This document shows positions 1-64,000 of a DNA stretch of 64,000 nucleotides, in pieces; within the stretch, counting starts at the first letter, position 1; each line of letters starts with the position of its first letter. The translations under genes were made by a program, and so were the position numbers. Source of the DNA: Anisus vortex (taxonomy: Eukaryota > Mollusca > Gastropoda > Planorbidae). The DNA lies in NCBI GenBank assembly GCA_949126835.1, contig OX421505.1, positions 2,971,587-3,035,586 of the forward strand. The letters are read 5' to 3'. Below the pieces are notes generated by a model that saw nothing but the letters and a program-made list of their open reading frames with translations, did no database searches and was not told the origin of the DNA.

Positions 1-60
1 ATTGTTCAGGAACTTATTGTGCAGTATTTGCATCAGTTGGTTGAGACTTTTAAATACATT

Positions 61-350
61 TTCTTTTTGTTGACACAATGTCGTAAATTGTCTTTTTGTT
101 TACACAATGTCGTTAATTTCCTTTGTGTTTACACAATGTAGTTAATTTTCTTTTGTTTACACAATGTCGTAAATTTTCTTTTTGTTTACACAATGTCGTT
201 AATTTTCTTTTTGTTTACACAATGTCGTAAATTTTCTTTTTGTTTACACAATGTCGTTAATTTTCTTTTTGTTTACACACTGCGTTAATTTTCTTTTTGT
301 TTACACAATGTCGTTAATTTTCTTTTTGTTTACACAATGTCGTTAATTTA
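61..350. repeat. 29-bp tandem array
   Basis: About ten head-to-tail copies of a 29-bp unit containing GTTTACACAATGTCG followed by a T-rich run. Copies alternate between CGTTAA and CGTAAA variants. No coding potential. Positions 1-60 and 351-627 show only AT-rich sequence. Confidence 0.9.
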
Positions 351-627
351 GCAATAAACATGTAGACTAATATTTTATGATGCATTTTATTTCGTTGGCG
401 AAATCATCCATCATTGATTTAAGTAAGATTTTTAATCTGTTTCAATATATTTTAAAATATCTTCTACTTGGCTATTTTTATAGTATCTGATAATAAAATT
501 GATTGATACATTCATTGCTGCCTGATGTAGGTCTGTTGTTGTTTGTTTATTTCAGAAAAAAATTATTTGGTCTTTTAAACTTTTGGCTTATAAGTGATTT
601 CTTATTATGTAATATAAAAGAAAATAA

Positions 628-822
628 AGAGCCCTTCGGACCAAACTGATCATTGGCTGGTGAAGTAGCGTTCACCGGTTTCTGTGGCAACGGCATACTA
701 GGGGATGTCAGAGCTGGTAGATTTAGTTCCTGGGAAACAAATCCTAGCCTGCACTAGGATTCGAACCTAGAACATTCGGATCGCCAGTCGAACGCGCTTC
801 CACTCGGCCAGCGCGCACCATA
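628..822 (-). mobile_element. tRNA-derived SINE (family C)
   Basis: Read on the minus strand it starts with a tRNA-like head: A-box-like GCTGGCCGAGTGG and B-box GGTTCGAATCC. The body ends in the family hallmark CTAGTATGCCGT, then GGTGAACGCT, then TTTGGTCCGAAGGG. The same body recurs at 9703, 22345, 27088 and 34814. It is Pol III-type and non-autonomous. Confidence 0.85.
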
Positions 823-883
823 TTATGTAATATACTCTTAAATTATCATGATCATGATCTAAGATTGAAAAATGTTTAGACTC

Positions 884-1332
884 TTCTAAAGTTTCAGTTT
901 TATCATTTATGCACTGTAAGTTGGCTCTGTAGTGAATAATGTATTGACTCTAGGGTTTCAGTTTCATCATTTATGCACTGTAAGTTGGCTCTGTAGTGAA
1001 TAATGTATTGACTCTAGGGTTTCAGTTTTATCATCTATGCACTGTAAGTTGGCTCTGTAGAGAACAATGTTTAGACTCTTCTAAAGATTCAGTTTTATCA
1101 TTTATGCACTGTAAGTTGGCTCTGTAGTGAATAATGTTTAGACTCTTCTAAAGTTTCAGTTTCATCATTTATGCACTGTAAGTTGGCTCTGTAGTGAATA
1201 ATGTATTGACTCTAGGGTTTCAGTTTCATCATTTATGCACTGTAAGTTGGCTCTGTAGTGAATAATGTATTGACTCTAGGGTTTCAGTTTTATCATTTAT
1301 GCACTGTAAGTTGGCTCTGTAGTGAATAATAT
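884..1332. repeat. 64-bp tandem array
   Basis: Seven copies of a 64-bp unit containing TTTATGCACTGTAAGTTGGC. Copies differ at a few positions, such as GTATTGACTCTAGG versus GTTTAGACTCTTCT. Non-coding. Confidence 0.9.
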
Positions 1333-1498
1333 CCTGACTAGTGTTTCTGACTTGATTTTAATAATTACATTTAACTTCAATGCGTGCAGCAAACATGCTC
1401 CAGTTTCAATGGCGCTGAATAGCTACATTATATCCCGCCCTGACAGTGAGTCTAGCTATTGGCTAACCTTGGTGTAGAATGACAACAGAAATTTCTTA

Positions 1499-1790
1499 AT
1501 TGCAGGCCCTTAAGAAAACATTATGACAACAATCAAACGGCGCAAACTGACATGGTTTGGTCATGTGTTGCGGCATAATAACCTGCCAAAAACTATCCTC
1601 TAAGGAGGACGTCGGAGGGGCCGTCAGTGGAGATGCTGATCCGACAACATAAAATATTGGACAGGGCTGCAGTTGACTCAACTATTGATAACCGCTCAAG
1701 AGAGGCAAAAGTTGAGAAATTTGACTGCTGAGGTGTTCATTGCCCCCCTCTCCATTTCCGCATCGATTAAAACGGTCAATGATGATGATA
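1499..1790 (+). mobile_element. Truncated LINE-3'-end element with TIR-type right end
   Basis: The plus strand encodes a decayed LINE ORF2 C-terminal motif (KRRKLTWFGHVLRHNNL), with an in-frame stop shortly after. The right end has the AAAACGGTCAA / GATGATGATGA signature. Two longer relatives at 36219-36551 and 52031-52361 have matching inverted ends. Here the left end is missing or diverged. Confidence 0.65.
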
Positions 1791-1817
1791 GCTGACTTGA
1801 ATTTTGATTTAAACCCA

Positions 1818-2010
1818 CACCACATTGATATTTAATTGTGATGAAACAGGCCTACAACTTCAGCACAGACCAAGTAAAGTTCTGGCAGAAAAAAATGTAG
1901 GAGGTTTCTCTGCATGGGCAACCGGATTTATTGACGATATCACAATACATGCTACCATCACAAGTCTGCTGGAACAGCTATGTCCTAAAGATCGTTGTGA
2001 ATGGTGAAAC
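1818..2010 (+). pseudogene. pogo/jerky-type DDE transposase fragment
   Basis: A 60-codon open stretch contains IFNCDETGLQL followed by a Lys/Ala-rich segment (PSKVLAEKN). This resembles the first catalytic Asp region of pogo/Tigger/jerky DDE_1 transposases (N-x-DETG). No DNA-binding domain and no later catalytic Asp can be followed around it, so it is a relic. The assignment rests on the DETG motif alone. Confidence 0.5.
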
Positions 2011-2589
2011 ATTACTGAATGTCAGTGCTTTTAAACAGATGGAACAGTGTAGAGTGTTAACTCACTAGGAGTCTGGATGCGGGGAAGAAGGATTGGGAGT
2101 GCAAAGGTTGAAACAAATGTGCTTCTACAATACTGCAGCACAGAATGTCACCAACTGCTTCTTCTAAGGTCACACATATATAAATGTTGTAAGGCAAAAA
2201 TACATGTTTAACACAATAAAATATCACACTGAATCATTTGAAAAACACAGTTGCAGATTTAAAACAAAATCTTCTAATTGTATTGTTGTTACTGGTTACT
2301 ACCTTGAATCCAGGAAAAGCCAGGTCTAATTACATCAGCTAGAGATACACGCAGTTATTACAATAAGAGATGTATTAAAAAAAAATACAAGCCTTTCAAT
2401 ACCACGTGACTTGTTTGCGAAAAAACAACCTCAATCTATATTGCATTAGAAAATAAAGAAATATAGGACACATATACTTTAAAAATAAAACAAAAAAAAA
2501 AACAACGAGAACAAATCAGAAAAGAGATGCAAGGCTCATTACTGGTATCAAATTCAAATATTCATACCAACAAGTACATGACCATTAGT

Positions 2590-2860
2590 TAAATCACTAA
2601 ATCTAAAATCATATGTGTATTTAATATTCCATGTTTTTCCCTGGCGGCATTCAGACAATAAAACCGATACGTGGACATAATTTAAAACATTAATTAAAAT
2701 AAATAATAGACTAAAACTACTGATAACGTAGTACGCATAAAGAATATATAGTCTGTAATATATAGGATAACGTAACATTAATTTGTATATACTCGAAGAC
2801 TGCATCAAAGCTTTCCATTCTCTGCATGTAGTTATTTCTAGCAATAAATGTCTATAATCT
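2590..2860 (+). mobile_element. LINE family A relic (ORF2 C-terminus)
   Basis: The plus strand reads as a decayed LINE C-terminus. It opens with a segment like NxLVKSLNL, continues with MFFPGGIQ (the FFP-x-x-IR motif seen at 3800 in the better-kept copy) and ends with a NLKHLLK-like stretch. An antisense open frame here is a shadow. Regions 2010-2590 and 2860-3069 show nothing else. Confidence 0.45.
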
Positions 2861-3069
2861 GTGTCTCCTAGAACATGTCCTCATACCACTGGTTAATATG
2901 TGAGCAATATGTGTATTAGATTCCAATTCATTTTCCGAGAATGTAGTATTAAAAAGTGTTATGTCACACTAATAATGTTTCTTGTTAATTGAAATATCCA
3001 GCTTTAAAAGACAAGCTGTTATATTTAGTCTGAGATCTCGTTCCACTAGTAATTAGATTGTATATATAT

Positions 3070-3691
3070 TGTTATGGTCCTCTATAATGACTATTATTAC
3101 GACTCGTTAAATCGGATTCAATGAATATAGTTGTATCTTTATTAGAAGTCTCTAGATTCTGCTAATCTGTAGCCCAAGCTAGGGGTTCCTTGACTGACAG
3201 GTCTATGCAGCAATGTAGTTATATTCGTGATAATTATCTTCAACACCTTTCTCAACAATGATAGATCAAACAACTCCAGTTGTTGAATAAACAATTTTAT
3301 TTAAATTGTAGACTCAATATAAACGATCAATAAATGCATCAACTGATGGTAACATAAGTATTTCAAAATAAATGGCATATTATATACAAATCCATTTAGC
3401 GACTTCACTCTACAAACTTTCGAACTGAACTAACTTTAAGGAGGTGGGGACTTTACAAAGAAAACTATCATCGAAGATTCTACAGGGTCTTAATACGCAT
3501 TTTAACTTCTTTCTATATAATTACTACGATCCAGAATTATCCTCCAATTTCCACGGGGTTGGACGAATTATTTTATTTAAACTGCCCTCAGGGCACAAAG
3601 GTCAAACCTTGGTCGCCTTGGACTCTGATACGCACTTGTTAAGAGGTCAATGCCTTACTACGTCTTTCATTTATGACCGATATTCGTAAAA
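3070..3691 (-). mobile_element. Solo LTR of a Gypsy-like retrotransposon
   Basis: About 620 bp matching, in reverse complement, the LTR at 62279-62903 over its whole length. On the minus strand it begins near TTACGAATATCGG and ends GGACCATAACA, giving TGTTA...TAACA-type ends with one mutated base at the start. Shared internal blocks include the sequence around the AATAAA at the centre and CCTAGCTTGGGCTACAGATT. It lies between short AT repeats that obscure the target duplication. An 81-codon open frame inside it is not a gene. Confidence 0.85.
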
Positions 3692-3760
3692 ATATATATA
3701 TATATTTTTAATAATGCAATGTTAAAAATCAGTCATCACATACGTAGGCCTATGTTGTGA

Positions 3761-4012
3761 TCAAAGGCATTTACAAATTCTTGTGTCAACCCTTTCTGCT
3801 ACATGTAAGTACTCCTTCTTCCCGAGTGGCATTCGGGCATGTAATGGGTTGCTTGAACAGACCAGGAAAATTAATAACTTAACAACATTTGAAACGTTAA
3901 TAAAAATGCAAGAGTAGTATCGGACCACGGATGAGCTTAGGACGCAATGAGTTGGAGAGTCCGTAATATATAAGATAAGATACAAATTGGGTACTACTGG
4001 AGACATGACTAA
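3761..4012 (+). mobile_element. LINE family A 3' end
   Basis: A 5'-truncated LINE tail. The plus frame reads FFPSGIRACNGLLEQTRK then NNLTTFETLIKMQE, the usual C-terminal block of this ORF2. It is followed by the 3' UTR signature GGACGCAAT and the AGATAAGATA tail. At least ten other copies of this tail are scattered through the window on both strands. Confidence 0.75.
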
Positions 4013-4019
4013 CACACAT

Positions 4020-4437
4020 TTTATTAGAGGTGCCCTGTCGAAGATAAGTTTGGGTGCTTTATCAATTGACTGTTCAACATAAAATCAATATCGAATTCTT
4101 GTAATTCTGTCTGGAATTCTAATTTCCACGTAACTGTCTGAAATACTAGGGCAGCTTAAGTACTAACATAATAGAGTATAAAAGGTTTTATTATCTGGGA
4201 TTGTAAGTTCCACGTAACTGTCTTCCTGTTCTATTTTAACCTGGTGTGGATTGGGGGAGGGTAGGGGCAGAATATTCCTTTAGTCTCTAGTTTTAGCTGA
4301 TACTCTTTTATGGCGTCATAAATTTCATCGGTTATTTAGCATACTCTTGCTTTAAAATTATGTTAGTGTTCCGATAGATTTTTCTTTTCATAATTGCACA
4401 TGATAAAACAAGTTTAATTATTCATTGGCATTCTTCC
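4020..4437. other. Intergenic, no gene seen
   Basis: AT-rich. A short imperfect direct repeat, TTCCACGTAACTGTCT, occurs near 4120 and 4205. Nothing else is supported. Confidence 0.5.
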
Positions 4438-4860
4438 GTCTCGCGAGACGATGGTGCATCACCGTGGGTTGTGGTTGCATTTTCTCGTGTAGCTGAACAG
4501 ACCTATTCATAAATGGCAGTCTTTATCGCAGATATTGCAAACATGTTCTGTGCTTTCCATTTTCTTCGCTTTTCTCCTAGCTCTTTTTTCTAAGGTCGCA
4601 TGCATCCTGCGCCCCTCTGCTATTTTTGCCCCCTCCATGACAGCAGTGATCCAGGGGGATCGATCCCCTGCTTTCCACTTTCAGTCATTTGAGTTTATGC
4701 TGGCTACTCTCATGTTCCTCTGGCAAACATCTTTGTATCGGAGGCGTGGTCGACCTTTTTTTTTTCCAGATGCCCAGGACCTTAGGAATCCGGCCTGACT
4801 TTATACATTTTACATGTTCGAGCCATCTGAGGCGTCTTACGCTAAGGATCGAGCATATGC
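4438..4860 (-). mobile_element. LINE family D 3' fragment
   Basis: On the minus strand it reads GRPRLRYKDVCQRN, then, after frame breaks, the C-terminal Cys/His block CNICDKDCH and a GLFSYTRKCN-like end. This is the same C-terminal architecture (zinc-knuckle-like, then GLFSH) as the longer copy at 40190-41480. Several stops make it a relic. Confidence 0.7.
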
Positions 4861-5227
4861 TTGTTCATGCTATTTAATGCAAAAATGCGTCGGAGGCACC
4901 TCAAATGGAAGCTATTCAGCTTTAGCTAATGGATCTTGCATGTGGTCCAAGTTTCCCTTACACCTAAATAAACTGTTTTGACTTATACATGACCAAAACT
5001 ATTATTCATGTTGTCGTTTTGCCAGTTTTAAGTGGCAGTTCGATACGGCTAATTAAAATGAAATGAAATAGTCAATATTTTTTTTTTTAAATGACTTATT
5101 TTTTTTGGCACCCAATCACTCGTAAACCTGGCCACGCCACTGCCAGCTTCCTACCACACGGCCCGCCTATTGAAGTGTGTCCCCTACAGGGTTGATAACA
5201 TCGATCATGTATTACTTATGCAATGAT

Positions 5228-5397
5228 GTGAAGACGGCTGGTCCAGCGGTTAGATCACCGGACTGTCAACCAACCGACAGGTCGCGGGTTCTATCCCTGC
5301 CACCGACGGATCTCTATCGCCCTGCAGGAGTTTTGGGCCTAGTGGACGTAATAATCTTCTATCTAGAAGGAACGTCTGTAAACTTATAAGATAAGAT
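5228..5397 (+). mobile_element. tRNA-derived SINE (family A)
   Basis: The head GGCTGGTCCAGCGGTTAG and the B-box-like GGTTCTATCCC form a Pol III promoter. The body has CCACCGACGGATCTCT and GCAGGAGTTTTGGGCC. The tail, TAATAATCTTCTATCTAGAA followed by TAAGATAAGAT, is shared with the 3' end of LINE family A. Other copies are at 37140 (minus), 51385 and 56331. Confidence 0.85.
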
Positions 5398-5507
5398 GTC
5401 AAGCACATCAAAGCTTGTGTCAGCTAAAGCTAAACCTTTCGGACTAAATAGTACAGACATTTGGCCAGTCGTTTTCGTTTTTTTTTGCGTATTAATACAT
5501 TCTTTAG

Positions 5508-5580
5508 TATGCCGTGGCCACATATAATGGTGAACGCCGGCCTTATGAATCAATTTGGTCCGAAGTGATTCTTTACTTTT
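5508..5580 (+). mobile_element. SINE family C tail fragment
   Basis: It carries TAGTATGCCGTGGCCACA, GGTGAACGCCGG and AATTTGGTCCGAAG, the 3' half of the family C body, with no tRNA-like head. An inverted scrap of the same tail lies near 5436-5470. Confidence 0.65.
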
Positions 5581-5874
5581 TTACTACTTTTACATTCTTT
5601 AGAAGGGAAGGCAACCTGTGATTAAAACAATACATTTTTGTGATGCAGTTTTTCGAAAGGATCTATTTGCCGCAAAGTCCGTTTATGTGCTGCCATTTTG
5701 CCACCAGGCGTTTCGATGCTAATAAATAAAATAAAATTGTCCCACTAAAAAGTCCAAACAATAAAATCTACAATGGCCTTAAACATGATGCTAGAACATT
5801 TAACGAATATTGAGCATCATCAGTTTCAGTCCCAGGTGAAAAGTCATCTCAAAATAATGAAATAATAATAACGA

Positions 5875-6010
5875 CCAGATTTTTACCATTAAATGTCTGC
5901 TTGAGAAAAGCTATGAATATAATATACCAGTACATCAGCTCTACATAAACTACAAAAAGGCTTATGATAGTATTAATAGAAAATATTTTTATTTATTAGA
6001 TTATTCAGAT
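5875..6010 (+). pseudogene. LINE reverse transcriptase fragment (domain A)
   Basis: The plus frame reads a Leu-Glu-Lys-Ser-Tyr-Glu-Tyr-Asn stretch, then HQLYINYKKAYDSI, matching the conserved F-x-D-x-x-K-A-Y/F-D-S catalytic block of non-LTR reverse transcriptases. The expected first Asp is Asn here (YINYKKAYD). The open frame ends within about 40 residues. The rest of 5581-6356 shows no other feature. Confidence 0.5.
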
Positions 6011-6356
6011 TTTTTTCAAGAACTTGACAAGTATAACGCTTCCTGCCTCGTGATTTCCAAATTAGAAAATAATTAATTACTTTTGTTACACCTTCTAAAA
6101 TATAAGATACGATTACTTTATTTATCCAAATAAATGGAAATTTGACTTTATTACATAAATTCCGTCTTTCAGCATATCGGTACTTAAAACATTTTTAAAG
6201 AACCATTTGTACTCAAACAAAATAGACATTCGCGCACATTATCATACCATTTATCATACAAGAAAAAAGTATCATTTCGGAGTAGGCTATTGTATTTTCT
6301 GGCTGACTGTTTATTCTTTTGAAATATTCTCACTGATATTGGGAACTGTTCTATTG

Positions 6357-6632
6357 GAATGGTAATGGTAATGGTAATGGTAATTTATATAGCGCTTCTA
6401 TCCATGCTATATTAGCATGCTCAGTGCGCTCTAGAAGACTATTAATCTGTGAGAGGTTTCACTGCTGCCGGTTAAGCGCATGCGATAACAACTTAATATT
6501 AACGTCATCTAGTCCCAAAACTCCTGTAGGGCGACAGGGATCTGCCGGTGGCGGGGCTCGAACCCGCGACGTGTCAAGTGGTTTTTTGGTTGACAGTCTG
6601 GTGAGCTAACCGCTAGGCCAGCCGGTTTCACA
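6357..6632 (-). mobile_element. tRNA-derived SINE (family B)
   Basis: On the minus strand the head is GGCTGGCCTAGCGGTTAGC with a B box GGTTCGAGCCC. The body resembles family A up to GGAGTTTTGGG, then changes to a different 3' end, AGCGCTATATAAATTACC, with a short ATTACC repeat. That 3' end resembles the tail of the ATT-ending LINEs at 16175 and 54130. Confidence 0.8.
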
Positions 6633-6639
6633 AATGTAT

Positions 6640-7985
6640 GGTTTACTATACTAAACTTAATTGTATTAATGAGAAGACTCCATAAAAATGTTGTTTAATG
6701 AAACCATGAAATGAGAATAATATGCCCATTAAAAAAACAAAAGTGAATAATATAAACTGAGTTATTAAATTAATAAATTGTGAACTATCATCAATAATCT
6801 ATATATTTAACGTGAGTTTATAAATATATATATACGGATAGGGACAAAAGTTAAATATATAAATTGGACATGCCCTCCAAAACATTTTTTTTGTAAATCA
6901 ACTCTAAAGACTAATAGGTTATATTTTTTTATATTATAAACTTACAGCTATTTACGGTAAGGATGTAAAGTAGAGCGCCATTTACAAAATATTCAGAGTG
7001 ATGTCCCCTTACAAAGAATTTCAAATTACTGAGAAATATTATTATTATGATTTATTTTTAAATTGTTTGCTATTGTTTTGTTTTTTATAGTATTATTGTT
7101 GCTATAAAACTATTAATAAAAAGTTAACTCAGCACAACTGTTCGCTACGTTTAAATAACAGAAGCTTGACAGCAACAATTCTGTTACATGGGCCAGGGCG
7201 ACCGGACAAAAGAAACAAGAATAAATAGTAAATACCAAACGAAACGTTCTCAGTACAGTTTTTATTGTAATATTGATTGTTTTTATTCTATTTACAAATA
7301 TATTGTGGTCATTGGTTTCTTCGTCATTTTGATGGGGTAACTATTAGTATAAAATAATTTGCTTCATTAGCGCTAAAATGTTAATCGCCAAAACAGCGGT
7401 GCCGAAAGGCCCTTAGCGTTCAAATGTTAAACGCCAAAATGGCGGCGCCTAAAGGGCCTTAGTCCGAAAACGTTGGCGCCATTCTTCTTTGGATCATAAG
7501 GGCCAACCCCTTCAAACAAACATTAATTCACTACGAAACAAAGTTTTCCCAGCGTCAGCTTGCAAAGCCCGTTCTTAGGCGTTTAAACATCAGAACATCA
7601 AAAGGACGTGTACATCGAAATTATGCGCCGAACACTTATGCAACATTGTTTGTTATTGGGCCGTAAAAAGAATTTATAAACAACAAGAGGGACCACGCAT
7701 CCATAAACTTGTTTTGCAAAATCAATAAAAATTCAGTGGGGGGCACATTTGCAAGACTTTCGTAGGTCCTTGTTGTGGGCCGCGGGATGCATTTGTTCAC
7801 ACACCTGTGCTAAGCAATAGTCTGAATTTGGCAAACAATACCTTTGGTCAGACAGAGTGGTACAATTGTCATATCTAAAGTAAATGGTCAGCCTTTTTCT
7901 GCAGCAAATTGCACAAATTGCAAATTGCACTGACACCGATTTGTAGTATTCGGTTCATGTGTTGCTATAACCAGTTATTACTGGC
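6640..7985. other. AT-rich intergenic with a short GC-rich direct repeat
   Basis: No gene is supported. At about 7374-7465 a roughly 44-bp unit (AAATGTTAAACGCCAAAATG ... GGCCTTAG) is present twice. A Cys-rich minus-strand open frame at 7733-7936 is discussed under rejected items. Confidence 0.45.
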
Positions 7986-7989
7986 AAAT

Positions 7990-8520
7990 TTACACAACTG
8001 ACAAGAGTAGAACTAACACCAATAGTTAAATCACTAAACCTAGAAACACAAAATGACAGAAGGGCAAAGAGTAAAGTTGTAATAATGCATAACGCATTTA
8101 ATTCTAACTTAGAAATAATGCACAGAAACTAAAAATTACAATACTCAGACAAACATATGGACAAAGAAATATTATAATCCCATCACTGTTCCTTTTGTGC
8201 TGGCTTTCAAATCTTGACTGAAGGGCTGGACTAAATACCTAAAGTGAAACTCTGTCTTATGTTTGTAATCCTTTATTGTGAAGTTTTACATATTGTATAT
8301 GTAGTTAAATTGTGGATTCTTTCCACGGTTCTAACGGCGTCTCCACAATAATATGAAGAAAAAAAAAGAACTATATCTTCCCGAGTGGCATATGATGGGT
8401 TGCCAGAACAAACCAGAAAAAAAAAAAGTAAATTAACATCATTTAAAACACTAGCCTCAAACCATGGATAAGCGTAGTGTGCAGAAAGAGTATATGTATA
8501 ATCTAAGATCAAGATAAGAC
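7990..8520 (+). mobile_element. LINE family A, 5'-truncated copy
   Basis: Decayed ORF2 C-terminus: a NSLVKSLNL-like segment near 8010, the FFPSGI-type block with the frame lost near 8380, then the 3' UTR and an AGATCAAGATAAG tail at 8505-8520. The parallel copy at 36575-36920 keeps the same order of blocks. Confidence 0.6.
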
Positions 8521-8831
8521 CCCTATTTTAGTTGAACTAATACGTCATCTGGTACGTACATGGGACAGTTTATTCATTTCTCCTACATTACCCAAAGTTT
8601 CACCACAAGTTTGAATTTCGCTCACCATATGAGGTCTTTGGCATTCTCAGTGTGACTGTGTTGACATGTGCGACTGTTAATGAGAGACACGGGACAACGC
8701 GTTTTAAGGATTATACTTAACCACTTCACTAACTTACTGTATCAGTGCATTGCCCTCTACTGGCAGATTAACTTTACTCGCTGGTAATTCCTTTCTGACG
8801 GATTGTGGCAAATTAGAAGAAAGGACTAAAC
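8521..8831 (+). promoter_or_regulatory. Presumed FDFT1 promoter and 5' UTR
   Basis: The roughly 310 bp between a LINE tail and the FDFT1 start codon. The ATG lies in a good Kozak context (AAACATGG: A at -3, G at +4). An E-box-like CATATG is at about 8625. No clear TATA box at a sensible distance and no convincing sterol-response element was found. This is a positional inference. Confidence 0.4.
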
Positions 8832-11800
8832 ATGGAACTGCTGAAATCCTTATGTCATCCAGAGGAAGTAATGGCTATGCTCAAATGGAAACTTTGGGGC
8901 AGTGAAAAGGGGATGTCCGAAAGTGACTTTGTGAGTATAACATTTGTGAGTATAACATTTGTGAGTATAACATTTGTGAGTATAACATTTGTGAGTATAA
9001 CATTTGTGAGTAGAACATTTGTGAGTAGAACATTTGTGTGTAGAACATTTGTGAGTAGAACATTTGTGAGTAGAACATTTGTGAGTAGACCATTTGTGAG
9101 GAGAACATTTGTGAGTAGAAATTTTGTGAGTAGAACATTTGTGAGTAGAACATTTGTGAGTAGAACATTTGCGAGTAGAACATGTGTGAGTGGAACATTT
9201 GTTAGTATAACATTTCTGAGTAGAACATTTGTGAGTAGAACATTTGTGAGTAGAACATTTGTGAGTAGAACATTTGTGAGTAGAACATTTGTGAGTAGAC
9301 CATTTGTGAGGAGAACATTTGTGAGGAAAACATTTGTGAGTAGAACATTTGTGAGTAGAACATTTATGAGTAGAACATTTGTGAGTTGAAATTTTATGTG
9401 TAGATTATTTGTGAGTAGAACATTTGTGAGTAGAACATTTGCGAGTAGAACATTTGTGAGTAGAACATTTGTGAGTAGAACATATGTGAGTAGAACATTT
9501 GTGAGTAGAACATTTTTGAGTAGAACATTTGTGAGTAGAACATATTATGTGAGTAGAACATTTGTGAGCAGAACATTTGTGAGTAGAACATTTGTGAGTA
9601 GAACATTTTTGAGTAGAACATTTGTGAGTAGAACATTTGTTAGTAGAACATTTGTGAGTAGAACATTTGTGAGTAGAACATTTGCGAACATACAACATCT
9701 ATGGGTCACGCTGGCCGAGCGGCAGTGCGTTCGACTGGCGATCCGAAGGTTCTGGGTTCGAATCCTGGTGCAGGTTAGATGATTTTTATCCCGGGATGCG
9801 AGGGTGTCCCTGAGTCTAACCAGTTATGATGGATACTAGTTGGAGTAAAGTAAAGGCAGCTGGGCAATATGCTAACCACACATCACCTAGTATGCCGTGT
9901 ACACAGAAACTTCAACAGCCCTATGGTCAGTTTGGTCCAAAGGGTACTTTACTATTACATCTAGTAGAAATGTATTATTTACCAATGTAACAGAAACACA
10001 TTTTCATATATTTATTATAATTTGTAAATATCAAATGCAAGAGAAAATTTAGGAAAACCAGTAACCTAACATCATTTAAAGCACTTATGAACTCCAAGAA
10101 TTGACCCCTACCACGGATAATCGTAGGACGCAATAATCTTCTTTATTCTTTACTTTTGTAATAGATAAGATAAGAAAAAGCTCCATAGAACTCAACAATG
10201 TAATAAATAACTTTTTTAAAATTGTAAAAGTGTTGCAAATCAAGTCTGGGTTAAATAAAAATAACAGTAAGAAACAAATTTTGAAACTAGGTTAAAAATA
10301 TTTTTTTCTACTTTCAATGTGTTTAGTAATTTAATTTAGATTTTTTTATAATTGCACAAGTTAAATTGCCCGGTGTATAAAAAAGGCCTGTATACGCTAC
10401 ATATAAAAAATGTATAAACTAGAATGAACAAAAAGCTATAAATCTAATAAGTTTACAAAAGTATTATTTTTTACTGTAGACTTTTAGGAAAGCAATTTAA
10501 AATAAATAATTTGATCAGGTTAAAAAATAGGCTAGTCATCTTACTAAAAAAAATCTAAATTGCACAGTGTTGCGCGTAGATTAACAATGTATTTTTTTTA
10601 AAGTCACATTAATTGAAAAAAAAAATAGTAGAAACGAAAAGTAAAGCCTAACCGGATAATAGAACCTGGGTCGCTCGCCAGGCAGTCCGATACGTTTTCC
10701 ACTTACCTAGCGAAGACACATGTCCGACGTGAGATCAATAGAGTATAATTTGAGACAATCAGTTCGCGTCTCTTTGAATGAACTTATATAATTGGTTGAA
10801 CACACACATAGTCTACTTTATATTTGTAGATATATGTTTGATATAATTTGTTCTATGATTTTTTTTACCCTCTCTGTCTTGATAGAGTGGCATGAGCCCT
10901 TCATTGAGGACGTGCTATGATCTGTTGAATAAAACCAGTAAGGGTTTCGCAGGAGTTATACAGACTTTGGATAGTAAGCTCAGGTACATATTACACTAAA
11001 CAAAAACAAAAACAACCCAAAGAGCGATGCCCGCTTCAAACTGTACCGCCAATTTCAAAACATAATTTTCAGACTAATGACTGGTGATAACAGGCTGAAG
11101 CAACATATGTTCCGCAATACTTTGAATTGGAAGCACGCGGAACAGCACCCGAAAATGCGGAACGTGTCCTTCCTGCCTTACCCCCCCCCCCCACTGTACC
11201 AATCTACCTGGTTAGCTATATGACCTTTAGGGCGCTACCTTCAATGGTAAACTGTACGGTGGTCTGGGTCAACTGACAGCCACGACGCAGTTTATTACAA
11301 CTATTGGACTTATCTGAATCCACCATATCATAACTTTTGAGATAGAAGAAGAAAAAACACTTAGTTTCGGAATTTCTGATCGCGCCCTGTCACTCTAGTC
11401 TTCCGGTTTAGTAATTGGCTGTGATTTTCTCAATGGAAAATTAAGATTTAAATTGTATGTTGTATACAGCGGAAGTCTTTAAGGAAATTTAGGAGTCATT
11501 AAAGACAATGTTATTGGCTGTGTTATTGTTATTGTCCTAAACCGGTTTTCGGTTCTATAAAGCCGGTTTAAAACCGGATTACGGTTACCTGTTAATTGTA
11601 ACTGTAACTAAACAATTGGTTTGATGTTGTTTTTATCGCAAGCCAAAGTTGGTATTTGGAAATACAGGAACAACAATATCTAAGACTAAATAGTGTTAGC
11701 AAGGCATTTCAGGAATTGTTTTGTGTGAATCCAACATTATTTATTAAAAAAATATTTCCATTAGAACCAATAAAAAAGGGTATTTTATTTGAAGTAATGG

Positions 11801-14800
11801 TTACCTTCCAACTTCCTACCAACAAACCGAAATCCAGTTTTGAAAATCAAATCCGGTTTTTGCTCTCAAACCGGAATCCGGTATTCTGGTTTTTGTTTAA
11901 CATCCCTACTCTTATTATGTCTCTCTTTCTCTTCCTCTCTCTCTCTTTTGTCTTGTATGTCGTTCAACAAACAAATAACAGAAAACAAATCTGCATTTTC
12001 TACCTTGTGATGCGAGCCCTGGATACAGTTGAGGACGATATGACCATTCCTCTGGATGTTAAGATACCCATGTTGAAATCATTTTACAAGAACCTGACGG
12101 ACCCAGATTGGAAATACACTGAGAGCAAAGATAAAGATAAAATTGTTCTGGAACAATTTCCCAGTGTAAGCATTTTAACTTCAACTATACGGTAGGGGAA
12201 AGATGGGCAGATGTACCGCTGGGCATTTAGTATCTATGCCGTTTTACATATTTTAACTGGTTGTAATTTACATTTAAGCCCGTTAACACATTCCAGCACA
12301 TTAGTTTCGACTTGTTCTTACATTAAAATATTTTTTACTACATTTAGTTTTATTATTGTTATTGTTTTTCCTTAGCAGGTACAAATGTCCTACTTCTCCC
12401 ATATTTGTATGTAGTACCTTATAACTTCATATCTTTGGCTGTTATTATTTATAAATTTGAAATGATTTAGTTTCCTTATAAGTAATATCACTTGACCCTT
12501 ATAAAGTATTTTGAAAGGGAAGACGTAATGTCTTGGCTTTGTTAAATTTAGTAATGAATCTCAGATTTGAAAAATGTTTAATGAATTAACAATAATACAG
12601 TCTTTCTACCACTTGTACCTATCAAAATATCTTTATGCTGTCATGGAAAAAAATACAATGTTAGCTTATGATTCCGAGAATAATCGTAATTTTTTTCAGT
12701 AAGTGAATACATTAAAAATAATTTACAGAGCATTTGCAAACACGTGACAAAAAGCACGTGCTGTTTGTTTACTTTGTCTAGTGGTGACTAGCAATAAACA
12801 CCTCACTTGTACTCAATTATAAGTGGCATATACCTTCTACACTTCAAAACATTTTTACTCCCTCCACCTAAGGAAAAAAAAAATTTTCTTCACTTTATTT
12901 GAATGCTGGCAGATTTCAAAAGAGTTCAGAAAGCTGGATGAGAAGTACAAAAAGATTATCTCTGATGTTTGTAAGGAAATGGGATATGGGATGTGTGAGT
13001 TCCTAGTGAAACAAGTGGACACCATGGCAGATTGGGATAAGGTGAGTTAGATTTAAACCATCAGATTGGGATAAGGTGAGTTAGATTTAAACCATCAGGT
13101 TAGCATTATGTGACCTAGATATCAATCATCAAAATGCGAAACCTTTAGTTGGTTGCAATCATCAGATTGGGATAACTTGACCTAGATTGCAATCATAACA
13201 TTGGGATAACTTGGCCTAGATTGCAATCGTCAGATTGAGATAACTTGACCTAGATTGCTATCATCAGAATGGGATAACTTGACCTATATTGCAATCGTCA
13301 GATTAGGATAACTTGACCTAAATTGCAATCATCAGATTGGGATAACTTGACCTAGATTGCTATCATCAGATTGGGATAACTTGACCTAGATTGCAATCAT
13401 CAGAATTAGATAACTTGACCTAGATTGCAATCTTCAGAGTGGAAGAAGATGGGTTAGAGTAAATATATCTTATTGCTATTGTTAAATCAGATGGTTACTG
13501 TTATATTTACTAATAATTGTTATTGTTATTGTTACAATTGATTATAATTTTAGTTGTTACTTCTCATTGCTATTGTTACATCTGATTGTTATTGTGACAT
13601 CAGCTTGTTATGTTTATTGTTACATCTTATTGTTATTTTTACATCTTATTGTAATGTGGCCTAAATTGCTATTATTAGATTAAGATGGTTTAAAAAAGGA
13701 TACATATTAATTAGGTCTCTGTTTGAATGTCTCAATGATTAGTTAACAACAATTAACCCTAAACTAATTGTCCCATCACAAAAAAAGTACATAATACATT
13801 TTCTTATATACTGAAATATACTGTCATTCTAGTATTGTCACTATGTGGCTGGCCTTGTCGGTATAGGACTAGCAAAAATTTTCTCAGCCTCAGGCCTCGA
13901 AGACCCCATCGTTGGTCAGAACTATCAACTGGCAAATGACACTGGGCTACTCTTACAGAAAACAAACATCATAAGAGACTTCTCAGAAGATTGGAAAGAT
14001 AACAGAATAGTTTGGCCTAAGTATGTAAGTATAGAGATTTGTTTAATTTAAGATAATAGAATAGTTTGGCCCAAATATGTAAGTATAGAGATTAGTTTAA
14101 TTTAATTTGAAAATAGAAAAACAAACTTGTATGCCAATACGAAGAACGTTGTCCACAGTTTTATTCATATTGAGTCATAATTTGGTTCTAAAAGTCGCCA
14201 TAGCTTTGGGGGTGTGGAGGGGGATCTGTGGCAGACTGCGTTGGCTTGGTCATACCAAGCGCTTGTATGATAACCGCAGACCTAAGGAAATCCTGTAGGG
14301 AGAAATGGCAGCAGTATCACGAGCCACAGACCGGCATCTTCTTTGCTACACAAAGATGTGTGTAAGCTGCACCTCAGAAAAACGGGCATAGACGTGGATC
14401 CACTGGAGGAGTTTGTAGCTGACCGATAAGCCTGGCGACAGGCCGTTTGTACTGAGATAACCTCCCAGGAAGCAAAAAGAACCAGTGCACACATTGACAG
14501 ACGGCAGAAAATGAAGACAAAAGCATCCTCCAAACAACCACTCTCGCTGTTGAAATCAGAGGAATGCTCAAGGGACTATCAGTCGAGGATCGGGCTGTTC
14601 AGTCACAGCAAGCACTGTCCCTCATTAGAACATTAAGGGCACATCCATTGTCTTGTGAGAGAGATAGGAGCCATATAAAAATGTGTTAATTTTCAGACAC
14701 TACTAAAAAAATTGAAAACTATTAGGCATTGTCGATATAATCCGGCATCAAATGGCTAAACTGAATATTCCAGGCTCATGTCCTTTAAAAAAAGGTATGG

Positions 14801-17262
14801 TCTGCACTCCAATATATTTTTTATTGTCCCCTGGCAGATGCAAGAAATAAATTGATGGAACGAATCGGTGACAGGTAGCCCGCACATTTAGTATAAAGCA
14901 GTGATTTGTCCAGTTCAAACTAAAATATTGAGAAATTAATTTCATACCTTGTTCTATAAAAATTAGAAACTGCTACAAACAAATCTCTAAAACGTTTATG
15001 GCTTTTAGCTATTCATAAAATTGTAACAAAATTAATGTGATTTTGTTTTTAGTAATGTTTTTAAAATGTTGGTTCTAACTGTGTTTTTCTCCACAGGCTT
15101 GGATCAAATATGCCGAGGACATTGGAGAATTCACCAAGTTAGAGAACCAGGCTAAGGCAGTACAGTGTCTCAATGAACTGATCACCAACGCTCTGGACCT
15201 GATTCAATCGTCTCTGCAGTTTTTGGGCATGCTGAAGAACCAGAGGCTTTTTACTTCTGTGGCAATAACGCAGGTATTTTTCCCAATGCTATTATTCTCT
15301 TTTATCTTTGTTTACATAAATTGATGTTTACATCTTCCTGTCATCCTGCCTGGCTTGGGCCGGGTTATTGTTTCTGGTGTGTTGTTGTTTTTTTGTTTTG
15401 TTTTTCTGTTAATATACAATTTAAATTTAAATAAAGATAAGCAAACGTAAGAAAGTCTTTGATAAGAGAATTATTTCAAATAAGTGTGTAAAGCATTTAT
15501 AAAATTAGTCTTGACGGTGGATAAATATATAATTAAACAAATTTAAAAAAGGGTAGCATTTCTTATCTTATATATTACAGAGGCTCCTTCTATAGAGACG
15601 ATTACTGCGTGCTACGCTCATACCTGGTCCTTGTATAGTCTTGTATTTTTATAAACAATATTTTGCAAAGTAAATACTAAAAAGGCCTAGTAGCCGACGG
15701 GTACTTTACTTCCTACCCTACATCCTACATATCCCGTAGTCTGTTGGACCGTTGTGGCACCACAGATGACATGTACACCAGCCTCCTCCATTCCTGCCGT
15801 CTCTCAGCCTTTCGTCGCACAGTTTTATTCCTGTCCACTCCCTGATGTTGTCCTCTCATCGTTACTTTTGTTTTCCTCTCTTTCTCTATCCTCTCGTGGT
15901 GCCCTACAGAATGGTTTTGGCAAGCCCGTTGGTTCTAGTGACGTGGCCATACCATTCCAGTTTCCTTTTCTTGACTGTGGCCAGCAGGTCTTTACATTTT
16001 CCAACTTCCTGAAGTATTCTTTTTAGTATTTGTTCATTGAATCATACTTTACTTTGCCTTTATATAAGCGACTAAATTGTTAGTTGTTTACAACGTAAAC
16101 AACAAAAAAAAATTATGTTTGGAGAACTCTGGTTTAAAACACTAATTTAAAATGCTCCTTTCTTACTTCAAGAACTTATATCAAAGCATGCGCCATCAAG
16201 GATACTGAGCTCTTCATCACAGTCAATCCTTAAAACTCCCAGTGTGGCTGGACACAAAAAGTACATAGGATTGCGCTCATTTGAATCTGTGGCGCCTTCT
16301 ATATGGAACAGGTTATCTCATACACTGAGAGAATCTGACACAAGAAAGCATTTTAAAAAGTGCTTAAAGATCTTTCTCTTTGGCTAGTGGATGTGTGATA
16401 TACATGCTAATACAACTGGCTCTACAATTCGCACCGATATTGAACTGAGCGTGCTAAATTTAATACCATTATTATTATTAGTTAATGTTTGTAAACTATA
16501 ATAAAGTCAACTATCATTGCTCTTGTTTATTGTTGCAGGTCGTTGCCATAGCCACCCTGGAGCGCTGCTACAACAACTTAAATGTTTTCACAGGCGTGGT
16601 CAAAATACGCAAGGGGGAAGCAGTTCGCTTCTTGTTGTGGGCCACTTCCTTAGAGAAAGTAAAGGCCATCATGAAACATTATACTCTACAGGTTGGTGTA
16701 ATATTTGTTGAGTTTACGTTGCATAGTTTTCTGTAAGAACCATGCAGTAATGGAATTACGAATGCACACGACACATGTCACATTGTTCCTTCTTCTCAAT
16801 ACTGCTTTGCTTGAACTATGCATTATAGGCCTATTACCACACAACCATCTGCCGTGGCCACAGAAACTGGTGAACGCTGCTTCTGTGGATCAATGTGGTC
16901 CGTCGGGATACTTTACTTTTCCTTTTATCACAGTTAGAGGTCCATATTATTGTAGTTTTTGTTTAAACATATATAAAAACATCAATTACAGTCATTACTT
17001 ATCTTTCATCATATAATAAAATACAATCCTGTAAACATTGATACTTTTCTGTCAACAGATTATTGACAAAATTCCAAGTGATGATCCAAACAGTGCCAAG
17101 ACAAGTGCCATTTGTCAGAAAGTCTTAGAGCTGACAGACACTCAGCAAGTGTACACTACCTTGAGTATGTTCCCAACTTTGTATGTCAGCCTAGGATTGT
17201 TGACTGTCATCTCATACACATATTGGTCACAGATAACTCAGTGGTACGAGGACATGCTTTAG
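8832..17262 (+). CDS. FDFT1: Squalene synthase (farnesyl-diphosphate farnesyltransferase), complete 8-exon gene
   Basis: Condenses two farnesyl diphosphates to squalene via presqualene diphosphate with NADPH, the committed step to sterols; the family is ER-anchored. Exons: 8832-8930, 10886-10983, 11982-12165, 12913-13041, 13833-14024, 15097-15273, 16539-16691, 17059-17262. They total 1236 nt (411 codons plus TAG). All junctions have GT-AG and the phases agree. The human protein is 417 residues and the numbering lines up: first Asp-rich motif DTVEDD at 80-85, YCHYVAGLVGIGL at 171-183, QKTNIIRDFSED at 212-223 with the second DxxED at 219-223. NELITNALD and YNNLNVF-GVVKIRKGEAV follow. A hydrophobic C-terminal anchor (LYVSLGLLTVISYTYW) lies near residues 384-399. 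The start was chosen because MELLKSLCHPEE matches the family N-terminus. Exon 1 runs directly into a minisatellite made of its own donor. All catalytic blocks look intact, so the gene is probably functional. Confidence 0.95.
8931..9690 (+). repeat. 15-bp minisatellite made of the FDFT1 exon 1 splice donor
   Basis: About 50 copies of GTGAGTAGAACATTT (GTGAGTATAACATTT in the first copies). The first GTGAGT is the exon 1 5' splice site itself. The unit is divisible by three, and the exon 1 reading frame stays open through about 30 copies, to a TGA ending at 9389, as VSRTF/VSITF pentapeptides. The antisense strand is also largely open. Copy variants include GAGGAGA, GCGAGTA and TTTTTGAG. Confidence 0.95.
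9703..9958 (+). mobile_element. tRNA-derived SINE (family C), near full length
   Basis: It lies in FDFT1 intron 1, directly after the minisatellite. The head is GCTGGCCGAGCGGCAGTG with B box GGTTCGAATCC. The body runs through GAGGGTGTCCCTGAGTCTA, GGAGTAAAGTAAAG and CTAGTATGCCGTG to TTTGGTCCAAAGGGTACTTT. It is the best-preserved family C copy in the window. Confidence 0.9.
10040..10180 (+). mobile_element. LINE family A 3' end
   Basis: In FDFT1 intron 1. AACATCATTTAAAGCACT corresponds to the NITSFKAL codons of the ORF2 C-terminus. It is followed by a CGTAGGACGCAATAATCTTC 3' UTR and an AGATAAGATAAG tail. Confidence 0.7.
10355..10860. mobile_element. Dispersed repeat R1 with a tRNA-like block
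   Basis: Shares ordered blocks with 54935-55470: TGCCCGG, GGCCTGTATAAGCTAC, AGCTATAAAT, AGGAAAGTAAATT, GATCGGGTAAAAAATAG, then an inverted tRNA-like block near 10660-10720 (minus strand CTAGGTAAGTGG and GGTTCTA). It ends near GAACACACACATAGTCTAC. Partial copies are at 33040 and 62110. No coding capacity, so probably a non-autonomous element. Confidence 0.6.
10995..11340 (+). mobile_element. LINE family C fragment
   Basis: In FDFT1 intron 2. The plus frame reads FRLMTGDNRLKQHMFRNTL, the common post-RT F-R-L-x-T-G-H-N-R-L motif of LINE ORF2, followed by a degraded GC-rich stretch with a poly-C run. The copy at 34400-34700 has the same block (RHNRLKQHKFHTI). Confidence 0.65.
11350..11525 (-). 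mobile_element. MITE M1, internal part
   Basis: In FDFT1 intron 2. It matches the interior of the element at 35615-35912 in reverse complement: TTTCGGAATTTCTGATCGC, AGACTTCCGGTTT-type, GTTGTATACAGCGGAA, GTCATTAAAGAC, TTATTGGCT. Both terminal inverted repeats are absent. Confidence 0.75.
11536..11915. mobile_element. Possible hAT-type non-autonomous element
   Basis: A region dense in ACCGGTTTT / AAAACCGG motifs in both directions. It is bounded on the right by GTTTAACATCCCTA, which reads TAGGGATGTTAAAC in reverse and resembles hAT termini, and on the left by GTCCTAAACCGG. No clear 8-bp target duplication. It abuts the exon 3 acceptor region, and an open frame through it into exon 3 is fortuitous. 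Confidence 0.4.
13042..13445 (+). repeat. 34-bp minisatellite starting at the FDFT1 exon 4 donor
   Basis: The exon 4 end plus donor (GATTGGGATAAGGTGAGTTAG) is repeated exactly 34 bp downstream, placing a second AAG|GTGAGT at 13076. Further units then decay to GATTGGGATAACTTGACCTAG with ATTGCAATCATCA. About eleven units in all, so the array appears to derive from the exon-intron junction. Splicing at the second donor would run through an in-frame TAG. Confidence 0.85.
13455..13660. repeat. Degenerate TTATTGTTA-rich low-complexity tract
   Basis: Irregular repeats of ATTGTTATTGTTACATC in FDFT1 intron 4. No further function seen. Confidence 0.6.
13997..14100 (+). repeat. 54-bp tandem duplication of the FDFT1 exon 5 donor
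   Basis: The exon 5 end with donor (AGAATAGTTTGGCC...TATGTAAGTATAGAG) is present twice, with donor GTs at 14025 and 14079. The second copy has small changes (GATAATAG, CCCAAATAT). Using the second donor would read into an in-frame TAA at once, so the upstream donor is the coding one. Confidence 0.85.
14205..14690 (+). mobile_element. LINE family D 3' fragment
   Basis: In FDFT1 intron 5. The plus strand reads LRWLGHTKRLYDNRRPKEIL, a broken DVCKRD-like region, an alanine/Arg-rich part and a final SRIGLFSHSKHC-type end. A 3' UTR follows with CATCCATTGTCTTGTGAGAG and AGATAGGAGCCATAT. The same 3' UTR end occurs alone at about 37676-37720. Confidence 0.7.
15550..15660 (-). mobile_element. LINE family A 3' end
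   Basis: In FDFT1 intron 6. Inverted tail: TTATCTTATATATTACAG, then GACG, TTATTGCGT and CTACGCTCAT on the plus strand. Confidence 0.65.
15715..16000 (-). mobile_element. LINE ORF2 C-terminal fragment (WYGHV type)
   Basis: The minus strand reads LLATVKKRKLEWYGHVTRTN, then GLAKTIL, a stop, and a decayed EDNIREWTG block ending near VPQRP-like codons (CCACAACGGTCCAACAGACT). This is the same class of C-terminal block as in the TIR elements at 36219 and 52031. The antisense open frame is a shadow. Confidence 0.7.
16175..16482 (+). mobile_element. LINE family B 3' end with (ATT)n tail
   Basis: In FDFT1 intron 6. The plus frame reads GLRSFESVAPSIWNRLSHTL and then ESDTRKHFKKCLKIFLF-stop, the classic LINE C-terminus (A-P-x-x-W-N-x-L-P...F-K-x-x-L-K-x-x-L-F). 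The 3' end is TAATACCATTATTATTATTA. Confidence 0.75.
16835..16925 (+). mobile_element. SINE family C tail fragment
   Basis: In FDFT1 intron 7. It has TGCCGTGGCCACAGAAACTG, GTGAACGCTGCTTC, TGTGGTCCGTCGGGATACTT, lacking the tRNA-like head. Confidence 0.7.
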
Positions 17263-17351
17263 GAGACACCGGTTAATGAAATCTATTATAAATGAATCAC
17301 AATAACTACAAGTAGAGTATTAAAAGATCTAATTTATTTTGTCATTTCCAA

Positions 17352-17545
17352 ATTGATGTTTTCTTATCTCATCTATTACAAACGCCCCTACTATTCAGAA
17401 GATTATTGCGTCCTACGCTTATTAGTAAAGTCTAGTCTCGCATTTTTATTAAAGTTGTTAATTTCGTCAACTTTTTGATTTTGCTGGTTTGTTAAGGCAA
17501 CCCATTGACTGTCTGGATGCCACTCGGAAAGTTAAATAACTAACT
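17352..17545 (-). mobile_element. LINE family A 3' end inside the FDFT1 3' UTR
   Basis: Inverted copy: TTATCTCATCTATTACA near the left, GATTATTGCGTCCTACGCTT, then GGCAACCCATTGACTGTCTG encoding the inverted C-terminal block. It lies between the FDFT1 stop codon and the first good polyadenylation signal, so it is probably transcribed antisense within the 3' UTR. Confidence 0.7.
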
Positions 17546-17776
17546 TATATGCGATTGTTCTTTCGTATGAAGTAAGACAATTGTTTAAATCATCTATTGG
17601 TGTTAAACTAATTGCATTTGGAATTTATTGTTATGTAATACCGTGGACAAGTAAACTAGTAATTGTGTATTGTTTTTTTTTTTTTTTATGATAAACTGGT
17701 TTTCTGGAAACCATGTTAATCTCAGCACATTGAATATGTTGTTTTATATTCTAGTTGATTGACTTTACGAGCCTAT

Positions 17777-17782
17777 AATAAA
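17777..17782 (+). promoter_or_regulatory. Putative FDFT1 polyadenylation signal
   Basis: First canonical AATAAA after the stop codon, about 515 nt downstream, followed by a TTGTTTTGTG U/GU-rich stretch at about 17800. Confidence 0.5.
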
Positions 17783-17799
17783 TATATATATCATATGTT

Positions 17800-19310
17800 C
17801 TTGTTTTGTGCTCCTATTGGCCTAACAGGGTCGGTCGTTAGCGGCCCAGTACGGTTCGGTCCCCTGTTCTCGGAAATGCTTACATTAATTACAGTCTAGT
17901 ACATAGACCTATGGCAGAGTCACAGGTCTTGTACGAGAGCTGTATTAAACACACACCCAAATTCTTCATAATTTGGAGACATTTTTATCTCGTGGGGTTT
18001 AGTTGTAGATTTCAGACAGCTCTTGTACGCCCTAAATGTCTTTTCAAGTTTATATTTACATAGTGTATTTTGTATTTGTACACATTGTTAATTATTATAA
18101 TGATACAGCTGAAATTATACATATAATTCAATAGATCACTCTTAAAGATACTTATACTTGCATGTTAAATAGTATTATAGTGTGCGTGAATGTCTATTTT
18201 ATAATTGTTTTTCTGTGCTTACGTATAAATATTTTTTGTGTATTGTTTGAAATTTGCATTAAAAGACGGAATTTATGTAAACAAATCGAATTTCCATTTG
18301 TTTGGAACAATAAAGCAATCTTATCTTATCTTAATTGTACAAATATATATATAATAGTTTTAACCCCTAGTGAATTATAAGGCTACTGACCGAAATACAT
18401 GGCGCGTTTTTGTTATGTAACGAGGTAATTAGAATAACGGTCGAAGGGAGATAACCGAGAAAAATAATGTTTTTTTTTTTTTTTTTTTTTTTATTTTATT
18501 TTTTTTGCATTTCCTTTCATAGATTTTTCGCTAGACTAGTAATTAGATAAAAATATACAATTTGTAAACATGAACTGAATTATTTAGTACATTTATTCAA
18601 GGGAATGCTAAATATTTTATTGAAGATGTCGTTTGTCGAAAGTTAGCCTATCTTAACTTACTATCTATCTAAAAGTAAAGGATTTGGCAGAATGTGCAAT
18701 GTTTTACAAAAGCTATTGCAAGATTATAAAAGCCCCAAATCTTGTTTACTCGTGAACGGACTACTAAGGACTGTGGTGAGCTATTTTATATCTGATACTT
18801 TGTTCTTTTATTTATTTTTTTATTGTTAGTTATTTTAGTGCTTTATATATAATAATAATCTCCAAGCGATATGTCAAATGGTATGACTTGTCGCGAGTTA
18901 AGTAAGTGACGTCACACTCTGGTTGTTGTGTCTGGAAGGATGAATAGCGAATTAGTTCTCCCTTGTAATTTGTGAAAATATTGATTCTTTTTGTTCAGAA
19001 TAAAAACAGTATTAGTTCAAGTTTAAGTGTTTTCCTGTTGACTTGAATTAATTAGACTCCAACAAGGACTAAAATCGCAGTTAAATAAAAAGATTTATGG
19101 AAACAAATTCCCTATATATAAAAAGAACAATATTATGTCTCCATTATGACATTTATTTACATAGTTACGTGACCTAGAAACATAAGCCACGCCTTTTGCA
19201 AATGGCCTATAGTATAGGATGTCCTGTCTTTCTTGCAGTAGATGTTTATTGCGTAGTGGTCTTTTTTACTTTGACTTGATGCCACTTGACGTTAATACAT
19301 ACCATGCTGG
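17800..19310. other. Intergenic; LINE-type 3' end and poly-T tract
   Basis: At about 18150-18340 a plus-strand LINE-like 3' end carries GGAACAATAAAGCAATC then CTTATCTTATCTTA. At 18471-18506 there is a T homopolymer-rich tract. A palindromic CRE-like TGACGTCA sits at 18907-18914. No gene is supported. Confidence 0.45.
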
Positions 19311-19317
19311 TAACCAG

Positions 19318-19855
19318 GGAGCCAGGTACTGATTTTTTCGTCAGTCAGGCCTAGAAAACTAATGCAAGACAGGTAGTGATATGTGTGGCAGTCAGGACTA
19401 TAAAACTAATGGGAGCCAGGTAGTAATATGTTTGGCAGTCAGGACTAGAACACTAATGAAAGCCAGGTAGTGATATGTTAGGCAGTCAGGACTATAAAAC
19501 TAATGGGAGCCAGGTAGTGATATGTTTGGCAGTCAGGACTATAAAACTAATGGGAGCCAGGTAGTGATATGTTTGGCAGTCAAGACTATAAAACTAATGG
19601 GAGCCAGGTAGTGTGATATGTTTGGCAGTCATGACTAGAAAACTAATGGGAAACAGGTAGTGATATGTTTGGCAGTAAGGCCTAGAAAACTAATGGGAGC
19701 CAGGTAGTGATATGTTTGGCAGTCAGGACTAGAAAACTAATGGGAGCCAGGTAGTGATATGTTTGGCAGTCAGGACTAGAAAACTAATGGGAGCCAGGTA
19801 GTGATTTAATTGGCAGTCAGGACTAGAAAACTAATGGGAGCCAGGTAGTGATATG
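19318..19855. repeat. 47-bp tandem array
   Basis: About eleven copies of a 47-bp unit containing GGCAGTCAGGACTAGAAAAC and GGGAGCCAGGTAGTGATATG. One copy has an extra GT (GTAGTGTGATATG). Confidence 0.9.
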
Positions 19856-20085
19856 TCTGAATGACTGCCGATGTTTCTGAATGACTGCCAATTTTTTTGA
19901 ATGAAAACGATGTTTCTGACTGACAGCCGATGTTTCTGAATGACAGTCAATGTTTCTGAATGACAGCCGATGTTTCCGAATGACAGCTGATGTCTCTGAA
20001 TGACAGCCGATTTTTCGGAATGACAGTCAATGTTTATGAATGACAGCCAATGTTTCCCAATGACAGCTGATATCTCTGAATTCAT
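19856..20085. repeat. 20-bp tandem array
   Basis: Roughly eleven copies of TGAATGACAGCCGATGTTTC with many variants, directly abutting the 47-bp array. An 84-codon minus-strand frame is produced by the repeats and is not a gene. Confidence 0.85.
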
Positions 20086-20099
20086 GGTTTATCTACCAC

Positions 20100-21515
20100 A
20101 GCAAGCCTTACCGGACTTATCCTACAACAACCGTTCTGGATGTGGATTTGTTTTTAGTGTTAGTATATTGGCGATTTTAAATGCAGCCAATTAAAATTCA
20201 AATATACTATATAATGGGCATCGAATTAAGCCAATTGGCAGAAAAATCGTTAATAAACCTTCTTAGGAAAGTAATCAGCTATTCTCATCTCCTAAACATT
20301 TGATCTACTTTTAGCGTTTGGTTCAACTTAAACTTATGAGCATATGAAAGCTGTTTTAATCATACATAGCGGTCACTTACACTTCATCACTCATAAGAGA
20401 CCAAAATAATATGTTCTGACATTGAACAAATAGCAAAGAGCATTCAAGACACTGGGCTCATGAACTGATTGGCATACATACTAATTATTGAGCTCATCTG
20501 CTTTAATTAAAAATAAATAATATAATACATTCTAAAAGAAATGTAATTTCTTTTTCATTTTAATAAATAAAAGAAGGTTAAAAAATTATTATTATTGTAT
20601 GCAATTGTTGGGATTATTCATGTTTAAAAAGTGCACTTCGAAAAACGTAAACTAATTCTGATAACTCTAATTAAATCTTGAAATAAATACCATGATCTAG
20701 CATTTGTATAAAGAAATAATAATAGTAATATAAATCATATTACAAAACCTAGACTAACATGTTTGTTATCATTATAGAATTGAATTTTTTAAGGGAAATA
20801 ATTAGCAAATATTTTTGAAATGTATATTACTAACAAGTTTCTTTAGTTTTCTTTAATAAAAGACTAGATTTTGTATCTAGCGTAACTGCAAAGTAAATAA
20901 ACTACAAAAAATAATCGAAAACTCTTATAATAATAAATAAATACAAATATAAAAATACATTTATAAACATCATAAAAAATACTTAGTTTGTTTGACCACT
21001 TGGTATCTATTCAAAAAAGTGTTCGTCAAACAAATCTTAATCAAAAAAAAAAAAAAAAAAAAAAAAAGGTTCACAAAACTGATCGCCGCTCAAACAAGCG
21101 GTCACTAAACAAATGTGGATCCCATATGACCCAGACAAGGTATATTTATTCTGTGCTCACCCCCTCATTTCTTGTACATGTAATCCATTCACTTCAATTG
21201 TGGACATAAAAAAAAAAATATATGCTATCAATTGTCTAGTTTTAGTCTACTAAACTAATTATAATTAAACTTTTATTTTTAATTATAGCTATAATTTATT
21301 TTTTTTATCTTATTAGTAAAATTAAAAGGGTCAATGTGAAATACTGTAATCATATTGGCTAATTATAATGCAGAAATAGTTTCAATACCCGGTAGATAAG
21401 AACAATCACTAATGTAATACATTGATGTACACTACATATTTATGCTTATTTACAATGTCTTTTTCATTCAATATACAAGTTCGAACACCCAAAGCTAATG
21501 TTTCAGGCAAAATGT
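20100..21515. other. AT-rich intergenic, nothing recognised
   Basis: Very AT-rich, with an A homopolymer run at about 21043-21067. No open frame of interest, no recognised repeat. Confidence 0.5.
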
Positions 21516-21517
21516 AC

Positions 21518-21645
21518 AAAGGCTGTTGTGTAATAAACTGCAACAATGATGCGAAAACGATTGATTATCGTACACATAAGCATGTCAAACTAGATGTCTT
21601 TCCTGACCCCTTAATGGATAAACAACGGAAAGTTGTAACCTCATT
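21518..21645 (+). pseudogene. Possible THAP-like zinc-finger exon
   Basis: After a plausible acceptor (AATGTTTCAG) the frame reads MYKGCCVINCNN, about 20 residues, then VKLDVFPDPLMDKQRKVV. The spacing C-x3-C followed by an F-P-x-D/P-x-x-x-x-x-W/V stretch resembles the first half of a THAP domain. The C-x2-H half is not found nearby and no good donor follows. It could be an exon, a transposase relic (P-element-type transposases carry THAP domains) or chance. Confidence 0.25.
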
Positions 21646-21865
21646 TTACTTTATATTAGTAGCCTTGCTTTAGTACTAAACTTGCTAAGACTAGATATCA
21701 GTAATAAATAAGCCTTTCTCATTTTACTATAGTAGCGTCTCTAGTGATCGCTGCCATGAGTCAAAAGAATATGGCGGATGCCTGGCTTGACTTCTAGTGA
21801 CTGCGAATATAGGGATTGTGCATTATGTTCTATACCTATTCCGTGCTTTTCTCAAGTACATCTAA

Positions 21866-22266
21866 TTATGTAATATTAGTTGTTTACTGTCAATGATCTA
21901 ATTATGTACTATTAGTTGTTTATTGTCAATGATCTAATGCTGTACTATTAGTTGTTTACTGTCAATGACCTAATTATGTACTATTAGTTGTTTACTGTCA
22001 ATGATCTAATTCTGTACTATTAGTTGTTTACTGTCAATGATCTAATTCTGTACTATTAGTTGTTTACTGTCAATGACCTAATTATGTACTATTAGTTGTT
22101 TACTGTCAATAACCTAATTATGTACTATTAGTTGTTTACTGTCAATGACCTAATTCTGTACTATTAGTTGTTTACTGTCAATGACCTAATTATGTACTAT
22201 TAGTTGTTTACTGTCAATGACCTAATTTTGCACTATTAGTTGTTTACAGTCAATGACCTAATTCTC
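21866..22266. repeat. 36-bp tandem array
   Basis: About eleven copies of a 36-bp unit, CTATTAGTTGTTTACTGTCA plus ATGACCTAATTATGTA. Variants: ATGATCTAAT and TTCTGTA. Confidence 0.9.
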
Positions 22267-22344
22267 TAAGGCAGACAGGAACAATTTATTTTTTAGAATG
22301 AAAAAAAAGTGTTACTACTGATGATATCTGGTCACCCTGAAATT

Positions 22345-22605
22345 CTGGAAATGCATGGTGGCCGAGTATCAGCGCGTATCTGAATCCGAAGGTCCTGGCT
22401 TCGAGACCTGGTGGAGGCTAGGATTTTTTCCCCAGGACATGAGAGTGTCCCTGAGTCTACCCACTGGCAATATAGTTGGAGTAAAGTAAAGACGGCTAAG
22501 CATTGTGCTTGGCCACACATCCCTTAGTATGCCGTGGCCACAGACGGTGAACGCTGCTTCACCGCCCTATAATCAACTTGGCCGAAGGGTACTTTATCTT
22601 ATTTT
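22345..22605 (+). mobile_element. tRNA-derived SINE (family C)
   Basis: Head GGTGGCCGAGTATCAGCGC, degraded B box GGCTTCGAGACC, then GAGAGTGTCCCTGAGTCTAC, GGAGTAAAGTAAAG, TTAGTATGCCGTGGCCACAG and GGCCGAAGGGTACTTTA. It lies just upstream of the 52-bp satellite. Confidence 0.85.
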
Positions 22606-22721
22606 TAAGTTATTATTGGGAAATTCAACGTGATCAATTATTGTAATCAAAAGTGTTTTCCTGCTCCCTCAACAGCAAGTTGATAGTGATCAACACAATA
22701 GCACCTTAATCGAAAGTTTGT

Positions 22722-25700
22722 ATAAGGGTTTCATTAACCATTGCATACACAAGTATTGTTCTTTGTTGATTGTATAAGGGTTTCATTAACCATGGCATAC
22801 ACAAGTATTGTTCTTTGTTGATTGTATAAGGGTTTCATTAACCATTGCATACACAAGTATTGTTCTTTGTTGATTGTATAAGGGTTTCATTAACCATTGC
22901 ATACACAAGTATTGTTCTTTGTTGATTGTATAAGGGTTTCATTAACCATTGCATACACAAGTATTGTTCTTTGTTGATTGTATAAGGGTTTCATTAACCA
23001 TTGCATGCACAAGTATTGTTCTTTGTTGATTGTATAAGGGTTTCATTAACCATTGCATGCACAAGTATTGTTCTTTGTTGATTGTATAAGGGTTTCATTA
23101 ACCATTGCATACACAAGTATTGTTCTTTGTTGATTGTATAAGGGTTTCATTAACCATTGCATACACAAGTATTGTTCTTTGTTGATTGTATAAGGGTTTC
23201 ATTAACCATTGCATACACAAGTATTGTTCTTTGTTGATTGTATAAGGGTTTCATTAACCATTGCATACACAAGTATTGTTCTTTGTTGATTGTATAAGGG
23301 TTTCATTAACCATTGCATGCACAAGTATTGTTCTTTGTTGATTGTATAAGGGTTTCATTAACCATGGCATACACAAGTATTGTTCTTTGTTGATTGTATA
23401 AGGGTTTCATTAACCATGGCATACACAAGTATTGTTCTTTGTTGATTGTATAAGGGTTTCATTAACCATGGCATACACAAGTATTGTTCTTTGTTGATTG
23501 TATAAGGGTTTCATTAACCATGGCATACACAAGTATTGTTCTTTGTTGATTGTATAAGGGTTTCATTAACCATTGCATACACAAGTATTGTTCTTTGTTG
23601 ATTGTATAAGGGTTTCATTAACCATTGCATACACAAGTATTGTTCTTTGTTGATTGTATAAGGGTTTCATTAACCATTGCATGCACAAGTATTGTTCTTT
23701 GTTGATTGTATAAGGGTTTCATTAACCATTGCATACACAAGTATTGTTCTTTGTTGATTGTATAAGGGTTTCATTAACCATTGCATACACAAGTATTGTT
23801 CTTTGTTGATTGTATAAGGGTTTCATTAACCATGGCATACACAAGTATTGTTCTTTGTTGATTGTATAAGGGTTTCATTAACCATGGCATACACAAGTAT
23901 TGTTCTTTGTTGATTGTATAAGGGTTTCATTAACCATGGCATACACAAGTATTGTTCTTTGTTGATTGTATAAGGGTTTCATTAACCATGGCATACACAA
24001 GTATTGTTCTTTGTTGATTGTATAAGGGTTTCATTAACCATGGCATACACAAGTATTGTTCTTTGTTGATTGTATAAGGGTTTCATTAACCATGGCATAC
24101 ACAAGTATTGTTCTTTGTTGATTGTATAAGGGTTTCATTAACCATTGCATACACAAGTATTGTTCTTTGTTGATTGTATAAGGGTTTCATTAACCATTGC
24201 ATACACAAGTATTGTTCTTTGTTGATTGTATAAGGGTTTCATTAACCATTGCATGCACAAGTATTGTTCTTTGTTGATTGTATAAGGGTTTCATTAACCA
24301 TTGCATACACAAGTATTGTTCTTTGTTGATTGTATAAGGGTTTCATTAACCATTGCATACACAAGTATTGTTCTTTGTTGATTGTATAAGGGTTTCATTA
24401 ACCATGGCATACACAAGTATTGTTCTTTGTTGATTGTATAAGGGTTTCATTAACCATTGCATACACAAGTATTGTTCTTTGTTGATTGTATAAGGGTTTC
24501 ATTAACCATTGCATACACAAGTATTGTTCTTTGTTGATTGTATAAGGGTTTCATTAACCATGGCATACACAAGTATTGTTCTTTGTTGATTGTATAAGGG
24601 TTTCATTAACCATGGCATACACAAGTATTGTTCTTTGTTGATTGTATAAGGGTTTCATTAACCATGGCATACACAAGTATTGTTCTTTGTTGATTGTATA
24701 AGGGTTTCATTAACCATGGCATACACAAGTATTGTTCTTTGTTGATTGTATAAGGGTTTCATTAACCATGGCATACACAAGTATTGTTCTTTGTTGATTG
24801 TATAAGGGTTTCATTAACCATGGCATACACAAGTATTGTTCTTTGTTGATTGTATAAGGGTTTCATTAACCATTGCATACACAAGTATTGTTCTTTGTTG
24901 ATTGTATAAGGGTTTCATTAACCATGGCATACACAAGTATTGTTCTTTGTTGATTGTATAAGGGTTTCATTAACCATTGCATACACAAGTATTGTTCTTT
25001 GTTGATTGTATAAGGGTTTCATTAACCATGGCATACACAAGTATTGTTCTTTGTTGATTGTATAAGGGTTTCATTAACCATGGCATACACAAGTATTGTT
25101 CTTTGTTGATTGTATAAGGGTTTCATTAACCATGGCATACACAAGTATTGTTCTTTGTTGATTGTATAAGGGTTTCATTAACCATTGCATACACAAGTAT
25201 TGTTCTTTGTTGATTGTATAAGGGTTTCATTAACCATGGCATACACAAGTATTGTTCTTTGTTGATTGTATAAGGGTTTCATTAACCATTGCATACACAA
25301 GTATTGTTCTTTGTTGATTGTATAAGGGTTTCATTAACCATTGCATACACAAGTATTGTTCTTTGTTGATTGTATAAGGGTTTCATTAACCATGGCATAC
25401 ACAAGTATTGTTCTTTGTTGATTGTATAAGGGTTTCATTAACCATGGCATACACAAGTATTGTTCTTTGTTGATTGTATAAGGGTTTCATTAACCATGGC
25501 ATACACAAGTATTGTTCTTTGTTGATTGTATAAGGGTTTCATTAACCATGGCATACACAAGTATTGTTCTTTGTTGATTGTATAAGGGTTTCATTAACCA
25601 TGGCATACACAAGTATTGTTCTTTGTTGATTGTATAAGGGTTTCATTAACCATGGCATACACAAGTATTGTTCTTTGTTGATTGTATAAGGGTTTCATTA

Positions 25701-26148
25701 ACCATTGCATACACAAGTATTGTTCTTTGTTGATTGTATAAGGGTTTCATTAACCATGGCATACACAAGTATTGTTCTTTGTTGATTGTATAAGGGTTTC
25801 ATTAACCATTGCATACACAAGTATTGTTCTTTGTTGATTGTATAAGGGTTTCATTAACCATTGCATACACAAGTATTGTTCTTTGTTGATTGTATAAGGG
25901 TTTCATTAACCATGGCATACACAAGTATTGTTCTTTGTTGATTGTATAAGGGTTTCATTAACCATGGCATACACAAGTATTGTTCTTTGTTGATTGTATA
26001 AGGGTTTCATTAACCATTGCATACACAAGTATTGTTCTTTGTTGATTGTATAAGGGTTTCATTAACCATGGCATACACAAGTATTGTTCTTTGTTGATTG
26101 TATAAGGGTTTCATTAACCATGGCATACACAAGTATTGTTCTTTGTTG
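22722..26148. repeat. 52-bp satellite, about 66 copies
   Basis: Near-identical 52-bp units containing TTGTATAAGGGTTTCATTAA and GCATACACAAGTATTGTTC. Units differ mainly at three alleles: CATTGCATAC, CATGGCATAC and CATTGCATGC. The order of these alleles repeats in blocks of about 10-11 units, indicating recent higher-order duplication. Non-coding. Confidence 0.95.
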
Positions 26149-26174
26149 ATTTTTAAAATTCTTCTACTATTGAA

Positions 26175-26445
26175 AACAGTTATAAATAGATGCCACAGAC
26201 GCCACTACTAAAAAAAAGATAATCAAAAGAAGGTATCACGTGACCAGCTGTGGGATCTAGAGAGGCAAATGATAATTGGAAAGTACTTTGGTAGACGAAA
26301 AGTGGGGGAATGGATATAGGGCACACCGTGAGAAAAACCGAGAGTGATGTGACCAGACAGGAATTAGACTGGAACCCCCGTTGGTAGAAAAATGGGCAGA
26401 CCCAATCAGACCTGGAGAAGGTTGGTTGCAAACGAGTCAATGATG
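26175..26445 (+). mobile_element. LINE ORF2 C-terminal relic
   Basis: The plus frame reads VTRQELDWNPRW, a stop, then a KNGQTQSDLEKVG-like stretch. This resembles the Q-x-L-x-W-N-P-x-G-K-R-x-R-G-R-P LINE C-terminus. Heavily decayed. Confidence 0.45.
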
Positions 26446-26940
26446 TACAAGTTTGAAACCCCTATAAAGATGTAATTACGGTATTTCATTTTTCCAAATT
26501 GGAAACCCTACGGATTAAGTCAAGTATGTTATCTCATGATTGAAAAACACAATATCAAACTTAAAGCTAAAAGTTGACAGTTCTGTGTATAGTGGCGTAT
26601 TTACGCACGTTCCACATGTTCCATTGGAACAGCCCCCCCCCCCCCACACACACACAAGAGGGGCCCCCCACAAGTTTTTTTAGACTTTTCTTTTAATTTT
26701 TAGAATAGTGCTGTTATACAAGCACGCAGTAAGCGACGCAATTATTTCTAATGTTGCATTATGGCCTGATAAACCCAGTAAACGTAATTGACTATGACGT
26801 GATTTTTGTGTCTGCTATTTATTTGATGTTGATTAAATAAATAAAGTATTGTAATTGGAGAAACACTATATCCTTTATGTAATACACAATAACTTATTTA
26901 CTTGTTTCGCCTAGAGAACTATTTCTGTGTACTTGCATAC
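26446..26940. other. Intergenic; lone hAT-like terminus
   Basis: AT-rich. At about 26592, TAGTGGCGTATTTACGCACG followed by a C-rich stretch resembles the CAGTGGCGTA terminus of the hAT element at 46555, but no partner end was found nearby. Confidence 0.35.
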
Positions 26941-26943
26941 AAA

Positions 26944-27045
26944 ATAGGGCACGGTAGCCGACCGGTGATCCTAGAGTCCTGGGTTCGAATTCTGGTGGAG
27001 GCTAGGATATTTTCCCCGGGATTTGAGGGTGTCCCTGAGTAGAAT
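26944..27045 (+). mobile_element. SINE family C head fragment
   Basis: GGGCACGGTAGCCGACCGG with B box GGTTCGAATTC, and GAGGGTGTCCCTGAGTA; truncated before the tail. It forms an inverted pair with the copy at 27088-27340. Confidence 0.75.
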
Positions 27046-27087
27046 TGTTTTTTTAAATAAGTGAAGTTTGTCACTCTTTCATTAGTG

Positions 27088-27340
27088 TAAGTAAAGTATC
27101 TCGTCGGACCAAATTGATCCATAGGGCCGGTGAAGCAGTGTCCACCAGTTTCTGAGGCCACGACATACTAGGTGATTGTGTGGCCAACACTAAGCCTTTA
27201 CTTTACCTCAATGAAATTAAGTCCTATGAGAGCTGGGTAGACTCAGGGACATCCTCCAGACCAGGGATAAAAATCATAACCTGAACCAGGATTCGAACCC
27301 GGGACCGTCGGTACGCCAGCCCGGCCACCGTGGCCCTTGT
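27088..27340 (-). mobile_element. tRNA-derived SINE (family C)
   Basis: Inverted, near full length. On the plus strand it reads TCGGACCAAATTGATCC, GACATACTAGGTGA, TTTACTTTACCTC, CTCAGGGACATCC, then the inverted B box GGATTCGAACC and GGCCACCGTGGCCC. Confidence 0.85.
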
Positions 27341-27426
27341 TTAGAGTCACTGCCTTGAAAATGTTTTCTGTTTCCATAAGTCAGAATTTGTTTGTTAATT
27401 GGTGTTAACTTTGTTTAACATTTAGT

Positions 27427-27685
27427 CAAAGACTATAATGGGTGGACCGCTTACTCTATGTTTATCGCTTATGTGTTGCTTTTTCTGTGCGTATCAATAA
27501 CACTGTCTTTAATGACTCCTAAACTGACCTAAAGACTTCCGCTGTATACAACTTTAAACTTCAATTAAGAAAATCAAAGCGAATAACTAAAACCGGAAGT
27601 CTAGAAACTATGTGTTTCAATTTATCAAATAACAGAAATATCAAAGCAAGCGGTCCATCTTATTATTGACCAGTCTTAAATCTTA
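27427..27685. mobile_element. MITE M1, two-ended copy
   Basis: Left end AAAGACTATAATGGGTGGAC and right end GTCCATCTTATTATTGAC are inverted relatives. Interior: ACACTGTCTTTAATGACTCC, GACTTCCGCTGTATACAAC, AACCGGAAGTCTAG, CAAATAACAG. No open frame. The full family consensus can be built from this copy and 35615-35912. Confidence 0.75.
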
Positions 27686-27689
27686 TGCA

Positions 27690-28185
27690 TGCATATGTTT
27701 TGGATGCAACTTCATTTCTGATCCTATTCGCTAAATTTAATTTAAAAAAATGGCTGGCTTCTGCTATAAATTCTGGTATACTCACTTTTAATATTAAAGA
27801 CATAATTCTCACAATAATTCTTATAGCCTTTGTTTATTTGTAGTTGGCCTGAACTTGCAGTTGAAAGTGCAATGCATTTCTCAACATCCGTAAATGTTAT
27901 GCCAGCAACAAGGCGTAAATCTCTGCTTGCAATCGTAATAGTTACCATTGTAAGCAAAACAAAATGAAACCGGAAGTTCCGCAATGAACTTGAAACATGC
28001 CGAAAAGATTGTTTACGGAAATATAGCGGAAATGAATTTGCATCCAAATTGCCTATTTAAGACGCGTCAATAGTCTTTGGTTAAGTTTTGATCCAGCACG
28101 TTCTATTTTGATTCTGTGTTTGTGTGTGTTTGTGTGTGTGTTTTATTAGCACGGCCACCATATGCTAATGATACACACACATATA
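27690..28185. other. Intergenic, no gene supported
   Basis: A 101-codon minus-strand frame (27742-28047) starts MDANSFPLYFRKQ. It shows no recognised domain and no codon or motif evidence. A GTGTGTTTGTGTGTG tract precedes the minisatellite. Confidence 0.4.
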
Positions 28186-28189
28186 CATA

Positions 28190-31100
28190 TCGACTCTCCC
28201 ATATACCTGCAATGTCGTGGTGGCTCTCCCATAAACCTGTAATGTCGTGTTGGCTCTCACATATACCTGCAATGTCGTGTTGGAACTCACATATACCTGC
28301 AATGTCGTGTTGGAACTCACATATACCTGCAATGTCGTGGTGGCTCTCCCATATACCTGCAATGTCGTGTTGGCTCTCCCATATACCTGCAATGTCGTGT
28401 TGGTTCTCCTATAAACCTGTAATGTCGTGTTGGCTCTCACATATACCTGCAATGTCGTGTCGGCTCTCCCATATACCTGCAATGTCATGTTGGCTCTCCT
28501 ATATGCATGCATTGTCGTGTTGACTCTCCCATATACCTGCAATGTCGTGTTGGCTCTCCCATATACCTGCAATGTCGTGTTGGTTCTCCCATATACCTGC
28601 AATGTACTGTTGGCTCTCCCATATACCTGCAATGTCGTGTAGGCTCTCCCACATACCTGCAATGTCGCGTTGGCTCTCCCATATACCTGCAATGTCGTGT
28701 TGGCTCTCCCATATAAGTGCAATGTCTCCCTGTTGGCTCTCCAATATATCTTCAATGTCTCCCTGTTGGCTCTCTCATATACCTGCAATGTCTCCCTGTT
28801 TGCTCTCTCATATACCGGCGTTGTCGTGTTGGCTCTCCCATATACATGCAATGTCTCCCTGTAGCTCGCCCATATACCTGCAAAGTCTCCCTGTTGGCTC
28901 TCCCATATACCTGCAATGCCTCCCTGTTGGCGCTCTCATTTACCTGCAATGTCTCCCTGTTGGCTATCCTATATACCTGCAATGTCTCCCTGTTGGCTCT
29001 CCCATATACCTGCAAAGTCTCCATGTTAGCCGTCCCCTATAAGTGCAATGTCTACCTGTTAGCTCTCCCATATACCTGCAATGTCTCCCTGTTGGCTCTC
29101 TCATATACCTGCACTGTTTCCCTGTTGGATCTCCCATATACCGGCAATATCGTGTTGGCTCTCCCATATACCTGCAATGTCTCCCTGTAGCTCGCCCATA
29201 TACCTGCAATGTCTCCCTGTTGGCTCTCCCATATACCTGAAATGTCTCCCTGTTTGCTCTCCCATATATCTGCAATGTCTCCATGTTGGCTCTCCCATAT
29301 ACCTGCAATGACTCCCTGTTGGCTCTCCCATATACCTGCAATGTCTCCCTGTTTGCTCTCCCACATATCTGCAATGTCTCCATGTTGGCTCTCCCATATA
29401 CCTGCAATGACTCCCTGTTTTATCTCACATATACTTGCAATGTCTTCCTGTTGGCTCTCCTAAATACCTGCAATGTCGTGTTAACTCTCCCATATACCTG
29501 CAATGTCGTGTTGGCTCTGCCATATAACTGTATTGTCGTGTTGGCTTTCCCATATACCTGCATTGTCTCCCTATAGCTCGCCCATTTACCTACAATGTCT
29601 CCCTGTTGGCTCTCCAATATACATGCAATGTCTCCCTGTTGGCTCTCTCATATACCGGAAATGTCTCCATGTTGGCTCTCCCATATACCGGCAATGCCGT
29701 GTTGGTTCTCCCATATACCTGCAATGTCTTTCTGAAGCTCGCCCATATGCATGCAATGTCTCCATGTTGGCTCTCCTATATACCTGCTATGTCTCCCTGT
29801 TGGCTCCCCCATATACCTGCTATGTCTCCCTGTTTGCTCTCACATTCACCTGCAATGTCTCCTTGTTGGCTCTCCCATATACCTGAAATGTCTCCCTGTT
29901 ATCTCTCCCATATACCTGCGAAGTCTTCCTGTTAACTCTCTCTTATATAAGTGAAATGTCTACCTTATAGCTCACCCATATACCTGCACTGTCTCCCTGT
30001 TGGCTCTCTCATATACCTGCAATGTCTCCTTTTTGGCTCTCCCATATACCTGCAATGTATCCCTGTTAGCTCTCCCATATACCTGCAATGACACTCTGTA
30101 GCTCGCCCATATATCTTCAATGTCTCCCTGTTGGCTCTCCCATATACCTGCAATGTCTCTCTGTTTGCTCTCCCATATACCTGCAATGTCTCCCTGCAGC
30201 TCACCCATATACCTGCAATGTCTCCCTGTTGGCTCTCCCATATACCTGAAATGTCGTGTTGGCTCTCCCATATACCTGTAATGTCGTGTTGGCTCTCCCA
30301 TATACCTGCAATGTCGTGTTGGCTCTCCCATATACCTGCAATGTCGTGTTGGCTCTCCCATATACCTGCAATGTCGTTTTGGCTCTCCCATATACCTGCA
30401 ATGTCTCCCTGTTGGCTCTCTCATATACTTGGATTGCCTCCCTGTTGGCTCTCCCATGTACCTGCAATGTCTCTCTGTTGGCTCTCCCATATACCTGCAA
30501 TGTCGTGTTGGCTCTCCCATATACCTGCAATGTCGTGTTGGCTCTCCCATATACCTACACTGTCTTCCAGTTGGCTCTCCCATATACCTGCAATGTCGTG
30601 TCTGCTCTCCCATATACCTGCAATGTCTCCATGGCTCTCCCATATACCTGCAATGTCTCCCTGTTGGCTCTCCCACATACCTGCAATGTCTCCCTGTTGG
30701 CTCTCCCATATAAGTGCAATGTCTACCTGTTAGCTCTCCCATATACCTGCAATGTCTCCCTGTTGGATCTCTCATATACCTGCAATGTTTCCCTGTTGGA
30801 TCTCCCATATACCGACAATGTCGTGTTGGCTCTCCCATATACCTGCAATGTCTCCCTGTAGCTCGCCCATATACCTGCAATGTCTCCCTGTTGGCTCTAT
30901 CATATACCTGCAATGTCTCCCTTTTGGCTCTCTCATATACCTGCAATGTCTCCGTGTTAGCTCTCCCATATACCTGCAATGACTCTCTGTAGCTCGCCCA
31001 TATACCTGCAATGTCTCCCTGTTGGCTCTCCCATATACCTGCAATGTCTCCCTGTTTGCTCTCCCATATTCCTGCAATGTCTCCCTGTAGCTTACCCATA

Positions 31101-31722
31101 TACCTGCATTGTCTCCCTGTTGGCTCTCCCATATACCTGCAATGTTTCCCTGTTTGATCTCCCATATACCTGCAATGTCTTTCTGTTGGCTATCCCATAT
31201 ACCTGCAATGACTCCCCGTTTTCTCTCACATATACCTGCAATGTCTCCCTGTTGGTTCTCCCATATACCTGCAATGACTCCCTGTATGCTCTCAAATATA
31301 CCTGCAATGTCTCCCTGTTGGCTCTCCCATATACCTGCAATGTCTCCCTGTTGGCTCTCCCATATACCTGCAAAGTCTCCCTGTTTTCTCTCCCATATAC
31401 TTGCAATGTCTCCCTGTTGGCTCTCCCATATACCTCAAATGTCGTGTTAGCTCTCTCATAAACCTGCAATGTCGTGTTAACTCTCCCATATACCTGAAAT
31501 GTCGTTTTGGCCCTGCCATATACCTGTATTGTCGTGTTGGCTCTCCCATATACATGCAATGTCGTGTTGGTTCTCCCATATAACTGTAATGTCGTGTTGG
31601 CTCTCCCATATACCTACAATGTCGTATTGGCTCTCTCATATACCTGCAATGTCGTGTTTGCTCTCCCATATACCTGCAATGTTGTGTTGGCTCTCCCATA
31701 TACATGCAATGTTTTCCAGCAG
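28190..31722. repeat. 30/33-bp minisatellite, about 110 units
   Basis: Units are CATATACCTGCAATGTC plus either GTGTTGGCTCTCC (30 bp) or TCCCTGTTGGCTCTCC (33 bp), with a shorter TCCCTGTAGCTCGCC form. Both lengths are multiples of three and rarely contain stops, so long open frames arise on both strands (up to 397 codons on the minus strand). These are by-products. The array lies where intron 3 of the minus-strand ICK gene should continue. Confidence 0.95.
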
Positions 31723-32184
31723 AACGAATCCCATTAGAAGGGTGGCATCCAGGCACCAGGGTGGGATTGAGGCGTAACGTTGTGCTCGTTGCTTCCTCTA
31801 CCTCCTCCACCGAGCCTCTGGGGGGGGGGGGCACTTTCTGCGGTAGTCTCTGACGCCGCACAGAAAGGGGCTGTATCCCCGCCCCCTCCCCTCCATGCGT
31901 TGGCACTACGGTTTGCTCTTGATGCAAGCATACTGGTGGTTGCTTCACATCTTTGAGGCTCATTGGGTGTAGAAGGGCCGCAGACAAAAGATTTACAAAA
32001 TGGAAGTCAGTTAAAATGCGTGCAACATAAGGGACATCCCTCGGCCATTTCTATAAACCTTACTAAATACGCGTAGGCCGCAATAATGCAATAATTTATA
32101 GAAGGAGAGTCATTAACACAATTTGTGCTTACACCTCTATGTATGACTAGGAATCATTCCGCATTTAAAGAAATTTCAAATCTT

Positions 32185-32318
32185 ATATTTTATATTACAG
32201 ACGATCCTTCTATGAAGAAGCTACTTTTCCTGGTTTGTCCAGGCAACCCATCCCATGCCCAAATGCTACTTGGGACGAAAGAGTACTTTTATGCATTTGT
32301 TCCCGCATAAATATATTA
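32185..32318 (-). mobile_element. LINE family A 3' end (shared by both arms)
   Basis: Inverted: TCTTATATTTTATATTACAG, then GACGATCCTTCTATGAAGAA, GGCAACCCATCCCATGCC. The arm 2 counterpart is 56085-56280, so the insertion predates the duplication. Confidence 0.75.
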
Positions 32319-32406
32319 TGTAAAAGTTTTTACCTAAAAAAAGAGACATTGACATTATTTAAAATGATGAAAAGTAAATTACTTTAGAATAAAAAAAAAT
32401 ACTTAC

Positions 32407-33195
32407 CTGCAGCTTAAATCTGCACAGCATGGAGTACTGCCATCAACACAGGCCGAATACTGTTCATTACATTCAAAAGACCTTATTTCAATAAAGTAAA
32501 AAAAAAAATTCTTACTTGACTTAAATGGCTAATAATTAAAAAAAATAAATGCATTTTATGGTGCATAACAGAGTCGGCAACCATTTGATAACAGTGTGGC
32601 CAAAAGAATGAATTAGAAACCATTCTGAGGAACAACATCCTACAAGTCATTCTGCTCTAGCACTCAGTTTCTTTGGGGGGGGGGGGGGGGTGTCCGCTTC
32701 CGCGTGCCAAGTATAGCACGTGTTCCTTAGGTTGCCGACCCCTGGTGTATAAGATTCGATGTTGTCGAGGAATAAAAACAACTTATAAGTAGGCCTAAGC
32801 ATTGTTTTCTACTAGTTTATTGCCAACTATTAACTGGCATATACCTTAGAGCAGGAATGTAAAATAAAGACTGTGTATATTAAAAGTATGATTATGTATC
32901 ATTCTATTTAGTTTGTGAAGCTCCCTTCTATCTATATCTATAAGATACATATAAAGAAAACTGTGTTTGCTTTCAACCAATCATTTTAGTTAATTTAAAG
33001 ACACGTTATCTTATTGTCTCATATTATACTTTAGCAATTTTACTTAATCTTCGTTAGCTAAGTGGTAAACGAATCACATTGTAATGCGGGCGACGCCGGT
33101 TCGATTCACCAGTTAGTCTATACCTTTTTATCTCCACAATATTATTTATTACTTTAAAATAAAAGAAGATTGTAAATCTACGAACAACACCGGCC

Positions 33196-33278
<83 letters not shown>

Positions 33279-33923
33279 AGCTTATATATACTAGCGCTAC
33301 AAGATTTGTTCAATTCAAGGTTCCTATTAATGATTGATAAAATTCGTTAGGACCATGCACACACACTACCCCACGGCTACATCAGACCTAGTCTAAGTGG
33401 TCGGCTTCATTCAATAAAGGCAAGAACAGAGAGATTTAGAAACTCATTTTGTTCCACTTGTCATTGAGTATCTCTCAACTGAATCGCCAGTCAGCCAGAA
33501 AATACAATAGATGACCCCTAAACGATACTTTGTCTATTTTTATAAATGGTATTTTAATGTGCATGCATGTCTATTTTTTTTTATAAGTATAGGCCTACTT
33601 ATGTATTTGAGTATGAATAGCTCTTTTATATTTTATATGTATAGTTTTTAAAATATTATTCATTAAAGCCGAAAGACGGAACATGTCTATTCAAGTCAAA
33701 TTTGTAATTGTTTGGATCAATCAAGGAATTTGTATATGGGTTTTTAAACATTAAACACAATATTTACCTTTTTCCTTCGTTTGGGTAATAGTCGTAGTAG
33801 GGATTGCCGCTCCCTGGAATAACAATCAGATAAATTATTTAGAGGAATTCATTTTTCATATCTAAACGTTTGCATTGTGTTGCATTGTTAGTATGTAATA
33901 TTCACTCTGGGTTGTTGCTAGTT

Positions 33924-33969
<46 letters not shown>

Positions 33970-36032
33970 AGTGACTCAATCTTTTATGAAATCTTTGTTG
34001 AGAAATGATAGAAATGCTAATCGTCTGCTAGAACTATTTCCACCCAGACAGATATAACCCAACGAGACCCAAGACCTGTTGGTTGTATGCATTGAGTGAT
34101 AATAAATATATAATTATCAAATTCTTCATCATCAAAATATCCATATATCAATGTGTTTGTATTGGTTCAACAAAATATTGATGTAAGTAAAACAATGTTG
34201 TTACTTCATCACTTTTTTACGTTTTGATTGAAAGATCAGCTGAACTATAATTTATAAAACTAGAATGTTAGTAAGTTTATATAACTCTACCAATAATTCA
34301 TAGAAAAGAAAATAGGCACTAACAGTCGTCTACTAAAGAAAAAGAACATAAACAATACAAGGTTATACAAAATGTTTCAATTCAACACTTAGCACTGATA
34401 CGTACTTCAAACTCTCCCGCCAACACATCATATTCAAAATAAAGACAAGACATAACAGGCTGAAGCAACACAAGTTCCACACAATCTACGAATTGGAGCA
34501 AGTGAAAAGTGGCCCTTTCGGAACAACTCCCGAAATAGTCCTTCACCCCCCCCCCCCCCCTTGTAGAGCTTGACCCATTCAGTCATAGGTCCCCAGTAAG
34601 CTTCCTTTAAAAAAAAAAAGTATGGTGGACTGGGGCAACTGACAGCCACGGCACAGTTCATTTCAACTATTGGACTTGTTGTCTGAATCCTCCCAATCAT
34701 AACAATTTAGAAAGAAGCAGAAGAATACTTAGAATTAGGCAACTTTTATAAAGGGAATTAACTTTAAATTTGTTGAAGGCTTTACTGATTACTGGTAAAT
34801 ACATTTTACATAGAGGAAGGGTGGCCGAGCCGGTAGTGCGTTTCGGCTGGGTTACCTACGGTGAAGGCTAAAAGTAGTAGGATTCGTTCTTGGGTCTGGA
34901 GGGTGTCCTTGTGGTCTACCCAGCTCTGATTGGTACCTGCCTTTAGTTGGCCTATGGTTAAGGCGGCTGGGCATTCCCCGATTTCTCTTGTGTGCCGTGG
35001 CCACACAATCTCCTAACTGGTGAACGCTTCTTCATTGGCCCTATAGATCAAATCGGTATGACGGGATACTTTTACTTTTTTTTTATTTTAGCTTACAATT
35101 TTAATTTTCCAGGTAACGTTTACAGGTGGCTTTAAAGAAATATATATATCTATAAATAAATTCATTCTTCTAATACCAAATATTTTGTTTCCGCCAAAAA
35201 CGAAACCATACGGAAAGTTATGAATGACTTTCGCCCGAACCGAAGCCAAAACCCAAAGTTTCATACCGCCTTCGGCCGAAGCCGAAAGATAAACCGAAAA
35301 CTGGCAAACAAAAGAATTTAAAAGACTGCACATTTTATTTCAATATTACATAGTTTATGGGTACAGTTGTATATACACGTATTATATATATATATATCAT
35401 TTTATTGAAGCATACCATTACCAACGCTACGGCAATACAGAACAACTATACAAAAAGAAACCTTGTTTTTTCGTTTGGCATTGACTGCAAGGGCAAAATC
35501 TCTATACACTTGTAGAATAGGAATCGATAACTTAAAAACAACATTTCAATCCCCCCTCCCCAGTGATTTAACAGACATGATTAAATAATATCTTAGCATT
35601 TTACTGAATAATAACAAAGACTATAATAAGATGGGCCGCATGTTCTATTTTGAGAGCATACGTGTTGTTGTTTTCCAAGCGTAGCCAATAACGCTGTCCT
35701 AAATGACTTCTTAACGTTCCTAAAGTTTTCCGCTGTATACAACTTTTGATTTTAATCTTAATTTTCTATTGAGAAAGAAATAACGCATTTGTAAACCGGA
35801 AGTCTAGCTGACATGGTGCGATCAGAAATTCCGAAACAGAGTATTTCAAGTTATCAAATAGCAGTAAAATCAAAGCAAGAGGTCCATCTTATTCTAGTCT
35901 TTGGTAATAATAATTTACTTAATACTTCAGAATATAAGTATTCAATTAACAAAACGCATGATTACCTTCACAATAAGAAATATGCATAAAGATGACGCTT
36001 AGACATAGTACAATGAGAGCGAACTTGTCCAT
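32407..36032 (-). CDS. Secreted cystine-knot (ICK) peptide, arm 1 copy; last exon not found
   Basis: Three minus-strand coding exons: 36032-35966 (ATG, signal peptide), 33813-33768 (short, Gly/Tyr/Asn-rich spacer) and 32481-32407 (cysteine-rich). GT-AG junctions and phases match the arm 2 gene exactly. The hydrophobic start is MDKFALIVLCLSVIF, with predicted cleavage near SYC-EG. Exon 3 gives the spacing C-x6-C-x6-CC-x4-C, five of the six cysteines of a knottin. The exon carrying the sixth is not visible; downstream lie arm 1 remnants and then a 3.5-kb minisatellite. A non-coding first exon probably ends at 37390 (donor ACAG|GTATGT), with the acceptor just before the ATG. ICK peptides are usually secreted defence, signalling or venom-like peptides; function here is unknown. 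It may be a pseudogene, or its last exon may lie left of 28 kb. Confidence 0.7.
33040..33130 (-). mobile_element. Repeat R1 tRNA-like block (arm 1)
   Basis: The plus strand shows TTCGTTAGCTAAGTGGTAAA and GGTTCGATTCACC. It pairs with the inverted block at 55250-55345 in arm 2. Confidence 0.6.
33193..33275. repeat. (AT)n microsatellite
   Basis: About 80 bp of near-perfect AT dinucleotide in ICK arm 1 intron 2. A second (AT)n tract lies at 33928-33966. The tract at 54888-54910 in arm 2 is the short counterpart. Confidence 0.9.
34400..34700 (+). mobile_element. LINE family C fragment
   Basis: The frame reads KTRHNRLKQHKFHTI, then decays through a poly-C run; the 3' part matches the 11200-11340 copy (GACAGCCACGG, TTCAACTATTGGACTTGT, CTGAATCC). 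In ICK arm 1 intron 1; no counterpart in arm 2. Confidence 0.6.
34814..35075 (+). mobile_element. tRNA-derived SINE (family C)
   Basis: Diverged copy: GGGTGGCCGAGCCGGTAGTG head, a lost B box, GGAGGGTGTCC, TGTGCCGTGGCCACACA, GGTGAACGCTTCTTC and ATCGGTATGACGGGATACTT. Absent from the corresponding place in arm 2. Confidence 0.75.
35615..35912. mobile_element. MITE M1, two-ended copy in ICK intron 1
   Basis: Left end ACAAAGACTATAATAAGATG and right end GTCCATCTTATTCTAGTCTT, with the same interior as 27427-27685. The interior scrap TTGAAATACTCTGTTTCGG at 53180-53240 occupies the same place in arm 2, so the MITE was present before the duplication and is mostly deleted there. Confidence 0.8.
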
Positions 36033-36218
36033 AACTGTTGTTTTCGTTACTTTTCTGTTGAAGAAACTTATTTACTTGATGTATTATCTAATATCAACAA
36101 TAACATCACCAATTTAAAAACTACATTTTTAATTAAGCATTGTATTTTAACGTTGTGTAAATATTAGACGTATATATTTATATAATGCTTCGGATTGTAT
36201 GCTCTACACTTCATATTT

Positions 36219-36551
36219 AACTTCATCATTATCACACCCTTGACCGTTGTGGTCGTTGGGGGAAATGAATGAACATTGCTAGCGCCCAAGAAACCATTAA
36301 AACGACAATCAAGCGGTGCAAGAAGCTGACATGGTTCGGTAGCGGCATAATAACCTGCCGATAAACCATCCTCCAAGGCATCGTAGAAGGCTGACGTCGG
36401 AGAGGCAAAAAACGAAAATGCTGGTTCGATACATATAAAGGTTGGACTGAACTATTGACAACAGCTAAATATAGGAACAAAATGGAGAAAGATGACTGCT
36501 GAGGTGACTATTCGCTCACCCCAACGACCAAAACGGTCAAGAGTTTGATGA
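36219..36551 (+). mobile_element. TIR element enclosing a LINE ORF2 C-terminal block
   Basis: About 330 bp. The left end (TCATCATTATCACACCCTTG then ACCGTTGTGGTCGTTGGGG) and the right end (CCCCAACGACCAAAACGGTC then AAGAGTTTGATGATGATGA) are inverted relatives over about 40 bp. The interior reads KKLTWFG and other LINE C-terminal pieces on the plus strand. The same structure occurs at 52031-52361 in arm 2. Confidence 0.75.
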
Positions 36552-36574
36552 TGATGAATATTCACAAGGGACAA

Positions 36575-36930
36575 GAATTATGTAAGAGTAACAATAGTTA
36601 AATCATTAAACCAAGTAACTCTATAGGACATAAGGACAAGGTGTAAAGTAGTAATAATACATAAGGCATTAGATTCTAATATAGGAATACAACACACAAA
36701 AAATGTATTATGATGCTCAAAATTACTTTTGTTTTACTATTTAATGCAAGAGCCGATACAATTAAACATTTCATTGTTCCTGAATGACATCCGGGCATGA
36801 AATAGGTTGCCGGAACAACTCAGGAAAAATATTAATTTGACATCGTTGAAAACACTAATAAAAAATCAAGTCTAGACGGATACTCGTAGGACGCAATAAT
36901 CTTCTGTGTAAAGGAATGTCACATATATAA
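36575..36930 (+). mobile_element. LINE family A, 5'-truncated copy
   Basis: Contains AACAATAGTTAAATCATTAA (the N-S/N-L-V-K-S-L segment), GCCGGAACAACTCAGGAAAA, GTAGGACGCAATAATCTTCT and a short tail. The arm 2 counterpart is the inverted tail at 51690-51815. Confidence 0.7.
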
Positions 36931-37139
36931 ATAAGTTTATTGTCATTATATCCTACACATCTCCGAGGTATTATTCATTACTTTGCTAAGAGTTTAAACA
37001 TAAATTTAAGTTGTTTTTTTTTTGTTTTTTTTTTAGTTTTTCCTTTTAAGTCTAGGTTACTTATTACATGACACAATCATTTATAATAGACTTACAGTTT
37101 ACTGACGTTCCTTCTAGATAGAAGACTATTACATTAAAC

Positions 37140-37245
37140 TAGGCCCGAAACTGAGCGGGCATAGATTGTTGGGCGGCAAGGGCTAGAACTCGGGAGCCGT
37201 TTTGTTGCCAGTCCGGTGAACTAACTCGCAGGAGCAGCCGATCTT
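37140..37245 (-). mobile_element. SINE family A (arm 1)
   Basis: Inverted, diverged: on the plus strand GGCAAGGGCTAGAACTCGGG, GCCAGTCCGGTGAACTAACT. The orthologous copy in arm 2 is 51385-51545. Confidence 0.7.
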
Positions 37246-38040
37246 CTTTGGTGACGACAATATCGTGGACAAGTTAAACTATTTAACATTGCCGTTTATG
37301 TAATAAGTTAAGTTCTTTAACATAAAATTCTGCAAAGGCAAACACTGGCCATATGACCAAAAAAAATTAAAAACAATTTTTTTACATACCTGTTATAGAT
37401 ATTAACTGTGGCAGTTGGAACACTGGGTTTAAGCAAGTTGATAAGTTTCCCGCATTTCATAGAACGAAGAACAAAGAGATGCATTATTCTAGATAAATAT
37501 ACCTTTAACAGCTGCATCAAACAAGGGGTGAGCGCTACGTTATAATCTTGACAATTTTATTAGACCCTGCTGATGAGTGCGTCGAGATAACTTCTGAAGC
37601 GTATGCAGGCAACAGCGATACATCTCTAAATCTGCAGGATTAGTATGGATTAATAATGTTGAGATATTTCTAACGTTTCATCCATTGTCTTGCGAGACAG
37701 ATAGGAGCCATACATATACATATATATCATCTATATGTGTCGCGGCAGTAGCATAGCCAGGGGGGTAGCAGGGGTATTTTACTTTTTAAGATTAAAAAAG
37801 TGGCATTTTTTCAATGAAAAAAAGGACATTTTCTAGCACGAAAATAGGGCTTTTTAATGAATAACAAGAGTGAACTTTTTTGAAAACTTAAAACATATAC
37901 GTGAAACATTTTTAATGACCGAAATGTGGGGTCCTTTCAAGAAAAAAAACAAGTCCAGGGACCGTATGGGTTAATAATGTAGAGATATTTATAGCTTTCT
38001 ATCAATATGTGTTGCGGACAAATATTTTCTATAATCTATC

Positions 38041-38215
38041 CGCGCTTAAAGTGTTCTACTTTATATCTATACGCCATGGACAAACGTTTATGTATCCTAT
38101 TTAAGCATAAAGTGTTCTACTTTCTATATATCGGTCAATTGACGGAAATGTGTGTATCCTATATAAGCATAAAGTGTTGTACTTGCTATATATATGTTAT
38201 GACGTATTGGGTTAA
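38041..38215. repeat. 61-bp repeat, left block
   Basis: Units with AAGCATAAAGTGTTCTACTT spaced 61 bp apart (38103, 38164). The same unit reappears in the same direction at 42520-42745, so one array seems split by about 4.3 kb of inserted DNA. Confidence 0.8.
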
Positions 38216-38513
38216 CAAGATTACATCACACCCAACCAAAAAAAGGTTTTAAATATAATCTATACTTATATAATTATAAGATTGATATACACTTTACAAT
38301 TGTCTGATCGAACACTATGTTAGCGCCACTGATGAATGATGAAGCAAGAATGCCTTTATCACTTCTGTATTAAGCACTTCAATGTATTATAGCTTTACAT
38401 TGAATCATATTTACATATTTATATATTTGCATACCCAATGGCATTACTTATTACTGTATAGTTGTTATTGTCATTTCCTATTATGTCCATATTTATGCGT
38501 ATCATTTTAAATG

Positions 38514-38934
38514 TGTTGCTTGTGTGGTCTAAGCCAAGGCCAGTCCATGCTTTGTTCACGTGATCATTATGTAAGCCCCACGTGGTTGGCGGCCCAAGAC
38601 CCGACCTCTACACCCTCTCCCCCAACCCGACTCCACAGTCTTCTCGTCCACATCACAAGAATGTCACATCTCCATGACGGCTTTTTCCCTGGTCGGGGGA
38701 AAAGGGAACTAGGAATCTTTGATGCACAAACTCCGACGAACAAGAGAGAACTGGCCAACAACACAGGGCCTTAGTTCCCTGCCGCCCGGCGCCCCCTCGC
38801 CACCCCCACCCCATCCCCACCCCCACACCCACCCCACACCCATCCCCACACCCTCCCCACTACCCCGCTATTTGGTACTTAACTTCACCTGTCAATCAAA
38901 TGCTGAATTGACGAGACATGCTGACCAATCGGAT
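38514..38934. other. GC-richer flank of the hAT insertion, possible LTR half
   Basis: A non-AT-rich stretch (CCCCACCCC-type run near 38810-38860). Together with 41907-42300 on the other side of the hAT element it might form one interrupted unit with TGTTGCTTG and CAGTAACA ends, like a solo LTR. No matching second copy is in the window. 38216-38513 shows nothing. Confidence 0.25.
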
Positions 38935-39200
38935 CATGGGCGCCCGCAGAAAATTTTCTTGGGGGGGGGGCAAAATATTTTTTAGTAACGTTTTAATGTA
39001 GTTTTAATTTACTGAGCGCATTTGTATGGTGAACGAACGGACAGAACACTGAAGTAATTGTAGTACACTGTAGCAATGAAGGGCATACTGTAGCAACACA
39101 TTTTTTATTAGCACAATATATGTATATAATAGACGTAAACCATACAAAAAAACTTACTTTAAACAAACAATATTACAACGTAAATTTTAAATAAAATGTA

Positions 39201-39350
39201 TTATTTAAACAAGAACTGGAGTCGTCTGTTATCGCTACCAAACATAACTACAATTTTGTCCATAAACTCTTTTTTGTTGCTGTTCACTTTGTCTCTGTGT
39301 ACTAACAACATGCACAATCTTGACAGACGTTCATCTGACATTGTAGATCT
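39201..39350 (-). pseudogene. hAT transposase C-terminal tail
   Basis: The minus strand reads LWLRSTMSDERLSRLCMLLV, then HRDKVN and a short basic tail, the end of the hAT dimerisation domain. Its upstream half lies about 2.1 kb away at 41510-41640, and the two are separated by a LINE and another repeat (GGTTTTCAACCTTTTTCGGC near 39358). Confidence 0.75.
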
Positions 39351-40189
39351 AAGCCATAGGTTTTCAACCTTTTTCGGCTCACCACACCCTTTTAAAATCT
39401 TACCGCTCACGGTCCCCTAACTTAATTTTAATTAAACATATATAGGCCTATCATTAATTCTAAAACAAATTTATTTGTATTATTAATTTAGAAATATAAG
39501 AGATTATTTAATAGCACTATATCATGTAATTTCTGTAATTATTAATATTTTAAATATAAACTCCTTAAATAGACAAAACAATTAATGCAGGAAATGTTTA
39601 TTTACAACTGTTTAACGTAAATTATTTTAATCCTCTAATAATTAAATCTTGTTATGAATACCAAAATGTTGAATGTATATAAAGAAATAATAATAATCAG
39701 TAAAATTTGTTATATCACAAAACAGAACTTGTTCGGCATCACTATTGAATCAAACGTAGAAACATTTGTTAATTAAAGGGAGATAATTATTTTGTTTCAT
39801 TTGAGCTAATATTTCTGTATTTTTTTCTTTTATAAAAAAGAATTAATGGCTTACATGTATAACTTTAAAATGATCAAACTGTAAAAAGTATTTGAAAATT
39901 ATATAAATTTTATATGACTAAAGAATTTATATGTATATTTTTAAGCATTACAATAACTACTCAGTTTGTATGATTTCTACGTTTCTATACCATTTAACGA
40001 TAACTTGGACATTAATTTTAAAGGATTCAAACGGATTATAGGACATATCGGTAAAACTGAGATCAAAATATCATTAATATTAACATGTATTAGGGCGAAA
40101 GTGAACGGTCAGCAGGGTTGACAGTCCGGTGAACCAACAATAGGACCAGCCAGCCGCACACCATATTTACCAAGACGCGTCACACAGCC

Positions 40190-41480
40190 ATTTAGCAGAT
40201 TTCGTTACATTATATAAGAACAAAGGGGACCGCAGCGACTTCAAAAAGACAGGAATCTCCCTTTTGAGCATAGTTGGTAAGATCCTTGCAAGAGGCACTA
40301 TCAAGGCTGCAGGTGCTGTCATCTAGAGTCTATCCAGAGTCTCAGTGCGGTTTCAGAAGCGACTTATCCACTATAGACATGATCTCCTCCATTCGACTGC
40401 TACAAGAGAGGTTCCGCGAGATGAATAAGCCATTATACATTGCTTTCGTTGATCTCACTAAAGCATTTGATATGGTCAGCAGAAGTGGACTCCTTAAACT
40501 CCTGGCAAAAATAGGATTCCCTCCAAAACCGCTCTCTTTCATTGCCTGTTTTTTTTTAGAAAACCAGGTCCACAGTGAAGTTTAATCAGAGCCCTTTGAA
40601 GTCCGCAGCGGTGTTCAACAAGACTGCGTACTTGCACCCACCTTGTTTGGAATATTCTTCTCGTGTCTACTGTACTATGCTTATGGAGACTGCAACGAGG
40701 GTGTCTACCTTCACACAAGCAGATCTGGAAAGCTCTTCAATCTAAACAGGTTCAAAGCCAAAATCTCAAGCAGTGTTCTCCTAGATGGAGAGATTAATAG
40801 TAGAATAGCTAAAGCCATGGGCACTATGGCAAGATTTAACAAAAAAAAAAACGAGTTTGGATGAACTCACTGCTCACACGCTCCACTAAGTCGCCAGTTT
40901 ATCGAACATGCGTTCTGATTACCCTGCTGTACGGCTGTGAGACATGGAGCACATATTCCTGGGAGGAGAGAAAACTGAACACCTTTTACCTTAGGTGTCT
41001 CAGACTCATTTTAGATATAAGATGGCAGGACAGGGTTTCAATCGCAGAGGTCCTACGAAGAGCAGAGTGTCAAGACATCCGTAATACTCTCAGTAACAGA
41101 CGTCTCAGCTGGCTAGGTCATGTACGCCGAATGCCACAGGGTCGACTTCCACAGGACATTCTATATGGAACGTTAGCTTTGGAACAGAGACCTGCTGGAC
41201 GTCCAAAACTGAGATTTGCGGATGTCTGCAAAAGAGATATGAAACAACTCCAAATTGACCCAAACAGTGGGGAGATCATGGCGCAGGATAGGCCCACTTG
41301 GAGGGCAGGAATCAAAGAAGGTTTCAGGCTTGCGGGAGAGGAGCACGCCAGGAAAAAGACAGTGGAGAAAAATGTGGTCCACTCCGCTACATTCAACTGC
41401 AGCTAGTATGACCGTGCCTGTACGTCCAGGATTGGCCTCTTTAGCCACATGAGGGCCTGCAAGGGAAATGAATCGTCTCT
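40190..41480 (+). pseudogene. LINE family D ORF2 (reverse transcriptase), internally deleted
   Basis: In order it shows GISLLSIVGKILARG, YPESQCGFRSDLSTIDMI, LYIAFVDLTKAFDMVSR (catalytic domain A), VRSGVQQ-like and QDCVLAPTLFGIFFS (frame broken), GKLFNLNRFKAK. It then jumps to LLDGEINSRIAKAMGTMARF, LLYGCETWS, RRLSWLGHVRRMP, RPAGRPKLRFADVCKRDMKQ and a SRIGLFSHMRACKG end. The jump near 40757 removes the F/Y-A-D-D catalytic block, and several frameshifts follow (near 40575 and 40860). It is inserted antisense into a hAT transposase. The clade was not assigned. Confidence 0.85.
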
Positions 41481-41509
41481 CGAGACGTAAAATGCCGACG
41501 AATGTGCTG

Positions 41510-41640
41510 AACGATCGCTCCACCGAACATGTTGTTGCTGGTAAGGTTAGCAAAACAAGTAAGGCATTCCTGACAGCTGGATAAAACTTTGTAAAAGGTA
41601 ACAAGTCGATGAAATCTTGGCTACTTTTGTATTCTCGCGT
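41510..41640 (-). pseudogene. hAT transposase dimerisation-domain segment
   Basis: The minus strand reads TKFYPAVRNALLVLLTLPAT then TCSVERSFSTF, the hallmark start of the hAT C-terminal dimerisation domain. It continues only after the LINE insertion, at 39350. The N-terminal BED-like and catalytic regions of the transposase are missing from the element. Confidence 0.8.
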
Positions 41641-42519
41641 TTTCCGAAAATCAAACTAACTCAAGGCTTCACTATCAAAATTATCAATGTGGTATACCTG
41701 ATTAATCCCCAAAGATAATGAGATCGATATGACAATGGAAGGAGTCACAGTTGTTAAAATTAATTATAAATGTTTTAATTATTAATTTTTTTGTCTATTT
41801 TAGTCCAAAATTTTTTTTTTCTATAACTCGGGGGGGGGGACACTTTTCCAGGGGGGGGGGCAAGTGCCCCCCCTTGCCCCCCCCTGCGGGCGCCCATGAA
41901 TCGGATACGCTATCTACGCGTCAATCTTACCATTGCCCCCCCCCCTCTTTTTACAATCTCGTGAGGAGTTGCAACCTAACTTGTTGTCTTTTAACATGTA
42001 ATGTAAGTTAGATTTACGTCAGTCTGACTGAAGGAGCCGCGAGGACTGGGACGCCCTGAGCTCCGGTAGTAAAGAGACTGACTTAAGGGTGCGCCTGACA
42101 CGCGGCCCTGAGTATGTATTATATATGGTTTATGCCTACTGTATTGGATTATATCTGTTCAGCTAATGATTCATTTACCAATGACATTCATCATGGAATA
42201 CATATTTTTATGTGAATAAAAATCACCAGTGTGCTACACTTCGCCTTGCTTTGATTTATATAATACGTGTATGTGTGATTCCAGTAACAGTGTTAATATA
42301 TCAACAGTTTTTAACTCAACCTACGTATTGATAAATTTTGTCTTAAAAATCATTTAGAAATCATCAGCACAACGGGACCTAAATACTCCTAGAAAACCTG
42401 CCATTTTTACCCCTCCCCATCAACTGTGTACCTGCTCAGTTATTCACTAAGTCTGCACTGAGCCTATGCTAATTAAAGGATCTGTGACGCATCAACTTAG
42501 ACTAGCACGTCACTTATGT

Positions 42520-42745
42520 CATGTACGAAAGTGTGTATATCCTATCTAAGCATAAAGTGTTGTACTTTCTGTATATAGGTCATGGACAAAAGTTTGTGTA
42601 TCATATTTAAGCATAAAGTGTTGTAATTTTAGTGTGTATGTCAATGGAGAAAAGTGTGTGTACCCTATCTAAGCATAAAGTATTGTTCTTTCTGTATATA
42701 GGTCAAGAACAAAGGTTTGTGTACCCTATCAACACATAAATTGTT
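42520..42745. repeat. 61-bp repeat, right block
   Basis: Three to four units of TAAGCATAAAGTGTTGTACT with ATATAGGTCATGGACAAAAG, spaced 61 bp. Same orientation as 38041-38215. Regions 41907-42519 and 42746-43040 have no other supported feature. Confidence 0.8.
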
Positions 42746-43044
42746 CTACTTTGATTAAGAAAGATCATTATGAATAGATCTACAGATCTTGTTATAGCCT
42801 TAAATTTAAGAAATGTGAACTGATTGTAATTCCAATTGTATAGCTGTAAACGTGTGTCCGGGATTAATGTTTTGCCACAGTTTTGGACACCCATTTCTAA
42901 AAGGTTTAGAGGTTAACATCTCAATCCACCAAACGAAACAATTCCTCATTTCCTTGTTTGTAAAAAAATATATAGAAGAAAGCCAAACAGTTTTTTTTTA
43001 AATTTGTTACTGTAGAAAATAATGACTGAGTGTAATCAAATACT

Positions 43045-44592
43045 ATAAATAGATGGACCAAAGACTATAATAAGATGGACCAAAGACTATAATAAGATGG
43101 ACCAAAGACTATAATAAGATGGACCAAAGACTATAATAAGATGGACCAAAGACTATAATAAGATGGACCAAAGACTATAATAAGATGAACCAAAGACTAT
43201 AATAAGATGGACCAAAGACTATAAATAGATGGACCAAAGAAAATAATAAGATGGACCAAAGACTATAATAAGATGGACCAAAGACTATAATAAGATGGAC
43301 CAAAGACTATAAATAGATGGACCAAAGAAAATAATAAGATGGACCAAAGACTATAATAAGATGGACCAAAGACTATAATAAGATGGACCAAAGACTATAA
43401 TAAGATGGACCAAAGACTATAATAAGATGGACCTACGACTATAATAAGATGGACCAAAGACTATAATAAGATGGACCAAAGACTATAATAAGATGGACCA
43501 AAGACTATAATAAGATGGACAAAAGACTATAATAACATGGACCAAAGACTATAATAAGATGGACCTATGACTATAATAAGATGGACCTACGACTATAATA
43601 AGATGGACCAAAGACTATAATAAGAAGGACCAAAGACTATAATAAGATGGACCAAAGACTATAATAAAATGGACCAAAGACTATAATAAGATGGACCAAA
43701 GACTATAATAAGATGGACCAAAGACTATAATAAGATGGACCAAAGACTATAATAAGATGGACCTACGACTATAATAAGATGGACCAAAGACTATAATAAG
43801 ATGGACCAAAGACTATAATAAGATGGACCAAAGACTATAATAAGATGGACCTACGACTATAATAAGATGGACCAACAACTATAATAAGATGGACCAAAGA
43901 CTATAATAAGATGGACCAAAGACTATAATAAGATGGACCAAAGACTATAATAACATGGACCAAAGACTATAATAAGATGGACCTACGACTATAATAAGAT
44001 GGACCTACGACTATAATAAGATGGACCAAAGACTATAATAAGAAGGACCAAAGACTATAATAAGATGGACCAAAGACTATAATAAAATGGACCAAAGACT
44101 ATAATAAGATGGACCAAAGACTATAATAAGATGGACCAAAGACTATAATAAGATGGACCAAAGACTATAATAAGATGGACCAAAGACTATAATAAGATGG
44201 ACCAAAGACTATAATAAGATGGAACAAAGACTATAATAAGATGGACCAAAGACTATAATAAGATGGACCAAAGACTATAATAAGATGGACCAAATACTAT
44301 AATAAGATGGACCAAAGAATATAATAAGATGGACCAAAGACTATAATAAGATGGACCTAAGAATATAATAAGATGGTCCAAAGACTATAATAAGATGGAC
44401 CTACGACTATAATAAGATGGACCAAAGAATATAATAAGATGGTCCAAAGACTATAATAAGATGGATAAACTACTATAATAAGACGGAGCAAAAAAATATA
44501 ATAAAATGGACCAAAGACAATAAGAAGAGGGATCAAAGAGTATAATAAGATGGGCCAAAGATCATATTTAGATGGACCAAATAATATAATAA
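43045..44592. repeat. 22-bp satellite, about 70 copies
   Basis: Unit ACCAAAGACTATAATAAGATGG. Variants (CCTACGAC, AAATAGATGG, AACATGG, AGAAGG) recur with a 418-bp (19-unit) higher-order period, for example AGAAGGACC near 43621 and 44039. The unit equals the terminal repeat of MITE M1. Confidence 0.95.
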
Positions 44593-44599
44593 GATGGAC

Positions 44600-46400
44600 C
44601 GAAAATCAATATATGTTTTGACCGATACCGAAATTGAACCGAGCGTGAAGAGCTGTACAAGACCTTCCAATGGTTCCTGTCCATTCCACCACAGTTACTT
44701 GCTCGGGTTGGTGCTGCGTGGATTCTTGCATGCGCCGATATTTGATAAATTGTTTGCGGACATATTCCTTTGTGATAATCAAAACACTGTTGAAATATCT
44801 CGTTTCAAGGACCCCCGACCTTTCTCTGGAGATTATACCTGAAAACAGATATCATCAGAGATCTCATTAGTCAAATATTCAAACAGGCGGAGATTCTCTC
44901 GTATTGTTAATTGATCTTTAGCCTGTTTAGCGCCGCAATAGTTTGTGCTATTCTGTGGAGAATGTATGGCTTTGAGCGTTTGTCTGATAAGTGTTCAGTT
45001 GCATACATTTTTACCCTTGACCATATTTGCTGATAGACAGATCTAAAGCATTTAATCTCTAATAAAAAAAACAGAAACATGTCTGAGAAAACATAGTCTT
45101 GTCGGGAAGCTGCATCATGTAAACTTCAGTTCTAATTAAAGAATGTGCCATCATTATGACTAATAAAATAGTATGTGCCAAAAGTGTGATGTCCTATGAC
45201 TTTCCCCATGTTTAGCGCCTTTTTATAGAATAATTGTTTATAGAAAATGAGAAAGTCTTTTTAACATTGCCAAACTTATATTATTTAAGTTACAACTTAA
45301 ATTATTGTATACAATCAGTATTTATAGTTGCATTTAAATTCTTTTTAAAAAGCATGAACATTTTTTTTTAATTATATAAACGTATTGTTCAAGTTTTTTT
45401 TTTTTCCAATATTGTGAACCAAGAACTTTAAGGTTCATAAATATATGTTTTTACTTTTTGTTTATTATGTTTCATTTTAAAATAATATGATAAATCTATG
45501 AGCAGACTTTTTTTTTGCTGGGTGGTGAGTGAAATGGTAATAATATTTACTAATACACCTAATATTTACTTCATATAAATGTAAAAAATATATTTTTAAA
45601 AAATATTTCGGCCTGGGATACTACCATAAAAGTGTCAATTGATTGATTTTTAGAACTTAAATGATAGGTGGATGCACTTAACCTGCACTTTAACACTTAT
45701 AAATCTGATTCAGTTCAAAGCATTTAACGGAAAAACAAGAAAAACTAACTGACCCAGTATAAATTTACACGGAACCACTTGTTGCTACTGTCCCACTTAT
45801 GGGACGTTTTTTTAAAACGTCAATATATAAAAAAAATTTCAATTTAAAGAAAAATCAAAAATCACTCGTGGCCCAAGAACCAAATAATATGCCTATCAAA
45901 AAATGAACAAAATTCTCACGACCTCATCAGAATCTGGGTTAATGATAGCACCTTCTGTCTTGGACTCGAACTTATATACAACACGACACGGTCTTTTTAT
46001 TAAAGGTATTATTTATTTCATACTTAAAGATCTTTGAAAATAACATTATAATTAATCTTAAACATCAATGAAACTAATTTATTAACATCTAGAACTAAAA
46101 AAATCCTCTCGAATAAATGGCTTTTAAGTAGCAAAAAATAATTAAGTTTAATCTTATATTCCTAAAATTTTAAATTAAAAAAAATAGGTTTAATTAGAAA
46201 TTATAGAGAGCGTCCTGAACATGTTGCATAGGTCTTACAGCGTCACCGCTTCACATGCATATATATTTTAGTACTTCCATAGATGATTTCCTGAACGATA
46301 AACAAACAGTTATTTTAATTTTCATTTTAAATAAAGAAACAATAATTTCTAGACTGACTTAGTTCGATATTTTGTGTTAAGAATACAAGGTAGAATGTCT
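44600..46400. other. Intergenic, nothing recognised
   Basis: 44600-44870 is less AT-rich and holds an 82-codon open frame starting MDRKSIYVLTDTE with no recognised domain. The rest is AT-rich with homopolymer runs. Confidence 0.4.
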
Positions 46401-46554
46401 AAATCAATGGGCACAGAGAACAAATGGAAGAAATGAATCAGCCAAACAAACAAGACAACATAAAGTTCCTCCCCCGCAAAGTACAATGTGCTATATTCCA
46501 GTTGAGAAGAGGACATATATCACTCAACTCACACATAAATAAAATAATCCCAAC
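46400..46554 (+). mobile_element. LINE fragment interrupted by hAT
   Basis: The frame reads NKQDNIKFLPRKVQCAIFQL, then RRGHISLNSHINKIIPT, the post-RT F-R-L-R-T-G-H-x-x-L-N-x-H-L block of a LINE. It stops exactly where the hAT terminus CAGTGGCGTAC begins. Confidence 0.65.
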
Positions 46555-48605
46555 CAGTGGCGTACTGAGGGCTGGTGTCACCCGGTGCTGTAAACTTTGT
46601 GGGTGTCACCCCCCTCCCCCGCCCACGCCTTTCATCATAGTTTTCGTCTCCTTAAAACCAGCCTACAGTTCGAATATGACAAAAACAAAAACAATATTAA
46701 TTTTATATTCGAAAGTAAAAGCAAAAAACAACTGAAACCACCGTACGGTTAGTTATTTTTACATTAAAAGTAGGCTTACTTTATTTAAATCTTTCCTTTC
46801 CCGCTCTTCAAAACTGCAAACTTTCAATCAAATCATCAAAATCTATATCATTCACAGGATCTCTTTCAAACGATAACATAGCCAGATCAGAAAGTTTTCG
46901 TTGTCCCATGGCGGAGCAGAAATATCTTTTTATAAGCTTTAGTTTTGAAAAGCTCCGTTCACTTGAAGCCACAGACACACATACCGTTAGAAATAATTGA
47001 AGGCCTAGCGAGAGTGTTGGAAGATATTCTATGAAGTCCCATTTAGCTACTTTGATGTCAATATCAGCTGCTTTTATGTGTCGTCTAAGCCGTGGTATTT
47101 CTTTTAAAAGCTCATCTTCGGATAGCTCATGGATAGCTCATCGTAGAAAGAGGTTAATTTGCAAACGGACTCCAATAACTCTTCTTCACTTGATGACAGT
47201 AGAATCTTGGGCTGAACAGCCTCAAACTTTCTTAAACGTTGTTGATATGATTGGAGTTCAGAATGAAAGCTATCAATACAATCCAGCATCTCCCTAATGC
47301 TTTCTTCTCGCATAGAAATTCCAGCATCTCTTAATTTTTTCAATGCCATTCCCTTCTTGAATCTTAATATTCTCTCTACCGAAATCCCATGTTGGTCTGA
47401 TTTTATAAGTGCTTGTTCAATAGCATGGTCCACTAATTGACTCTGCTTTTCGTGCAAAAACAATCTTAAGGCGTCTATCTTGGTCACAAATTTATCAAGA
47501 ATTAAGTCTTTAGTCTGCAGGTACTGCTGTGTAAGATTAACTTCTTCAAGTATATCAGCCCAAAGGTTAAGGTAGCAGATAAACGTGAAATCACTGACAA
47601 CATGTAAATGTCCTTGTGCTGTATCTCTTGTGTACACATTTTCACGAGGATCACATAAAGCTTCAATCGCCGTAATACAGTCTTCAAACTTATCTTTCAC
47701 TGGTTTAACAGCAGCATGATGAGCGCTCCAATGTATGTTAGATAACCGTTTCATCGGCACCCCATTGTGTTCAATTAAAACATCCCATCGATGAATGGAA
47801 GCAGCAAAGAAGGAAAACATTCTCTCAAGGGTAGCAAAAAATGTTATATATGAGGCATTTTCGGCAAAAGAGTGTTGACCACACAATTTAATGGAATGGC
47901 CCACACATCCATTAAAAATAGCTTTCTTGATATTTTTTTTTCAAAATGCCTTGAACACCTTTATCGATTCAATACATTGTGGTAGCATTGTCGTGACCTT
48001 GAACTCTGCACATCATTATATCAAGTCCGTCACTTTTTTAGATTTTTAAGAATGTCAGAACTGAGGGAAAAATCCAAGAAACACTTCTCTCACTTCAACT
48101 TTCCCACTGTGGATTTTCTCATGTCTGATCACTTCAGACATTTGGTCAGTGTGTGATATATCGAGTGTTCTGTCAAACATAATTCCAAAATACCTTGCGG
48201 CCTTTATATCTATAACACCATTTTTCTTTACATGGTTGGCCAGTACATTTATAAATTCATTTTGAATTATGGTGAAAGATAAGATACAGATGCTTTCCCT
48301 GTACATGTACTTATCTTTAGTCTCATTAGATGCTCTGTCAGCACTGAGTCATATTTGGAAATCATCTCAACCATCTCAAGAAAGTTTCTTTTATTCAAGG
48401 AGGATTCATCTTCGGTGTGGCCAAGAAATGCCAGATTTTGCTTGGCAAGAAACAATGTAATATCTAGCAACCTATGTATGATATTTCTGTAAATCTGTAA
48501 AATTATCATTTTTCTTAATATTGTTTTTTTCATTCGGGTGTCATCCCCCGAGAGGGTGTCACCCGATTCGGGCCGCACCCCCCTCACCCCCTCGGTACGC
48601 CACTG
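46555..48605 (-). mobile_element. hAT DNA transposon (ZMYM1-like transposase)
   Basis: Termini CAGTGGCGTACTGAGGG and, inverted, CAGTGGCGTACCGAGGG, followed on each side by GGTGTCACCC-type subterminal sequence. About 2.05 kb. The 8 bp outside each end do not match (ATCCCAAC versus GCTCTATG), so the target duplication has been lost or the flanks rearranged. Confidence 0.85.
46800..48580 (-). pseudogene. hAT transposase (ZMYM1/DUF4371-like), broken
   Basis: Minus-strand pieces in order: RLLDITLFLAKQNLAFLGHT and DESSLNKRNFLEMVEMISKYD (48500-48290), a segment with ARYFGIMFDRTLDISHTDQM (48250-48100), stops near 48050-47930, GHSIKLCGQHSFAENA with MFSFFAASIHRWDVL (47900-47780), a long helical region open from 47904 to 47104, then, after a frame slip near 47130 at a duplicated GATAGCTCAT, the dimerisation domain with VASSERSFSKLKLIK and ending about 46800. 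Nearly full family length, but with at least three disabling breaks. Confidence 0.85.
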
Positions 48606-48612
48606 GCTCTAT

Positions 48613-48850
48613 GTATAATAAGATGGACCAAAGATTATAATAAGATTGACCAAATATTATAATAAGATTGACCAAATACTATAATAAGATGGATCGCTTG
48701 CTTTGATATCTCTGCTATTTGATGACTCGAAATCTTCTGTTTCGGAATTTCCAATCTCACTTGGACTTATAGACTTCCGGTTTTGACTTCCGCTATGATT
48801 TTATCAATGGAAAGCTAATAAACTTTATCTATCCCAGTTGCAAGTTGTTG
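48613..48850 (-). mobile_element. MITE M1 with a four-unit tandem terminus
   Basis: About 3-4 copies of the 22-bp unit (TAATAAGATGGACCAAAG...) run without a break into the MITE interior: GGATCGCTTGCTTTGATATC, GTTTCGGAATTTCC, GACTTCCGGTTTTGACTTCC, GATTTTATCAATGG. The other end is missing. Confidence 0.8.
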
Positions 48851-49670
48851 TCGGAGAAACTAAATTAATATCAGATGTAAATTAAATAATGTATTTGTAA
48901 AATTATTTTTGTTCATTTTTAAATTTTGTCGTTTCATTACTTTTCATGTAGAATTGTAGAAGAATGCATTTTTAAAAATAGCGTGGTAATATATAAGATT
49001 ATAACTCTAATTATATTATTAAGATTAGAATCGAAAGTTGTGTACAACGTATGTCTTAAAGGCAAGTTTATGAGCACGCATTACTGGCTGAGCACAGACA
49101 ACACATCACTTAAGCTCTAAAAATAGAGCAAGCGTTCCTTCTTATTGATATTCTTCGGTGTAACTACACAAGCGTTTAATTAATACATATATTTATTATT
49201 TTCTTAGCTGCCACACATATGAATTGAGATGGTAAACACAAGAAAGAATGACATTGTTGTGTTTTTAAGCACTTTATCTACACCAACATACAAGCGGCTG
49301 GACAGTGAAGTCGGCAGTGAGTTCGTCTTCACAAGCTCGACATAATGGAATGGATTCAACCCACAGTGCAGACAATCAGTAATAAAAAAAAAAGTCTTCT
49401 GAATTATTTAGCTGTTGTTAAGGCAATTGTTAGTATCAACGTTTAAATAAAAAAACAATTGAGAACAATTACTTACAAGCAAAACTCTAAATAATAGCAG
49501 TTAATAAATTACTTTAGCATCCCACGTTGAATTATTTTGTTGTTTTCATTTCTTTACGTCCCCTAAGTATAAAGTATGTAACGTTCTTACTTTATGTCAA
49601 GATCAAAGGTCAAAAGCTTAAGTAGCACGTGGTCTTTTGTTGTTGGTTTGCATAGTTCACTACCTATTAT
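48851..49670. other. Intergenic, nothing recognised
   Basis: AT-rich; only short open frames with no recognisable motif. Confidence 0.45.
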
Positions 49671-49671
49671 G

Positions 49672-49850
49672 TTCTTATCTTACCTTATACATTACAGACG
49701 CTCCTTCTATAAAGAAGATTATTGCGTCCTACGCACATCCATGGTTTGAGACTAGTTCTTCATTTCTATTAGTGTTTTAAAAAATGTTAAGTTACTGGGT
49801 TTTCCTGGTTTGTTCAGGCAACCCATTCCATGCCACTTGGTGAGACCACG
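49672..49850 (-). mobile_element. LINE family A 3' end
   Basis: Inverted: TTATCTTACCTTATACATTA, CAGACGCTCCTTCTATAAAG, ATTGCGTCCTACGCACATCC, TTCAGGCAACCCATTCCATG. Confidence 0.8.
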
Positions 49851-49959
49851 GTCATCTCACTGTCTAACTATTGTGAGCTCGCGTAAACATAGGTATCACA
49901 GAGCTTGTTTGTGATTTGATAGAACAATAGAGAATTAGCCAATGTGTCACATTGCTGTT

Positions 49960-50185
49960 CTTCCCTTTTTTTCTACCGACTGACCGGAAGCCTCACACCG
50001 AACGACACTCCTACCCATCCATTCCACCGCACGGCACGTGGTCTTACACACCATTTGTCAAAACCAACTGACCGCTGAGCTTCGACACCTTCAGAAGCCG
50101 ACTGATGACTCACCTATTTCAGCGCATAGAACTGTTATCAACGGGATATGCGCCATATAAGCACCATTATGATTATTATTATCAC
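49960..50185 (+). mobile_element. LINE family B 3' end
   Basis: CTTCGACACCTTCAGAAGCC encodes the FDTFRSRL-type block, then CTATTTCAGCGCATAGAACT and GGATATGCGCCATATAAGCA with an ATTATTATT tail. It parallels 54230-54535. Confidence 0.7.
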
Positions 50186-50920
50186 TGGACTTGGATTTTC
50201 ATTGATTAAGTGGACGGGATTTCTTCCCTTGTCCCGCCTTTCTCACGATAGATTTAAGTCTGCAGATTACCTTTTTTGTTTAGTCTACCACTTTCGACAA
50301 GCTGACTTACGACTGTGCGCGTCTGAAAAGTACTCCCAAGCTTTACGAGACGCCGCAACTCTACTTGGACACTGTATTACTTCACACGACTTCTGTTTAT
50401 GTGGGACAATTATTCTACTATTTAGTAAGTGGACTTTCATGATTAACCCTCAATTTTTAGATTTTAAGATTACCCACTATTAGCGGATGTTCTTTTATGT
50501 TCGGCTCCGAGAAATAATCGTTGTGAGACAATTAATAGTGTAAAGCCATATATCTCTGTGAGTAGTGATAATTAGAACAATATACTTTGTGTGATAAGAG
50601 TTTAGCTATATCCTTGAAAGAAACTTGTTCGCTACAATAAATGAATCATTTTCTTATATAAACAGTATGTTTTGTGGAGTGTTTTTCCTAGTGTGCATGT
50701 GAGTATGCTAGAACATACAAGGTGAAAAGCTGCCGTCCGTCAAATATAAATATCGGGCAGCGAATTCAATAGTGCTGATGAATAGCTCAGCTATCACGCC
50801 TTTAGACAAACAAGCCAATAGTGTTGTGAGGTGACCTTAGGGGCAGTACCATTACACGGAGCCTGTCCACGCTCCGATTGGGCGTGCGACATCTTTCACC
50901 CTATTGGAACGCCATCCCTT
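50186..50920. other. Unassigned region, possibly LTR-like
   Basis: A 111-codon open frame (50148-50483) starts inside the LINE tail and shows no motif. The region has AATAAATGAATC near 50637 and GC-mixed sequence, reminiscent of an LTR, but no second copy is present to test this. Confidence 0.25.
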
Positions 50921-51384
50921 GTCACAACATTACAGATAGATTACAGAAACCTTTGCCCGCAACAGATATAGATGAAAAGATAAAAATAGCTCTACATTAT
51001 CAACCCATACGCACCATGGAGTTTTAGAGAGATATCGCTATTGCCTGCATACATTTCAGAAATTATGTTGACGCACTCTAACTAAGCTTCTAAATAGATC
51101 ATCAAGATTATAACATAGCGCTCACCCCTTATTTGTTACAGCTGTTACATGTATTACAATAATTTCCACTTATATATGTAGAATAATACATCTCGTTTTG
51201 TCCTTGGTTCTATAAAGATTGTGAAAGTTATCAACTTGCTTAAACCCATCGCTCCAACTGCTACATATAGCATCTAGAAGAAAACGAAAACAGGTTAGTA
51301 AACAAATTGTTTTAGTTTTCAGTCACAAAGCCAAGTTGTAAGTTGTTATTAAAGAACTAAACTTATTACTTCTTCACGAAAGAA

Positions 51385-51545
51385 GATTGGCTGGTCCAGC
51401 GGTTAGTTCATCGGGCTGTTAACAAAATCGTCCCCCGGTTCTAGCAGTCCCTGCCGCCGACCAATCTCTACCCGCTCAGGCAGTAGTTTAGGGCCTAGTT
51501 TAATGTAAAAAAAAACTTCTATTTCTATTATGATGGATGGTTTCA
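51385..51545 (+). mobile_element. SINE family A (arm 2)
   Basis: ATTGGCTGGTCCAGCGGTTA, CCCCGGTTCTAGCAGTCCCT, GTTTAGGGCCTAGTTTAATG. It pairs with the inverted copy at 37140-37245, so it is older than the duplication. Confidence 0.8.
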
Positions 51546-51689
51546 TGTAATAAAAAGCCTAGACTAATAAGGAAAAACTATTTTAAACAAACAATAACTT
51601 AAATTTATTTTTAAACTCTTAGCCAAGTAAAGCATAATACCGCGGAGATGTGAAGTTATAATGCCGATAAGCTTATGTGTATATGTGAC

Positions 51690-51815
51690 ATTCCTTTACA
51701 CAGGAGGTTATTGCGTCTTATGAGTATCCGTCTAGTTTTGCTTTTTGATTAGTTTTTGAAACGATGGGAAATTAATGTTTTTCCTGATTTGTTCAGGCAA
51801 CCCATTCCATGCCCA
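51690..51815 (-). mobile_element. LINE family A 3' end (arm 2)
   Basis: Inverted: GTGACATTCCTTTACACAGG, TTATTGCGTCTTATGAGTAT, TTCAGGCAACCCATTCCATG. It pairs with 36780-36925 of arm 1. Confidence 0.75.
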
Positions 51816-52030
51816 GATGTCACTAAAAAAAAAGACAATTTTAATTGCATTGGTTCTTGCAAAACAAAAATGTTGTTGCCTTTATGTTTATTAGAGCATT
51901 ATAATACACTTTTATTGTGCCGTATTTCTATATTAGAATTTAATGCATTAAATAATATTACTAGTTACTCTTTATCCTTCTGTCCTCTAGTGTTTCTAGG
52001 TTTAATGATTTAACAATTGGTGTTATGATT

Positions 52031-52361
52031 CATCATCATCAAACCCCTGACCGTTATGGTCGATAGGGGAAGCGTACGGACACCTTAGATGTCCTTTTTC
52101 TCCATAATAATTCAGTCGTTTGCAGCTTTGAGCAATCTTTTATATTTGTCAAACTAGCATTTCCGCTGTCGGCTTTTCCGACGTCAGCCTTCTACGATGC
52201 CATGGAGGGTGGTTTATCGGCCGGTTATTATGCCGCGATACATGACTAACCATGTCAATTTGCGCCGCTTGATTGTTGCCTTAATAGTTTCTTGAGGGCT
52301 CGCAATGTTCATTCGCTTTCCCCAACGACCACAACGGTTAAAGGTCTGATGATAATGATGA
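52031..52361 (-). mobile_element. TIR element enclosing a LINE ORF2 C-terminal block (arm 2)
   Basis: Ends: CATCATCATCAAACCCCTGA then CCGTTATGGTCGATAGGGG, versus CCCCAACGACCACAACGGTT then AAAGGTCTGATGATAATGAT. These are inverted over about 40 bp. The minus-strand interior carries KRRKLTW and LINE remnants. Orthologous to 36219-36551. Confidence 0.75.
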
Positions 52362-52404
52362 TGAAGTAAGTAAAGATCATAAAACCCAAAGCTTTATACA
52401 TATA

Positions 52405-52540
52405 CATTTTAAATATTTACACAATGTTAAAATATAATGCTTGGAAATGTAGTTTTTAAATCGCGCGTTTTTTGTTGATAAACAATCATAATACAATAAG
52501 TGAACATTTTCTTGAACAGAATAGGAAACAAAAGAACAGC
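52405..52540 (+). repeat. Extra copy of the ICK 5' flank
   Basis: TTAAATATTTACACAATGTT through TTGAACAGAATAGG resembles the segment just upstream of the ICK start codon at 52870-52995, which also ends CTTGAACAGAAAAG. Arm 1 has only one copy. The duplicate keeps the CAG acceptor but has no following ATG-signal-peptide exon. Confidence 0.65.
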
Positions 52541-53007
52541 TGCCATGATTAAGTAGGTCAAACTGATAGATCTATTACCATTGCCCACAGAAATATATAT
52601 TAGAATTTTAATTCTTGTCTAAAAGATATATGTATCCTTGTTCTTAATAAACACTTTTGCATCATAACCATAAATATTTGTTAAAAAAAGATAAAATTGA
52701 CAAGTTTGCCCTTCACTGACACACGCAGATCAACCAAACAAAACCGATTATGCCGGCAAGGATTAGATTACTTAGATTTATTAGATTACTTGCTAAAGCG
52801 CATCTCTTTCTGTTTTTCAATAATTCGTGTGTCTCGTTTTACCCCACTATCTCATTTTACCCTAGTTTTCCAACATTAAATATTTATACAATAGTACAAT
52901 TTAATGCTTGAAAATGTAGCTTTTAAATTTGTGCGGTTATTGTTGATATTAAATAGTACAATAAGTCAAACATTTTCTTGAACAGAAAAGTGACCAAGTC
53001 AACAACT

Positions 53008-61195
<8,188 letters not shown>

Positions 61196-61362
61196 TGTGG
61201 TGTTGCTGTAAGACCGATGCAACATGTTCTCTGATGTTCTCTATAACCCCTAATTTAATCCATTTTTTTCACGATTTCAAAATATACGATTAAACTAAAT
61301 TATTTTTTGAAAGCTTACATGTCATTCATCCAAAAGATTTTTTTTAATTATTTCTAGATGTC

Positions 61363-61434
61363 AATAAATTATTCTCATTCATGTAAAAGATAAATTAAAA
61401 TGTTATTTTTTAACATCTTTAAGTTTGAAATAAA
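61363..61434 (+). promoter_or_regulatory. Putative ICK polyadenylation signals
   Basis: AATAAA at 61363-61368 and 61429-61434, 168 and 234 nt after the arm 2 ICK stop codon. Confidence 0.45.
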
Positions 61435-61789
61435 TAATACCTTTCAATAAGAAATACCTTGTCGTGTTGTATTTGAACATAATGTTCTATCATTAATAAT
61501 AATAATTTGTTTCACATTGTTTCCTAGTTTCTTCTTGTTCATATTACTGTAGAGATACGGTTTACACCGAAGTAAAAGTCCTCAATTTAACTACATACAC
61601 AATTGTATTACATACCATCAAGAATTACAAACTAGATGACTGAGTTTCATTTGAGGTATTTAGTTCAACCATTCAGTGAAAATTTGAAAGCCGGTATAGG
61701 GGGGGAGGAGGCAGTGATGGAAGCTTGGTCCACTGTGTTCCACTGTCTAATGGCTGACGAAAAAAAAAAAGGATATTTGTAGACGTCGA

Positions 61790-62090
61790 TGCGTGCAGAA
61801 CACGCAGTTTGAACTGATGAGCTTAGCTATATCACGACACTTGCTGAATGTGACCTGTCTGTGTGGACATTTCCACTTGGCGATTCATAATCTTGTACAT
61901 AATAGTGACCTTTTTTACCGCTCTGCGGTGTTGTTGGGGCTCAAGTTGGAGTTTCGCTACCAAAGCAGAGGCGCTTGTTTTAAGGCCGTAGTCTTGTACC
62001 ATTTCGAAAGAAAATAAGGTTATGATCAGTCTAAAACGTGAACGCACCTTGATTAGGCGAAAAATGTGAATACACATAGTAAAATACATA
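61790..62090 (-). mobile_element. LINE ORF2 relic
   Basis: The minus strand reads ALVAKLQLEPQQHRRAVKKV, then TIMYKIMNRQVEM, matching the L-x-W-x-x-L-x-x-R-R...M-Y-K-I-V-N segment downstream of LINE reverse transcriptase. 61440-61790 shows no feature. Confidence 0.6.
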
Positions 62091-62109
62091 CACATTTATA
62101 ATTAACAAG

Positions 62110-62278
62110 CGAAATTCCCATGCATTGCCCAGGGTAAAATAAATAGGCATGTATAAGCTACAGATAAACATTTCATAAACAACATGGAACAGAAAATATA
62201 GAGAGGCTAGATCAAATAATTTAAAAAATAAAATTATAATTTACTGAAAACATTTAGGAAAGTAATTTAAATAAGTAA
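62110..62278. mobile_element. Repeat R1, truncated by LTR insertion
   Basis: CATTGCCCAGGGTAAAATAA, GGCATGTATAAGCTAC, AGGAAAGTAATTTAAATAAG, then it stops at the LTR start TGTTACGAA. The following R1 blocks seen at 10500 and 55090 are absent up to the window end, as expected if the retrotransposon landed in R1. Confidence 0.65.
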
Positions 62279-62903
62279 TGTTACGAATATCGGTCATAAA
62301 TGAATGACGTAGTAAGGCATTGACCTCTTAACAAGTGCGTATCAGAGTCCAAGGCGACCAAGGTTTGACCTTTATGCCCTGAGGGCAGTTTAAATAAAAT
62401 AATTCGTTCAAATCCCGTGGAAATTGGAGGATAATTCTGGATCGTAGTAATTATAGAGAGAGAGGTTAAAATGCGTATTAAGACCCTGTAGAATCTTCGA
62501 TGATAGTTTTCTTTGGAAAGTCCCGACCTCCTTAAAGTTAGTTCAGTTCAGAAGTTTGTCGAGTGAAGTCGCTATATTCATACTTGTACATATAATGCCA
62601 TGTTATTGATACTTATGTTGCAATCAGTTGATAAAGTTTATTGATCGTTTATATTGAGTCTACAATTTAAATAAAATTGTTTATTCAACAACTGGAGTTG
62701 TTTGATCTATCATTGTTGAGAAATGTGTTGAAGATAATTATCACGAATATAACTACATTGCTGCATAGACCTGTCAGTCAAAGAACCCCTAGCTTGGGCT
62801 ACAGATTAGCAGAATCTAGAGACTTCTAATAAAGATACAACTATATTCATTGAATCCGATTTAACGAGTCGTAATAATAGTCATCATAAAGAGGTCCATA
62901 AAA
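62279..62903 (+). mobile_element. 5' LTR of a Gypsy-like retrotransposon
   Basis: Starts TGTTACGAATATCGG and ends near GGTCCATAAAA, where the solo LTR has GGACCATAACA. About 625 bp. It matches the solo LTR at 3070-3691 throughout. No standard TGG primer-binding site is obvious right after it. The element continues beyond the window. Confidence 0.85.
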
Positions 62904-63076
62904 GATTTGCGGGCTGCGTCCGATATAGTTGTATAGTGAAGCATATATTCAAGTTGTGTTGTGTTGTGTGTTGGAGCAGTGACCTACTGAGCAAGCCTAA
63001 GAACGCTGAAATTATTCTTCCGATTGGAAAAACGTAAGTTGGAAATTTATCACTTTATAAATCTCTTAACTAAAGA

Positions 63077-64000
63077 ATGGAATTTATTGAAAATCCAGAA
63101 GAAGAAGTTCTGAAAACTTTATCAATAAAGAAGTTAAAAGAGATCGCTGAGATCTTAAAGATAGAAGTTACTGAAACTACACCATCGAGGACTGTGTTGA
63201 CACAGCAGATAAAAGATGTGTTGATTGCGAGTGGAAAGTTGAAGGTAGAATCAAGAGCGGAGGGATATCAAGTTGAAGGTCAGATGTCTGAACAGTTCCG
63301 ATTTCAACTAGAAATGAAACGGATGGAAATGGAGATGGAACAAAGACGTCTAGAAAGTCAGGAAAGAGATAAGAAAAGTCAAAGAGAAATAGAAAGTCAG
63401 GAAAGAGATAAGCAAAGTCAAAGAGAAAGTCAGGAAAGAATAGAACTAGCGAAGATAGGAGCTACTAAAAAAGAATCTCATAATGATGTAGAGATGGCCA
63501 GATGGAAAAAGCTAGTCCCTACCTACATTGATAAAGAAAGTGAAATAGCTAATTTCTTCCAGACCTTTGAAATTTCTTGCAGAGATTTTAAGTTCCCAGA
63601 AGATAAATGGGGAATATTAGTAAGAACAGCTTTTACTCAGGGAAGGGCAAGAGATTGTGTTCTATTGTTAAAAGAGGAGAATTTAAATGATTATGAAATC
63701 ATTAAAGACACTGTACTTAAAGCCTATAACCAAATACCGGAAAGTTATCGGAAAAGGTTCCGTCAGTACACTATGTCCCCTTACCAAACACACTTAGATT
63801 TCCTTAGAGCAGAAGAAAAGTTAATGGATCAGTGGATAAAATCCAGAAATATCTCCACATTAAAAGAAATGAAAGATATCATTCTGTTAGAGGATTTTAT
63901 TAACAAAGTGAGGCCGGATATAAGAATGTATTTATCCGAGCGTGACATCACTGACCCACATAAGGCTGCTGATTTAGCTGAACAGTACACATTGTGTCAT
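63077..64000 (+). CDS. gag: Gag polyprotein of a Gypsy-like LTR retrotransposon, partial (runs off window)
   Basis: Open for 308 codons from ATG to the window end with no stop or frameshift. Residues about 14-30 (TLSIKKLKEIAEILKI) resemble a SAP-like helix pair. Residues about 70-125 are a highly charged coiled coil with repeated ESQERDK/SQRE units. From about 140 (ARWKKLVPTYI...FFQTFE) it follows the capsid-like layout of Gypsy gags. The end (EDFINKVRPDIRMYLSERD then ADLAEQYT) resembles a SCAN/capsid C-terminal domain. The zinc knuckle and pol would lie outside. Being 173 bp after an LTR, it is probably a young copy. Confidence 0.8.
   Translation, partial: MEFIENPEEEVLKTLSIKKLKEIAEILKIEVTETTPSRTVLTQQIKDVLIASGKLKVESRAEGYQVEGQMSEQFRFQLEMKRMEMEMEQRRLESQERDKKSQREIESQERDKQSQRESQERIELAKIGATKKESHNDVEMARWKKLVPTYIDKESEIANFFQTFEISCRDFKFPEDKWGILVRTAFTQGRARDCVLLLKEENLNDYEIIKDTVLKAYNQIPESYRKRFRQYTMSPYQTHLDFLRAEEKLMDQWIKSRNISTLKEMKDIILLEDFINKVRPDIRMYLSERDITDPHKAADLAEQYTLCH

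Follow-up and report, generated by a model that had tools for sequence, protein, structure and literature searches.

The squalene synthase gene (FDFT1) of the snail Anisus vortex carries a 15-bp tandem repeat at the end of its first exon, and the 5´ splice site of intron 1 lies inside the repeated unit. We consider it likely that this is a boundary minisatellite, a 15-bp unit with the exon 1 donor repeated 50 times into intron 1, from which the first, exon-side donor is selected while the remaining copies are removed as intron. In the mechanism we propose, a unit spanning the end of exon 1 and its donor would have been amplified to 50 copies reaching into intron 1, the spliceosome would pick the donor at 8931, and the downstream donor copies would leave with the intron. 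The exon-side copy would be taken at all of the duplicated donors of the gene, a first-copy rule that we infer, and any low-level in-frame isoforms, carrying n × 5 additional residues ahead of the catalytic core, would probably be tolerated. All positions given here are those of the 64,000-nt stretch of contig OX421505.1 that was analysed as a whole (the window).

The gene was read as eight exons on the plus strand, spanning 8832–17262, with 411 codons without an internal stop and seven introns that all have GT/AG ends. The coding part of exon 1 occupies 8832–8930 (33 codons, phase 0, defined by the ORF), followed by exon 2 (10886–10983), exon 3 (11982–12165), exon 4 (12913–13041), exon 5 (13833–14024), exon 6 (15097–15273), exon 7 (16539–16691) and the coding part of exon 8 including the stop (17059–17262). 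Seven of the eight exons were located by tblastn using a human FDFT1 sequence as the query, while exon 1, which lies outside the tblastn table, was read directly from the sequence. The 411-aa protein obtained with the first donor is identical to the human FDFT1 query at 206 of 411 residues, and the first gap in their alignment comes near the C-terminus. The top protein matches came from snails, Biomphalaria glabrata and Bulinus truncatus (72% in the search and 73% in the alignment), and both are named squalene synthase or farnesyl-diphosphate farnesyltransferase. For the alignment (A1), the window protein was combined with 22 relatives chosen from 120 matches listed of 5557; the remaining aligned gastropods show 55–66% identity to the window protein (54% at the lowest in the search). 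A FastTree tree of the 23 A1 proteins joined the window protein to that of Biomphalaria (0.82) and this pair to Bulinus (0.998), a placement to be taken with caution given the long branch. Both Asp-rich motifs retain their acidic residues (D80, E83, D84 and D219, E222, D223). On the strength of full-length homology and of both Asp-rich motifs, the predicted gene is squalene synthase, and the initial annotation was right in naming both the gene and its exon 1 donor.

The array was detected by TRF at 8928–9684 on the plus strand (period 15, 50.3 copies, 91% matches), and a unit table divides it into 50 units with the consensus TTTGTGAGTAGAACA, in agreement with the approximately 50 units annotated earlier. 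The array had been described as starting exactly at the exon 1 donor. The donor, a canonical exon-side GTGAGT at 8931–8936 (U1 duplex −7.4 kcal/mol), does lie inside unit 1, but the array begins 3 nt inside exon 1, and unit 1 includes the last three exonic bases (TTT). It had also been stated that every unit contains a consensus GTGAGT; we found this hexamer in only 36 of the 50 units, with GT kept in 43 and 24 units perfect. Units 1–5 are identical to each other and carry an ATA variant in place of the AGA of most other units, and unit 42 (9543–9560) has a 3-bp insertion that preserves the frame register. The 50 near-identical units in one array are far beyond chance, and the 36 GTGAGT in its 757 bp compare with 71 GTRAGT on the same strand of the whole window. 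A search of the window for the unit outside the array, allowing two mismatches at most, yielded a single dispersed copy, at 61059 on the minus strand. We infer that the array grew outward from the exon-intron boundary, and the earlier phrase of an amplified splice donor is a fair description.

The phase (0) is maintained when 8930 is joined to exon 2 at 10886, as had been claimed. Reading from exon 1 into the array, the first in-frame stop is a TGA in unit 31 (9387–9389, plus strand), which confirms the earlier estimate of a frame open for about 30 units, to 9389. Scripted splicing at each of units 1–31 preserved the whole ORF, again as anticipated; 23 of these in-frame units have GTGAGT and 28 have GT, and 13 further GTGAGT units are located past the TGA. 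The translated units read VSI/RTF with variants, corresponding to the VSRTF-like pentapeptide proposed initially, and with 33 codons in exon 1 the insertion point would indeed fall near residue 33. The open frame is, however, expected by chance. A random 15-mer beginning with GTGAGT in the phase of exon 1 was stop-free in 0.81 of trials, and after 35 random substitutions, with all changes equally likely, the first stop came no earlier than unit 31 in 0.61 of trials. A period divisible by three is, by reasoning rather than computation, a one-in-three event. The sequence and length of the unit account for both the open frame and the 15-nt period, without selection. The 35 substitutions relative to the array consensus comprise 29 nonsynonymous, 5 synonymous and 1 nonsense change, compared with 34:10:1 among the 45 possible changes to the unit consensus, and 15 of the 35 fall in the donor columns, where 14 are expected (binomial p = 0.73). 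Neither coding constraint nor donor-column conservation was detected in these 35 substitutions, a weak test given that there are only 19 distinct change types, many of them spread by copying, and that the counts are non-independent. Two candidates, that the array is coding sequence under selection and that its donor columns are conserved, were rejected on these counts.

Two other donors of the gene, neither of them mentioned in the initial annotation, are also duplicated. A 34-bp array detected by TRF at 13028–13442 (plus strand, 12.2 copies) begins within exon 4, 14 nt 5´ of the exon 4 donor at 13042, which it covers, and a 54-bp × 2 duplication, also from TRF, at 13996–14105 (plus strand) begins 29 nt 5´ of the exon 5 donor at 14025 and places a second copy at 14079. 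In the exon 4 array, GTGAGT is present only in the first two units (13042 and 13076), which are identical, leaving 2 GTRAGT sites in 12.2 copies; the later units mostly share a donor-less version, with TTGACC or TTGGCC found eight times. The second exon 4 donor has the same 11-mer and the same U1 energy as the first (−10.7/−10.7), and the exon 5 donors, with GTAAGT in both copies, are likewise equal in U1 energy (−7.3/−7.3). Splicing at the second copy would add 34 nt at exon 4, leading to a stop after 172 aa, 2 codons past the junction, and 54 nt at exon 5, leading to a stop after 242 aa, 8 codons past the junction. Since the gene has a full ORF and the second copies would truncate it, first-copy use is suggested at both exons. 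Such a rule would agree with the “oriented scanning” that is reportedly seen for the intron 7 repeats of human F7. If the gene were decaying, the argument that the protein must be intact would be weaker.

At exon 1, the comparison with other proteins is consistent with use of the first donor. The join is gapless at the residue 33/34 junction relative to human and to all 22 relatives in A1; in a second, wider alignment, of 38 proteins, P0017 carries one additional residue at this point, and P0026 does not extend across the junction. Phenylalanine (F) occupies position 33 in Biomphalaria, Bulinus, Aplysia, Bradybaena and Lymnaea, leucine in Physella and tyrosine in two sacoglossans. As F is common at this position in the relatives, the TTT of unit 1 is probably the old exon end. 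The exon 1 donor is weak on its exon side (TTT) and modest in U1 energy (−7.4). Among the other 35 GTGAGT units, the U1 energies are −7.1 to −7.4 for 33 and −6.6 and −5.5 for the remaining two, and these near-equal values suggest that the competition among donors is close. Competing models of donor choice, based either on scanning or on U1 together with SR proteins and hnRNP A1, are named in two papers (PMC8724738, PMC2423196). In our analysis, these models would not decide which copy wins at FDFT1 exon 1. With the first donor taken, the array is most likely neutral for the protein, and as far as the sequence can tell, the present analyses lend no support to the use of many donors.

As a boundary minisatellite, here in a mollusc, the FDFT1 donor array appears to belong with the mirages and with the F7 and IFI6 repeats, and not to be a new form of gene control. 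As in the mirages of amphioxus (Adh3, the globins BflGb6 and BflGb9, TnC and PGBD5), the repeat unit of the FDFT1 arrays spans an exon-intron boundary, and splice signals are found in many but not all units: 36 of 50 units for exon 1, 2 sites for exon 4 and both copies for exon 5. The snail gene differs in its lineage, in having three separate repeats, one of them of 50 units, and in being affected on the donor side only, whereas the BflGb6 mirage duplicates an acceptor boundary. The amphioxus mirages are reported to leave regular splicing undisturbed (PMC3087553, PMC3902484). Intron 7 of human F7 is reported to contain several 37-bp repeats, of which the first holds the donor, and only the most upstream one is used normally (PMC6627357). 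The FDFT1 donor similarly lies in the first of a series of highly homologous repeats, and use of the most upstream one would be expected; first-donor use is reported for the 37-bp F7 units and is conjectural for the 15-bp in-frame units of the snail. The minisatellite of human IFI6 (6-16, G1P3) has a 12-nt unit, is sited at an exon end and gives rise to in-frame isoforms, and the exon 1 array of FDFT1 shares with it donor-like units that begin at the exon end. In IFI6, two downstream units are reported to be used as donors, giving three mRNAs (PMC4526556), and first-copy use is therefore not universal. Downstream use and the resulting isoforms are described for IFI6; in FDFT1, a different gene in a different phylum, they would be hypothetical. 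In human duplicated genes, minisatellites at boundaries are described as able to change splice sites (PMC2812944), and the boundary repeats are considered in that context as an origin of new introns. Intron 1 of the snail gene, by contrast, joins residues that are adjacent in the relatives, and so intron gain by tandem duplication is not needed. The 15-bp VNTR of miR-137 was set aside as a precedent, as the available text reports new donors in exon 3 and does not place them in repeat units. No gastropod example of a donor minisatellite was present among the matches listed, in a literature with few subscription papers.

A length-variable isoform generator is a possible reading of the exon 1 array, though less likely than first-donor use. 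We regard as unlikely the version in which several of the 23–28 usable donors are active and, as in human IFI6, n copies of VSI/RTF follow residue 33. It draws on the ORF preserved by units 1–31, on the U1 energies of the 23 in-frame GTGAGT units (−7.1 to −7.4 in 21, −6.6 in one and −5.5 in one), on the three IFI6 mRNAs and on the position of the insertion. In the structure predicted for the Biomphalaria protein (mean pLDDT 88.5, 69 for residues 21–30), residues 21–32 are coil, 33–35 a three-residue helix turn, 36–37 coil and 38–50 the first core helix, such that added residues would fall in the linker before this helix and would probably be tolerated. The insertion point also coincides with the start of seven distinct crystallised squalene synthase sequences, which we read as human and which match only from query residue 29–33; others match from residue 38, and 7wgh spans 2–373. 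Isoforms with extra residues after 33 would in this sense be conceivable. Against active downstream donors, neither the frame nor the donor columns of the array are conserved, the duplicated donors of exons 4 and 5 would require first-copy use, and the 22 aligned relatives, which are not known to carry the array, have no inserted residues. It is also conceivable, though very improbable in our judgment, that the array acts as a decoy or U1-recruiting element, in which 36 U1-complementary sites hold U1 snRNP and raise expression or block premature polyadenylation. The density of GTGAGT relative to the window would fit this role, but the donor columns show no conservation, with 15 of the 35 changes falling in them, and the exon 4 array has kept donors in only 2 units.

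The preferred reading, a boundary minisatellite with its first donor in use, also has to be weighed against the possibility that an array abuts a donor by chance in a minisatellite-rich genome, which we consider improbable. The background density of arrays in the window is high, with 17 selected TRF arrays making up 19.6% (19.8% for 20 arrays, when three short ones are added). Tandem repeats cover three donors out of the seven in the gene; all seven acceptors are free of them, and acceptor-side duplication was rejected on this basis. Of the four merged arrays in the gene, three have their start no more than 30 bp 5´ of a donor that they also cover, a result equalled by 11 of 200,000 random placements (4e-5 in a repeat run). 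The corresponding values were 1.1e-3 with a 15-bp limit (2/4), 5.5e-4 with a 60-bp limit, 3.4e-4 for unmerged arrays (3/6) and 4.9e-4 with the nested TRF row (3/7), whereas for merely covering a donor p was 0.049 with merged arrays and 0.070 with unmerged ones. The strength of the enrichment at donors varies with the definition used. Chance is further opposed by the presence in one gene of three different repeat families, each containing the gene's donor. The GTRAGT form is confined to the three duplicated donors among the seven, no more than a hint at n = 7. The broader proposal, that in this snail lineage tandem amplification proceeds preferentially from 5´ splice sites, making boundaries a general minisatellite nursery and the exon 1 array a copy-number-variable donor ladder for squalene synthases with n extra pentapeptides before the catalytic core, seems to us doubtful. 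A further account, compatible with the preferred one and held only tentatively, is that the gene is a duplicated or decaying squalene synthase subject to weak constraint, in which splicing errors are cheap and boundary arrays accumulate. With Aplysia as the outgroup, a relative-rate test gave 70 private changes in the window protein versus 16 in Biomphalaria (chi2 34), and across the seven outgroups tried chi2 was 14–34 against Biomphalaria and 12–36 against Bulinus; the branch lengths are 0.34 for the window protein and 0.08 for Biomphalaria. The residues otherwise invariant among squalene synthases are not all kept, with 15 of 113 positions that are invariant in the 22 relatives (one gap allowed) changed in the window protein, compared with 0–6 changes at such positions (of 98–104) in each of the other 22 proteins. 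The changes include F288S, at a phenylalanine that we take to be important for catalysis. Judged by its predicted protein, the gene is evolving unusually fast, and it may represent a paralogue or a copy with relaxed constraint, in which case boundary arrays would be cheaper to bear. Decay is countered by the 411 stop-free codons, the seven GT/AG introns and the intact acids of both Asp-rich motifs.

Other repeats are present in the window. Directly 3´ of the exon 1 array, blastn with the plus-strand interval 9701–10000 as the query (matches at 9701–9953) revealed a tRNA-like repeat, which we read as SINE-type, with further copies in the window at 22384–22596, 27090–27319, 625–821 and 26959–27040. 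ARAGORN found no tRNA gene in the window, and no Rfam family reached its gathering score there. A 64-bp array of 6.8 copies at 891–1330 has seven GTRAGT sites. Longer arrays were detected by TRF at 22718–26151 (52 bp × 66, at 99%), 28194–31712 (33 bp × 110.7) and 43037–44600 (22 bp × 71), and a 22-bp repeat with the common TATAATAAGATGGAC occurs again at 48614–48693. A fragment of a hAT transposase dimerisation domain (Pfam PF05699) lies on the minus strand at 41173–41655.

With 36 intact donors in 50 units, mostly near-equal in their match to U1, and two additional duplicated donors in the same transcript, the FDFT1 gene offers a naturally occurring test case for how the spliceosome chooses among alike 5´ splice sites, whether the first, the last or a spread of them. 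Its arrays suggest that boundary minisatellites are not confined to chordates, and they may bear on how such arrays originate and on whether they can supply genes with new exon sequence or introns.
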